NCBI GenBank assembly: GCA_916610825.1
Contig: OU744451.1
Coordinates: 15,709,307-15,773,306, forward strand
Origin: Haliclystus octoradiatus
Lineage: Eukaryota; Cnidaria; Staurozoa; Stauromedusae; Haliclystidae
DNA: 64,000 nucleotides
Direction of reading: 5' to 3'
This document shows positions 1 to 64,000 of this stretch, piece after piece (position 1 is the stretch's first letter; each line of letters begins with the position of its first letter). Made by a program: the position numbers and the translations under genes. The notes below the pieces were generated by a model. It saw only the letters and a program-made list of their open reading frames with translations. It made no database searches and had not been told where the DNA came from.

Positions 1-167
1 GCATTGAACAGATCGGGGTCTATATCTTGTTCTTGTTTGGCAAAACATTGTGTTACAGTAATGGTTAAAGGTAGCATAGGCGTACAATATCGTCATTATC
101 TCATAGGAAAACAATGGAACATAATTTTGAAATTCAAGTACAGTATCGGCTTTCAAATTTTTATAGT

Positions 168-413
168 CTATACCTTGACACCATCTAATCTTATAAGTCT
201 TTGATTTTGATCTTCTTCAATTTTCTTTTTTCTTTCTTTATCAATGACTTCTTTCTTTTGAGCTTCTTCCGTGTATTTTTCATGTTTTTCTTCTCGAATT
301 GTTTTTTTAACTAAACACGGTCCGTCATTTCCATCGTCATTACATTGCATCAAATAAAGAGCATTTAAAATTAAAATTGCTACCGCAAAAGAGTGATACA
401 TGTCTTCATACAA
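168..413 (-). CDS. Candidate first exon of a secreted or type II membrane protein
   Basis: The reading frame begins with ATG at 413, followed by a hydrophobic stretch (roughly residues 8-24, ending at a Cys) that looks like a signal peptide or anchor. A highly charged Lys/Glu-rich segment follows, probably helical. The frame reaches CAAG|GTATAG near 169-174, a plausible splice donor, so translation may continue in an exon at lower coordinates; an open stretch at about 1-100 on the same strand is compatible, but I could not fix its acceptor. I do not recognise the family. A chance ORF is possible because the interval is short and AT-rich. Confidence 0.3.
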   Translation of the reverse strand: MYEDMYHSFAVAILILNALYLMQCNDDGNDGPCLVKKTIREEKHEKYTEEAQKKEVIDKERKKKIEEDQNQRLIRLDGVKV

Positions 414-1202
414 AGTAACGCAATTATAAAAGGTATTACTACAAATGTTCGATTAACGTTGCCGTGTTCGTCTTATGGAATTCAAAATTGGTCCTCATTA
501 GACAACGAGGTGAACAGGTTATCTATTTAAAATAAGAAAACGTGTCACCTGCTGTTGGAGAGATTTGGAGTATATCAAAACGTGTTCAAAGCCATCGAGC
601 AGAATCATAATAATATCATAACTAGAACGTGCCGTATATCATATGCCAATGAAATATGTTTGATATCATCACATAAAGAGCTTAAGAAAAACATCCAACG
701 TTTCACTGGAATGTCTACCGTACCGGATTCAGATGGAAACAAGAAACAGACGGTTCGAACAGTGCGTCAGTTAACAGTTAACAGTATAGTTGATTTGCGG
801 TTGTTGATGTGAATTAAGAAGCACATTTTACGGCTTTGGAATACGCATTTATGTACATAATTTACCACAATGTTATGATAAAATGTAATGAATACGTCTA
901 GCCGGTACAGAAATACAATCGTTTTATCGACTATACTGACCCTGTATATAATTAATCTGTTTAATACACTCTCAACATGACCGACGGTGCGTCGCTAGCA
1001 TTCGTAATATACATCTCTATAGAAAAAATCCCGGGTTCCATCAAATCATTGTTTGTTCTTTTTGCCGATTGTACATTAGGATTTAAATGTTGGTATATTT
1101 ACATGTCAAAATCACTAAATGTAAAACTATTTGATAACCCCACATACCATATTTTTCAGCTGAGTGACTTATCTTTGAGCCAATACAGTACAGTATTCAT
1201 CA
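414..1202. other. Intergenic, no feature seen
   Basis: AT-rich sequence with only short shadow ORFs (such as 555-812 and 977-1219) that lack splice context or recognisable domains. Confidence 0.5.
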
Positions 1203-1430
1203 GTGGGGCCTTGGTGTAGTGGTAGGGTGTTGAACCCTCTGGTTGGACATCGTCCAGGAGGGTCTTGGCTTCAATCCTTGGTAAAAGCACTATTTGTTGG
1301 CTGGCGTCAGGAGGATATTCAGCCATTAAACTCACACACGCTCCAAAAAAACTAACCAATTAACCAACCACCGACTAACCAACCAACCCGGTGAAGAAAA
1401 TATACTAGCTTACCCGGTTTGTGGTAAAAT
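1203..1430 (+). repeat. tRNA-derived SINE, copy 1
   Basis: A tRNA-like head starts at GGGCCTTGGTGTAGTGG (A-box like) and has a B-box-like GGCTTCAATCC about 60 bases later. The conserved body contains TGGCGTCAGGAGG and the tail TTACCCGGTTTGTGG. The same order of blocks appears on the minus strand at 55335-55545 and 26575-26771, which defines a family of about 200-230 bp. The tRNA part lacks a full cloverleaf, so this is not a functional tRNA gene. Confidence 0.8.
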
Positions 1431-4400
1431 GATAAACCGAAAAAATAAATACTATGATATTCATTGACCTTGAGTAATAACCATTCAACTAACCCTCGAG
1501 ATACCATGAATCATATATACTTCTATACAAATAAAGTGTGACCTTGATAGAAAGACGGTGGTACATGATATTTATTTACAAAAGTGTACATGGTTTATTA
1601 TATTGGTCATTATGATTAAACTTTGATTTACAAGATCAAAAAACACTATTTCAACAACAAATCATAACAGTTAAATTCATCAGATCCAATGCTTGACTCA
1701 TCGGATAAAATTGGTACACATACATGCATGCATCGAATTGGAAAGCTGCTTGGGAGATTGTATGGGTAAAACTACGTTGAATTCTAAGCAACGGGACCCC
1801 AGAAGCATTGCTTTAGCCGAAGAGGGTCAAGCGGAACAATGTTTATTCGTGTGGTTAGAAGGGCATACTCTGCACTGATTGGTTAGGCTTGAGGGGATTA
1901 TACTACTAACTTTGTTTCGATTAAAAGTCATCTTATGACATTCCACACATGCAAGAACTTTATTGATGGCTGCTTTAAATCTAATTCTAATGTATAGAAA
2001 CATAAAGACTATTAAACGTGAATGCATATCCACTTTTTAAATCTGTTCTTATCGTATTAATCTGTTTTGATATTCAAAATTGCCCCAAATTGCAATTATC
2101 CAAAATTGAACAGAAAATAGTTTATAATTTCACCTATCCGAATTGCAATCAAGTTAAATGGCTATGTTACGCTGTATATAAATTATACAATATAAGTTAT
2201 TTTCGCCTTAATAGCACTTTGATTTATCGATATATTATCAAATGTTCTCAAATATAATTTACCAGTTTGATAAGTCTGTTTTAAAATGAAAATGAAAACG
2301 ACTGCCAGATGATTTCAAAACATGAGAATCAGTATAAGTTATTTTATTCAAATATACGATTTCAGGTTAGCTAGTATTTGAATTAGTTTTATTTGTTAGT
2401 TATCGTGAAACCTGTGTTTGATTCAATAGAATATTGCTTTTCGTATACTGAAGTGGCCATAATATACAGGTGGCTGTTATAACAGGCTTGTCAGTCTTCA
2501 AATTGTATTATCATAAATCAGACATATCCATTAATGTTTGTCACTAAAAGTTTGTGTTGGACATCGTCTTTGTGCTGTACGGAGAGTGAAAACTAGTTTA
2601 ATTAAAACAAACTACAATTTTGTCAGAAATTTTCAAAGATGCTAACAGCTGTTGTGATATTTTTGTAATGATGTTGATTTATCATTTAATATTAATAATA
2701 TTGCAAACACTACTTCAACCGTTTTTCAATGTGTGCAAGAATTGTTCAGCAGTAATTCACATAGTAATTTTTTTAAAGTAATATAGCAACATATTAAAAT
2801 AAGAGCGATATTATCATGTTTTTATTTCAAATCATCTATAAATTGTAAATTCAACATGAAAAATTCAAACAAATAAATAAATGAGCTAATTAAAACATGT
2901 CCTGAATATAATGTATCTACAGTCTTTATCATATCGTATACGCAAAACGTTTTTAATTTTATTGCCATGAACGAAAGCAATGTTTGATGTAAAACGAGGT
3001 CATACCAATCAATTTCACAGGCCATGAAAGAAATTGAATAAAACAGCTTAAAATATGCTATGTTGTGAATTAACAACTTGGCATTATAGGAGGTGAATGA
3101 GAACAAATGGATTATATGGTGATTCTGTGCCTGAATGAATGTTTCAATGCCCGTGTGCATTGTAAGTTACAGCTGCAGTAGCTCAACGAAGCAACCAATT
3201 CTCTTAAATTCTCTTAAACAGCCAACTAGATAACTTTGTTACCTTTTCATATGGATTTTCTTGGCATTTCAATCTAACGTTTGAAGCGACATTTCAAGGG
3301 CTGCTTGGAGCATCAGTTGTTCTTCATCATCGGACGTATTTACCTCTTGCCCTGATGAACGGTAAAATAATAGAAATTGAGATATGAATAAAAAGGTTCA
3401 TCATTTTGATGGCCCGAGAGTACTCTGCCGTTATTTAGGGTTACCCTTTATATATCACTATATATACTTGAGATTCTTATGAAATTTTAAGGCAGAAATT
3501 TCATTGATTTTGATAACTGTGCCTGGAGCCCTCCTTATCACCAGAGCCGCTCTCAGTTCCAATTGGAAAGACGCTAGTCACGAGTGATTTTATGGATGCC
3601 ACTTTCGTTCCGTCAAACCCATGCTCGCCAAATTTGAACAAAGCGCGCGAAAATAATATCATGAATTCGAAAAACTTTTTGTTCAAAATTAAAACATTGT
3701 TTTCAATGGAACGAAAATGGCGATTTTCGAGCCTCAAAAGTTGCGTGTCCTATTTCCAAATGTTCTGTTGAAGTTTATGAGTCTAAACTCCCTGCTGTGA
3801 AATTCTGCGACCATCCTTGAGAAATAAAAACGACACATCCCAATTAAAAACTGTCTTATTTACCCCCTCCCCCGGGGGTCAACCCTTGTATTCAATTCCA
3901 CATATAAAGCACTGTTAGACAATATGGGGTTAAAAAATAGTAGTAAATAATCGACCATTTTAAGTTGCAGATGTTACAAAAACGTACAGCGTACATTTTG
4001 TCCTGGATTTCGCACCTCATCCAATGAAGCAGAATAGGAACATAACGTTTATCTAATTAAATGAGCGAATGTTTATAGACCAGTATTTTTAATCTATTAT
4101 ATTATTTTATTTTCAAACATTTATTCATTTTAATCGTGCCTAGGTATTATCTGTTACACTTTCAATATTTAGTCATGTACACTAATTTAATAACTCTATT
4201 GGCAGCAAAACATCAATGGAGTGCTCGATGCAGATATGAAATGTAAACTAAAAATCAAATGTGCTTTTGTACACAAATTTATATTTACTAATTCATATTT
4301 TAAAATGTGGGTTATATTACATTGTGAATACATTGGATTTTACCCTCTATAAATAAAGATAATGATGATGATGATGATTCATTAATTAACCGTTTATCTT

Positions 4401-7400
4401 CCGTGTATTATCTGGGCAAAAACAAGCTATATCCATCTTATGCAGTCATGAATACATTTCGCGCTTACCTCGTATTCGAGCTGATGCTGTATCACTTGCA
4501 GTTACCGCATGGCAAGTAAAGAAGTCGTTAGCCTTACATGCAGGTAAATTGCCTCTCACAATAAATACTGTATTGCCTACGAAAACGAAAGGGAGATGAC
4601 AGTACTTTTATTAGATTGGAGGATTTTATAACGCCATAATGTCATTGCTAAATAATTCGGATAACTGCAAGATTCGGCTATATGCAATGGTAATCGCTGG
4701 CTGTTTTGCCTTAATTATAATTAGTAATTGTAATATCTTTCTCCAATACGAAACATGTTTGAAATGTCTAATTAATTAAGCTTCTATACAACATATCACC
4801 TGCTCACAACGACCGGCTCAACAACTGACTGCTATGTACAGGTAAACCTTACCTTCCTTCTGTAGTTGATCCAAAAATAGATGAAGATAAGTATCTGATA
4901 TTAGATTGGGCTGCTCCATCAATGAGTTCAAATTAAACCACTAGATAAGGAAAACAAGTACTTTCATAAACTAATATAGATGCTACTCATGATGCTATAC
5001 GGGGACATGTCATTTTTAAGGGACCTACCTTTTAAGAGATTTTGTTGAAATTTTGAAATTTGTCTCAGGATCCTCCGAATTTAACACAACTTACAAAGCT
5101 ACAATTAGTTTAAATTTCAGGAATATGTTTCGATATTTCAAGTCTCACTTACTTCAACTACCGTGAAATTTTGCAAACAAATGGGAATATTCAAATTGGC
5201 ACCTTCCACAGACAAAATCTTCATCCCATGGGTTGGGGGATGCTACAACAATGTGGAATCTAAGGTTAAAGAGTAACTATTCAATGGTCTACTGTTCTTC
5301 GATCGGAAGGTAATTTCTAAAGGATGGGTATTACCAAATAAAAACGTACTCATGTCATTTGTTCACAGCAGGTATTCAGTGAGATTTTAATTTCTGCTTT
5401 TTGATTTACTTATTTTTTATGCTTGATTAATTAAATTATAAATCTAGTAATAAAATTTATTTTTGATGAAGGGCATACAAATTTAAAAGGATTTTATTTT
5501 AGACACCAGCTCGCTGTTTTGAATTGGTATCAATGGTTACAAAAGCGCGGTCGGATTTCCAGGTTAGACATCACAGGTATAAGATGTAGTTAGTAGATAT
5601 ATATAATAGAGAGTATAGACACCTCAAAAGTTAGAGCCTGTTATCAGTGAGCCCATAAATGGATATTCGAATCTTCCGATTTTTCTAGCATTCGCAAAGT
5701 GAGTTCATTCCATTCATTGAAGCACTGCAATATTTCAAAATGCTCAAGCTGTGACTTTGTACTCTTTCTTGCCTGTGTCGTGTCTTAAATCAATTACTGG
5801 GTCTCTTTTTAAGTTACTTGATAAAATAATATTGTCTTTCTTCAATAATAATACCTGGGAACCAATCTTTCTAATTGTAAACCAATGTCGTTGCATGTTA
5901 CAAATATACGCCATCTCTTTCCTAATGAAAAACATAAAACAATAAGAGCATTAACCATCGGATTTATTCGAAATATTATTCAACGGAGGTGTACGATACT
6001 TACGAGAATTGGATTTGTACTGCTCCGACAGGAGTATTTTTCTACATTGAGACTAGATTGGATCTGTTAATCTTTTCGTTCTTTTATAAAGGTTTATTTT
6101 TTTTATTTTTTGGACCCAACATCTCCAACTAATCGTTATGACTTCAATTAAGCATTTTTGAGTTTGAGTTGGAGATGAAGTCTATTGAGTTATTTAGTTA
6201 CTTAGTATATAATGATGAAAGTTATCGCTGACGCTAAGGTTTTCGAAGAATTATGCAAAGAAAATCTTAAATGTGAAATTAATCAGTAACCATCTATTTC
6301 AGCACGTAAAGTATTCGAAGGATTATTTTGTATTTAAACTACAAGTACTATATGTATGAGCCTTTTAAAAATCCGCCTTGAGTCACAATAAAGATGGCTT
6401 AAACATTACTCTGATGATGATAATGATGATGATGATGATGATGATGACGATGAATATATTTTCGGAGCAAAACTCGGACTCAGGATTTACTAACAACATT
6501 TATTAGGATCCGTAGTCTAGAAACTCCGACGAAATATTCAACGACGGTGAAATATGGCATGATTACTGGAGAAAAAGTAAGACATTCTTGTGAGCAATTG
6601 CGCATATGAAACATGACAAAAGAAGTAATAACACATTCCTAATATGTAATCTTAAGGAACGATACGTAATTAATTCAAAAGTTTCAATGTGAGGCATCAC
6701 TAAGAGGCATTTGCCACATATATGGCCACATATATGCCTGAGGCATATAAGTGGCGGTTTGTCTAAGTCAAACTGCTTTAGTCAGTTTGTATCACGAATA
6801 GACCTTCGGCATACAGACTCTTGATTTCATGGTGAAGAGGCTTTCGTCTAGATGCTATATCAGGCATCGAAGGGTTACACAGCAGGAGAATTGGCTATAC
6901 CCAATCACATCCGATTAATCAATCATTTGAGAAAATTTTTGCGTAAACTTAAAGGTCCTGTTCAGGCAAAAACAGCATGGTTATAGCAATAGTGCAGTAG
7001 TTTTTTTTGTATAATCTCGTATTTGTATTTGTCAGCCTCATTTTTATGTAATCAGAATTGATATAGTTAAAAAGTATAGCCTTGTTTGACTTAATTTAGT
7101 TTGTATTTAAATAGTTTGTTTTGTAATTTATAGGTCAGTGTGTTGTTGGAAGGCATTGTGAGTTCATCAGCTCTATGAACACAATCCTAATAAATTGTAC
7201 TTGATTGCATTCAAGATAGTCTTTTTGCTAATTGACAAACATAACCAATGGCATTACTCAACATTATAGAGTCCTCATTTTGGCCAGAACAAATAATGAT
7301 GATGATGATTCGCATGAAAGGCACAATGAAAGAGGAAACATAGACATAAATTCGATTAATAGACTTTTTGAGAGATAAATCGAGATCTCAAAATTAAATG

Positions 7401-8145
7401 GAGACCAGTCTTACTTCTTGTCGCGTGGACTGAATACGCTAACAGTTTATCAGTGGGTCTTTTAAGAATAGCATGGCTTCTAAGACGACTATTGTCATAT
7501 TAATGAGGCTTAACTAACACTGCGGTCGAATTTTATTATAACTTTCCAGTTTTTTTTCTACTGATTTATGATTTAGTGTCGCCATGTACGGCAGGTGAAG
7601 TACATAATGGATTTAACCCTTTTCGTTGAATGATCTAATCCGTTATCCAATTTTGAATAACCTAATAACAGCAGTAAGGTATTGTATGCAGTAATATTCG
7701 CACAAGTTGAAATTTCAACTATCCCGGGAAAATACAGCCAATTTGGCAATCGAAATAATGGAAGAAAATACCAAGCAAGTTGCACGCACAAAAAGAATGA
7801 CAATATGGTTTGATTAGATTTTAAAGACCATAAAATGACCAGCAGCCTTTGCATATTTTTGTCTTTGAAATCTGGACCCAGATTTCAATCACTCGTTTTC
7901 TTGATACACGGCCCGCCCTTGTGTCTCCTTTGCACACACGCGCAATTTTGCAAAACATTTCGTAAAACGAACATGGAAGCATTCTGTCAAGTTATTTATC
8001 AACGAGCTGGTTTGGAAAGTTACAAGAGCAATGGAGGTGGACGTCGTAAGGGCTTTCGACGCTTGAATAAATGTGTACCACGAAAATCAATTCACTTGCT
8101 ACTAGCGTCATACAAATTGAGGAAGGAAGACAGAGTTGAAAGCTG
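1431..8145. other. Long intergenic stretch with simple repeats
   Basis: No convincing exon was found. The stretch holds short GAT-type microsatellites (about 4360-4378, 6412-6453, 7284-7300) and a segment at about 2440-2600 that resembles 14990-15140 (shared words around TGTTATAACAGG and the following TTTGTG and GAGTGAAAA blocks), so both are probably pieces of a dispersed repeat. The ORFs here are short and have no domain. Confidence 0.5.
6412..6453. repeat. (GAT)n microsatellite
   Basis: Imperfect run of GAT/GAC triplets, about 14 units, with one AAT interruption. Confidence 0.9.
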
Positions 8146-8154
8146 CAACTGAAC

Positions 8155-8243
8155 TAGCCTGCGCGCAGACCCAAATCTTTTTTTTTATGATTAGTAGGGT
8201 ACTACTAATCATAAAAAAAAGATTTGGGTCTGCGCGCAGGCTA
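8155..8243. mobile_element. 89-bp palindromic foldback MITE with 9-bp target duplication
   Basis: The arms are almost perfect inverted repeats of about 42 bases, starting TAGCCTGCGCGCAGACCC and closing on a GGGTA loop; the only arm difference is nine T against eight A. The element is bounded by the direct repeat CAACTGAAC at 8146-8154 and 8244-8252. A 9-bp duplication is typical of Mutator-like (MULE) elements. The terminal TAGCCTGCG is shared with the 322-bp MITE at 16436-16757. Confidence 0.9.
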
Positions 8244-8252
8244 CAACTGAAC

Positions 8253-9546
8253 TCGACTGATTCAAAATTTCATGTTGGTGTTTACTTGATATAAGAATAT
8301 TAGGGATTGAAAGAACGGGAAGAGATTTGTTAGCATTCAAAATCGAAATTTATCGCCAAAACAAAATGAAATTATAACACCAGGTGGATTCGATTTTTAA
8401 TGCGGATAATTTGATCATTGACTCCAAATTATGTTTATAAACCCGTAGGCTTCGTCTAAAAATCGTTAGTCACATACCTATGTATGTTTTATATTGCATT
8501 GTTTTTTTCTTTAGTATATATGCACGTAAATTGTAAAATTTAGAATTATATGAATTTATTTAGTGTTGATTTGAAAGTACATTTTATCCAAGTTGTTTTG
8601 ATTTGCGTCAAACTTCTCAGACATGATCAGACTGTGACTCCCATTCCGCTATTTATTTTTGAGCCGTAGGCCTACACATTTGTTGGCTATCTATCGCCAT
8701 AGACTTTGCGTTTCGACAAGAGAATTGAGATTTATCCTAAACTGAAATCGATAAACCAGACTATTTTCTCGAGCTTTCTGTCGTGTCTTTCCGTAGCAAC
8801 AGCCACGAGGACAATCTTCTGACATGGGCGCTGACGTCATTTTTCAGAGGATTAGCCTCGTTTCTTGTGATCAAGACAACAAAACAAAGCAAAGGCTGCT
8901 GGTCATTCGAAACTCTTTAATATGCAGATTTTTTAGGGTGGGGCACGGGGAGGGGGCGGTGTAATAAAAAACCTGGACCGTAAATGGTTTTTCCCCATAC
9001 CAGAGGATTTCTACATGTAAATGAAAGCCTCTGTATAAATTGGATTCAATCAAAAGTCAGGAAACATTGGTTCTATTACCGGCCGATGGAGAACGCTAAA
9101 ATATTCTCATGGATGTTGAATGACTCTGATGAGAGGTAGCAGATGTCCTCTCAAAAGAAAAAGAAAAACAAGTTATTTACCCAATGTCACTCCGGTCATG
9201 TAGTCATATTATCTCCGGAGTGGAAGTAGCACGGTGTCGGTTGCGGGTATGTATACTGGTAAAAATAGAAGAAACGGTGCAGATGTTTAATTCAAAATTA
9301 CATAGTTAATAATTCATCAATATTTGTCTGTTGAGTGACAGGTGCTATTTTAAACCTGATCAGAAATCAACCAATCAAAATACATCGAATTTCTATTAAA
9401 TAAACCTAAAAAGGGCGTTGAAATCTTTTAACAGCAGAAAAGCTGTTTGTTACCGAGACGATAGCGTTACGTTTCTCTTGGTTGAAGAGCTATTCTAATA
9501 AAGTTTATACAAACAATTTGAAAAGGAGAATTTGAAGTCAGACAAA
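8253..9546. other. Upstream region of alpha-tubulin, no other feature
   Basis: No exon recognised. The last 100-150 bases before the tubulin ATG are presumably 5' UTR and promoter, but I could not identify a TATA box or transcription start. Confidence 0.4.
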
Positions 9547-12159
<2,613 letters not shown>

Positions 12160-12353
12160 AACAAACCAATCATATACAAATCAGCAAAGAGAAAGTGAAC
12201 AAATACTATGACGATGACAACAGTACTACCCAATTAATTTATAGCAACTTAAAACGTGTAATACAGTATTGACAACATTTACCGATGTGAAAATATTATG
12301 ACTCAACAATTTTGTTTTAGACTACATGACGTACGAATAACAAGCAAACCTCA

Positions 12354-12359
12354 AATAAA
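12354..12359 (+). promoter_or_regulatory. Polyadenylation signal of alpha-tubulin
   Basis: Canonical AATAAA about 195 bases after the tubulin stop codon, in AT-rich 3' UTR. Confidence 0.65.
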
Positions 12360-13350
12360 ACGCGTTTTCTAGTGTCATATGTGTATCTTTTAATCTCAAA
12401 TGTGGGCCAATAACGATAGTGAAAAACAATACAGTAGGCTATTAAACACATTGATTATCAGCCTTTACGTACATCAAACCCTCTTCAAGATAGTAGCTGC
12501 ATTGCACAATAGAGCTGCAATTTTTAGTTTCACTATACAGAGAGTGTACTCAAACACCGGCTAGTAAGAAATAATTGTCTTACTCTGATAGAGCTACTTA
12601 CTGGAGCAGTGGTTGCGAGAAATAATTATCATTTCAGATAAATATCGAGTTACATTCCACATACAATATTAAGCAATTAGCGCACAATTTTCTATTAGCT
12701 ATCGATATTTGACGCATATAAGAGGCACATAAGGAGAAAACGAGAAGGCATCAGAAAAATTACGAGCCGCCTGTGCGCCAATTACTTAGTATTATAACTA
12801 GCGCAACTTTTACAAGCATCTACATGACTTTCTTGCTAATAAAATGTTTTTTGAAAACTCCTGACCAAATTGGAAATTCTCATTGTGATATCAAGTTCGA
12901 ATTATAAGATCGATTGTGTTTTCGAACCTAGTTTGCTATGGTGATTTTGCATCAAACTCTAAACCAATCAGATTGATTGAATCATTGTCGTTATATACAA
13001 AGCTACATCTGCTACATAACACATGCAAAACCAGTTGACTTCCCGTTACAATACATTTCAACACTCCCAAAATATATAAATTAAAAAAAATCAAGACTCG
13101 ATTGACGTCATATTAATTTTGATTGTTCAACAACTGTTTGGCACGCATCCTCTGAACTGATTAAACTATGTCCTTCATATCTTAATTTAATACATCGAAC
13201 TTTCATTCAGTAATCCATTAATTGAGGCAAATTGACAAAATGGAGACATCCTTGTGTAACAGATAACAAAGGTATCAAAATCATTCAAAAAATGTTCTTC
13301 AAATATATGAGATTTTTCTGACCTATCTCACAAATTTGTTTCTGTCCAGG
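12360..13350. other. Intergenic, no feature seen
   Basis: No ORF or repeat that I can support. Confidence 0.4.
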
Positions 13351-13351
13351 C

Positions 13352-13556
13352 CATCCCCTACGATAAAATTGTTTGAGTTCATAACATCTTCCGAACTTTA
13401 CAAACTGCCATGAAGTATTTGTGAACAGCTTTTAAGCAGTTAATGAGCTATTTCATGAACGCTAAAAGGGCTCGATTTTATAGAGTTTTGCATGATTTCA
13501 TAAATGTTCATGAAAATTGGAACATTTAACGTTCATAAACTATTTTCACAGAGCTT
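13352..13556. repeat. Diverged copy of the GTTCATGAAC repeat family
   Basis: Begins near CCCCTACGATAAAA and ends near TTTTCACAGAG, resembling the CCCCTG(T/C)GAAA and TTTTCACAGG ends of better copies. Internal TTCATGAA and GTTCATAAAC words recur. Confidence 0.55.
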
Positions 13557-13931
13557 ATTAGATTATAGACTTTAGCTTGATTAACAAAACCGTGTTTATG
13601 ATACATATCTTATTGATAGAAATGATAATTACTCTTACATGTAAGTTGTAAATAAATAAATAAAATAAATAAATAATAAATATAGACTTGGGCTTACCCT
13701 GGATTTGTTCTGGTGTTGCTTGCATTTGGATGTAAGTAAGGTATCAGTTCTAAACCCCAGACTTCGAGTGCTTTTGTTATTACCTATAGTTATCAAATAA
13801 GACTTCTGTTCACAAAATCAAAATAATGATAATAATGAATCATAAATAATATATTTAATTAATGTAATACAATAATGTAAACACTACAAAAGGTGTATAT
13901 TCAGAGATGAAATACGTGGTTGACCAATTAC

Positions 13932-14034
13932 AATATTTCAACTTAGATGTCACTTATCCTAATATGGTTACATAATATCAGAATATTTCACTTAGAGGTC
14001 ACTTATCCTAATATGGTTACATAATATCAGAATA
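13932..14034. repeat. Tandem duplication, 50-bp unit, two copies
   Basis: Two adjacent near-identical units, each with CACTTATCCTAATATGG and ending ATAATATCAG. Confidence 0.9.
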
Positions 14035-14064
14035 TTCATCCCTAATTGCCCCTCAACACCAGCA

Positions 14065-14450
14065 CAATGTTCCCTCCAAAAAACCAAGCCTATGAGTTTA
14101 CGAATAGTTAGTCTATGAGCAGTTCATTAACATTGTGAAAGTTTTGTGGACATTCATAAACAGTTTATTATCAGTTCATGACCTCAAAAAAATTTTACAA
14201 GTCCATGAAACAGATTATGAATGTGAACTTGCTCAATTATTCATGAACAGTTCATGGACATTTCAGAAACTGTCCATGAACTGTTTGTCAACTGTTCATG
14301 GATGTTCATGAACAATTAGGCATTTTTGCAATTATGAACTATCAAACTTTTATCCACAGCGTTCTTGATAGTTTATGAATATTAAAAAACCTGTGTGTTT
14401 TACTTTTACTTTTACCATTCATGAACAGTTAATGGAATGTGGATTCCTGG
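14065..14450. repeat. GTTCATGAAC repeat family, large copy
   Basis: Dense array of AGTTCATGA, TGTTCATGAAC and TGAACAGTTCATG words on both strands, with alternating arms able to fold on each other. Confidence 0.75.
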
Positions 14451-14490
14451 CAGTTGGGAAAGTCTCATACATAAAGTAAAGCCTTCTTAC

Positions 14491-14535
14491 CTGACTAGAA
14501 AAACAGCCACTATCATCCATATTTGATGACCTAGC
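14491..14535 (-). CDS. Candidate 45-bp internal exon, unknown gene
   Basis: Acceptor TGTTAG and donor CAG|GTAAGA enclose 15 open codons, including an internal Met and the run DDSGCFSSQ. The phase (0 in, 0 out) fits directly behind the exon at 17192-17325 on the same strand, so both may belong to one minus-strand gene with small exons. Product not recognised. Confidence 0.35.
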
Positions 14536-14669
14536 CTAACAGCAGTAAATGTAATAATGTATATTAAACAATTGGATGAACATAAAAATCACATTAAAAT
14601 GAAAACAAGGGTGACTATATAAATTAATCATGTTGTATCAGTATCAAATAAAAATATTAATGATAATTT

Positions 14670-15706
14670 GCAATTTAATTAATGGAATTCCCAGTAGAAA
14701 CATGATAGCGAGGCTGTCAAGTTTCAGTGCAATCATGTGATTCAATTTGAGGGAATACCATCAGACATAGCATCCCTGCATCATTAAGCTCGTATAATGT
14801 GCTTAAAATTTCTTTGCCGTTACTATGTATCAAATTACAAATTTTAAAAGTGGCGTAAATTATTTTCCTCATACCAGTTTCCTTTGTCTGCTCAGACGAA
14901 TGAAGAACTAGAAAAAGAGTAAATCACCAAAACTGCAGCAAAGCTCATCAATATTTGATTCAATAGAAAATACTATTTCAAGACATTGCAAGAGTGACCA
15001 CTTTGGACAGGTGGTCGCTGTATAGAGATTACTGTTATAACAGGTTTGATTGTACTGTATATGGATATAGGATGTAGTCAACGTTTTGGACATAACATTT
15101 AGATGAAGTTCTTGTGTTCAATTTTCACTCTGTGGTTAAATTAGTAACATGAATGACTTGGTAACTAGTCTATGCTATACAAAGTTACATTGATGTCCTG
15201 TCGAGAAGTAATTAAGTTATTGGTTCTTTAGTTTAATTTTATTTAATTTTTTAATGGATATCTTTTTTGCTGTTTTTCTGCAGGCATATTCTCAAATGGT
15301 AATAGCCAATTTCTGTCAAAAATAATTGCGACCCTAGCATTTGCCTGAAATTGTTCATTGTGCATAACTAATGTATATATCTAGTTGTAAGTTAAATAAA
15401 GTATTTACATAATCTATACTGCTAATAGAATGTTAAAACATAATGAATAACATGTTTTACTTACTGTGTATATGTTTTTCTTGTTTTTCTTTGTCGATTT
15501 ATGTATCTTGGTACATAGCCTCGATTTGATAATTTGATACATAGTGACAGTAAAGAAATTTTAAGCACATTATATGAGCTAAATGATGCAGGGCTACTAT
15601 GTCTGATGGTATTCCCTCAAATTAAACAAATTAAACCACATGATTGCACTGAAACTTGACAGCCTTGATTTCACATTTCTACTGGGAATGCCATTAATCA
15701 AATTGC
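14670..15706. mobile_element. Non-autonomous DNA element with ~175-bp terminal inverted repeats
   Basis: The left arm (about 14670-14845) is the reverse complement of the right arm (about 15530-15706) with some differences. Matching landmarks are GCAATTT-ATTAATGG at both ends, CCAGTAGAAA, TTTCAGTGCAATCATGTG, GAGGGAATACCATCAGACAT and GTGCTTAAAATTTCTTT. The 0.7-kb centre carries no transposase ORF. No clear target duplication was found, so the superfamily is open. Confidence 0.85.
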
Positions 15707-15712
15707 GAGATT

Positions 15713-16225
15713 AAGGCATTTTGCCTACTCCGATTTCAGAACATTTTGGATATGTTGTTTTAAGCATAAAATTTGACAATAATATTTATGAAAAATGTTT
15801 CTGTTGCAATTTGTCTGAGGTCATTTTAATATAAGACTGTACTATTTATTTGGCAGGATATACCATATCAAAATAAAAATCATAGAAAAGGAAAATTAAA
15901 GTTTTGCACTTACATATAGTATATATAAAAGAACAAAATATAGATACATAATTGAAGCTAGTTTAAGGAGAAAACAGTTTCAAGGTCGAGCAAATTAATG
16001 TCTTCCGTGTCAAGATGTTTGAATGACTTTGATGATGTAGCAGACACAGCGATATCTGCCAAATCATTCCACATAGGAAATTTAGCCAGATATAAAAACG
16101 AATATTTCAAGACATTTTCTCTCACAAGTTTGACTTATTGTGACCGTGTTTCACAGTCAATAGTAGATACAAATACATCTCTTTACAACGGAATAAACCT
16201 GAATACATGATCATGGAGTTAGACC
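15713..16225. other. No feature supported
   Basis: AT-rich; contains only an isolated 70-codon ORF at 15998-16210 without splice or domain support. Confidence 0.4.
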
Positions 16226-16227
16226 TA

Positions 16228-16830
16228 TTTTGAAACAGTTCATGATCTGTTTATAATATGTCCAATTGTCAGACATGAGAATCCAAATTTAAAAAATAGC
16301 CTGAAATCTAGGATATCTAGACCATTTGTAATGGATTTCAATGGGAAAAATGCAATAACAAGTAATCCTGTCTGAAATCCGCTAAAATTCTGAAAATTTT
16401 CTTGTGTCTAAATTGTCCATGAGCAGCTCATGAATTAGCCTGCGTACCAGCCCTGAGGTTTATTTCTAAAACCATAGGGTCTGTGAACTAATGTGTGATT
16501 CTCAGCCCATTGAAAATAGCACCTATATAAATTTAGTAAATTATTCACACTCCAATTCACACACTGTCACAAAACATCAATTGTCATAAAATCACAACTC
16601 TCTGTCAAACACGTCATAGTTATTAGCCGTGACAATTATCTCAACGTAATGAATAAATTATATCTCAAATTCATGAGAACTTGTTGGGCTGAAAATCACA
16701 CATTAGTTCACAGACCCTATGGCTTCAGAAAAAACATAGGGGCTGGTACGCAGGCTACTCATGAATGTTCAAAAAGTCCAGGATCAGTTGTCATGAACAG
16801 TTCATGACCTCAGTAAAAGTTTTCAGAAGG
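16228..16830. repeat. GTTCATGAAC repeat copy, split by a MITE
   Basis: Left part to 16435 and right part from 16758 carry the CAGTTCATGA-type words. The join across the two copies of CTCATGAAT restores a continuous repeat. Confidence 0.65.
16436..16757. mobile_element. MULE-like MITE, 322 bp, perfect 9-bp target duplication
   Basis: Terminal inverted repeats begin TAGCCTGCGTACCAGCCC, and the arms extend about 80 bases (CATAGGGTCTGTGAACTAAT against its complement). CTCATGAAT is directly repeated at 16427-16435 and 16758-16766. No coding capacity. The TIR start matches the foldback element at 8155-8243. Confidence 0.93.
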
Positions 16831-17191
16831 AAATACACCCAAATTAGACCTGTGCCACATGCCCCCTGTACCTTAGGTGGTGATTGGTCTATTTTCTACC
16901 TTGTGAAATAATTTGTGACGTCTTTGTGAATTGAAAAGGTGTTAAGAATGATTCGCACATTGCGGGGCACATCGTTTCACATGTAGATTACACACGTTTT
17001 TCTTAAGTGGTCTATTGTATTTTGTTTATAAAATAGATCACACCACGTTGCTAGCGCATCATTTCATTCGCTAAAATTAGGCCCAGATGTAGATTAGCAG
17101 AATAATGAGCCTTGTGAAGCTAGGCTACAGCTTAATAAGTGAGCATGAAGTGAGACAAATTTTGATAAATAAACACATTGATTGAGCTTAC

Positions 17192-17325
17192 CCTGTTGCC
17201 AAACATTGCATCTGTTATTGATTCTACATGTTCTCTCTCACTTTCATTCGAAGAGAGCTGCCTTTGTTCAGCATGATCAAGATCAGTAGCAAGTGAAGCC
17301 AAATCAACAGCAGTAAAATATTCTC
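17192..17325 (-). CDS. Candidate internal exon, unknown gene
   Basis: Acceptor TTTTTTAG and donor AGG|GTAAGC enclose 44 open codons plus two leading bases. The encoded segment is acidic and hydrophilic (contains AVDLASLATDLDHAEQRQ), looking like real protein sequence, probably helical. I do not recognise it. Phase is compatible with 14491-14535 downstream. Confidence 0.5.
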
Positions 17326-17949
17326 CTAAAAAACAAGTTGAACTTCACTTTCCTTAGGCAATTAGTAGTATGATTAGTAATAGATTTAGAATGTGTGCAT
17401 CAATTCCAGGTTCACAGGCAGTTCTCCACATTTTGTAACATTGTTGTATAACTGGCTGTCGCTATAGTGACATCTATTGACACCCAGTGAACACAACACG
17501 GCTAGGTTCAAGGCTAAACTGGATCAAATTTATTATTTAAATTACACATAGACAATATAGGCCTAGAAAGATTGCAGGAATTACATATACGTCAACTGAT
17601 AAAATATTTGATATATACAAATCATAACAGCTTGAAAATTACAAATCAAATTTATAACAAACATCTCAGATACACCAAATAAAAATGCTCCACTATGCAA
17701 GATACGAACAGTTTAATTTTTACTGCCTTTGAAAATGAGAAAATATTAATTTAGTTCTAGTATAATCCCCTATTCCCAAAAAACAGTTAGGATGTTCATG
17801 AACAGTTCATGAACCGTTCAATATCAGTACATGAAAACTAGGCCATTCAATGTTCTGCCAGCTAGGTAGATTCCTATCAGAATTTTATGGCAGGCCTTCA
17901 ATCTAGATTCAGTTGAATACAGTATTCAAAAATAAAGATTTAAATTTAA
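17326..17949. other. Non-coding, with a GTTCATGAAC fragment
   Basis: A short piece of the palindromic repeat family lies at about 17775-17850 (GATGTTCATGAACAGTTCAT). Nothing else recognised. Confidence 0.5.
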
Positions 17950-18305
17950 ACCCTGGGCAAACAATGGATTGCACAACAAATCTGTTTTTTTCTGAAGTAT
18001 GATTTTCGTATTTTGAAGCAGTCTTTTTACTACTTTATACGGGCCCGACTTTCTCAAGACATTTTAACAAAAACATAAAATGAATTTGATTAATGGGTTT
18101 GATGAATTTCGAACAAGATGGTGCAAAAAATATGACAAAGATGCTCAATAACAAAATCCTTGGAAAATGTTTGACAGCTATTAAACATGATGCGACAAAT
18201 AAAATACACGATTCCATACATCAGACAAAATCGAAAGAGTGGCTAAATGACAAGGATTTTCAAAGGTTTAGAAGTTGCACAAATGTTGCCGTCGTTTCCC
18301 AGGGT
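17950..18305. mobile_element. piggyBac-like MITE, 356 bp
   Basis: Ends ACCCTGGG(C)AAAC and GTTT(C)CCAGGGT are inverted and flanked by TTAA at 17946-17949 and 18306-18309, the target of piggyBac-type transposases. A second copy is split by the LINE at 37.4-41.1 kb. The ORF 18093-18317 lies inside it and is not conserved in frame in the other copy. Confidence 0.75.
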
Positions 18306-18309
18306 TTAA

Positions 18310-19008
18310 CAAATTAGAGACTACAAACCTTGCAAAAGAGAATTAACACAATGCTGTGCACAAAGAGCACCTTCTTGCTGAAATTAAGAAATGAATAATT
18401 ATGTAAAAACTCTTGTACATGAGTTATATGCAAATAAACCTGGATAATAGTTTATTTGATTAAATTTTTGGCTTCCCTCAGGTATATATAGCCTACAATA
18501 TCTATCAGCAACTGAAAAAACTTCCATTTGGTATAAATATGTAACACATAGATTCTATTATAACACTTGTATGTATTTGTCACATGTTTATGTGTTGTGG
18601 ATTAAATTCATCCAAACATCACAGTAACGGTAATGGTGTTGGTATAATTTTAGGCCTACAAACTAAATTGATTTCAATATTGATACAGGTAGGCCTAGGC
18701 CTATCAATTTTGGCACATTAATAATTTGTAATCTGAACCTAGATAAAAATATATGTATCATAACTGTACCGTTATTATAAATTGAAATTGCTTGTTCTTC
18801 TGAAAATTTTATAGCCTAGCGATTTACCTGAGAGAGGTTCCAAAGGATGAGGGATAGATTGATGGATTATAAATTATTTTCTAGACCCTCCTAGAACTTA
18901 TAGTATAGAAGGCAAGTTCCAGATTATAAAGAATAATGTTTGTGGGCAAGATCTTGAAAGTGAAATCACTGTCACTTTGATGAATTTCCAGTCATGTATG
19001 GTTTCCAG
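18310..19008. other. Intergenic, no feature seen
   Basis: AT-rich, with several TAGGCCTA-type words; no exon supported. Confidence 0.4.
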
Positions 19009-19200
19009 CAGGGTCCAACAAAAGGTTCAGCCTTCTGGAATCATCTCTCGAGGTATTTCAACATTTTCTTCTGAACTGTTTTGTCAAGATTTGACAAATA
19101 AATCATAAAATTATTAATTTTCTTCTGAATTTGCACCAGCCTTTCAGAATCTAGGATTGCAGGATTCATACTCTTGTCGTACCCTGATTTCCAGCTACAG
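19009..19200. repeat. CAGGGTC-ended MITE, copy 1
   Basis: Starts near AGGGTCCAACAAAAGG and ends near CTTGTCGTACCCTG. The inner arms TTCAGCCTTCTGGAATC and GCCTTTCAGAATC are inverted. Related copies are at 47025-47195 and 48226-48415. Confidence 0.65.
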
Positions 19201-19397
19201 ATTTTACAGATTTTCCTCGAAGCAAGTGTGAAATGCTGAATGAGGAAGAGCTGAGATAAGAGAGCCTTATCTTTGGGAGCTTCAGTAGGCAATTTAACTC
19301 AAGTGGCATAGCAAAACTAACGAGGGATACGTGTGACTGCACAAGTTCACAGTGTCGTAACAAGAGTGGCTTGCAGTTGCTGTTAAGTTAGATCAGA

Positions 19398-19480
19398 TGA
19401 CCATGTAGCTCAAAGGTTAGAGCATTCGTTGTGGGTTCGTTTGACTCCCATGCTCGGACATGCTTTTCTGCATCACAACA
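19398..19480 (+). repeat. tRNA-like sequence, probably a SINE head
   Basis: ATGTAGCTCAAAGGTTAGAGC resembles an A box with its D-arm and GGGTTCGTTTGACTCCC a degenerate B box. A cloverleaf cannot be completed. Confidence 0.4.
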
Positions 19481-20709
19481 ATTTCCTAGATTTTAAAAGG
19501 TTATGGGTTGTACTACTGTCAGTGTAGAATACTAAAATTATCACTTGGGATAGAACCCTGTCCTCACTATACTGCTGGCTAACGGTGCCTAACAGTCCTA
19601 ACGCCAATAACACCATTGGATGACTGAGCTGAGACTGACTGATTGATTTGACGAGCTCAGCCGAGATAGTAATCTAAGTCTGATTTATGTAGTCTGACCG
19701 AGACTGAGTGCTAAGTAATAATCATATATAGGCATACTAGCCCTATCCTACCCTGCCTGGCTGTCTTAGGCTTAGCCTTGCCCTTAGCCTAGCCTACCTT
19801 TTCATGGAAAATTAATTCCATTTCCAAGTTCTTTGTGATTTCGGATTATAGAAACCATATGATAATATAATATTTATAATTGGTGAGAAATCTAATATAA
19901 ATTTAGTTTATATTCAAGTTCTTATTTTCCTATTCAATTAGTCTACAGCTTTTGAAATTCACTTCTACTGCAGGACTGAAGCCTGTCGACGAACATTACA
20001 ACAACACAAATTAAAGAATTTCCAAAAACAAGTCTACCATTATAGATTTGCCTCTCATAGAAGTTTCAGTTAACTGGATAAAATTTGCAATCCGATCTAT
20101 TCTTAGACTTTCAAGAGTTTTTTACAACTTGGATAATGCAATTGTAATAATTGTAATTTATAACAATATGAATAATTAATTATGCACAAGCATATTAAAT
20201 AAAGTATAATAATTCAAATAAAAATTTTAGGTCTTATAATTATAAAAAAGTAAACTTGTATCAACACATCTTAAATATGTAGGTTATCTAATTAGAAAAA
20301 CTTAAGTTTAAATAGTTTCAATTAAGTGTATGTGCATCTGATAAAATTTTTATAACTAATTAAATAGTTTCTATACTTCAAAAGTATCACACAGAGTACG
20401 AAAACTAATTCACAAGTCACATGATACATGAATAATACGCTAAATTTGTATTAACTCATTTTGAGTTAATACCGGTTTTCTGAGTAGTAATGTTCTTGTG
20501 TGGCATTGGATTATAGTGCCGAGTAGTATTACTGTTCAACCAAATTAATATGCCTGATTGATAATGGTATTAATTCTGAATATTATCTGCATGGAGATCA
20601 TATAGGCCTCAAAGCCATTTCATATGGCTATGTAGTTTATCCAAATACCACAGCTTAATTCAATTAATAATATTTTAAAACAAAATATTTAATCAATATT
20701 GAATATATT
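19481..20709. other. Intergenic, no feature seen
   Basis: AT-rich spacer, including the 3' flank of the galactosyltransferase gene. Confidence 0.4.
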
Positions 20710-21777
20710 TTAGTTTGCTTTCTTTGTGGTATTGACAACATCCCATACATGATTAATGCCGTATGGTGTTAAGTGGTATATATAATATTCCAGAAGATAC
20801 ATTTGATTTGGAACGACATAATGAAATGTAACAGAGAAATCAGAGCAACAGTCAGGACCGGTAACAACTGGATAATTACTATATTGATGCAGCCAATTGC
20901 CATTTTCTATAGAACCAGGAATTAAATGATAATTAGGGGCAAAGGGATGAAATCTTTCCCTACCAAGATTATCTCTTGAATCTGTCGGGTGGATATTAAC
21001 AGCTTGAAGGCATTTACCAACTTCTACATCTTCATTTGCTGCTTTTTTATGACATTTTTCTGGGTCTTCCATTATTTTTATAAATTTTTTTAATGTCCCT
21101 TTACTAAAAACATAACCTGCCCCACCACTTTCATACCCACCGAATGTTTTAAAATGGCGTCCAAAATAGTAATCTTTCTCTGTGTCATAAATTGAAACTA
21201 AATAGCGTAAATTTTCAACAATAACAAATGTATCATCATCAGCTTTAATGAACCAATCTGCTTTATCAAAATAATGCTTATATACGTGTGTCCAAGAAGC
21301 TCGCGTTTTTAACCAAAGATTTTCACGACCTTCAGGAACATCTAGTCCTACAGCTGGGAAACTTTTATCTTCAACTGAGCTCATGAAAAGTAAAATATTA
21401 CATCTTTTCCCCCATGTATTATTCACAGCAGCAGCTTTAGGGAATAATGTTTTTGGACTTGTCATAACCCAACATAAAACACGGTTTTCTTTCGACATTT
21501 TCCGAGCAAGAACATCTCCATGTAGATGATGAGGTTCGTTTTCATCGCGAAAATTGAAATTTATTCCATCAAAATTGTCATTGACATTATTTTTTGGTAT
21601 TTCTTCAGCATGATTATGCATGTAATAATCTGTTTCGTTTACAACATCACGTATGTAAACAGAACTTTTATAGCTTGCATGAAGTGTTAATAAGTTGAAC
21701 TCACTATTAATAACAGCAATAAGGATGCCAATACTTAAACCAAAGGAAAAGCCAACTAACATATCGTTACGAACCAT
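20710..21777 (-). CDS. C1GALT1: Core-1 beta-1,3-galactosyltransferase (T-synthase family), intronless
   Basis: Type II Golgi enzyme that adds galactose in beta-1,3 linkage to O-linked GalNAc, making core-1 O-glycans. The 355-residue frame has a short cytosolic start, a membrane anchor at about residues 6-23 (GFSFGLSIGILIAVI), a stem, and a CAZy GT31-type catalytic domain. Visible motifs are [18 protein letters not shown], the nucleotide-sugar/metal site KADDDTFV with its DxD core, GGYESGGAGYVFSKG, EDVEVGKCL and the C-terminal CCSDFSVTFHYV. Length is close to the family norm (about 360). The DDD triad is intact, which argues for an active enzyme rather than the chaperone relative COSMC. The whole coding region is one exon, so it may be a retrocopy or a lineage with lost introns. 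A damaged second copy lies upstream at 24775-25290. Confidence 0.93.
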   Translation of the reverse strand: MVRNDMLVGFSFGLSIGILIAVINSEFNLLTLHASYKSSVYIRDVVNETDYYMHNHAEEIPKNNVNDNFDGINFNFRDENEPHHLHGDVLARKMSKENRVLCWVMTSPKTLFPKAAAVNNTWGKRCNILLFMSSVEDKSFPAVGLDVPEGRENLWLKTRASWTHVYKHYFDKADWFIKADDDTFVIVENLRYLVSIYDTEKDYYFGRHFKTFGGYESGGAGYVFSKGTLKKFIKIMEDPEKCHKKAANEDVEVGKCLQAVNIHPTDSRDNLGRERFHPFAPNYHLIPGSIENGNWLHQYSNYPVVTGPDCCSDFSVTFHYVVPNQMYLLEYYIYHLTPYGINHVWDVVNTTKKAN

Positions 21778-21789
21778 TCCACAACGATT

Positions 21790-22684
21790 TAGGTTTCAGC
21801 CTTAAAACATGAACAACCTTCATGAGATGAATTCAGCAACTGCTTTGAATTTTCGTTTGTCTATATTTTCATGCAAAGACACACATGAAAACAACTACCT
21901 TTGTGTCATTTGTCCTAACTGTCATTTACCAAACCCGACGAGTCACTATAGTGATACTGCTCGTATAGTGGCATGCCTATAGTTTGCAGAGATAGTTTGT
22001 CCTGCGATTATACTGCATGAATGCGTCACCAGAGATGCGCGTCGTCGAAATGCTTCGCTTCAAGCTAAGCGGGGGCACCTCTGATTTACGGAAAACGGAA
22101 AGAAATTTACATTTTTCCGTAAATTTCTTTCCGTTTTCCGTAAATCAGATTTGCCCGCGAAGCGGGGCATTGCTTTGAAAACAATATCACACCTTGATAT
22201 CACACCTGTTATTCTAGATTTTTAAACTGCTGTGTCCAGTCGTTTCCATAACAATCATAATGATCATGGGTGATAAGTAATATGGACGTTATCATAATTC
22301 ATTTAATAGAATTATATAAACAAATATAATATGGTTTTACGTCTTGGAAACTCCCATGGTCACATTCACGGCATTCACATCATCACTAAAGGTTGATCGC
22401 ATCAGGGGGCCATAAAGCCCTCTTGAAAGTATGGTCCCTGGTATAATTTATGCATTAGGGACCGTTCATTATTTATTCCAATGAGGGGGTGTACAGAAGA
22501 GAGCTGAAATTCTCTGGAAAAAATTTCTTACCCACCATTTCAAGTGGAAATAAATAAATTACCCACCCTCAAATACTTTAATCTTGCTACTGAACTGTTA
22601 CTGAACTAATACCATACACTGAAGCATTATTGATTTTTTAATAATATTCATAATGTAAAACTAAAAATGAACTTGATATTATAG
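21790..22684. other. Spacer with a foldback sequence
   Basis: Contains the palindrome at 22080-22148; otherwise no gene recognised. Confidence 0.4.
22080..22148. repeat. Near-perfect 69-bp foldback palindrome
   Basis: Arms TCTGATTTACGGAAAACGG... and its complement face each other across an 8-9-base loop. Outside them, looser inverted pieces (AATGCTTCGCTT... and ...GAAGCGGGGCATT) suggest this is the core of a small foldback MITE of about 120 bp. Confidence 0.8.
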
Positions 22685-22930
22685 TTCAATATCCATTCAG
22701 AAAATAAATGTTTCCATGATCCTGCAGTTCTTCCTGAACGTGATCGTTGTAAGTCCTTCTGCCCGGCCCACTATTACATTCAGCTTGCTCATCCAGAACT
22801 TGAGACACCAAATCATCAAGATGTAGTAGTTCAAGCTGGGAGAAATGGCACAGACATGAGCAATCATGAGGAATCATCTGATTTCCATGACACATTGCAA
22901 AATTCTCCAATCAACAGCAATGAGGAGTAA
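22685..22930 (+). CDS. Candidate terminal exon, unknown gene
   Basis: Directly after ATTATAG, an open frame of 81 codons ends in TAA at 22928-22930. It is hydrophilic, with two nearby Cys (RCKSFCPAH) and an acidic Asn/Ser-rich tail (ending SPINSNEE). Composition looks protein-like, but the acceptor lacks a strong pyrimidine tract, no upstream exon was found, and the opposite strand is also open for 74 codons. No family recognised. Confidence 0.3.
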   Translation, partial: FNIHSENKCFHDPAVLPERDRCKSFCPAHYYIQLAHPELETPNHQDVVVQAGRNGTDMSNHEESSDFHDTLQNSPINSNEE

Positions 22931-24121
22931 CTTTAGTCTTGGACTTTCTTATTAATAATTCAAGTGTTTAATAAGTTTCTAATTTTCTTGAATAAGTTTT
23001 GAACAAATTTAATATTTTATAGCTACTAATGGACCGGATTACCTTTTGAAAAACAGGGTCAAAAAATTAAGAGAAGAGCGGGAGTATGATATAGTAGGTA
23101 ATATTATTGAACATTAACATTGTTCAAATTGTTTGAGTTCCGAAGTAAGAATAATGATCCCAAGATATTTGGTTTTAGAAGCATGTTGCAAATCATATAG
23201 CAAATTCGATAGATTACATAGCTCTTTAATTTTAACAATAACCTTACATGGCATGGCCCACACCCTGTAGCTTTACTAAAATCATGCTAAAATCGATGTA
23301 TTCATACGTCCATTAATTGACGTCTATTTATTACCTCAAACCATTCTTCCATCACAGCCGTATTAACAAACTATATGCTGACATGATGCTGACTAACTAG
23401 CTACTATTCTGACTGAGGTAAATCGGCCGTGTCTACCCAAGTTATACCATAGATGAGCTGCCTTTCTTGCATATCGGATTCATTATTGCAAAATTCCAAA
23501 TTCTGGTAGTACTCCAGCCTTCAAGGAAATTTCATACAAATATGACGATGGATATACAATCTCTGCCGCAATAGATTTGAAAAACTATGATGATATCTGA
23601 CTGATACAAATATGTATGTATGTATATGAATGATCTATGATGTATTGTCATAAAACTATTTAGGCTGGTACATACGCAAGGAATCAGGGATGAAACACTG
23701 ATTCACTTGCGTATAACACTATATTTTTCAGATGCATAGCTATAGATAATGGAAAATATACTGCCTAGCTTTAATTAATATAAACATTTCTAATATCCTT
23801 GTAAATTGGGTTACCCAAGCTCAACAAATCTTAAAAACAATGTTGAACATTAGATATAGATAATAGTTCATTTAAAGGCATATAAACAACTTGATATATT
23901 GATTTTACTATGTTTACACAATACAATATAACTCACATTCTTATAATTATCATTAGAGACAGTTTATGATGCATTTCTTGATGCTTTTGAGGCACTTGGT
24001 TTGGGGTGGCTAAACAACGCAAGATTTGCTCAACATCAGCTCGGGTAGAGCATCTGTAGGGCAGATGTTGGCGTTGGGTTGGTACGCAACATTAGCTCTA
24101 CACAAGCTTATAAGCACTAAA
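22931..24121. other. Intergenic, no feature seen
   Basis: AT-rich sequence without supportable genes or repeats, apart from a short TATG run near 23612. Confidence 0.4.
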
Positions 24122-24561
24122 CAGGGCCGTCCCGAGAAATTTTCTTTGAGGGGAGTGTCGAGCAATAAATTTGCAGACTTTATCGGAGTCCAATCGATAT
24201 GTTAACCGTAAATTGCAAGCAAATTAAGGTACGGTATCTGGAAGTTGAATCCGCCAGACAAAGTCTGTAATGCGTTTTTAAATTGTACATTGACCTCACC
24301 ATCGGAATACTTCTCGAGCGTATTGAGAAAAACTTTGAAAAAGTTGAAGATAATTGTCTCTATACACAGTATGGACATGGATAAATGACAAAAATTCAAA
24401 TAACTCTCTTACTTCTACTCTTAGAAAACGAACATCACAATATTTCCTTTGCAATCTCTTCCTCTTTTGCCGACTGGAGACATTTCAAAGGAAGATTTGC
24501 CAAGTGACAAGTCGACAAGGGGTGTTACGCCCCCATTACCCCCATACTAGGAACGGCCCTG
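24122..24561. mobile_element. hAT-type MITE, 440 bp
   Basis: Ends CAGGGCCGT and ACGGCCCTG are inverted, typical of hAT termini (CAGGG). They are flanked by 8-base near-duplicates GCACTAAA (24114-24121) and GCTCTAAA (24562-24569), differing at one base. Non-coding. Confidence 0.82.
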
Positions 24562-24774
24562 GCTCTAAAAGGAGCTTGTTTCTTTGCAGGTCTTAGCAGA
24601 ATCCTCAGTCCAATAAGCTATGAACATATTTACAATAATGATTTCTCTTGTACCTTGAAAGAGAAAACTAAGAAGAATGCCAACTGCGTAGTAACATCAA
24701 CTATGTATATAGATTAGCATGTCTCGATAATTTTTTTTTAAATTCTTTATTTGTTTCCTTATGCAATATCTATA

Positions 24775-25290
24775 ACATCCCATACATGATTAATGCCGTA
24801 TGGTGTTAAGTGATATATAATATTCCAGAAGATACATTTGATTTGGAACGACATAATGAAATGTAACAGAGAAATCAGAGCAACAGTCAGGAACAGAAAC
24901 GACTGGATACTTATTCTGCAGATGTAACCAATTATCTCTTCCTATAGTCCCAGGAATTAGATGATAACTAGGAGCAAAATGATGAAATCTTTCCCTACCA
25001 AGATTCACTTCCACACCCAAATCCACCAATAGCCTCAGGTATTTTGAAATGGCAATTTTCAACAATAACAAATGAATCATCATCAGCTTTAATGAACCAA
25101 TCTGCTTTATCAAAATAATGCTTATATACGTGTGTCCAAGAAACTCGCGTTTTTAACCAATGAGATTTTCACGACCTTCAGGAACATCTAGTCCTACAGC
25201 TGGGAAACTTTTATCTTCAACTGAACTCATGAAAAGTAAAATATTACATCTTTTCCTCCATGTATTATTCACAGCAGCAGCTTTAGGGAA
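24775..25290 (-). pseudogene. Broken second copy of the C1GALT1-like gene
   Basis: Shares long near-identical stretches with 20710-21777 on the same strand. The C-terminal part (GRERFHHFAPSYHLIPG to the VPNQMYLLEYY region) and the region around the DxD site are recognisable. The two blocks are joined across a deletion that removes most of the sequence between the DxD motif and the NLGRERF motif, frames are shifted, and the N-terminal anchor is missing. Not a functional enzyme. High similarity implies a fairly recent duplication. Confidence 0.9.
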
Positions 25291-25730
25291 TGATGACCAG
25301 TATGTTTTTATTCAACATAAGAACATTACTTATGTCTTGCTATTTGTACCTACATACTGCTACCATGGTCTAAGAGTAAATAGAATGTAAAAGTGGGCTA
25401 ACATTTTGATAGAAAATCCAATCACAACATATCGTACAAACAACAAGTTAAAATCAAAAATAAGTTACATAGTTGTTATTGCTACAGTAACTGGTTTATA
25501 CGCAAATGTTCGGACACGTGATAAATATCATATCAGGTTAGGTTATTTTATTTAATTGAAAAAAATTCAACGATACTGTCTGTACAGTATACATGCCCGA
25601 CTTCATGTAGCGGATGCCTGGGATATCGACTGTAGAACGTAGATACATGTAACTACTACTATTAAAGCGAGCTACATTAATGCTATATAAATTGTGTAGT
25701 CTCAATAGAGTGACTGTTTGTTTAGGGTGA

Positions 25731-28700
25731 TTATTTTTTCGTAGCTGATGTTAGTTCTGCAATCGCCCATTTTTTATTATCGATTTCGGCATTCAATTTG
25801 CTATATTGGCGTGCAAGCTGTTGAAATTCATCACCAAAAGATTCATAAATTATTAAAGTAGATTTGGCATCTTTGATCTGTTTTTCCGTGGATTTGATCC
25901 GATTTATCAGTTCCGATCTGAGAAAAGATATCACATTAAAATCAGATTAGTTCAAATGATAGACAATTATCAGAGAGAAGACGGTTTTATTGATGAAAAG
26001 TTACAATACTGCAAACCATGTGCAAACCTATCTATAGATTGTAGAACGCCGGTGCAAAGATAGTATGCTGGCTAGCATTTAGTTCAAATGAAATGCAATG
26101 GTATTTGTATGAATCACCTTTCTTCTCCTTCTACACCATTGAAGTATTTGTAATAATTCTAGTGTAGACTTTGAAGGATGTGGGAAGTATAGCATAATTT
26201 ATGAAAGATTAAATTCTGAATCATAAAACTTTGCAAGGTGAATTTCAGAAGAAATTGAGTTGGAAAAATCGAGGAATTGCGGAAGGTCAACTTTTATCGA
26301 ACCTGCATGCAAATTAATCTGATTCCTTTACGAAGATTCAGAGTAAAATGAGGATTATGGTGTGATTTTTCCCTTTAAGAAAGAAATGCAAATTAAAAGT
26401 AGTTTGAATAATCTGCGATTGTGAAATTTCTATACGATGGAGTATTAAATATTAAATTAATTTTATATACTATCCTAATTACTTCTTTGGAACACTTTCA
26501 GTGAAAAAAATTGGTTATTTTTTCTTGGCCACATATTTTTTGATATTATAGTACAGTATGCGTATTTTGTGAGGGATTTATGATTTTACCACAGAGCGGA
26601 TGAGCTAGCAGCTTCTGACAACGGTGTGGTTTACTAATGTTTCTCTTTATAATTAGTACTGAGTTTAATGGCAAACGCCTTTCCTGATGCAAACCAAAAG
26701 TGCTGTTACCGGGGATTGAACCCAAGACCTTGCGGGGTCCAATGCCCTAACCGCTACACTAAGGCCCCATGTAATGTTGTAATTATTATTATAATCAGAG
26801 GTTTCGGGTAAAATAATATTGGGCATGGTTAAGTCACCTACACACAGAAAATAATACATTTGATTATCAATAACACATATTATTATTACATGAGATGCAT
26901 ACCTGACTTTTATAAGGGCGTGGACATTTTCTTCAGAGTATGTATCTACCATTCTTTGTAACATCAAAACTCTACATTGGCAAATAATATGATAACAGTA
27001 TATCGTAGATAGGTTTCAGAGAGTAATAACAAGAGTTAATAACAAGAAGGTCAAGAAAGACACATTTATTGGTTGTAACTCTAAGTTTCACATTATTAAA
27101 CGATTGTCAGGCAACAAATACTAACTACAATTCCCGCTACAATTACAAATTACAAACATACGCATAGTTACAACAGGAATAAGCTAAGTTGTTGATATAA
27201 TAGATTAGAGAATAGAGACGTACACACATACAGTATGTGCCTGTATACCATATCATCATTTAGTGATAATATGATGCTAACAGCGATATAATCTAAATAA
27301 ATTCCAGTGAGAGAAGCCTTGGGTTGGGTTGGGTGCCTTGGGTTCACCAGCATCTCAAGAACAGGTCATAAATAATAATATTCAGCTAACAAGCAATGTT
27401 TTGAGAATTTAAAATGGATGTCTACAGAAGAAACAATAAAATTCCGCCGGCAAAGAAGAAGCATTACACATCCCTTTTATAAGAATTGTATTCCTGCAAC
27501 TATTCCTTATTTTTGATAACGTTTTGGATGTAGATCAGGATACGGATCAGGATTAAGATCCAGATAATCAAAAAGAAGGATCCAACCACATCTGTAACTT
27601 AGGATGACCAAGGCTGTCATTTCAGGAAAAGTGCCTCACTTCATAAGAACTTATCAGCTCTTCATAAAACTAAAAGGTTGTATCTCAAAGAGGCTTTGAT
27701 ATAGTAATTTTTTGGCAGGATCCGATTTTAAATTATAAATATGATCCAAAATCAATACCCAGAACCAAATGTTTTTGAAAATATGAAATTAATGCGGTTA
27801 GGTCTACCTCTGCAAAAGCTGTTCAGGATTTCATGAACAGCTCGCAAATAACTCTCAAGGACAGTTTATGAACAGTTCAGGAACTGAAAATTTGAAGCCA
27901 TGAACTGGTCATGAACTCCTGAATTGTTTTTTTGCAGAGGATAACGTTTTGGACCTGAACCAAGATTTGGATCAGGATATAGATCCGGATAATCAAAAAG
28001 AAAGATCCAATTGAATCTGTAACTTAAGATGACCAAGGTTTAAGATGTAACTTAAAATGTCATCTCAGGAAGTGCCTAGCCTCATAAGAAACTATCTGGT
28101 CTGCCGTAAAAGGTTGTAAAGAGGTTTTGATGGAGTTAACATATAGTCTAGCATAGCATATAGTACATACTGTTGTTTCTTAATCAATGCTTTTCGTTTG
28201 GCAATCAACCAATTGACAGTCGTCTCATTAGCAGTAATATTGTCTTTACTCTTGTATTCCTTTAATAATGTTTCTGTTTTAGTGATATTCTGAGAAAGAA
28301 CCTGACAAATGAAAAACAAGAAATTGAATTCACAACATTTCAAGTTGAGTTTCAAGAGTACAGAATACCAGGGGATGAATTGACATTGCCAAAACCTATA
28401 TTGACTAGCACACTCTATACAAATTATCAATGGTTAATCCAAATCATTAAATCAGCCATTGTAAAATAATTATTTGTGTTACATTGCAATTATTTTGTCT
28501 TTGTTAAATGATGACGATGAAGCAATCTAGTTGACATTATAAATCTACAACCAACCTTTTCATATTGGAGCATCTTCAAATTGTTTTGACATTCAAGGCT
28601 AATAATTGTCTTTTTTGATTGAATTATCTTCTTTTGCATGTTAGATAATAGCTGTGGTAATTGATTAACTTTTGCGATTGTTAGGCTATCACTGTCTAAA

Positions 28701-31700
28701 TAAACAAACATAAAGGTGTTCTTCATATTGACACACATACAAATCCAATGTTAACCTGAGAAAAACAGTTCAGGAGTTCATGAACAGTTCATAAACAGTT
28801 CATGAACGTTAAATGGCTCCAATTTTCCTGAACTGTTCATGAACTGTTTATGAACAGTTCATGAACAGTTTACGAAAATTTGAGGCTCATTTAACGATCA
28901 TGAACTGTTCATGAACTCCTGAACTGTTTTCGCAGGGGTATGCTTAGTACAGTATCTCAAAATCCAAACAAGAGCAAATCAACCTTGGACTATGTAGATC
29001 TGCTAGACTTACACCTTCGACTTGCATTTTGTAACACCGTCAGCACGATGAATCGTTTGAATCAATCAACCCTCGCACAAAAGAGCCCTGTTTTTTTACA
29101 TTCTCATAACAGACATAACACTGTGTTGGGATAATAAACAAGGAATTTAAGCTCCGACATAAATTTATGAAATATTCAAGAGAAAATGTTGTGGAAAAAC
29201 CAGAGCCTCAAAACACAGAGATACTGTATAAAAGGATCATCATATAAAACAAACGCTGGTAGAAAGTCAACTAAGTTCACAGCATCTACAATTTACAATA
29301 CATTAGAAAACATGGTATAAAGAAATTAATAAAACTCAAAATTAAATGAGATCCCAGTTGAATGAAAATTTACTTACCCACACATCACTATAACTAGATT
29401 AAATAGAATCATTTTTAGTATTTGTATTAGCTATTATATATTGTTCTAGGTCATACTTTTATTAACCAAGCTGATTGCATGATTGAACATGTAGCAAAAG
29501 CATCTAACAACAATGCATCAATTTATAGAGCGCAATATCTATAAATATTCTAACGAGCCGTTTACCGTACATAAAAATATCAATAATAATAATATATTAA
29601 AAAACAAATATATGATAAATCGTAAAATATAGTATATTATTGTAATTAATATCTTAAATTGATTATTTTTTCAAGATCAGATAGTTGAAGCAATGCAATA
29701 ACCTATCAAAATTATGCATTTCAGTAAACCTGCTCTTGCAGCCATTCTTATGTAGCAGTCACCTGTCTATTGTGGACACCTTCGGAAATATACAGAAAGA
29801 ATTATTACATTGAATCAAACCTGTATATGAAGGTCCCCTGGGCCCTGTCTATAGCGAGTTATTTTAAATTTGCTTCATTTGCATCACGTCTCAGTATAAC
29901 AAAACCAACAAAAAATCAAGCCATCAGCACTTTTTTCAATCAGCTAGTATTCGAAAATTGAACAATCTACCATCCCTGTGACAAAATTTAAGTAGTACAT
30001 AAACAATTCATGAAAGGTTCAGGAGAAGATGAAAGGTTCATGAACTGTTTATAAGGTGCTACTGAATAGTACACAAGTTCTCATAAGTTCATGAATTTAG
30101 TAAATTTCATCACTCAAATGTGGATCCTTGATCGTGGATATCATTGACAGTAAAGCATTTGATATGTAAATGGCATCGAGCAATGCATGTATTACGATGA
30201 TGATGATGATGAAACTGATGATTAAAAATATTTCTAAATATTCTTCCACTTTTATAAATAAGCAGTTTCTTACCATGTTGAGAGTCTGGATTCCAGAAAC
30301 GTTGCAATGCAAGACATTTATCTTTAAGCCTTTGTTCAATAATAGGAATTATGTACTGTTGGAATGACTATAAAGTAAATAAAATTCATAAATACTACTA
30401 ATGATTCCAATAAATAAAACACATAAAATAAAATATAAAAATATTGCAAACATTTTTAATGATAAGTAATTATAAAATTATTGGATGTTTTAATTCCCAA
30501 AAATTTTGATATCCTCACTGCCCCTGTGAAAGCTCATGAACAGTTCATGAACCAGTCCATAAACTGTTCATGAACTCATGGATTTTTTTCACAGGAGTGG
30601 TCGGCTTAAATAAACTACACCTTCAATATTTTATTTAGGCAAAACATAGGCACTGAAGTAATTATTTTATCTAGTAAGTCTGACTCAAAATTACATTTGA
30701 ATAAAAGATGTAAAATATATCAATCAATTACATAAAAAACAGTAACTTACTGATTTCATTTGCGAATTTGCTAATGCGAAATCCTTCTCTTTCAAACCAA
30801 ATAAATATTGTTTCTCCTTTGATTCATCAGATTTGAGATATGCAATTGACTCTGAGTTTGCAAGATGAATAACATCAGCAATATGAGATGGGATCTAACA
30901 AAAAAGGAAAAGTAACAATTATTCCAAAATATTCATTTACGTTTTTGTAGTAGTAAAAATAAGTAAGTAATGTAGACGGTGTCGCCCTACCGAAGGCACC
31001 CGTACCACTCCTCTATTTCTAGAAGAGTGGCTTTTTTCACTGAGAGTAATGATTTTAAACGCTCTTTGTTGATCTCAGCCGCGACAATACAGATCAATTT
31101 CAACAGATTTCATGGCAAATAGGTCTCGACTGTCAATGCGCAACGATGCGCCGCAGCTACTCACAATGCAATTCCCTTTGAACCATTCCAACCGACGTCT
31201 TCAGATGGTACTCATTTGATGTTTCAGATAAAGTCAAGGCTGAGTTGACCTTCGGGGAATTTGAACCACAGTCGATCAGATATCATCTGATCTGAAGGTC
31301 GGTTGCTCTGCCATCTGAGCTAATCCACCCTTTGTAGTAGGGGCGATCCAAGAAGCGATGCCTTTGTTTACCAAGGATAATTATAAATAGTATTTGAAAC
31401 GGTATCACTCACCTAAGGCACCTGTAGGCCTATCACTCTTCTAAATCTTGAGGAGTGGATCTTTTTGTTGATAGCAATTATTGTAAATACTATTTATGAA
31501 CCTCAAACGCGCTGCAACAGCTGCAGCTCAATTTCAAAAGATTTCATGGCAGTTAAGCTTCGATTGTCCATTCCATCCATAATCATAGATAATAATTATT
31601 TGATGTTTTACATAAAGTCAAGGCTGAGTTGACCTTTGAGGGATTTGAACCGCAGTTGATCAGATATGATCTGACATGAAGTTCGATTGCTCTGCCATCT

Positions 31701-32581
31701 GAGCTAATTCTCCACCAAGAAAAATGTAACGTATGCAGTGCCGCCCAGAGGGCAGGGAGTAAGCAGAGTTATTGCACCAGGAACAGCTTATTTATAAGGC
31801 TCCAGGTTCTCCTGTGGTATACTTTTATTGTGGATGTGATCCTTAATCGTGGATGTATTTTGCAAAAATTTCCTATCAGGGCAAAAAACTTTGAAACTGG
31901 GGCTTGCATTTTAGAGGGCTACAACTATAACGATTTAACATTTAATTTGGAATTAAGCTGAGATTTTCTTATATAACCACAATCAAGTACATATCAGATT
32001 CATATCTGATTCACATCGCAACTTACAATCTCTTTGCCATCTGCAGTTTGCTCTTGTAAACACTCAATCAATTCATTGTAGAGTAATCTTTGTTTAAAGT
32101 AAAATACTTTTGCTTCCTCTGATGCAGCTTCAACCTAGATATTAATAAATAGAGATAGGCTATCAAAGTTTTATATATCAGTCAGTTGACTTTCAAAATT
32201 CTATTAATGTTTGGAAATTTGAGTATGTAGCCCAAATGCTGTACGTCACCAATATTGACTTTTAGAGGACAGACTGCTCATACGTTCTTTACCAGCCTGC
32301 TCTGAAATGCTGATTAACAACATAAGAATAATTCAGTTCTAATTCTCAATAGGTCTAAGGGTATGTGTAGCCAATTGAAGAACTGAGCTGCTTTGAGATT
32401 CCTTTTATTTGGTCTGCCGGATATTCTAAATTAAATTAATAAGAAACATAGGCCATTACCTCATTCAATTCAGCTGTAGTTTCGAGAGATGTTCCATCAC
32501 CAGACAATTTTCCTGATATTTCTTTAATCAAATTGTTAAACTTTGGGTAATACTGGTTATCAGCGAAATAAGGTAAACATC
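25731..32581 (-). CDS. HAUS4: HAUS augmin-like complex subunit 4 (8 exons seen, 5' end not found)
   Basis: Subunit of augmin, which recruits gamma-tubulin to spindle microtubules for branching nucleation in mitosis. In transcription order the exons are 32460-32581, 32027-32134, 30751-30894, 30274-30367, 28556-28695, 28171-28301, 26903-26971 and 25731-25917. All have AG/GT borders and compatible phases, ending in TAA. About 330 residues are covered against about 360 in human HAUS4. Recognisable similarity, recalled not computed, lies in the FKQRLLYNELIECL segment, the WNPDS...SDSLTIAKV segment, MVDTYSEENVHALIKVR, and the C-terminal ESFGDEFQQLARQYSKL...NKKWAIAEL helix. The protein is largely helical and coiled-coil. 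The first coding exon(s) should lie above 32.6 kb; I could not place them, and a BEL/Pao remnant begins at 33.35 kb. Introns are crowded with GTTCATGAAC repeats and SINEs. Confidence 0.88.
26575..26771 (-). repeat. tRNA-derived SINE, copy 2, in a HAUS4 intron
   Basis: On the minus strand it begins GGGGCCTTAGTGTAGCGG and has the B box GGGTTCAATCCCC. The body TTTGCATCAGGAAAGGCG and the tail ending GTGGTAAAATCATAAAT match the family at 1203 and 55545. Confidence 0.85.
27803..27943. repeat. GTTCATGAAC MITE copy, ends CCTCTGCAAAA/TTTTGCAGAGG
   Basis: Clear terminal inverted repeats at both ends, each followed inward by CTGTTCAGGA or its complement. HAUS4 intron. Confidence 0.85.
28755..28936. repeat. 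GTTCATGAAC MITE, best-preserved copy
   Basis: About 180 bp, ending on the right with GAACTGTTTTCGCAGGGG. The left begins CCTGAGAAAAACAGTTCAGG. Inside, AGTTCATGAACAGTTCAT is repeated several times on both strands, so almost the whole element can fold into a long hairpin. Confidence 0.9.
29985..30105. repeat. GTTCATGAAC repeat, diverged copy
   Basis: Starts near CCCTGTGACAAAA and contains AGGTTCATGAACTGTTTAT. HAUS4 intron. Confidence 0.65.
30523..30596. repeat. GTTCATGAAC MITE, short copy
   Basis: 74 bp, CCCCTGTGAAA at the left and TTTTTCACAGGAG at the right, with AACAGTTCATGAACC inside. A minimal version of the family. Confidence 0.85.
30975..31333 (-). repeat. Second tRNA-SINE family, copy A
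   Basis: On the minus strand the tRNA-like head has TAGCTCAGATGGCAGAGC (A box) and GGTTCAAATTCC (B box), with an intervening TCAGATCAGATGATATCTGA hairpin. The body runs through AACTCAGCCTTGACTTTATC to an end at GGTAGGGCGACACCG. A sister copy follows at 31405-31722 in the same orientation. Confidence 0.85.
31405..31722 (-). repeat. Second tRNA-SINE family, copy B
   Basis: Same block order as copy A: head TTAGCTCAGATGGCAGAGC, B box GGTTCAAATCCC, CTCAGCCTTGACTTTAT, then the end block GTGCCTTAGGTGAGTGATACCG. The two copies differ enough to be independent insertions. Confidence 0.85.
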
Positions 32582-33349
32582 CTAAATAAACAAATAAAGG
32601 AAATAAATGAATAGATTCCAATAGGGATTGTGGTTACTCAGGACAATGGACACACAAAGAAGACTGACTCCAAAATATCTAGACAAACTCATGTATAATG
32701 TCAGAAAATTGATTATCTGAAATAGTCTGATGCAAAAATTTTTGTCGACCCAAAATTTATAAATAATAAAATATGGACACAATTTGAGATACATAGCTTA
32801 TCCAAGTGTCTAAACAGTACTACTGGAATATTCAAACAATATTCAAGCATAGCATGCAGTGTGATCAGCAAATTACAAATATTGCATCCTACATAACTTC
32901 AGCTCTTAAAACTCTCCTGTCTGGCAAGATTTTCACTCTGGTCTGACTTTTGTTCAAGTATGGATACTCTTCCCATAGTCGGCGTCTGACTCACTGCTCC
33001 TATAGGCTACAGCTCTACCAGCCAGTACAACTATTAACTATAAGTGGATTTGATTATATCTAAAATTATGGCATGGCAGCGCCACTCGTCACACATACAT
33101 AGCTGGCGTTATCATTCATAACATCAGATTAAATTATGACGTAACTTATCTAATGGATTATTGAAAGTTTCATAAATATCTATTCAAAGCAAAGGTATGA
33201 GATTATTTTCCAGCAGGTCTGTTTTGCTAAGTCCCAATCTTAATCCGTTCTATTACAGCAGAAAAAGATCAGATCTTATAAAACTCAGTAAAATTCCCAA
33301 TTAGGTAACCTACATTGATCATATAAGTTCAAAATGTAGGACAATATTA

Positions 33350-35119
33350 ATACTAAATAAACAACATTTTTTTCAATTAACACTGTTTACTAGAGATTGT
33401 GAAATCAGACTGGAGTCATTCCCTTCATCGATCAGAACTGTAGCTTTTATTTGGTCATCATTTATACCAAAAAGAGTAACTTCAATGGTGCCTAACGCTA
33501 CAGCACCTCTGTTTTCTGAAACGCAATTTGACGTTAGCCTACAGATGTTGTATTTGTTGAAGTTTCAGCAACAACTTCTGGTTCATAATGAAGGAGTGAA
33601 TGGTGAAATCTTTCACAGCCTTCTTGATCACACATGTTTTTTGTATTTGCAGTCATGCGAAACATGAGGACGTTTTGTCTTATAGAGACAGCTAAAACAA
33701 ACACATTTTGTTTTACAAAAGTCATATCTATCTTTTATAGATTTGGCTTTAAAAATATCTCATTCATGTAGCTTATGATCGTCACTGCACTGGACACATT
33801 TCTGAACATATGATTCAGTTTGAACGTTGTTTGTCCGTGCATACTGTTTTTTCTGATTATTACTATTGCATTCTAAAAAAGATATATTGTCCCAACGGTG
33901 ATATTTGGCAGCCCTCTGCCTGAGCCAATCACTAAACTCTTCAAGAGTGTTCAAAGAATCAGTTTTTCCTAGGTGTTCCCGCCAATCAAATCTTGTATTC
34001 ATTGGCAACTTCTTTTCCATTTCATAGAGAATTGTCTCGGATAGATTCCCCCTTCGTTCAGTTACCGTGACAACACACAAAAATGGCTCACTGCTTCATC
34101 GGCAAAACGAGTAAATAGTTTTGGAGTGTCATTGGCAACATTACCTAGTTTCAATAGTGCACGGTAATGAGTACGTTTCACCTCTTCCTTATTTCCAAAT
34201 CTATCTCTTGATAGATCCAAGGCATCCCAATAATCAGCTTCTGTCAAACCTAACCCCTTGATTACAATTTTGCAATCATCAGAAAGGCATTGTAAAAGTA
34301 GTGACATCTTTTCACCACTGGACTTGTTCGATAAATGAGCAATAGAAAAGAAGAGCTTGCTCTATGAAGGCCAGTTTAGTATGCTCCCATCAAATTCGGG
34401 GGGATTCACCTTCAGAGAAGATTTTTGTAAACTGCTCATTTTTTGTTTTACTCCATCCTCTACAAAACTGGTTATCCAGTCTACCATTTTGCTGTGCGCT
34501 TCATCTTGCAAAATGAAACGCTCAACAATTTCTGTGAGACTCATTTGGCTATCCAAACCTGAGCACAAATTTGCAGATTTATTTTTACCAGAAGCGCTAT
34601 TGTCAGAGTTGTTACTGCTTTATGTTTAACCGTTTGAACAGCTTTCTGATCATCTTGAGATCGGATATCTGATCTTGATTCTGACTTTGATCCTGTTTTG
34701 TTATTTTCAATGACAATATTAACAGCTTTTTCTGGAGGCTGGCTACATTATTTTAGAGCTGCGTCAGTTACATTCAAGACTTTAGCTATTATTGTTTCTA
34801 AATAGTTTGCTTCAATTTCAAATTGATCCTCGCTTAACCCTTCTGCTAATTCATACCGGTATGTCAAATCAGCAATGACGTTTTGCCTTCCTTCTATTTG
34901 ACCTAGTATGTTTTCTATCATTTTCATATTACCATCTGACCTAATCAGGTCATTTATTTTTGACATTACAGTTGTTAACTGGCCTTGATGAGCACGTCTG
35001 CGATTTTTGATGGTATTAACATGAGGGCTTGGGGGATTGTCTAGATTACAAGAGCCAATAACTTCATCACGCGATGCGTGACTCAAAGTACTAGACTCGC
35101 TATTGTCTTACTCAGACAT
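33350..35119 (-). pseudogene. BEL/Pao LTR-retrotransposon gag and protease remnant
   Basis: On the minus strand, in order: a start region (ATG at 35119, stopped at codon 4), a coiled segment (34748-35086), a DUF1759-like gag core (34062-34568, with KVNPPEFDGSILNWPS and SDDCKIVIKGLGLTEADYW), a Cys/His-rich zinc-knuckle region (33640-33790, with CDQEGCERFHHSLLH in another frame), then a retropepsin-like segment with VLIDEGNDSSLIS near 33400-33450, where the usual DTG/DSG reads DEG. Stops and frameshifts interrupt it throughout. No RT was found nearby. BEL/Pao is assigned from the DUF1759, CCHC, protease order. Confidence 0.85.
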
Positions 35120-35940
35120 GATTGAAAAAATAGATTTTGAAAAATAGTTATTTGTTATTTCAAACAACAAAATACAAAAGATAAAAAACGAATAGCTACT
35201 CCTTAAATATCAAATATTTGAAAGAACCGTCACAAAAAATAAGGTGCAAAAAGCACTAGCAACAAAATTCTACAGACTTTTTGTATTTATGCATTTGTCA
35301 AAAAATACTGTTTGTCATGACTTTGACTTGTATATAAAAGAAGAGAATGAAAAAACGATGTAGAAGTCACTTAAGTGGTATTAGCAGCGCTAATACCTAC
35401 AAAAAATAAAAATAAATTTAATGATCTCATCGATCACCAAACAGAACTCAATCTTCAGATCTTGCAATCAAATTTACAACTTTTCACAATCCGAACTGCT
35501 TCTTTTTCCGGTTCTGAGGATCAGATGTTTCCGCAATAATTTGAAAGGACTGCATAATTGTTTTTTCTTTATATATTTTCAACAATATATAGGCCTACAT
35601 TTTATTCTAAATTTTTAACAATAAGAAATCTGATGGGTCAGCGACCACACCTAGCATGCGCTATACTAGGCGACATGCTTTTTACCACTTGACAAAATTT
35701 TATATATTTTAACTTTCTTAAGATTTTGATTGAAAAGTAGGCCTATGCATTACAATGCACGAACTGTCAACGCCAAAAAACGGTGTTGACAGCTACGTTG
35801 TACAAATCTAACTATTGAATCGTTCAAACACCAGCTATTTGTGTAATCCTCTCACAATTTAAATTGCTAAATAGCATTTTATAAAAATGAAGTAGGCCTT
35901 ACACCTCTAGGTGATAGGAACACCGGACTGGAAATATTGT
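35120..35940. other. Possible BEL/Pao 5' leader; palindrome at 35377-35397
   Basis: AT-rich. Contains GGTATTAGC-AGC-GCTAATACC, a perfect 9-bp stem. An LTR could lie here, but I found no paired copy to define it. Confidence 0.35.
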
Positions 35941-35949
35941 CCACTTGTA

Positions 35950-36845
35950 ATCGTTATTTTTGGGGTAATTTTATGAGTAATTAATTACTTTCGTAAAAAA
36001 GTAATTTTTTCAGTAATCGAAACTATTTTTGGTAACTGTAGCGCGTTACTTAATCTCGATAGCTCAGAAATTACTAATTATTTCCCTAACACAGGCGACA
36101 CTATACCTTGTGGCATGATTTCAATTACTTTCTCTTTTGAAAACACGCTCTGCTTTCCAATAATTTTCATACTTGAAGTTGGATCTGTTAGAAGTAGGCT
36201 ATAAATTATTAAAGATTTTGATTGTTTATATTTGTGATAAAATGTCTCTCGAATCTAAAGTATGTTTACCTGTTAAAGCTGTTGGCGTAGAAGAAATAAC
36301 TATTAATGATCACGATGATACCATAAGGCCCCATAACTAATCAAGATAACCCGTGGCTTGATGGGCTCAAATTTCAATTTCAAAGTTCGCTCTGTCTGTC
36401 ACAGAAAGCCATTTACTCACAGTCAACAGTCATCAGCAAGACAGCAGTTCAGCATCAATTCAATATCCAGCTTGAAGAAACATATTGAGGTAAGTTTTCT
36501 ATATAATGTTTAACAGTTGGTCTTATTGTTTATCAAATTATTACACACTTTTTATTCATAATCCAAAGTAAACAAAATAACGCCATGCTTAACTTTTGAA
36601 GTTCAAATTAATTATTGCAAAATGATTTGCTTTTCGACATGATTGCATGATCGTGACATGATTTTGATTCTGCCGGTCTACTTTCTGTTCATTCTTGTTA
36701 TTTCGATATAGATTTCACGGCTTTAATATTTATTCATGATTTGATGTTTTAATTCAGAAATCGCACCTCAATAACCTTAATGAATATACCAAAATGGCTC
36801 CAATATGCAAACAAAAGAAGACTGCAGACGAAGATACAGGCACAC

Positions 36846-36890
<45 letters not shown>

Positions 36891-37210
36891 TTATTCAGAA
36901 CTTGAATAAGCAAAAGCAAAACAAAAAAGTTATCATCCTTGTTGTCACATTGCTTAAAAATAATTTCCTGTTTGCCTGGTTGTTTATTAAATTGTATGGC
37001 AATAAATGATATGTTTCAACTATTTGGCTTTTTTTCGTTTTCGAGAGTTATCAGTAATTAGTTATTGAGATTACTTTTATTTGTTGAGTAATTAGTAATT
37101 GTAATTAATTACTTTTTCACAAAAATAACAGCAACGGTAATCACTCAACGTTTAGCAGAAGTAATTGTAACGGTAATTAATTACTAAAATCTGAGTAGTC
37201 TACAGCCCTG
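35950..37210. mobile_element. Probable hAT-like element, poorly bounded
   Basis: Both flanks carry GTAATTAATTACTTT-type words in inverted orientation (about 35975-36060 and 37040-37190), and the right end is TCTACAGCCCTG, a typical hAT terminus. The matching left terminus was not found. The interior has a (TCA)n run and a 71-codon ORF (36794-37009) without a transposase signature. Confidence 0.4.
36843..36889. repeat. (TCA)n microsatellite
   Basis: About 15 uninterrupted TCA triplets. Confidence 0.95.
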
Positions 37211-37310
37211 TTAATCTGCTTTTATTATCATGCAATCGTGCATCAATGTAAAACCAATTCTTTGAGATTTAAATTCCAGCAGTAGAGTTAGAAATTTACA
37301 ACTAAAGCTC

Positions 37311-37434
37311 TGGGCAAACGACGGCAAGTTTTGCACAACAAATCTTTTTTTGTCTGACGTGTGTTTTTCATGTTCTGAAGCAGACTTTTCAAGAGCGGCT
37401 AAACAGACCCGACTTTCACAAGACTTTTCTGTTG
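37311..37434. mobile_element. piggyBac-like MITE, left half (split by LINE)
   Basis: CTGGGCAAACGACGG to CCGACTTTCACAAGAC parallels 17951-18062 of the intact copy. The right half is at 41085-41299. Confidence 0.75.
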
Positions 37435-40400
37435 TTCCCGCCTTCTGTGGCGATGGACGTGTCTATTACGCGCTCCTAACACAGATCATATAGAAGTCAC
37501 GTTTTTGCGTTTGATTTTCTTAAAATATTTACATTTTAACCATGTTTTTATCCTTTATATGTTTTTAAGTTTTATATTATATGTTTATGCTTTCAATAAG
37601 TTTCTGCAAGTTATCTTTTACAATATTATGATTATTGATCAAACTCGGAGATTTGTCAACAATGGTTAACTTAACATATAGCCGAGATGAGTTATTACAA
37701 TTAAATCATTCAAGATCTGCGCACAAACATATACTACTATTGGATTGTCCTAGAAGAAAGAAATCAAAATGCAGGAGAGGAGGTCAGAAAATTAGGATAA
37801 TAAAGTTTTTGAGGTCAATCAGGAAATCTTCGATCATAAAAACACAATCAGTATGTAAAAAGATTAGTAATTGGAAAACTTGTACAAACAAAACATACAA
37901 TATTGATGTGATTGTTTCTCAGCAACAACAGAAAACAATAGGAAACAATAGGTGCAGTGAACAGTCAAATCTTACTAAAATACATCCATTGAAAGGAAGT
38001 TTGACAAATCACAATCATCTATTCAAAACAATTACGTTTACCCTACTTAATGTCCGATCACTCAACAACAAATCAGCTGTTGTTAACGACTTTATTGTCG
38101 ACAATGATATTGACATAATGGCCATAACAGAGACATGGTTGTTGCCAGGCAACACAAATGGGTTTATTATATCTGACACAACGCCCAATGGTTATACGTT
38201 TAAACATAGTGCAAGAGAGGGACGTGGTGGTGGAGTGGGAATCGTTTACAAGACATCATTGAACATCAAAATTGTAGCATCGAGAAAATTCAGCTCCTTT
38301 GAGTACATCACCGCAATATTTTCAACACCAACTGGACCAATACAAATGATTTCTTTATATCGGCCACCCCCTTCTCAAAAGAACAAACTATCATTTGGAA
38401 TGTTCTTCTCTGAGTTCACCACTTTACTTGAACTGATAACATCAAGCACAGGATGCTCTAGCCTTATTATCGCTGGAGATTTCAACATACATGTAGATAA
38501 TACCAGGAACACTGACGCTATAAAGTTTATCCAACTCTTGGATACTTTCAATCTTGTTCAAAACGTAACAGAAGTAACACATCAAAAAAACCACACCCTA
38601 GATCTCATCATCACTAGGAAAGGTGAACAAATATTAAGTACAGTATTTCTTTCAGATCCCCAAATATCTGATCATGTAGCTGTAAATTGCAAATTGCATA
38701 TCAATAAATCCCAGAAGCCGAAAAAACAACTTACTTTGCGTAACATCAAGAGTATCAGCATTGAAAATTTGAACTCAGATATTGCCCGATGCACCACCGT
38801 CGAAATTGTTCCCACTGATGGTAACATCGATGAACTTGTTACTCACTATGAAAATTCTCTACGCAGTATACTGAACATTCATGCACCCCTAAGAACAAAA
38901 ACAATCATAATTCGACCAGCTGCTCCTTGGCTCACCTCAGAAATCCGGTTAGCTAAAGTTGAAAGACGGCGAAGGGAGAGAAAATGGAGAGGAAATAGAC
39001 TTACAGTCCATAAAATACTGTACAAAGAACAGTCTGTCTTAGTCAATAAATTGATATCAGAGGCAAAAACAGAATATTACTCCAATCTAATCTACAATGC
39101 CAAAAATGATCAAAAACAACTGTTTGGAATCGTCAAAGGCATAACCAAAGAAAAGAGTAATGACGAATATCCTGCAGCCAGCAATCCAAACGATCTTGCT
39201 GATAATTTTGCTGATTATTTTCAGTCAAAAATAGCTAGTATCAGAGATGTTCTTGCACAAGAGCGCAATGAAAGAGTCAACCCATTTCCAGATGACACGC
39301 TACCACCATCAAATAGCACACTGCATTCGTTTACACCTGTGACATGTGATGAAGTATCTCTGCTTACGAAGAAGCTAGCAAACAAGTCATGTGACTTAGA
39401 TCCACTACCAGCTGTACTAATGAAAACCTGTATTAGCACTCTGAATCCAGCAGTTACTAACATAATAAATGCATCAACTAAATCTGCCTTTGTCCCTACT
39501 TCTATGAAAGATGCCATTCTTCAACCTCGTTTAAAAAAGCCATCCATGAACACAGCAGAATATCAAAATTTCCGTCCAATTTCAAATCTAAAGTTTATTA
39601 GTAAAGCAACAGAGAAAGTAGTTGCCCAGCAAATTTATCAATATATGACAATCAATAGCTTACATGAGAAATTCCAATCTGCTTACAAGATCTATCACAG
39701 CACAGAGACGGCATTGATTAGAGTCCATAATGATATTTTGCATTCACTTGACACCAGAAAATCTGTGCTCCTCTTACTCCTCGATCTATCGGCTGCGTTC
39801 GACACGGTTGATCATAACATTCTTTTGTACCGTTTACAACATAGATTTGGAATCTCTGGTCAAGCACATAGCTGGCTTCAATCCTATATTAACGAACGAT
39901 CATTTACAGTTCATGTTGCTGATGGAATTTCTGCAAAGAAGCAATTTAAGTCAGGTGTTCCGCAAGGAAGTGTTTTAGGACCACTCCTATTCATCATGTA
40001 TATATCACCATTAGGGGATATAATAAGAAACCATGACATTTGCTACCATCTATATGCTGATGACATACAGCTATATACTGACTTTGATTCAACTTCTACA
40101 ATTGATACACTTAATGCAAAATCTCGAATTGAAAACTGTGTAAAAGAAATTGAGGCTTGGATGACATGGAACAACCTAAAGCTTAAAATGGAAAAGACTG
40201 AGTTCATAGTGATAAATGATAAGCCTCAAGATGATCCTCTATTACAAACCATCAACTTATGTAATAAATTAATTCCAAAACAATCAAAAGTCCGGAACAT
40301 CGGTATAATAATGAATTCGACAATGTCAATGGATCATCACATCAATAACATTTGCAGAACATGCTTTTATCATTTGAGGAATGTCAGTAGAATCAGGAGA

Positions 40401-41083
40401 TATCTCACAAAAAAATCAACAGAATCTCTGATCCATGCTCTGATAACTACTCGGCTGGATTTTTGCAATGCGTTGCTATATGGTGTCCCAAAAAAATACA
40501 TCGAAAAACTGCAAAGAACTCAAAACACAGCAGCAAGAATTGTAGCCCTTGCTGGAAAATACAATCATATTACACCAATATTACAAAGTTTACATTGGCT
40601 ACCAATAGAACAAAGAATTGTATTCAAAGTGTTAGTGATAACTTTCAAAGCAATTCACAATCTGGCACCTACATACATTTCAGAACTTGTTACTCTTTAT
40701 AAACCTAGAAGATCACTAAGGTCTAAAAACAGTAATACTCTGAATTTTAAATTGTACAAACTATGCCGTTATGGCGGAAGAATTTTTAGCCATGCTGCCC
40801 CCGCCGTGTGGAACAATCTCGCAGTAGAAGCAAAATATGCAATAACAACTGAAACTTTTAAACAACTAATAAAAACGAGTCTTTTTAAAATTGCTTTTAA
40901 ATGTTAAAGTATTTACAGTATATTTCTTAACCAACTTTTAACTTATTTACACTACTGTTTGAAGTAATAAAAAAATAAAATAAAATATATATATATTTAT
41001 AATATTATAACATGTAAAGCGCTATTGAGCAACTATTGGAAATAGCGCTCTATAAATAAATAAAGTTTATTATTATTATTATA
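37435..41083 (+). mobile_element. L2/CR1-group LINE, probably full length
   Basis: About 3.65 kb, with a 5' leader, one long ORF and a 3' tail AAGCGCTATTGAGCAACTATTGG...AATAGCGCTCTATAAAT followed by (ATT)n. That tail hairpin and repeat type is typical of L2/Crack-like LINEs. It lies between two halves of a MITE, which fixes its boundaries. Confidence 0.85.
37635..40907 (+). CDS. LINE ORF2-type protein: endonuclease plus reverse transcriptase
   Basis: A 1090-residue uninterrupted frame. A basic N-terminal region (about 1-130) precedes an APE-type endonuclease with NVRSLNNK, ITETWL, AGDFNIHVD and SDHVAVN (about 135-350). The reverse transcriptase follows, with FRPISNLKFISKATEKV, LLDLSAAFDTVDHN, SGVPQGSVLGPLLF and the catalytic YADD (HLYADDIQLY). 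The order and the C-terminal RLDFCNALLYGVPK and LHWLPIEQRI motifs are those of CR1/L2/Rex1-group LINEs. The protein nicks target DNA and copies its own RNA there. No frameshift or stop is present and the active-site residues are intact, so the copy could be recently active. A first Met is also available 10 codons later (37662). No separate ORF1 is seen. Confidence 0.93.
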   Translation: MIKLGDLSTMVNLTYSRDELLQLNHSRSAHKHILLLDCPRRKKSKCRRGGQKIRIIKFLRSIRKSSIIKTQSVCKKISNWKTCTNKTYNIDVIVSQQQQKTIGNNRCSEQSNLTKIHPLKGSLTNHNHLFKTITFTLLNVRSLNNKSAVVNDFIVDNDIDIMAITETWLLPGNTNGFIISDTTPNGYTFKHSAREGRGGGVGIVYKTSLNIKIVASRKFSSFEYITAIFSTPTGPIQMISLYRPPPSQKNKLSFGMFFSEFTTLLELITSSTGCSSLIIAGDFNIHVDNTRNTDAIKFIQLLDTFNLVQNVTEVTHQKNHTLDLIITRKGEQILSTVFLSDPQISDHVAVNCKLHINKSQKPKKQLTLRNIKSISIENLNSDIARCTTVEIVPTDGNIDELVTHYENSLRSILNIHAPLRTKTIIIRPAAPWLTSEIRLAKVERRRRERKWRGNRLTVHKILYKEQSVLVNKLISEAKTEYYSNLIYNAKNDQKQLFGIVKGITKEKSNDEYPAASNPNDLADNFADYFQSKIASIRDVLAQERNERVNPFPDDTLPPSNSTLHSFTPVTCDEVSLLTKKLANKSCDLDPLPAVLMKTCISTLNPAVTNIINASTKSAFVPTSMKDAILQPRLKKPSMNTAEYQNFRPISNLKFISKATEKVVAQQIYQYMTINSLHEKFQSAYKIYHSTETALIRVHNDILHSLDTRKSVLLLLLDLSAAFDTVDHNILLYRLQHRFGISGQAHSWLQSYINERSFTVHVADGISAKKQFKSGVPQGSVLGPLLFIMYISPLGDIIRNHDICYHLYADDIQLYTDFDSTSTIDTLNAKSRIENCVKEIEAWMTWNNLKLKMEKTEFIVINDKPQDDPLLQTINLCNKLIPKQSKVRNIGIIMNSTMSMDHHINNICRTCFYHLRNVSRIRRYLTKKSTESLIHALITTRLDFCNALLYGVPKKYIEKLQRTQNTAARIVALAGKYNHITPILQSLHWLPIEQRIVFKVLVITFKAIHNLAPTYISELVTLYKPRRSLRSKNSNTLNFKLYKLCRYGGRIFSHAAPAVWNNLAVEAKYAITTETFKQLIKTSLFKIAFKC

Positions 41084-41084
41084 A

Positions 41085-41299
41085 ATGACCACAACATCGA
41101 AAGAGTTCAATACATTTCGACGTTCAATAACAAAATCCTTGGAAAGACTTGGAAAATGTTTGATGGCCATCAAACACAATGCGACAAATAAAATACACAA
41201 TGCCACACATCAAACAAAATCGAAAGAGTGGCTAAACGACAAGGATTTTCGAAGGATTTAAAAGTCGAGCAAATGTTGCCGTCGTTTGCCCAGGGCTTA
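41085..41299. mobile_element. piggyBac-like MITE, right half
   Basis: TTCAATAACAAAATCCTTGG to GTCGTTTGCCCAGGGCTTAA parallels 18145-18309 of the intact copy. It starts directly after the LINE (ATT)n tail. Confidence 0.75.
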
Positions 41300-43326
41300 A
41301 AGTGGCGGATTTGCATTTTACAGAAAATTCAGAAATTGTTCATGACGTCATATGTATGATTTTTGAGCTACGAACTATATTGAACACGAGAATTACAATT
41401 ATTTACAAGACTCAGCGGATTTACAATTTAGATTACAGTTTAGAGGATTGCTATTATGAAAACTATTGTACAAATCTAAAAAAAAAACATGAGAACACAG
41501 AGAGAAAACCAGAATTTCTGCATTGCCAGGCAGACACAACAAACTCTTCAGTCTGGCAAGAACGCAAGACAACATACCATATTACCTAAATATTAGGATT
41601 TTGCTACTTAGGGGGTGTTAATACAAGGTGGACCCGTCCGGCAAGGTGAGGCAACACCTTCAAGTGAGATCAACATCCACAATTGTTGTCTATTTTTCTA
41701 TAGTTGTGCATTTATATGATTGCCTGGCTAGCCCACCCAGGTGGAATCTCACCTGATGAGCAGAGGGTTCCCACCTGGGTGAGACAGAAATTCTCCATAT
41801 AAACACCGTTTGGTGAGCCAGTCCAGGCCGTCTCTTCATCTGCGCAAGCGCTTCAATCATTATTTGAAATTAAATCATTATTTGTAATAAATATAACATT
41901 TTAGATAAAAAACATTAAGGATAAATTCAGCATTAATTCACTATTTGTTATTTTTGTTGAAATATTTGAAAAAATAAAAGCGAAATTGATAAGAGGCTTA
42001 AGAAGTGAGGCATAACCAGTGAATGATGACGGGCTGAAACCTGAAAATGGGATGAAATTGCCATATAAACAACCATAACAAACAGCCTGTCGCGTCTCAC
42101 CGTCAACCGGGCTAGCCCGACGCATATTTTACACCCCCTTACTATCGTTATTATAGATTTTTTATTTAATTTACGCATTTTTCACAGTGACTATTTGGTA
42201 GGCAGTTGCAGCCATTATGATTCGTTTGCGCGTGCGGAGGATGGCAATATCACCTTTTCGCTAAATTCAAATCAAATCAGAGTTGCCTTGGTCGACAGTT
42301 TGAAACTATGGCTGATATCAAACTTATCAGACAGTCAGTTACCTTGGATGCCTTTTCAATCAAGTTTATTCTGGACAACCTAATACTTTGTAATTACGTA
42401 ATCTGTTGCTCTAAAACTTGTCAATTTGGTTGGTTTATTGTGATTCGTGCGAATGGGCTCAAGAAAGCCGAAGGCTACCTCTAACTCTTGGAAGAATTTC
42501 TGATGTTCCTAGTTGGTTCAGGCGGTGACATATATTTGGCGTTCTGAAGGTTTCAGAGAATATTGTCGGCTAATAAATTTGCTCTAAATAAAATTAATTA
42601 ATTTAGGTTGAGGAACTTTGTCTATAAGCTATGCTTATGCTAACTAGGTAGCTCGTAGCAAAGCTGCAAAGGCATGTGTTAGTTAGCATACCTTTCTCAT
42701 GCGATTCCAACTTGTTAACTTCTGCTGCCTCCATTAGATGATTTTGAAATAAATCACATCACATCACAATGCAATTGGGTAGTACTATAAGGAATTAGAG
42801 GATCTTGAAGATAAAGTTTGTGCTTGGCATGGACTAAGTGAAACTTTCTGGATCTAACTGGTCTTGGTTCTTGGTGTTATGGTGTTACATCACTGTCTTG
42901 TTTTCACATTAACACAGAACTTGAAGTTCAGAAATGAATTTATTATCAAACTTTAGCGCCATTATTATTCTCGTTCTGGCGCTCAATTATACGAGGTAAA
43001 ATGACGAGAAGACCACTACGAAGAAAACTCTGAGAATGAAAGGTCATACATTCGACACGAGACTTGGTTTCAAAATTAATTGGTAACATGCTACAATCAA
43101 TGCGATAATCTGGGGTCGAACCTAGCTTATTATGCATGCTGCATAATGAAGAAGATAGATGAGTCAACATGAATCTGAACATGATTTGAATAATAAGCCT
43201 AACCTATACCTTTGTGTGCCGCTTTTTACAGCTAAAAATACATTTAGGCTAGCTTGCCTTGCAGCAGCACAGCTTCAGTTCAATAAATTTCATTGATATT
43301 TATAATCGAAAATAACATCTTCAATA
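41300..43326. other. Intergenic, with a possible small inverted-repeat element
   Basis: Two GGCTAGCCC-centred blocks at about 41730-41800 and 42075-42125, each next to GTGAGA/TCTCAC words, may be ends of a roughly 400-bp element. No gene recognised before the NELFCD start. Confidence 0.4.
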
Positions 43327-46300
43327 ATGTCGTATTCATTAGATCATTCCTGGGAAGAAGATTTCGAGGTAAGGAAGTAGCAGAACAAGTTCTAACTCAT
43401 AAAATGAAACTAAAATAGCCTAGGGGCCCTAGGCCCATGGTGGAACCCATGTATGTTACGCCGGTTATATCCGGCGTAGAACTGAGTGGATTTCACGCCA
43501 ATTTGTGTTTTCTTTGGCGTAGAAATTTAATGATTTTCTATAGTTTTCAACAAAATTTGGGCTTGTAAATATCAGGTGTTCCAAATACGAGGATTCCACT
43601 ATGGCACTAGGCCTCCTAGCTCTTAAGCTCCCTGTGTACTTGGAACTCTAGATATTTACGCCAATGTCACGCCACACCGAGTCAACATTGAAAATATGCC
43701 AAAAATCAATTGAAGGCTACAGAAAAATCCCAGGTTTTGACTATCTGTATGGCGTCCTAACTGAAAAGTTTGTTGTGTGCGCCTGTGATCTCAGGCGCCC
43801 AGCAGACTTTCCTACGTACGATACAAACTAAATTTCATTAAATATCAAGCGGGCTGTGGTGTCGTTCTAGACAGAGAACACGCTTGCATTATGTCTGAAT
43901 AGAACTGACTATATTTCAACATAGATTACAATTACTATATTAAGATCACATGACTTTAGCAGTTACACAATAATCACAGTAGGTATTTACATGTTAATAA
44001 TTAGGTGACTACGTCACACGGGCAAATCGCAATATTTTCAATCTGGTATGGCATAAAGTATCACCAAATTTGTGAAAAATTAACTCAGTCTGCAGAATAT
44101 GGCAGAGCAGCCCCAGAGATAATTCTCAAGCATCTCAAGCCGCTCACAATTTTCTTTTTCGGGAATCCTAGGCCTATTACTTCTATTTATCTATAGAATA
44201 GATGTCTGCAAACCCGATAGGATTCAGGAGTCTCATAGACAATTCAAACATGCAAAAGACGTCGCTGTGAAATGTTTTTTATGTGTTTGTTTCATATTTT
44301 GTATTAGCGAAAAGAACATTTGATTTTAAGGATAAGTTTATCCAAGAAAGATTGCTTTATATGTGGAAACAATCATATTTAATATTAATTAAATAAAGGG
44401 ATACTTTATTTTACTATTAGAATAATCGATATTCCATTTGCATCCCATTTGTTTATGAAACCGACTGTCACTTGTTTCATCATGATCAGCTACATATTCA
44501 CAGCTGATTCATGGACACGCTTTGTGCTTTTCACACCCTGAAAACAGTCACCATTTTCAATTGTCAGGGCAGATTGGATGAAAAATATAAAATCAGAAAT
44601 TGTTGGATTTTTTCAACAAAAACAGCATTTGGATTTGATTCAGATTAAGATTTTGTGCCTGCATTCGAATTACTACTGCCTAAGCCAATTTGATGCAGAA
44701 CTCTACTATAGAATATTGTTTTTCTGCCTGCGTAGAACTAGAAGGCAAACATTTGTTACAACGCACAGGAGAATATTTTGTGGCTGCCTCTGAGATCCCG
44801 CCAAAAAGCGTTGAAATCATTCGTTTTTCTATTGCACAATTCTGTTTTTGAACCTATGTTACCACCCGTTGCTGCTACTGCATCTATATACTTCATTGAC
44901 TTGCAAGACTAATACACCATTTGAGAGTTCAAACTACTTACTGCAACTATATTATTTTGCTTCCTTCCTAAACGCTTATTGACAAATAATATAGTAAGGT
45001 GCACAGGGTGTTTGTTTTTTGATACGGTTAAATTGATGTGCTTTGATTACTTGACTCCAGATGATGTCAGATGTGAATTAATAGGGTCAACTCATAAAAA
45101 CTGAAAAATAAAAATTTGGTCCTTAACTCCATTTGCCGTAAAAACTTAGCAGAGTAATCAAAACAGTCGTTACAACAATTCAAGGTAAACATTTTTTTTT
45201 ATGATTCCACCCTATTGATTAAATACAATTAGACCTACTACTTTTTATAACGTTTTACACCCTGTCACTTCAAATGTGTAGCCCATAATTATGTGATCCT
45301 ATGCAAATGAGAAATTGCATTCAACTGAGCTATAGCCTATCTATTTTCATTTTAGCATCAAGACGATGTTCCAGATTTTGATGTGCATGACACACAAGCA
45401 ACATTAGAAGAATGTCAGAATCTTCTACAGAGCAAAGATTTTATAATGGAAACCAATGCAGTTACAACTATTGAGAGGTTAGAATTTTAATTATGTGCTA
45501 ATCACAAAGGAAACACCAATTTTCATAGAAATATAATATGATTATAACTCAAATATGATTCTAATTGAAGTCTAAATGACTAGGCTTATGATTTATTATT
45601 TTTAAATGACACTTAAAATTGAATAACCCCAGTGAAAACAGTTCATGAACGTTAAATGACCCAATTTTCATGAAAAATACCTGTAGGCCATTTCACGTTC
45701 ATGATCTAGTCTACAAATTGCTTGTAAGGTATTTATGAACAGTTCATGAACTCAACAAATTATTTTGAATCAAAAGTAAAGTCGAAAAAATCATCTTTTG
45801 AATATTCAAATCTTAAATGATTTGCTCGAAGAAGTTTTCTTTGAGAGAAATTGTAAAAGCAAGTATTCATAATCGAAGGAAACTGTCATACATTTTCAAG
45901 ATTGCTAGTTTGCTTTGGGTTAGCATATTGCAGCATATGGAAATTAAAACCAAAATTCACTATTCAGAATTCCTTCAAATCTTCAGCAAACAGCGTTCCC
46001 TTGTATGTTCTGTTTATGCGCTAGTATAATTCTGCTTCTAATTATATTAGTTTACAACAGTTTCTTCAAGAGACATCCATGTATTAAAGATAATTTAGGT
46101 AACATTTGAAATGTTCAGTAGGCTATTGCTCTATGTCGTTTTCAAGTTTGAACTGATTTTTGTTTCAAATGGCTATAAGGTCGATCTATTGGTATTGATA
46201 TAATTTATCTTCTAGGCTTATAGTTTCTTGTTATGTAACTATGCCTGCCTTATCCTGGAAATTAACTTTGTGAAACATTTTGAAATTTTAAATAATTATT

Positions 46301-49300
46301 TTGTGACTTTTAAATATACTGGCATTTATAATCTTTAATTTTTATCTATCTATAGCATAACTATGATAATATCACTATGCTGTGTTGCGACTGTTGAATA
46401 GTAGAGTAATTCAATAGAACAATAGAAGTTATTGAATTAAAATTTAACTTCTTTTGGTAGACCTAGTATCTGGCATCTTCAATTTCCGAGTTTTGATACA
46501 ATTTTGTTATAGATTCCTGTCGGCAGGTGGTGCATCCAATGAATATATTTCTTTGTTATCTGAGAACTATACAGGAGCAGCACAGGCCGCAAATTTGATG
46601 GCTGATTGGTTGATTGTTGCAGGTAAAAGAGATTTTGAAATGCTTCCAATGCATGTTCCACACGGAACAGTAAAATGTGCTATAGAAAAGCAATGCCTTG
46701 AATCAATAATGGATACTTAGCTGTAAGCTATTACTTTATTAATTAACTAAAAATGAACATTTCTATTGGTAGGATGTGTCCCAAATTTCTCAACCAAGAT
46801 ATTAACGGCGTTCTTTGTAGTATCCAAACATTAAGACAGTGGAAGGCAAAATGTTTTTGGGCCCTGGAATACACCAGAGTAGCCTTTGCTGTGTGCACAT
46901 CACAATGAGTCAATGACAGTCCTGAAATTTAGTTGTAATAATGTTTATTTTCTACCATTTGTAACCAATTGAGTCATAGATTAGCTGTTCAGCAAAACCA
47001 AAGGGCCTGCTCGCAGAACCAGGGTCAAACAAAAGTAGGAATCCTAGATTCCAGAAGGTTAGAGCGATTCAGAAGATAATTGATATTTTTATTATTTATT
47101 GGTCAAACTTCAACAAAAAAATTCAGAAGAAAATAATGAATGAAATGTCTCTAGGATTCCAGAAGGCTGAACCTTTTGTCTGACCCTTGCAAACCTAAAC
47201 ATTTTCTAGGTTTAATAGGATCTGGGTGATATTGACAGAAAGAGCCTTGTACTGGGCTGATTTGTGGGAGTGGCTGATATGTAAGAAAATCATCGTTTGT
47301 CTATTGTTCATCGGCCAATCACGATGTGGTTCTAGTTTGACAGAACTCGCTAGGAAATAGCTGATATTTATCCTTGCTCACACTGATTTCCTAGGAGTTG
47401 ATGTTGTTGAGGTCCAGTCAATTGTTGAAGAACATTTAAAAGCAATGATCATCAAAAACTTTGACCCCAAAAAAGCAGATTCAATTTTTAGTAATGTTGG
47501 AGAGGTTAGTAATTCTCATTTCTTTTGTGTTACAAAGTAGTTTATTGTTTGCTATTCACTGCTATCTATTGTAGTACTGTGTTTTAGTATCACAACATTT
47601 TGAAGCAGTTTATTATCAAACTCAAATATTTATTTAAATGGTTAATATCACCAGTCGCATGTATCAGTGTTATTCAAAAATCAGATTATCAATATATTCT
47701 GTATAGAAAGGGTTCCAGTAGAGATTTTTCAGTGCCCATTTGTATATCCACTTGGAATGTTTTTCAAGAAACACATGGAAACTGGATATAATTGACTCAT
47801 TTCCCATTATTGTGTATGCAGGAATTTTGAGATTAAAGCAATGCAATGCATCCAATCTACTAACAGGATCCGAAATAAGGTTTAGCCTTCTGTAATCATA
47901 GAGGAATTTCAGCATTTTTTTCTGTTGTTGAGGTTCAAAAGCATACAATTTTGTTGGATCAATACTGTATTTTTCCCTATAGATAATATATTTTCTGAGT
48001 CTCAAGTGTGTGATTTTTATATTTTCTGACTCTGAGGGGTGTGATTTCTATTATTTTTGTTTGTAGTCACCTGTTTGGATTGAATCAATGATTGCACATC
48101 AAACATGGAGAACAATGATATTTGAGTTATCAGAAAAATATCCTGATTGTTTGATGCTAAATTTCACTGTAAAGGTAATCATATGAATATGATAATCTCA
48201 ATAGGTTTCGAATAGGGACTCAGTTTATCCAGGCAGTGTCAGACAACAGGTTTAGCCTTCTGGAGTCCTAAAACATTTCAACGATTTCTTCTGAATTTTA
48301 TTTTGTTATTTGACTTATAAATCATGAAAATGTCAGTCAATTTTCTTCTCATTTTGCTTTAGCCTTCCAGAATCTAGATTTTTGGAATTTCCACTTTTTC
48401 GGACCATGTGTATCCAGGATTCATCATTCATAGTGTTAATGGCTTACCGTAACCTAATATAATACCCCATACTCAAATGGTTTCTATGATACATTCCTTC
48501 ACCACAAACATCATTAGGCTAATTCCCACCCACACAGTTCTCTACTTCTAAGTAGGGCATCGCAATGGCGGGAAATGATCAATCAGGTTCTCAGTTGCAA
48601 GAAAAAGGATTTCACCAGAGGATGATTTTCAATGAATTGAGAATTGACATCAGAGACTGATTCTGAGTGTATTGTTTTATTGCTTTGTTGGAAAGAAAAC
48701 ACTTTTCTGTATAAATCCTTGCTTTTGCTTTAAATTATTTTACTCGTTCTCCCCATTTAACACATAATTACAGAAAAATATTTGTCTTGGTTGACTATCA
48801 TCCCATCTTGATCTAGACAAAACGTCTATTCCTTCAGTATTCTTTCTGACATGCTAGATAATTGTTGTATGGTCATTTTTATCGTACTTGGAATTCGAAT
48901 ATGAGTTATTGCCTCAGTATGTGCCAGCTAACTGTGCACATATTCAATACATTGATCTTATTAATGAGGTTAACATCAAACCTATTCATCAAATTGACCT
49001 TGATGTAATAATATTCCTTTTGAAACCAGTTTATGAACACATTGGGCAGTCATGAACTAAGTAAACATTTCCGCAGTTGATATTGAATAATTTTTTTAAT
49101 ATTTTTTTATATTGATATTTGAACTCAGCGTAACATTTTCTTTGCAGTTGATATCGGATCTAGGATACCAATCTGAAATGAGTGGATTGCTAACAGCTTG
49201 TAATCAAATTGGTGTGTTTACACAATTATTGCGATCATCTATTGTTAACATTTTTAAAAGTTCAGAAAAGAATTGTGAACAATCACTAGCTGAATTAATT
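43327..49300 (+). CDS. NELFCD: Negative elongation factor C/D (TH1), exons 1-6 only
   Basis: Subunit of NELF, which holds RNA polymerase II in promoter-proximal pause in the nucleus. Exons: 43327-43368 (starts [14 protein letters not shown]), 45356-45477, 46513-46622, 47395-47504, 48067-48174 and 49148-49300, all with AG/GT borders and matching phases. About 215 residues are encoded. Recalled similarity to animal NELFCD is strong: [75 protein letters not shown]. Human NELFCD is about 590 residues, so roughly the last 370 are missing. Exon 6 ends with a good donor (GTAAGT at 49301), but no later exon is visible on this strand up to 64 kb. Retroelement sequence starts within about 80 bases of that donor. 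Introns 3 to 5 hold CAGGGTC-type MITEs. Confidence 0.92.
45626..45756. repeat. GTTCATGAAC repeat in NELFCD intron 2
   Basis: CCCCAGTGAAAACAGTTCATG at the left; further TTCATGAAC words to the right. Confidence 0.75.
47025..47195. repeat. CAGGGTC-ended MITE, copy 2 (NELFCD intron 3)
   Basis: CAGGGTCAAACAAAAG at the left and CTTTTGTCTGACCCTTG at the right are inverted, as are the inner GATTCCAGAAGG blocks. Confidence 0.85.
48226..48415. repeat. CAGGGTC-ended MITE, copy 3 (NELFCD intron 5)
   Basis: GTGTCAGACAACAGGTTTAGC to CCACTTTTTCGGACC, with GCCTTCTGGAGTCC opposite GCCTTCCAGAATC. A partial copy may also lie at 47855-48010. Confidence 0.7.
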
Positions 49301-49371
49301 GTAAGTACATAATAACTACTCATTACTATACAGTTCACATTATTATGCTATAATATTTCTATAACAGACAT

Positions 49372-50041
49372 AGACTTTTGATTGGGATGTAGTGTTACCT
49401 GAAGAAATAGTTAAATTGGTGTTGGAAATGTATACTTGTTGGTCAAAAGTTGATCCAGCAAATGGCCGATGGGACATATCAACGATAGAAGGGCAACTGT
49501 GGTGCGATGCAAGTAATATTGCTTTGGGAGTTTGTGTTGTAGCTGAGGAGAAAGCTATAGAAGACGCATGCTGGCTTAGAAGAGACAACAAACATATCAA
49601 TTTGGCGAAACTGGATGCTGTACTAAAAGGGTTGACTCTGGCTGTTAATGGAAATTGAAGAATGTATATGTGTTTACAGATTCAGCAGTTGTGGGAGGAT
49701 GGTTGAGTGGTGTTCTTTCTTTACGTCAAAGGGTACAAACGGAAGCTATGGGGGGAGCTATTGATTCGCCGCAGGTTGAAATTAGTGAAAGATATTGTCT
49801 GTGATTATGACCTTTCTGTTAAGGTGGTGTTGGTGCGTTCAGATGTCAACATGGCAGATCAATTAACGAGGGTGCCCACTCAGTGGTTGTCTGTTGCGAG
49901 TAGGTTGTCAGAATGTAAAGATGTGGGGGTTATTTTAGCTGCAAATGTTGAATCGTTAACAGAATTGCATAACTATGTTCATACTGGGTCAAAATCACTG
50001 AAATGGCTGGCAGATTAACTGGGAGTTGAAGTGACTATAAA
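49372..50041 (+). pseudogene. LTR-retrotransposon RNase H region, decayed
   Basis: Frame 49392-49658 carries an RNase H start (LWCDASNIALGVCVV) and HINLAKLDAVLKGL. After a shift, 49680-49700 continues with DSAVVGGWLSG, and frame 49707-50018 with ELLIRRRLKLVKDIV, VLVRSDVNMADQLTRVPTQWL, where DQLTRV is the RNase H to tether end. At least two frameshifts. Protease and RT are absent to the left, so the copy is 5'-truncated. It continues at 53124 after the hAT insertion. Ty3/gypsy or BEL/Pao; I cannot decide. Confidence 0.85.
50034..50041. repeat. Left 8-bp target duplication of the hAT element
   Basis: ACTATAAA, identical to 53116-53123. Confidence 0.95.
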
Positions 50042-53000
50042 CAGTGATGTTTTGGTGGGGGAACGCGGGGGAACGGCGTTCCCCCACTACTTTTTCCGGG
50101 GGAACGCCGTTCCCTCACTATTTATAGTTAAATTGAAGTTTAATGTGTTTATTTGTCTGTGTTTGCTTAACTGTTCCGAGAAATATTGTTAAACTTAATT
50201 GAATATTATAGTTTGAATTTAAACAATATAATAATTTCGAAATCAAGAAATACAACGTTAAATATTTAATATTTATAAGGGGGAGTTTCACTATATTATA
50301 ATTTGAATTGAGATTTGTAAAATATAATAGTTTTGTAATTTGAGGAAATGAATTAATGACTCTATCCTATTAATTAAATGATGAGCAATATTGATTTTTT
50401 GTCTAGACTGGTAGCCCTTTGTGTCTTATCATGTTTCAAACAATCAAAGTAGTTAGTATTTTTTACGCTGCCTGTGCCATTCCTTGTGAACTGTTTAAAG
50501 CAAAGTAAGTTACGCTGTATGAGATTGCAATATTTAAATTGTAATGTCTAAACAATCAAAACTAAGCGGGTTTTTCACAAAACGTACCTCTGTAGAGGAT
50601 AGTCCTGTTAATTATAGTCAAGAAGAACCATCGGATTTTAATACAGGTACAAGCGATTTGGGTTTAACAAGTGATGACGAAGCTAGCATAACCGATAGTA
50701 CTACACCTACACCTGGGCCAAGCCATACATTGAGTGTCGCCCATCAGCCCAACGCATGGACAGTAGAAATGTGGAAAGAAAAACAAAATTCATATCCGTG
50801 GCTGATAGCGAAGGATGGTCAATTGGGTTGTAGCTCTTGTTCGAGGGTCAAAGACTTAGCAATTTACAAAACGCAAGGTCTGTATTTGAGTAAAGAATAG
50901 AAAGAAGGAACTGTTACTCAAAGTGGTAATTCTCGCGAAGCACAGCTTACTTCTTTACGTAAAAAGATTTTTAAACATCTCCACTCTGATGCTCATTTAA
51001 AAGCGGAAGAAATTATCATGAAATCTGGCTTGGATATAATGCCTGGTCATATAAACAAAATGAACAAAAAAGATATTGAATCAACCCTTAGAGTATTTCG
51101 CAGTAGTTATTACATAGCAAAGCATGACAGGCCATTAAACGACATGAGTGATATAATTAAGTTACAAGAACAGAATGGATTGGACATGGGTATTTGCCTG
51201 CACTCGAGACATTCTGCCACCTCTATAATTGACCATATAGCCGAAGAGATGCGAGCAAGGGTCTGCAAGGCAATTAGGACAGCAGATGGAATGATATCGG
51301 TGCTAATAGATGAATCTACTACAACATCAGATAAATCTACATTGATTATCTACATCAAAGCACAGCTGGTCAATGGAAATGAACCCCAATTTTTATTCCT
51401 TGAACTTGTTGAACTTGATAATGGTGAAGCAGCCTGTGACATTTATAAAGCCCTACTTCTTTGTTTAAAAAAATATGGGTTTGATATTGACTATTTGAAA
51501 AATCATTTACGCGGATTTACTTCAGATGGTGCCAGTGTGCTCACTGGTAAAAAATCTGGAATTCGAACTTTATTAGAGAAGGATTTTCCTACTATTATCA
51601 CGTGGCATTGTGTAAACCACAGACTAGAACTTGCTGTCAATGACGCTATAAAAAATATTAATGGAATTAACCACTTTAAGATTTTTATCAATAAGTTGTA
51701 TTCATTATATAGTCAGTCTCCCAAAAACAAGAGCGAACTTCAAGAAGCTGCTGGTGACTTGGAAGCAGAAATTTTGAAAATAGGAAGGCTTCTTAGTACG
51801 AGATGGGTGGCAAGTAGCTACCGTACAGTATTTGCAGTATGGCAGAATTATGAAGCACTATACAAACATTTTAAACTTAGATCATCCTCGGGGAGTAATG
51901 CTGCAGAATTCTCTGGCTTATGTACAAGAATTCAGTCGCCAGAGTTTTTGACTGATTTGACCCTGATGGGGGACGTTTTATATGAGTTGAAAGAACTTTC
52001 AGAAGGCATGCAACATCGTGACATGAACATTGTCAAAGCAGATAGATGCATAAAGCGGACAATTCGAAGTATAAAGGCTCTAAAAACTAAAACCGGCACA
52101 AAATCATTAATGGCATACGATTACATTGAGAAAGGTTTCCTGAATACAGTTCCGCTGATATCGAATCCCCGCCATGTCGGGATTAATGCTGATTCTTTTA
52201 TTGACGCTCTAGTTACCAGCTTAAACGATCGCCTTTTTGCAACATGTGCATCTGGTAAAACTAGAACACATGATTTGTATGAACATTTACTGAAGGAGTT
52301 TTCTGTACTATATCCGGTCTACTGGCCTACTGATGTCGAATACTTTGGAACTAGAGAAATAAGATCACTGTGTGATCGATTATCCCTCAATAGTAGTTTG
52401 GTTGTTCCAGAATTCCATGATTTTGTTGATTGCCAGGGAAGAAATGCACCACCAAATCTTCAAAAATTAATAAATGCTTGTGAAGCTATAGCAGTATCAT
52501 CTGCAGAATGCGAAAGGGGTTTTAGCCAGATGAACATAATTTGTACGGACATTAGAAATAGATTATTAATAAATAGAATATCTAATCTTATGTTTATCAA
52601 ATTACACGGCCCCCCTCTATCTTTATGGCAGCCAAATGAGTATGCTGCAAAATGGCTGCGATCTAATCATCGATCAGCGGATGATCCTAGAGTAAAAAAA
52701 GCAAAGTTCGACGAACAAAATGACGGAGATGCACCTCAACAAATTGTGTGGAACTTACTATAACACGTTATGTATTAAAGACAGTAATTAGAGCTTTTGA
52801 TAATCTATCTATAATTTTTGTATCCATTTACATTTACACACTTACACCAACATCATAACACTAAATATTATTATATATTCTGTTTTACCTATTTATGTCT
52901 ATTCGATGATCTATTTGTGGTAACATTACTGTCCCTGTTATCACTTTCTTAATTGATAGAATGCACTACAGAGCCTCTAAGACAGCCTAAAATCGAAAAT

Positions 53001-53115
53001 TTTTCCAGGGGGCATGCCCCCGGACCCCCCTAGAGGGAAGGGGCCTTCGGCCCCTTACAAGAAATTTGAAATCAATCACCGTTCCCCCACTAATAAAATC
53101 CAGAAAACACCACTG
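50042..53115 (+). mobile_element. hAT transposon, 3074 bp, complete ends
   Basis: Terminal inverted repeats CAGTGATGTTTT and (reversed) CAGTGGTGTTTT, starting CAGTG as hAT elements do, with a perfect ACTATAAA duplication on both sides. GC-rich subterminal blocks follow (GGGGGAACGCGGGGG on the left, a CCTTCGGCCCC hairpin on the right). One transposase gene inside. Confidence 0.96.
50544..52763 (+). pseudogene. hAT transposase with a single in-frame TAG
   Basis: ATG at 50544 and TAA at 52761-52763 lie in one frame of 740 codons, broken only by TAG at 50898-50900. The N-terminal part has a putative zinc-binding Cys pair (CSSCS) with a later histidine-rich stretch (FKHLHSDAHLKAEE), of the KIAA1586/ZNF862-like type. 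The catalytic part has LIDESTTTSDKS (first Asp), FTSDGASVLTG (second Asp), HCVNHRLELA (CxxH) and LSTRWVA. The C-terminus has the hAT dimerisation motif with the catalytic Glu (SSAECERGFSQMN) and NRLLINRISNLMFIK. The rest is intact, so the stop may be recent, a sequencing error, or removed by splicing; it would otherwise leave only the zinc-finger part. Confidence 0.9.
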
Positions 53116-54100
53116 ACTATAAAAGATGCTAAAGAAGTTATAACATCATGTAACCAATGCCAACCCATTGCTTCTCATCCGAAGAAATGGAAGAAAGGTA
53201 ATTTGTCAGTTTCCAGTACATGGGATAGAGTTGCGATAGATGTTACTAGTTTCAAAGTGAGAAATATTCAACGATTTTTAACTGTTGGTCTTCTCGGTTT
53301 TGTATTTGGTGGCGCATTCGAAATGAAGGGGATGCTGAAATTATTAAGCAATTGGACTCAGTATTCGTCAAGAGGGGCCCACCCAACCAACTATTACTTG
53401 ATAATTTTTCTCTTTCAAGTCTGTAAATTTCAAAGCGTTTTGTGAGTCTTGGAATGTGTGTCTTATGCCACGAGCTGCTTATTATCCTGCAGGAAATGGA
53501 ATAATCGAACGGAACCATAGAACAGTGATGAGACTTGTGGCTCATTCTAATTGTAAGTTAAGTGAAGCAATATATTGGTATACCGGTAATCATTTATCTA
53601 CTGATGAAAGGGATAGTGCTCCAGCAAGTAATGTGTATAAGTACAATTGATATAAGTTAATACGGTCAATTCTGAATGCAAAGAAGATAGTTGTTGTGAG
53701 TATAAAGCAGATGTTTTTGTGATGGTCAAACCGTCTTATACTGTACGATGTTACAAACAATGACTAAAAGGAGTTGTGATCGAACAGTTGTCATCAACTA
53801 AAGTTAGTTTTATTACAGATTGACAATTGTGAGACTATTACCGGTAGGCACGTTTAACATATTCAACGACGTAATAAGAGAAATTGTGATAAAGATCATG
53901 ATGATGCGATTGTTCCGGAATTTGATTTTAATACTAATATGGAAAGTGACAAAGATGACATTATTGTGCTTGATTGTGATCATGTTGAAGGATGCGCAGA
54001 CAATGTCAATATTGTGCATGACAGTGATTCAAGTGAAGGACATACACAGCGTAATACCCGACAACCAATATGGCTTAACAATTATGTTATAGATCCATGA
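53116..54100 (+). pseudogene. LTR-retrotransposon integrase and pol C-terminus, decayed
   Basis: Continues the element left of the hAT insertion. KEVITSCNQCQ is the CxxC of an integrase zinc finger (the His part is lost), then KWKKGNLSVSSTWDRVAIDVTSF with the first catalytic Asp. A second frame (53456-53650) holds AYYPAGNGIIERNHRT with the catalytic Glu and KLSEAIYWYT. The acidic tail ends RNTRQPIWLNNYVIDP with TGA at 54098-54100. Several frameshifts separate the parts. Confidence 0.87.
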
Positions 54101-54113
54101 ATTAAATTAATCT

Positions 54114-54540
54114 AGGGGGGATGTTCGGATTGAAATCCCAGATTGTCAACGCACAATACTCCTCAGCCATGACTTTATCTGAATAATATAATTGAAAACT
54201 ACACATTGTGGCTTAGAAATTAAAGCTACATTATCCATGCAATACTTTAATTGACAGCAAGTTCATGTGAATCGTGTCTCATGCCTGCAACAAAACATTT
54301 TGAGCCAGGATACAAAACTAGACATATACCGGTACTTTGCTCATTCAAAAGTCAATTAGTTCTCATGGAATTTTGATGGTATTTCTGGGTTGTTGGATCC
54401 ACCCCCATGCAAACTGAAGTGCAGAATGCAATTGCAAATAATCCACAATCAACACCATTTGTTTGCTGCTCAACAGGTGCTATATTGACATTTAGCTCTA
54501 AATACGAGCAATTCATTAGTTATTCCAGTTTTCGTACTGT
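54114..54540 (+). other. Polypurine tract and start of a 3' LTR
   Basis: AGGGGGGA at 54114-54121 immediately precedes TGTTCGG at 54122, the usual tract-TG order after a pol stop. The LTR's right end is not defined (54540 is a guess), because the 5' LTR is missing for comparison. Confidence 0.6.
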
Positions 54541-54857
54541 CTGCCAGTAATGTTGTTCAAACTAAACTGTCATATACAGTCACTGATTTATGGAGTGGGT
54601 CTCCCGCAACACAAATCCAAAGCAGCTGGCCTGTATGCAAAATTTGCACAAATTTTGAATGACACGGCAGACAACCACTTTCTGCACCTATTCGTCAGTC
54701 AGCATCAACCCACTCTTAATCCTTGTTTTTTTTTGTAATTTGATAACAATAATTTCCTCCTCTCTTTGGTGGTTTTGAGAAGGTAACTGCGTTGTAATTT
54801 GTTATTTTAACACCAGCTGATTCTTTTATTTCGATTTGGGATGCTTCTTTTCCATTT

Positions 54858-55320
54858 TCAGCCTTTGAACCTAGCCTCCCAGCATGCACACTTTTTTTTC
54901 TTCTTTTTCTTTAGCTCTTTATCTTGCAGACTGGGAGTTACTACTATCTTCCGATCATTTTGCTTCCGTTGAATTATGGGTTTTTGCTGTGGCAATGCTT
55001 TTTTCTCAAGATATAAACCAGAGTCAATTGGAGTCGCTGACTTTAGGCTTTGAAGGGCCATTTCAAGTGCCTTATTGGCATTTGTTAGTGCACTTTTCTC
55101 CTTCACTAACTAACTAGAAGCTTTTATTTGCGCAAGGTATTCCCTGCACTTTCTTGCATCATGACATCAGTTTTCATCAGATAATTATTCTGTATTTTCA
55201 TCTGACAGTAAGTCAGGATTTACTTCTGTTTCGAAATAATCGTCTAATTCGTCTTCAAGTCCATAATCGACATCTTCTTCTGGCCAGCTTTTGCAAGCCT
55301 TAGGCGTTGGTCTATTTTTT
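54858..55320 (-). other. Possible decayed coding segments
   Basis: Minus-strand frames show a Lys-rich helical stretch (54858-55106) and an acidic stretch containing WPEEDVDYGLEDELDDYF (about 55190-55310, ending in a stop). They may belong to the transposase-like gene at 57.8-60 kb, but no domain confirms this. Confidence 0.3.
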
Positions 55321-55334
55321 TTTTTTTTTTGTAT

Positions 55335-55545
55335 TTATCATTTTTCCACGAACCGGGTAAGCTTACAGCTTTTTTTCACCGGGGTGGTTGGTTAATTTGT
55401 TAGTATTTTGAAGCTTGTGTGCGTTTAATAGCCGGATGCCCTTCCTGACGCCAACCTATAGTGCTTCGGACAGGGATTGAACCCGAGACCCTGCGGGCCG
55501 TGGTCCAACACCCTAGCCACTACACCAAGGCCGCACTATTATTTT
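55335..55545 (-). repeat. tRNA-derived SINE, copy 3
   Basis: On the minus strand, GCGGCCTTGGTGTAGTGG, then the perfect B box GGGTTCAATCCC, the body TTGGCGTCAGGAAGGGC and the tail TTACCCGGTTCGTGG. Best-preserved of the three copies. Confidence 0.9.
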
Positions 55546-56841
55546 CTCTATTCTTCATTTAACTGAATACATGGATCTTGTGAATTAATTGCATTTGTAT
55601 TCGATCCTCAATTGCTGTACCTAGGTTAAAATGTGGGTTAAATAGATATTCAATTTGCAACTGATTCATGAATACTCATTTTCTTCTGATAGAATCACAG
55701 CGAGAAAATGCTTGCAGATAATCAGAGTTCTCTCCCAGTCTTTGCATTCACGTGAAGGTCGTAATTTGCCTGTACCAAAATTCACCTGATACGTTTTGAT
55801 ACCTGAATCGTTAGTTGTATTTTTTTACATTAAAAACCTTTTCAGCTAACTTTGGACCAAATTGGATCATTAGCATATTTTGATTCTGCCAGACATAAAA
55901 ACACTAAATCATCAAATGTGACTAAACTGTCTAACTTAAGGCTTTTTTACGCCATTGATTACATGCATGGCCAGGTAGTCTTAACACAATGGCAATAAGA
56001 GTGCTTGATGAAGTTACATCTTTGCTAAAACTTAATTTTTCAAAAGGGATAGAAGCAGCAAGTAATTAGATGTGGATAATTTATATTATACCAAGTTTGA
56101 AAATAGACTACATTATGTTGCCATTCAAAGAGAATTGTACATTCGCAGCAAACATCAGATGAAGTAATTTGCACTGATTGAGTAATATTGCATGTAGGTC
56201 AATCTTACCAGAGGTATGAAAACGCAATTCTGTCTACAATATGAGTATAATAGGCTTACTTACTGAACCCCAAAGTCACTATCATACCCATTATTGTTAA
56301 CACTGTCACTACCTGCAAAATAATTCAGGATTTCAGAAACTTGAGATCTAAATACCAATAGTTTAACCTCAACATGAAAGTAGTAAATCATAAAATCACA
56401 AATACTCACATATTCAAATGTGTTTTGCTCAATTCAAACATAGAAGTGATCACAGTGTCAAACCAAATAACCAATGAATTGCATAGCAAGTTGCATTGAA
56501 ACAGGGTAAATATTTTTGCAAGTATTGTTGTAAATATAACTATGACTGACAAAGCGAAGGAGCTATTCACCTTGAATTCAACATGTGTTTGTATCTCAGA
56601 GTCACTCGGTTAATTTTCGCTTGAGAGGATCCCCTCATTTACTGGCTCTGTGATTGATGGGTTTTCAATCAATGTATTATCATCAGTATTATCATCATCT
56701 TCGTCATCCGTATCGTAGATATCATCAACCAATGAGAAATTCACTCTGCTTCACATCATCTTTGCTAGCCAATCTGATGTAGCATCTTGGTCAGCTGACG
56801 TTGATGGACTCTGCTGTACAGTTGAATTTGTTGAAATTAAG

Positions 56842-56845
<4 letters not shown>
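55546..56845. other. Intergenic or intronic, little seen
   Basis: An acidic minus-strand frame at about 56610-56720 (contains YDTDDEDDDNTDDNT) is open but is preceded by a stop, so I do not call it a gene. Confidence 0.35.

Positions 56846-56932
<87 letters not shown>
56846..56932. repeat. (TA)n microsatellite
   Basis: About 43 uninterrupted TA units, directly abutting a tandem array; a second, imperfect TA-rich stretch lies at 57667-57700 on its other side. Confidence 0.97.
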
Positions 56933-56934
<2 letters not shown>

Positions 56935-57666
56935 CAGCAGACAAGTACATGTTTCTGGCCATTAGCCTTCATCAGTACTGCTCAGTGAGCGAACAAGGAA
57001 CTGACTTCAGTATATAACCTAAGTCAAGATGAGTTATAAATGTGGTGAAAAAATTCATCACATGAAAAAAACATCTGTGCCATACCAGAGTGCTCAAACT
57101 ACCGAAGTAGTGGGCAATGCATATCGCAAATAGTATAGACACATCCCAAGTCGATAGTGCTCAAAATTGCGCATGCGCAATTGAGACATACATAGCAGCA
57201 GACAAGTACATGTTTCTGGCCATTAGCCTTCATCAGTACTGCTCAGTGAGCGAACAAGGAACTGACTTCAGTATATAACCTAAGTCAAGATGAGTTATAA
57301 ATGTGGTGAAAAAATTCATCACATGAAAAAAACATCTGTGCCATACCAGAGTGCTCAAACTACCGAAGTAGTGGGCAATGCATATCGCAAATAGTATAGA
57401 CACATCCCAAGTCGATAGTGCTCAAAATTGCGCATGCGCAATTGAGACATACATAGCAGCAGACAAGTACATGTTTCTGGCCATTAGCCTTCATCAGTAC
57501 TGCTCAGTGAGCGAACAAGGAACTGACTTCAGTATATAACCTAAGTCAAGATGAGTTATAAATGTGGTGAAAAAATTCATCACATGAAAAAAACATCTGT
57601 GCCATACCAGAGTGCTCAAACTACCGAAGTAGTGGGCAATGCATATCGCAAATAGTATAGACACAT
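56933..57666. repeat. 261-bp tandem repeat, 2.8 copies
   Basis: Unit starts at 56933, 57194 and 57455 (AGCAGCAGACAAGTACATG); the third copy stops at about 57666. The copies appear identical by eye. Each complete unit ends with TTGCGCATGCGCAA (57167-57180, 57428-57441), a perfect palindrome matching the NRF-1 consensus. Confidence 0.97.
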
Positions 57667-57779
57667 AAATATATATGTATATATATATATTTATATATAC
57701 TGTACACGTTTTATGAATTAAAATAGCATACTGGATACAGAATAACTTAAATTCAAACCCAAAGCAAACTTACTACTGT

Positions 57780-59990
57780 ATAAATATGTAGAATAATAAA
57801 ATCAAACTTTGATTCACTTACATGATACTGAAAGAAGGATTCAAAATTGGAGAGGTATTTCTTCTCAGTTAAGACGAAATGCCAAGCTTTTCCCTTGAAT
57901 TTCAAATCCAGAGCTTGCTTCACAAGTGGGCGACTTAATAAAGGATGTGAACCGTTACGGTGAACAAAACAAATGTCTTTGACAGTCTTGTGGAGTAAAG
58001 GCCGTCCACTTTCGTCAGGAAATGCAATTTTGGAAAACATGGACTCTATGACACACACATTGTAGGAACAGCATTTACAACTTTTACTTAGGTTATAAGT
58101 TGACTCTTTACTGAATAATGTGTACCAAAAATGTTCATTAGATAATTTTGCAAAGCTTTTTCCTTTGACCAGTCATGTTTGCGGAGATCACCGATCAAAC
58201 AAATGATATAACCAACCTCAACTATAACTTACTCTTCCTCAAATTGTTTTAGAAGCAGAATGTAACCATCTGTTTCATCGATCGATGTAGGAGGCTCTAG
58301 GTCCAAAATATCCCGGGTTGAAAAATAATAAGATCTAGAAAATGGGGAACTGGTATGTCAGCTGAGCACACACACTGAATTGATAAATGTAATGCACAGA
58401 CCTTGCCATTTCTGCATGGTTTTATTATCTTTCCATTCCCCTTCTATACCACAGACACATAATGTAGAACAAAACTTCTTTGCATCTTTGCAGGGGCACC
58501 CTGGTCTCTTCCTTGACCTTCAACTGCAGGTACATACGCAAGAAACCTGTTACGATAAAATGAGCTAATCAACATGCTGACACACTCTGTGCATCTCTGT
58601 GTCACACAGCTGGAATAAATTTAACAATTAAGTGCACTTACAGAATTTACTCATGTTTGCAAATAAAAAATGATCACATACTTCAGGATCAGCTACCAAT
58701 GTTTGTTGGTTGACTTCTAGTCCAATTTGAGAATCATAACAATTACAATGATTTTTATCGACCCGATCCATTGAAATATCTGACGCTTTGTCGTTAGATT
58801 TGACTCTGATGAATAATGCAAGAATTAAAGATGAGGACGAAGACCTCTTACCTAAATCTTCTGTAATACTTCAAAGTTTTGAGGTTCAATTGTCAAAGAC
58901 AATATTTTTAGAGCTGTAAATGATTTAGTTTACTCCGGAAACAGTTTCTTTGGCTCATTTTCTAACAAGGGCCCGCGACTGCATTTTTCATTATGCATGA
59001 ATGCCAGAAACATTATGCATCACATTTGTTCACAACTCCTGAATTCATTATAATAATTGCAAATTTCAAAATTAGAACATATTGTAATATGAAACTATAT
59101 GGTTCGGCAGTGCAGTGTCACATATGAAACAAACCTTTAATTTTGCAACGTCTCCTTTGCACTGTTGAGAACAGTACCAAAAGTGGTTGACGATTGGATC
59201 GATCCAAATTGATATTTCCTCCTAACCTTTGACTTAAGCGCCAGGGTGCAAAGCTTTGTTGATGCTTTTAGCTTTGTTCCACGTGTCCATTTCATGAAAT
59301 AGATTTTCCAGGTTAGGATAACAAACTGAAGAAGAAATTTTTAAAAAGATAAAACTTAGACTTTAGATAAAATATTTAAAAAGATAAAACAGTCATTTTT
59401 TTTAAGCATAATGATCATTGCAGTCACCTTTCAATTCTCTAATCAATTTTGCAACACTAGTCGAAGCATCAGTAGTTAAATCAGAGACCTCCATACGACC
59501 GCAAAAATGTATGAGAAGTTTATGAAGGGCAAAAACTTCCATAACCGAGGAGTTACCCTTCGTTTCTCTCTTGTCGATTTTCTTAAAATCAACAACAATC
59601 TTTGTGAATTGCTCCATTACTACATAATAACAATATGATACTGAATGGCCAGGAGGATCATTTCTTCCGTCACCAGCAGGCGCAACAGAAGATGGAGTAA
59701 TTACTTCAATTATTGTCTCTTTCATTTGCTTCCAAAAACTAATAACAACATGAGATGTGTATAAGCGCTGACAATTATAATAAGATGTTGCAGAGGATAA
59801 CAAAGATTGAACAATTCTGCAAATAACAAAATTTTAGAAAATAAGTTGCCAGATAATGTAATTGAAGAAGACAACAGTACATCATTTACATAAACATTTT
59901 TATTATTGGTTACTCGGAGTACTCCAGAATACTTCCACTGTCCATGATGACCGTCTTCACACCACCATCTTGAATCAACAACAAAGCCCC
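57780..59990 (-). pseudogene. Transposase-like gene (GDGRND-P-GHS family), several segments
   Basis: Read on the minus strand from 59.99 kb down: WWCEDGHHGQWKYSGVLRV and VNDVLLSSSITLSGN (59830-59990); a 133-residue frame 59402-59803 with APAGDGRNDPPGHSVSYC, KKIDKRETKGNSSVM and SDLTTDASTSV, whose Asp residues look like a DDE nuclease; then YPNLENLFHEMDTWNKAKS and, in another frame, IDPIVNHFWYCSQQCKGD (59140-59330); further pieces at 58230-58316 (donor GTAAGT) and 57815-58060 (KALDLKFKGKAWHF-like region, NFESFFQYH). The motif order matches a widespread animal transposase-like family sometimes linked to THAP domains, perhaps Kolobok; assignment is from memory. Some breaks have splice-like borders, others are frameshifts, so a decayed transposon is more likely than a domesticated gene. 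Confidence 0.65.
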
Positions 59991-60219
59991 ACATTTTCCT
60001 GCTTGCTAACGTTAAACGATTTCACAAAAATATTACCATCGCTTTGGAAACATTTACATATATCCCCTTTCAACTTCTTCAACTTATTTACAGTCACAAT
60101 GACTCTCATACCATCTGCCAATTTACCCATTTCTTCTTCTTCATCTCCTAACCTTAACATTTCCTCAAAACCACCATCTACCAATTTCAAAACTTCTTTG
60201 GCTAAGTTTCTGTTTGAAG

Positions 60220-60830
60220 ATGGCCTTTATTCATCGCTGACATCCATTGAAATACAATCAACGTTAGTGTGTTCCAAGTCCGGTCCAAAGAAACTCGAAT
60301 GTCGTTTATAAGTGAGTGTGGGTTGAAGACGGCATAATTGTATTTGTTGTTCTAGGATAAGTTGTGTTAAGTTGTTCTTAAAGATAGGTTTTAGGAGTCG
60401 TTCAAAGTCAGGATGATATGGGAGTACTATTGGTAGGATTTGTTTGGATGTTGTTCGTGTTGTTGAGGGTTTTTCAGTTTTTTGTTTTGAAAGTATGAGT
60501 TTCATTGCTTTGAGGAGGGTTGAGGGATAGATAATCTCTCTCTATGAATGAAAGGTAGAGTAGATAAAGTCTGAAGTGTAGGATTTTAGGGTCCAATATA
60601 TTTTGGTAGTAGCATGCTGTCTGAGATTTGACGATGCCTAATTTAGTGTCTTGAGAGTGAAAGGATTTGAAGGGTAGGGTATTGTTGGTATCTGTTGGTT
60701 TACGGTATAGGTCTGTGGACAGCGTTCCATTATTAATACCGATATAGAATTTTAGATCTAAAAATGCAATATTTGTTTTGGATGATTCCTTAGTGAGTTT
60801 TATTTGTTGGCTTGATTTTTGTTTATTTCA
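60220..60830 (-). pseudogene. Penelope-like or DIRS-like reverse transcriptase fragment
   Basis: The minus strand encodes FLDLKFYIGINNGTLSTDLYRKPTDTNN followed by LPFKSFHS in one frame (about 60610-60830), then in frame 60227-60505 ILPIVLPYHPDFERLLKPIF and LTYKRHSS. This order (FLDL...LYRKPTD...HP.FE) is the end of an RT palm/thumb and connector as in Penelope-like elements. Stops and frame changes show decay; the catalytic part of the RT is not present. Confidence 0.7.
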
Positions 60831-60855
60831 ATTTACGCAATATCTTGACATATTA

Positions 60856-61378
60856 TTACAAGACTACAATAACAGAAGCAGACTGCAATTTATAGTCTCT
60901 GTATGATACTTCACAATAGTATGTACCACTAGCAGAATACAACTTTAAAATATTATGGTTATGTCCTGCCAGGATTTCGACATGGTTTCGAAACCAGGTA
61001 TACTGTATTTCATTAGCATCACCATTACCCGTTGCCACGACCCCTGTGTAGTGGCTATCTCCATCAAAACCATAATTGTGTCAGGACCGTGGATAATCCT
61101 TGGAGCGATTGATTGCCTTCCTTCGTCGATGGGGTATGAATATGCTATATTTTTCATGTCATACTCAAAATTTAAATGCGGAATGCCATTGATAGATATT
61201 ATTCCCACAATGAATCCATCCAGAAGAGGATTGTAGCGTTGCTCGTTGACATCATAGTACCGGTCAGATCTCGATTGGAAGGCACCTTTCCATGATGTTG
61301 TGAGCATGGTTTGCTCAAATGAGCCATAAGTTGACGTGGTTACTCTCAGAAGGGTAATTTCTATATCTTGGTCGACAC
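60856..61378 (-). other. Coding-like segment with an Ig-like end, frame-shifted
   Basis: From 61378 downward an open frame continues out of the duplicated transposase piece. It carries SRSDRYYDVNEQRYNPLLDG and LNFEYDMKNIAYSYPIDEG, then shifts near 61060 into a frame with QYTWFRNHVEIL and SGTYYCEVSYRDY, which resembles the W and Y-x-C core of an immunoglobulin domain. It ends in a stop at about 60856. No parent gene recognised. Confidence 0.4.
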
Positions 61379-61764
61379 TAGTCGAAGCATCAGTAGTTAA
61401 ATCAGAGACCTCCATACGACCGCACAAGTGTATGAGAAGTTTATGAAGAGCAAAAATTTTCATAACAGAGGAGTTACTCTTCGTTTCTCTCTTGTCGATT
61501 TTCTTAAAATCAACAAAATCAACAACAATCTTTGTGAATTGCTCCATTACTACATAATAACAATATGATACTGAATGGCCAGGAGGATCATTTCTTCCGT
61601 CACCAGCAGGCGCAACAGAATATGGAGTAATTACTTCAATTATTGTCTCTTTCATTTGCTTCCAAAAACTAATAACAACATGAGATGTGTATAAGCGCTG
61701 ACAATTATAATAAGATGTTGCAGAGGATAACAAAGATTGAACAATTCTGCAAATAACAAAATTT
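61378..61764 (-). repeat. Duplicate of the transposase segment at 59455-59840
   Basis: About 385 bp nearly identical to 59455-59838 (few substitutions, one 9-base insertion of ATCAACAAA type), same orientation. It carries the same GDGRND-P-GHS motif. Its outer edge, AACAAAATTTT, is where the viral-like sequence begins. Confidence 0.93.
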
Positions 61765-61765
61765 T

Positions 61766-62167
61766 TCCTTACTAGCTAAACAATCCCTTCCTTATAGGAG
61801 AAGCGCATAGGTTGCCCCTAGGGACGCCTGTACTCAAGGTAGATCCACCGAAAACATTACTAATCGATAAAGCAGCAAGACACCCCTCAGCCTACCGTGG
61901 CCTCAGTCACTTCGGTAGATAGTGCCCCACCGCCCCCCTAGCCGTAACTAGGAGGGCTACCCCTTTGCCCATCCCTCCAGAAAGGATTGCCTATTTTTCA
62001 TTCACTTGCGGTTCCAGGTTACCAAGCCTTTCCCCGCTAGAACCGGGTAGATCTGGGAAATCTACCCAACTCAGACATAACAAAACAGAAACAATAACAC
62101 TACAATAATATATTTGCAACGACCAGCGTCACACCCGTACAATAACTCACCATATTCCAATACTCCC
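61766..62167 (-). other. Hairpin-rich non-coding tail next to the RdRp
   Basis: GC-rich, without ORF. On the minus strand it contains consecutive strong stems: GGGTAGAT/ATCTACCC (about 62041-62063), GGTTC/GAACC enclosing a G-rich loop just beside it, CCCTCCTAG/CTAGGGGGG (about 61935-61960) and CTACCG/CGGTAG (about 61892-61918). It follows the RdRp stop, so it is placed like a viral 3' UTR. Function inferred from position and structure only. Confidence 0.55.
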
Positions 62168-64000
62168 CTAATTACACATAACCCTCGACTTACCCTCTCT
62201 CATTAAACGACTCCCTACTTCTTCTTCCACCCACAACAATCTCCTCTCAAACATCTTCTCCCCTAAGTTACGAGCGGAGAACAAACCAGACACGACACTC
62301 TCAAAGGAAGACACCAAAAACCCGGCAAAATCTGATGAGAAATAATCAGTAAGGGGGATCGGCACCTTCCAGTCACCCAATAACCATCTCGCATACATCC
62401 TCTTCGTTAGCCGCTTCTTCATCCTCTCGACGTGTGGCAAACTCTCTACATCCACGATTCTCTCTTCCTCACCCCTATCTAAAGCTATCCTCTCCAGCAC
62501 ACCACGCACAGCCCCCGACAACTCCCTGCTCTTCTTAACCTTCACCGGTCGATCAAGCACTTTTCCGATCCACCCTCCCCCACTACAGGTTCGAAGAATT
62601 CCTTCTCCACCTCAATACGACCTAAGAGAGCAGATTCCCCCAGACCCCACCCTCTCACTACGGCCTCTCTCACTCTATCCCACTCCAAAAATGACAATTT
62701 CCACCCGCTCAACCTCCCCTTCCACGCCCCGAGATCAGTAACTATCCTCTTCAAAGGCCGCAACACTCTAAACCTCAACCACAAACCACCCCACCCTTCT
62801 CTCAACACCTTTCCAAAAACACACTCTCCCCAAACGCCCCCGCCCCCCATACTCACAGGTGTCAGACAAAAAGACCTCATCTCCTCCTCACTCATCCCTG
62901 CCTCCACCCCATCAGCAAGCATATGCCCAACCACCTTCCTCCAGACGCCACCCCTTATCCCCAGATGATGCCATTGGCTAAGCCTACTACTCACTCTCAT
63001 CCAACCGGTAGGTGCCACAGCAAGGATAGGATTACGCCACAAAAGACTTACTATACTACGCGCTACGTACCCGCTAATCCTCTTCTCACTTATCACTTTC
63101 CGCAAAAACTCCCCTCTCTCCCTACTAAAGAATATCTTCCCAGGATTCACTTCATACCCGATCTTCTGGTAACAATCTATCATATAACGTACCTGCCTGA
63201 GATTCTCCAGACCGAATATGATATCATCACCTTGGGCACAAAAACCGTGGACACGAACATTCTCACCCAACCTCTCTTGTACCATATTTCTCACAACTCG
63301 AAACGACCCGATGTTTAAGAGTGTATCCAGTAACCCGGTCCAACGCCAACCGCTCCCGACCCCATTCTCCCACACACTCCTTTTCCCCATATACTCAATC
63401 AAAGGTGGTTTTTGCTCGAAACAACGCACTATCACCTCTGCCACTTCACCGACCTCCCCCCCGACCTTCTCCTGGATAAAATCCGCGATTACTCCCAAAC
63501 ACACTAAAACGCTGCTTTTCGACTGATGTTGGTCGAATTGAGACTGGTCAAAAGGAATTTTCCAGATACTCCTATCCCCACACATTAACCGTTCCTTTTC
63601 CATTACCCTGTTCACGCCACTCGCCCCCCGAATAAAGTAGACACATCACTACCGAGCAACCCCCTTCCAAAACGTGACTCACATAATCCATCTTCCGAAA
63701 TAACTTATTCCCACTTTTCACTACCGCCCGGACCTTCCCACTCTCCGACTTTTGCATAACTTTGATCACATCCTGAGTCACCTCCTTCAGCTCTTTACCA
63801 ACATCAGCATCGCTTAAATACTTTGCATCAATGGTTTTATACCCCTTTGTCCGCCTCCTCTTCCCATCTAACCACACTTCACTCTTCAATCCGTCACCTG
63901 CTCTACCTCTCGTCCATACCCCAGTACGAACCCAGTCCTTAATACTAAACACATCCTTCGGCCTATGCCACTCCTCCTCCAACACCCCGCGGATCTCTTT
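62168..64000 (-). pseudogene. Toti-like viral RNA-dependent RNA polymerase (endogenous viral element), cut by window edge
   Basis: Copies viral RNA in the parent virus; here embedded in a cellular-looking contig. Three overlapping frames: 63572-63999 (open at the window edge, with KSESGKVRAVVKSGNK, a pre-motif region), 62542-63615 (core) and 62168-62560 (C-terminal part, stop at 62168). In the core frame: motif A DQSQFDQ (residue 23 on), motif B GSGWRWTG (87 on) with a following Asn, motif C QGDD (128-131), a motif D-like YEVNPGK and motif E-like GEFLRKVI near 168. GDD and this layout point to the Totiviridae/Ghabrivirales side rather than to a reverse transcriptase (YADD). The outer two segments share a frame and the middle one is shifted, so two compensating indels are likely, close to runs of C. 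Composition is GC-rich with a purine-rich coding strand, unlike everything else here. Confidence 0.85.

What the first reader, a model, noticed from the sequence alone, without database searches (positions are those of the whole stretch)
62168..64000. Endogenous toti-like RNA virus polymerase in an animal genome contig
Seen: an RdRp with motifs A (DQSQFDQ), B (GSGWRWT), C (QGDD) and E-like (GEFLR) on the minus strand, in a block whose GC content and strand skew differ sharply from the 62 kb before it. Known: such RdRps belong to RNA viruses without a DNA stage, so a genomic copy needs capture by a reverse transcriptase, and LINE and Penelope RTs are present in this window. Inference: a germline viral fossil, or, if intact and expressed, a co-opted antiviral template. 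It probably extends beyond the window.
Basis: partly seen in the sequence, partly recalled or inferred. Interest (0 to 1): 0.9.

Follow-up and report, generated by a model that had tools for sequence, protein, structure and literature searches.

The report
Young toti-like virus insertions, stalked jellyfish
A stalked jellyfish chromosome carries a DNA copy of part of an RNA virus related to toti-like viruses, one of at least four such insertions found in that genome, and the two longest copies suggest that circulating strains of the virus were captured more than once and rather recently.

Summary
The RdRp block is a 3,951-bp insert (window 61766 to 1.7 kb past the window end) in a scaffold that matches chromosome 6 of the stalked jellyfish Haliclystus octoradiatus. 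A host tandem array with a 1,930-bp unit lies on both sides. Intact units show the empty site: about 88 bp of host DNA lost, no target-site duplication, no poly(A). The insert holds the 3' part of a Ghabrivirales genome: a coding region taken to be the capsid end, RdRp, and 3' UTR. The closest named relatives are Fushun totivirus 3, Shuangao toti-like virus (Lebotiviridae) and Dumyat virus, 35-40% identical in the polymerase.

Three more insertions were found. EVE2, on another chromosome, is about 96% identical, with unrelated neighbouring sequence and the same viral 3' end. The two differ with dN/dS 0.058, so most of that divergence arose in replicating viruses: separate, young captures rather than duplicates. 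Both long copies are damaged (frame changes; QCDD and a stop in EVE2), so co-option is not supported. Toti-like EVEs are common in arthropods. This is a new member of a known kind; my limited literature searches showed no report from Staurozoa.

The parts
61766..64000 (-). EVE1: endogenous viral insert; continues past the window to C7:15775022 (3,951 bp in all; viral 5' side is to the right)
   Evidence: host array ends at 61765, resumes at region coordinate 65717 = L009:6024; junction alignment against intact array units; composition
61766..62167 (-). viral 3' untranslated region; its outer end (viral 3' terminus ...AGTAAGGA) is shared with EVE2 on another chromosome
61932..61957 (-). hairpin in the 3' UTR; between EVE1 and EVE3 both sides changed and pairing is kept in 5 of its 10 pairs
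   Evidence: alignment A3, columns 91-116; only two sequences; neither folds more stably than its shuffles (z -1.33 and 0.04)
62168..62611 (-). ORF piece, C-terminal part of the RdRp (147 aa); joined to the previous piece by a frame change not present in EVE2
62542..63645 (-). ORF piece, RdRp palm and thumb (367 aa), Pfam RdRP_4 and RdRP_1
63529..63549 (-). RdRp motif A, DQSQFDQ (motif letter recalled)
   Evidence: invariant D33, Q34, F37, D38 in alignment A2 of 8 rows
63337..63357 (-). RdRp motif B, GSGWRWT (motif letter recalled)
   Evidence: invariant S98, G99, W102, T103 in A2
63223..63234 (-). RdRp motif C, QGDD (reads QCDD in EVE2; motif letter recalled)
63572..64000 (-). part inside the window of a 405-aa ORF piece, N-terminal half of the RdRp, continuing past the window
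   Evidence: tblastn with P0121-P0125
59454..61765 (-). host tandem array, unit 1,930 bp, left of the insert; resumes right of it to region coordinate 70875; carries an immunoglobulin-like exon

Best explanation
[quoted passage not shown] Shown: it sits in a host tandem array with the empty site visible in sister units; three more insertions were found in the genome (one ~96% identical with other flanks and the same viral 3' end, one 96% fragment, one more distant fragment at 66-72%); the two long copies differ in the manner of sequences under strong purifying selection, so they come from separate captures of diverged, replicating strains. Inferred: in a germ cell, a cellular reverse transcriptase began at the exact 3' end of the viral RNA, ran a variable distance towards the 5' end, and the cDNA was joined to a chromosome break with loss of about 88 bp and 4 nt of microhomology. 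Since capture the copies have decayed neutrally for a short time. I do not think they make a working polymerase; any small-RNA role is untested.
For: Host array on both sides and empty units. Chromosome-level assembly whose size, 33 scaffolds and chromosome lengths fit. RdRp family, six full-length relatives including Fushun totivirus 3, BFVD best matches Shuangao toti-like virus and Dumyat virus. Four places in the genome. No similarity next to the insert between the EVE1 and EVE2 neighbourhoods (only two short repeats, 51 and 84 bp, far from the insert), between EVE1 and EVE4 or between EVE2 and EVE4. EVE1/EVE2: 148 substitutions in 3,643 aligned bases, 131 transitions, dS 0.173, dN 0.010, dN/dS 0.058; 97 of 125 coding substitutions at third positions against at most 55 in 2,000 neutral simulations. 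No stop in the 1,017 codons compared, P 0.0075 under neutrality; but see against.
Against: No reads were seen, so coverage and junction-spanning reads are unchecked. The capture route is not shown: no poly(A), no target-site duplication. The stop count leaves out the frame overlap 928-1207: there EVE2 has a stop in the upstream frame (EVE1 position 944) and one at the very start of the RdRp-frame ORF (931) where EVE1 has none, so the stop argument is weaker than the third-position argument. Two frame changes are shared by copies that I read as separate captures (near EVE1 positions 600 and 2090), which simple post-insertion decay does not explain. CpG is 0.87 in EVE1 against 0.65 in window 1-59000, but the EVE2 left flank is also at 0.86, so CpG says little about age.
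Confidence: 0.93

Rival explanations
1. Chimeric contig or contamination with an exogenous virus sequence.
For: Composition differs sharply from the flank; no reads were available to check.
Against: An RNA virus is not expected in a DNA library (knowledge). The same host array lies on both sides and resumes about 88 bp further on within the unit. Four separate places on two chromosome-scale scaffolds, with lesions. Assembly from 68x HiFi, QV 56.6 (PMC9975415).
Confidence: 0.03
2. One insertion copied by segmental duplication or by retroposition of its transcript; the copies then diverged as neutral DNA.
For: EVE1, EVE2 and EVE4 are 94-96% identical and EVE1/EVE2 share a 3' end and two frame changes.
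Against: dN/dS 0.058, third-position excess and transition excess between EVE1 and EVE2 are not neutral; neighbourhoods unrelated. For EVE4 alone the data are too few (8 private sites, 4 at third positions), so EVE4 could be a copy.
Confidence: 0.06
3. A co-opted host gene family or antiviral template: the copies are kept by selection in the host.
For: Low dN/dS between EVE1 and EVE2; long ORF pieces; toti-like EVE co-option is known in planthoppers (PMC10636211, passages).
Against: Frame changes in both long copies, QCDD and a stop in EVE2, truncation at different 5' points, an internal loss in EVE2. A piRNA role would not need open frames and is untested.
Confidence: 0.05

Closest known systems
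Endogenous toti-like viral elements of arthropods (ToEVEs; PMC10636211, passages read)
   Same: Partial capsid/RdRp copies of toti-like viruses in animal chromosomes, usually disrupted by frameshifts, several per genome
   Different: Host is a staurozoan cnidarian; two long copies can be argued to be separate captures of diverged strains and share an exact viral 3' end
Fushun totivirus 3 (P0123; NCBI taxonomy: Ghabrivirales, unclassified Totivirus)
   Same: RdRp alignable over most of the piece, same motif pattern (its motif C reads YGDD); its RdRp ORF carries an N-terminal stretch without counterpart in the shorter relatives
   Different: 39.8% identity in the core; its RdRp ORF is unbroken
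Shuangao toti-like virus (Lebotivirus shi, Lebotiviridae, Betatotivirineae)
   Same: Best BFVD match, E 2e-15, 35% identity over 326 columns
   Different: Distant; full ORF order not compared
Piscine myocarditis virus and Giardia lamblia virus
   Same: RdRps among the BFVD matches
   Different: More distant: 24-26% and 16-20% identity

Membership tests
Non-retroviral endogenous viral element | Viral sequence joined to host chromosomal DNA on both sides | tested here: met
   same host array left and right, empty site in sister units (in the assembly)
Non-retroviral endogenous viral element | Derived from a virus without a DNA stage | tested here: met
   RdRP_4/RdRP_1 RdRp, nearest to toti-like viruses; no RT or integrase family among Pfam matches of the pieces
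Non-retroviral endogenous viral element | Reads span the junctions; inherited in the germline | not testable with these tools
   no reads or population data held
Ghabrivirales (toti-like viruses) | RdRp of the toti-like type with motifs A, B and C | tested here: met
Ghabrivirales (toti-like viruses) | Capsid ORF upstream of and overlapping the RdRp ORF | tested here: inconclusive
   an upstream coding region overlaps the RdRp-frame ORF (EVE1 928-1207) but no capsid family was recognised
Lebotiviridae | RdRp clusters inside the family | tested here: inconclusive
   best BFVD match is a lebotivirus; no reference tree of the family could be built; the tree holds 8 sequences and no classified lebotivirus
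LINE-mediated insertion | Target-site duplication and poly(A) tail | tested here: not met
   EVE1: ~88-bp target deletion, no poly(A); EVE2: the only shared word of 8 or more bases does not lie at the insert ends; the 5' end of EVE2 is placed by composition only

The most novel reading that the evidence does not exclude
A toti-like virus persists in Haliclystus and its germline has sampled it repeatedly and recently. The frame change near EVE1 position 600 lies at a long G run; EVE2 and EVE4 are each exactly three bases shorter there, and coding constraint holds on both sides in different frames. If so, the virus itself may decode its capsid region by slippage or frameshifting at a poly-G tract, a recoding signal that I do not know from Ghabrivirales (recalled, not searched), visible here through its DNA copies.
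Probability: 0.15. Interest if true: 0.6.

Novelty: new member of a known kind. Interest (0 to 1): 0.42.

Why it matters
It extends the host record of this virus group to a staurozoan cnidarian, and integration in the chromosome argues that the jellyfish was a real host and not just a carrier of infected food (inference). Because two long copies appear to come from different strains and share an exact 3' end, the loci are a handle on how cells reverse-transcribe viral RNA without a poly(A) tail.

Tried and rejected
Single-sequence structure of the 367-aa piece: pLDDT 32.7, not used. Structure with the 8-row alignment: pLDDT 58.6, palm better. The PDB fold search gave nothing at E <= 0.001, and a profile search of PDB sequences listed 27 distinct sequences, all named as 3D polymerases, genome polyproteins or RNA polymerases, at E 1.6e-4 or worse. 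The first homology search with the 367-aa piece found none of 4,450 candidates at E <= 0.001, I think because of the length filter. Viral-contig scans with the piece and with P0121 gave no relative; a 17-base 3' UTR string gave one 59.5-kb contig that I did not examine. Rfam at E <= 1: none in L009, L015, L017. tRNA: none in the same three. The 3' UTR of EVE1 as a whole is not more stable than shuffles (z -0.43). My heptamer pattern (XXXYYYZ with Y A or T, last base not G) found no slippery site in the overlap 928-1207. I first thought that all frame changes sit in G runs; one search does not bear this out for all length differences, so I claim it only for the run near position 583.

Rejected readings: contamination, segmental duplication, co-opted gene (see rivals).

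Full report
What the window is. The window is C7:15709307-15773306 of a 261,861,806-base genome in 33 contigs. C7 is 26,960,693 bases and C5 28,991,210. The genome note of Haliclystus octoradiatus (PMC9975415, part 1 of 2 of the text read) reports 262 Mb (261,898,343 bp in a figure legend, 36,537 more than here), 33 scaffolds, chromosome 6 of 26.96 Mb and an N50 length of 28,991,210 bp. A host gene in the window (20713-21795, C1GALT1-like) has Hydra vulgaris and Clytia hemisphaerica as its best named matches among the 120 of 586 listed. I therefore take the host to be this stalked jellyfish, the window to lie on chromosome 6 and C5 to be chromosome 4. The name is inferred; no tool gave it.

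The observation. It matches Pfam RdRP_4 at 3.4e-14 and RdRP_1 at 2.6e-6. The other four ORF pieces of the insert match no Pfam family at E <= 1. The 142-aa part of the 405-aa piece that lies in the window has three matches at E 0.086-0.21, all below their cut-offs.

Boundaries. BLAST of L009 against the joined region shows a host tandem array with a 1,930-bp unit from 59454 to region coordinate 70875. It is interrupted from 61766 to 65716 by the 3,951-bp block. A further 640-bp stretch right of the insert (L009 about 6395-7037) also lacks array similarity and was not followed. Aligned to intact units, the left junction is ...AACAAAATTTT then the insert; on the right the host resumes at CCAGAATACTT. 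About 88 bp of the unit are missing, and the viral sequence (as it continues in EVE2) and the host unit share CCAG there. There is no poly(A) and no target-site duplication. A 74-aa ORF of the unit matches Ig_2 (3.1e-6). The insertion point lies just upstream of what reads like a splice acceptor of a minus-strand exon (inference from sequence). Array units are mostly 96-98% alike and, of the units seen here, one holds the insert, so I infer that the insertion is younger than the array.

Content. Read 5' to 3' (minus strand), the insert has ORF pieces at 1-621, 584-1207, 928-2142, 2072-3172 and 3106-3546 in alternating frames, then a 402-nt 3' UTR. tblastn with five of the six relatives (P0121-P0125) places RdRp similarity between about positions 1243 and 3456; with the sixth, P0126, only 2153-2884 matches. 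Upstream lies a coding region that I take to be the capsid end (inferred from position; no capsid family matched).

Relatives. With the length filter widened, 6 of 5,567 candidates score E <= 0.01: P0121 5e-57, P0122 2e-53, P0123 (Fushun totivirus 3) 1e-45, and P0124-P0126 more weakly. Over 240-247 aligned core columns, EVE1 is 39.7-42.9% identical to P0121-P0123 and 32.9-35.2% to P0124-P0126. An unrooted 8-sequence tree puts EVE1/EVE2 on a branch between these two groups (bootstrap 92, 97 and 99 at those splits; 55 and 60 inside the groups). BFVD search with a moderate model (pLDDT 58.6) ranks Shuangao toti-like virus, Dumyat virus and an unnamed 964-aa entry first, then piscine myocarditis virus. 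TM-scores are only about 0.45, so sequence carries much of that score. NCBI taxonomy files Shuangao toti-like virus under Ghabrivirales, Betatotivirineae, Lebotiviridae, Fushun totivirus 3 under Totivirus (unclassified) and Dumyat virus under unclassified Riboviria.

Other copies. Search with the 367-aa piece gave 4 matches: the window itself; C5:20498493-20499578 (98% aa, EVE2); and two adjacent stretches within C5:22112668-22113215 (55% and 73%, one TGA; EVE3). Search with the 405-aa piece gave 6 matches: the window, three at EVE2 and two at C7:13245018-13245403 (EVE4). A DNA search with the upstream 1,204 bases gave 3 matches (EVE1, EVE2, EVE4), the EVE2 356-aa piece 3 matches at the same places, and the 3' UTR 2 matches (EVE1, EVE2). 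The last search missed the 3' UTR part of EVE3, so such searches are not exhaustive; the tool also calls its counts lower bounds, and the family search PF02123 got no answer.

EVE2 starts at C5:20497998 and is about 4.7 kb long (its far end placed by composition). It goes further in the viral 5' direction than EVE1 and lacks EVE1 positions 3533-3833. Its motif C reads QCDD. EVE4 is an 846-bp fragment, 96.0% identical to EVE1 and 93.7% to EVE2. No similarity beyond the viral stretch was found between the EVE1 and EVE4 regions or the EVE2 and EVE4 regions; between the EVE1 and EVE2 regions there are two short repeats of 51 and 84 bp away from the insert. EVE3 is an older or more distant fragment (66-72% nucleotide identity) with its own internal loss, but it keeps the RdRp C-terminus and part of the 3' UTR.

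Separate captures. EVE1 and EVE2 differ at 148 of 3,643 aligned sites, 131 transitions and 17 transversions; dS 0.173, dN 0.010, ratio 0.058. Of 125 coding substitutions 97 fall on third positions; placing the same substitutions at random 2,000 times gave a mean of 39.5 and a maximum of 55. These counts use 1,017 codons outside the frame overlaps and leave out codons with gaps. In those codons no stop arose, which happens in 0.75% of the simulations. Within the overlap 928-1207, which I had left out, EVE2 has a stop at position 944 in the upstream frame and at 931 in the RdRp frame, near the start of that ORF; EVE4 has none in the codons it covers. The stop at 944 may be post-capture damage. 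The third-position result stands: neutral DNA does not diverge like this, so most of the difference was made while the sequences replicated as virus, and the two insertions are separate captures. If drift after capture is neutral, the nonsynonymous rate bounds it, summed over both copies, at about 1%. CpG is not depleted in EVE1 (0.87, against 0.65 in window 1-59000), but the AT-rich left flank of EVE2 is at 0.86 (right flank 0.43), so CpG is weak support.

Mechanism. Both copies end in the same viral 3' context (...AGTAAGGA); EVE2 carries a second short copy of that end. Their 5' limits differ. This fits reverse transcription that starts at the RNA 3' end and stops at variable points, followed by end joining; end-to-end template jumping by a non-LTR RT is a known behaviour (recalled) that would explain it. 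A LINE with a 1,091-aa open frame holding endonuclease and RT domains lies at 37632-40904 and is one possible source; nothing links it to the event.

What remains unexplained. The frame of coding constraint changes near EVE1 position 600 (frame 0 to frame 1), around 1050-1200 (the expected capsid/RdRp overlap), near 2090 and near 3140. The last is not in EVE2, which has one 524-aa frame there. The first lies at a long G run: EVE2 and EVE4 are each 3 bases shorter there than EVE1, so all three share the frame change. A change near 2090 is shared by EVE1 and EVE2. Shared changes in separate captures point to the virus (recoding or slippage), to a hot spot of the RT, or to sequencing error in G runs; I cannot tell these apart. 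They are also the best argument left for a common founder copy.

Literature. Toti-like EVEs are common: a screen of 1,188 arthropod genomes gave 5,686 in 593 species (PMC10636211, passages read). My searches (toti-like EVEs in general, cnidarian or Haliclystus cases; listings and abstract starts only) showed no report of a totivirus EVE in Staurozoa; the library lacks most subscription journals, so this is weak evidence of absence. PMC9324324 and PMC12779748 were seen in passages only.

Verdict. A real element of a known kind in an unusual host, with good evidence of repeated, rather recent capture.

Noticed in passing
window 61905-62045 (-) and L017:4370-4510 (-): The 3' UTR stretch is conserved between EVE1 and EVE3, with a hairpin in which both sides changed and pairing is kept in 5 of 10 pairs, and near-identical stretches beside it; no Rfam match, and neither sequence folds better than its shuffles.
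   Followed up: partly
EVE1 positions 584-621 (L009 about 5400-5440): Frame change of the upstream coding region at a long G run, shared by EVE1, EVE2 and EVE4; EVE2 and EVE4 are three bases shorter there.
   Followed up: partly
window 59454-61765, continuing to region 70875: Host tandem array, 1,930-bp unit, holding an Ig-like exon and a stretch that resembles a Penelope-type RT C-terminus (resemblance recalled, no Pfam match).
   Followed up: partly
L009 about 6395-7037: About 640 bp right of the insert that do not match the array units; nature unknown.
   Followed up: no
window 37632-40904 (+): LINE with one open frame of 1,091 aa holding endonuclease and reverse transcriptase domains.
   Followed up: no
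window 50901-52760 (+): 620-aa open frame with a weak hAT dimerisation match (8e-4, below Pfam's cut-off): perhaps a DNA transposon.
   Followed up: no
L015:1948-2607 (-): RT fragment (RVT_1) about 2.4 kb from the EVE2 3' end.
   Followed up: no
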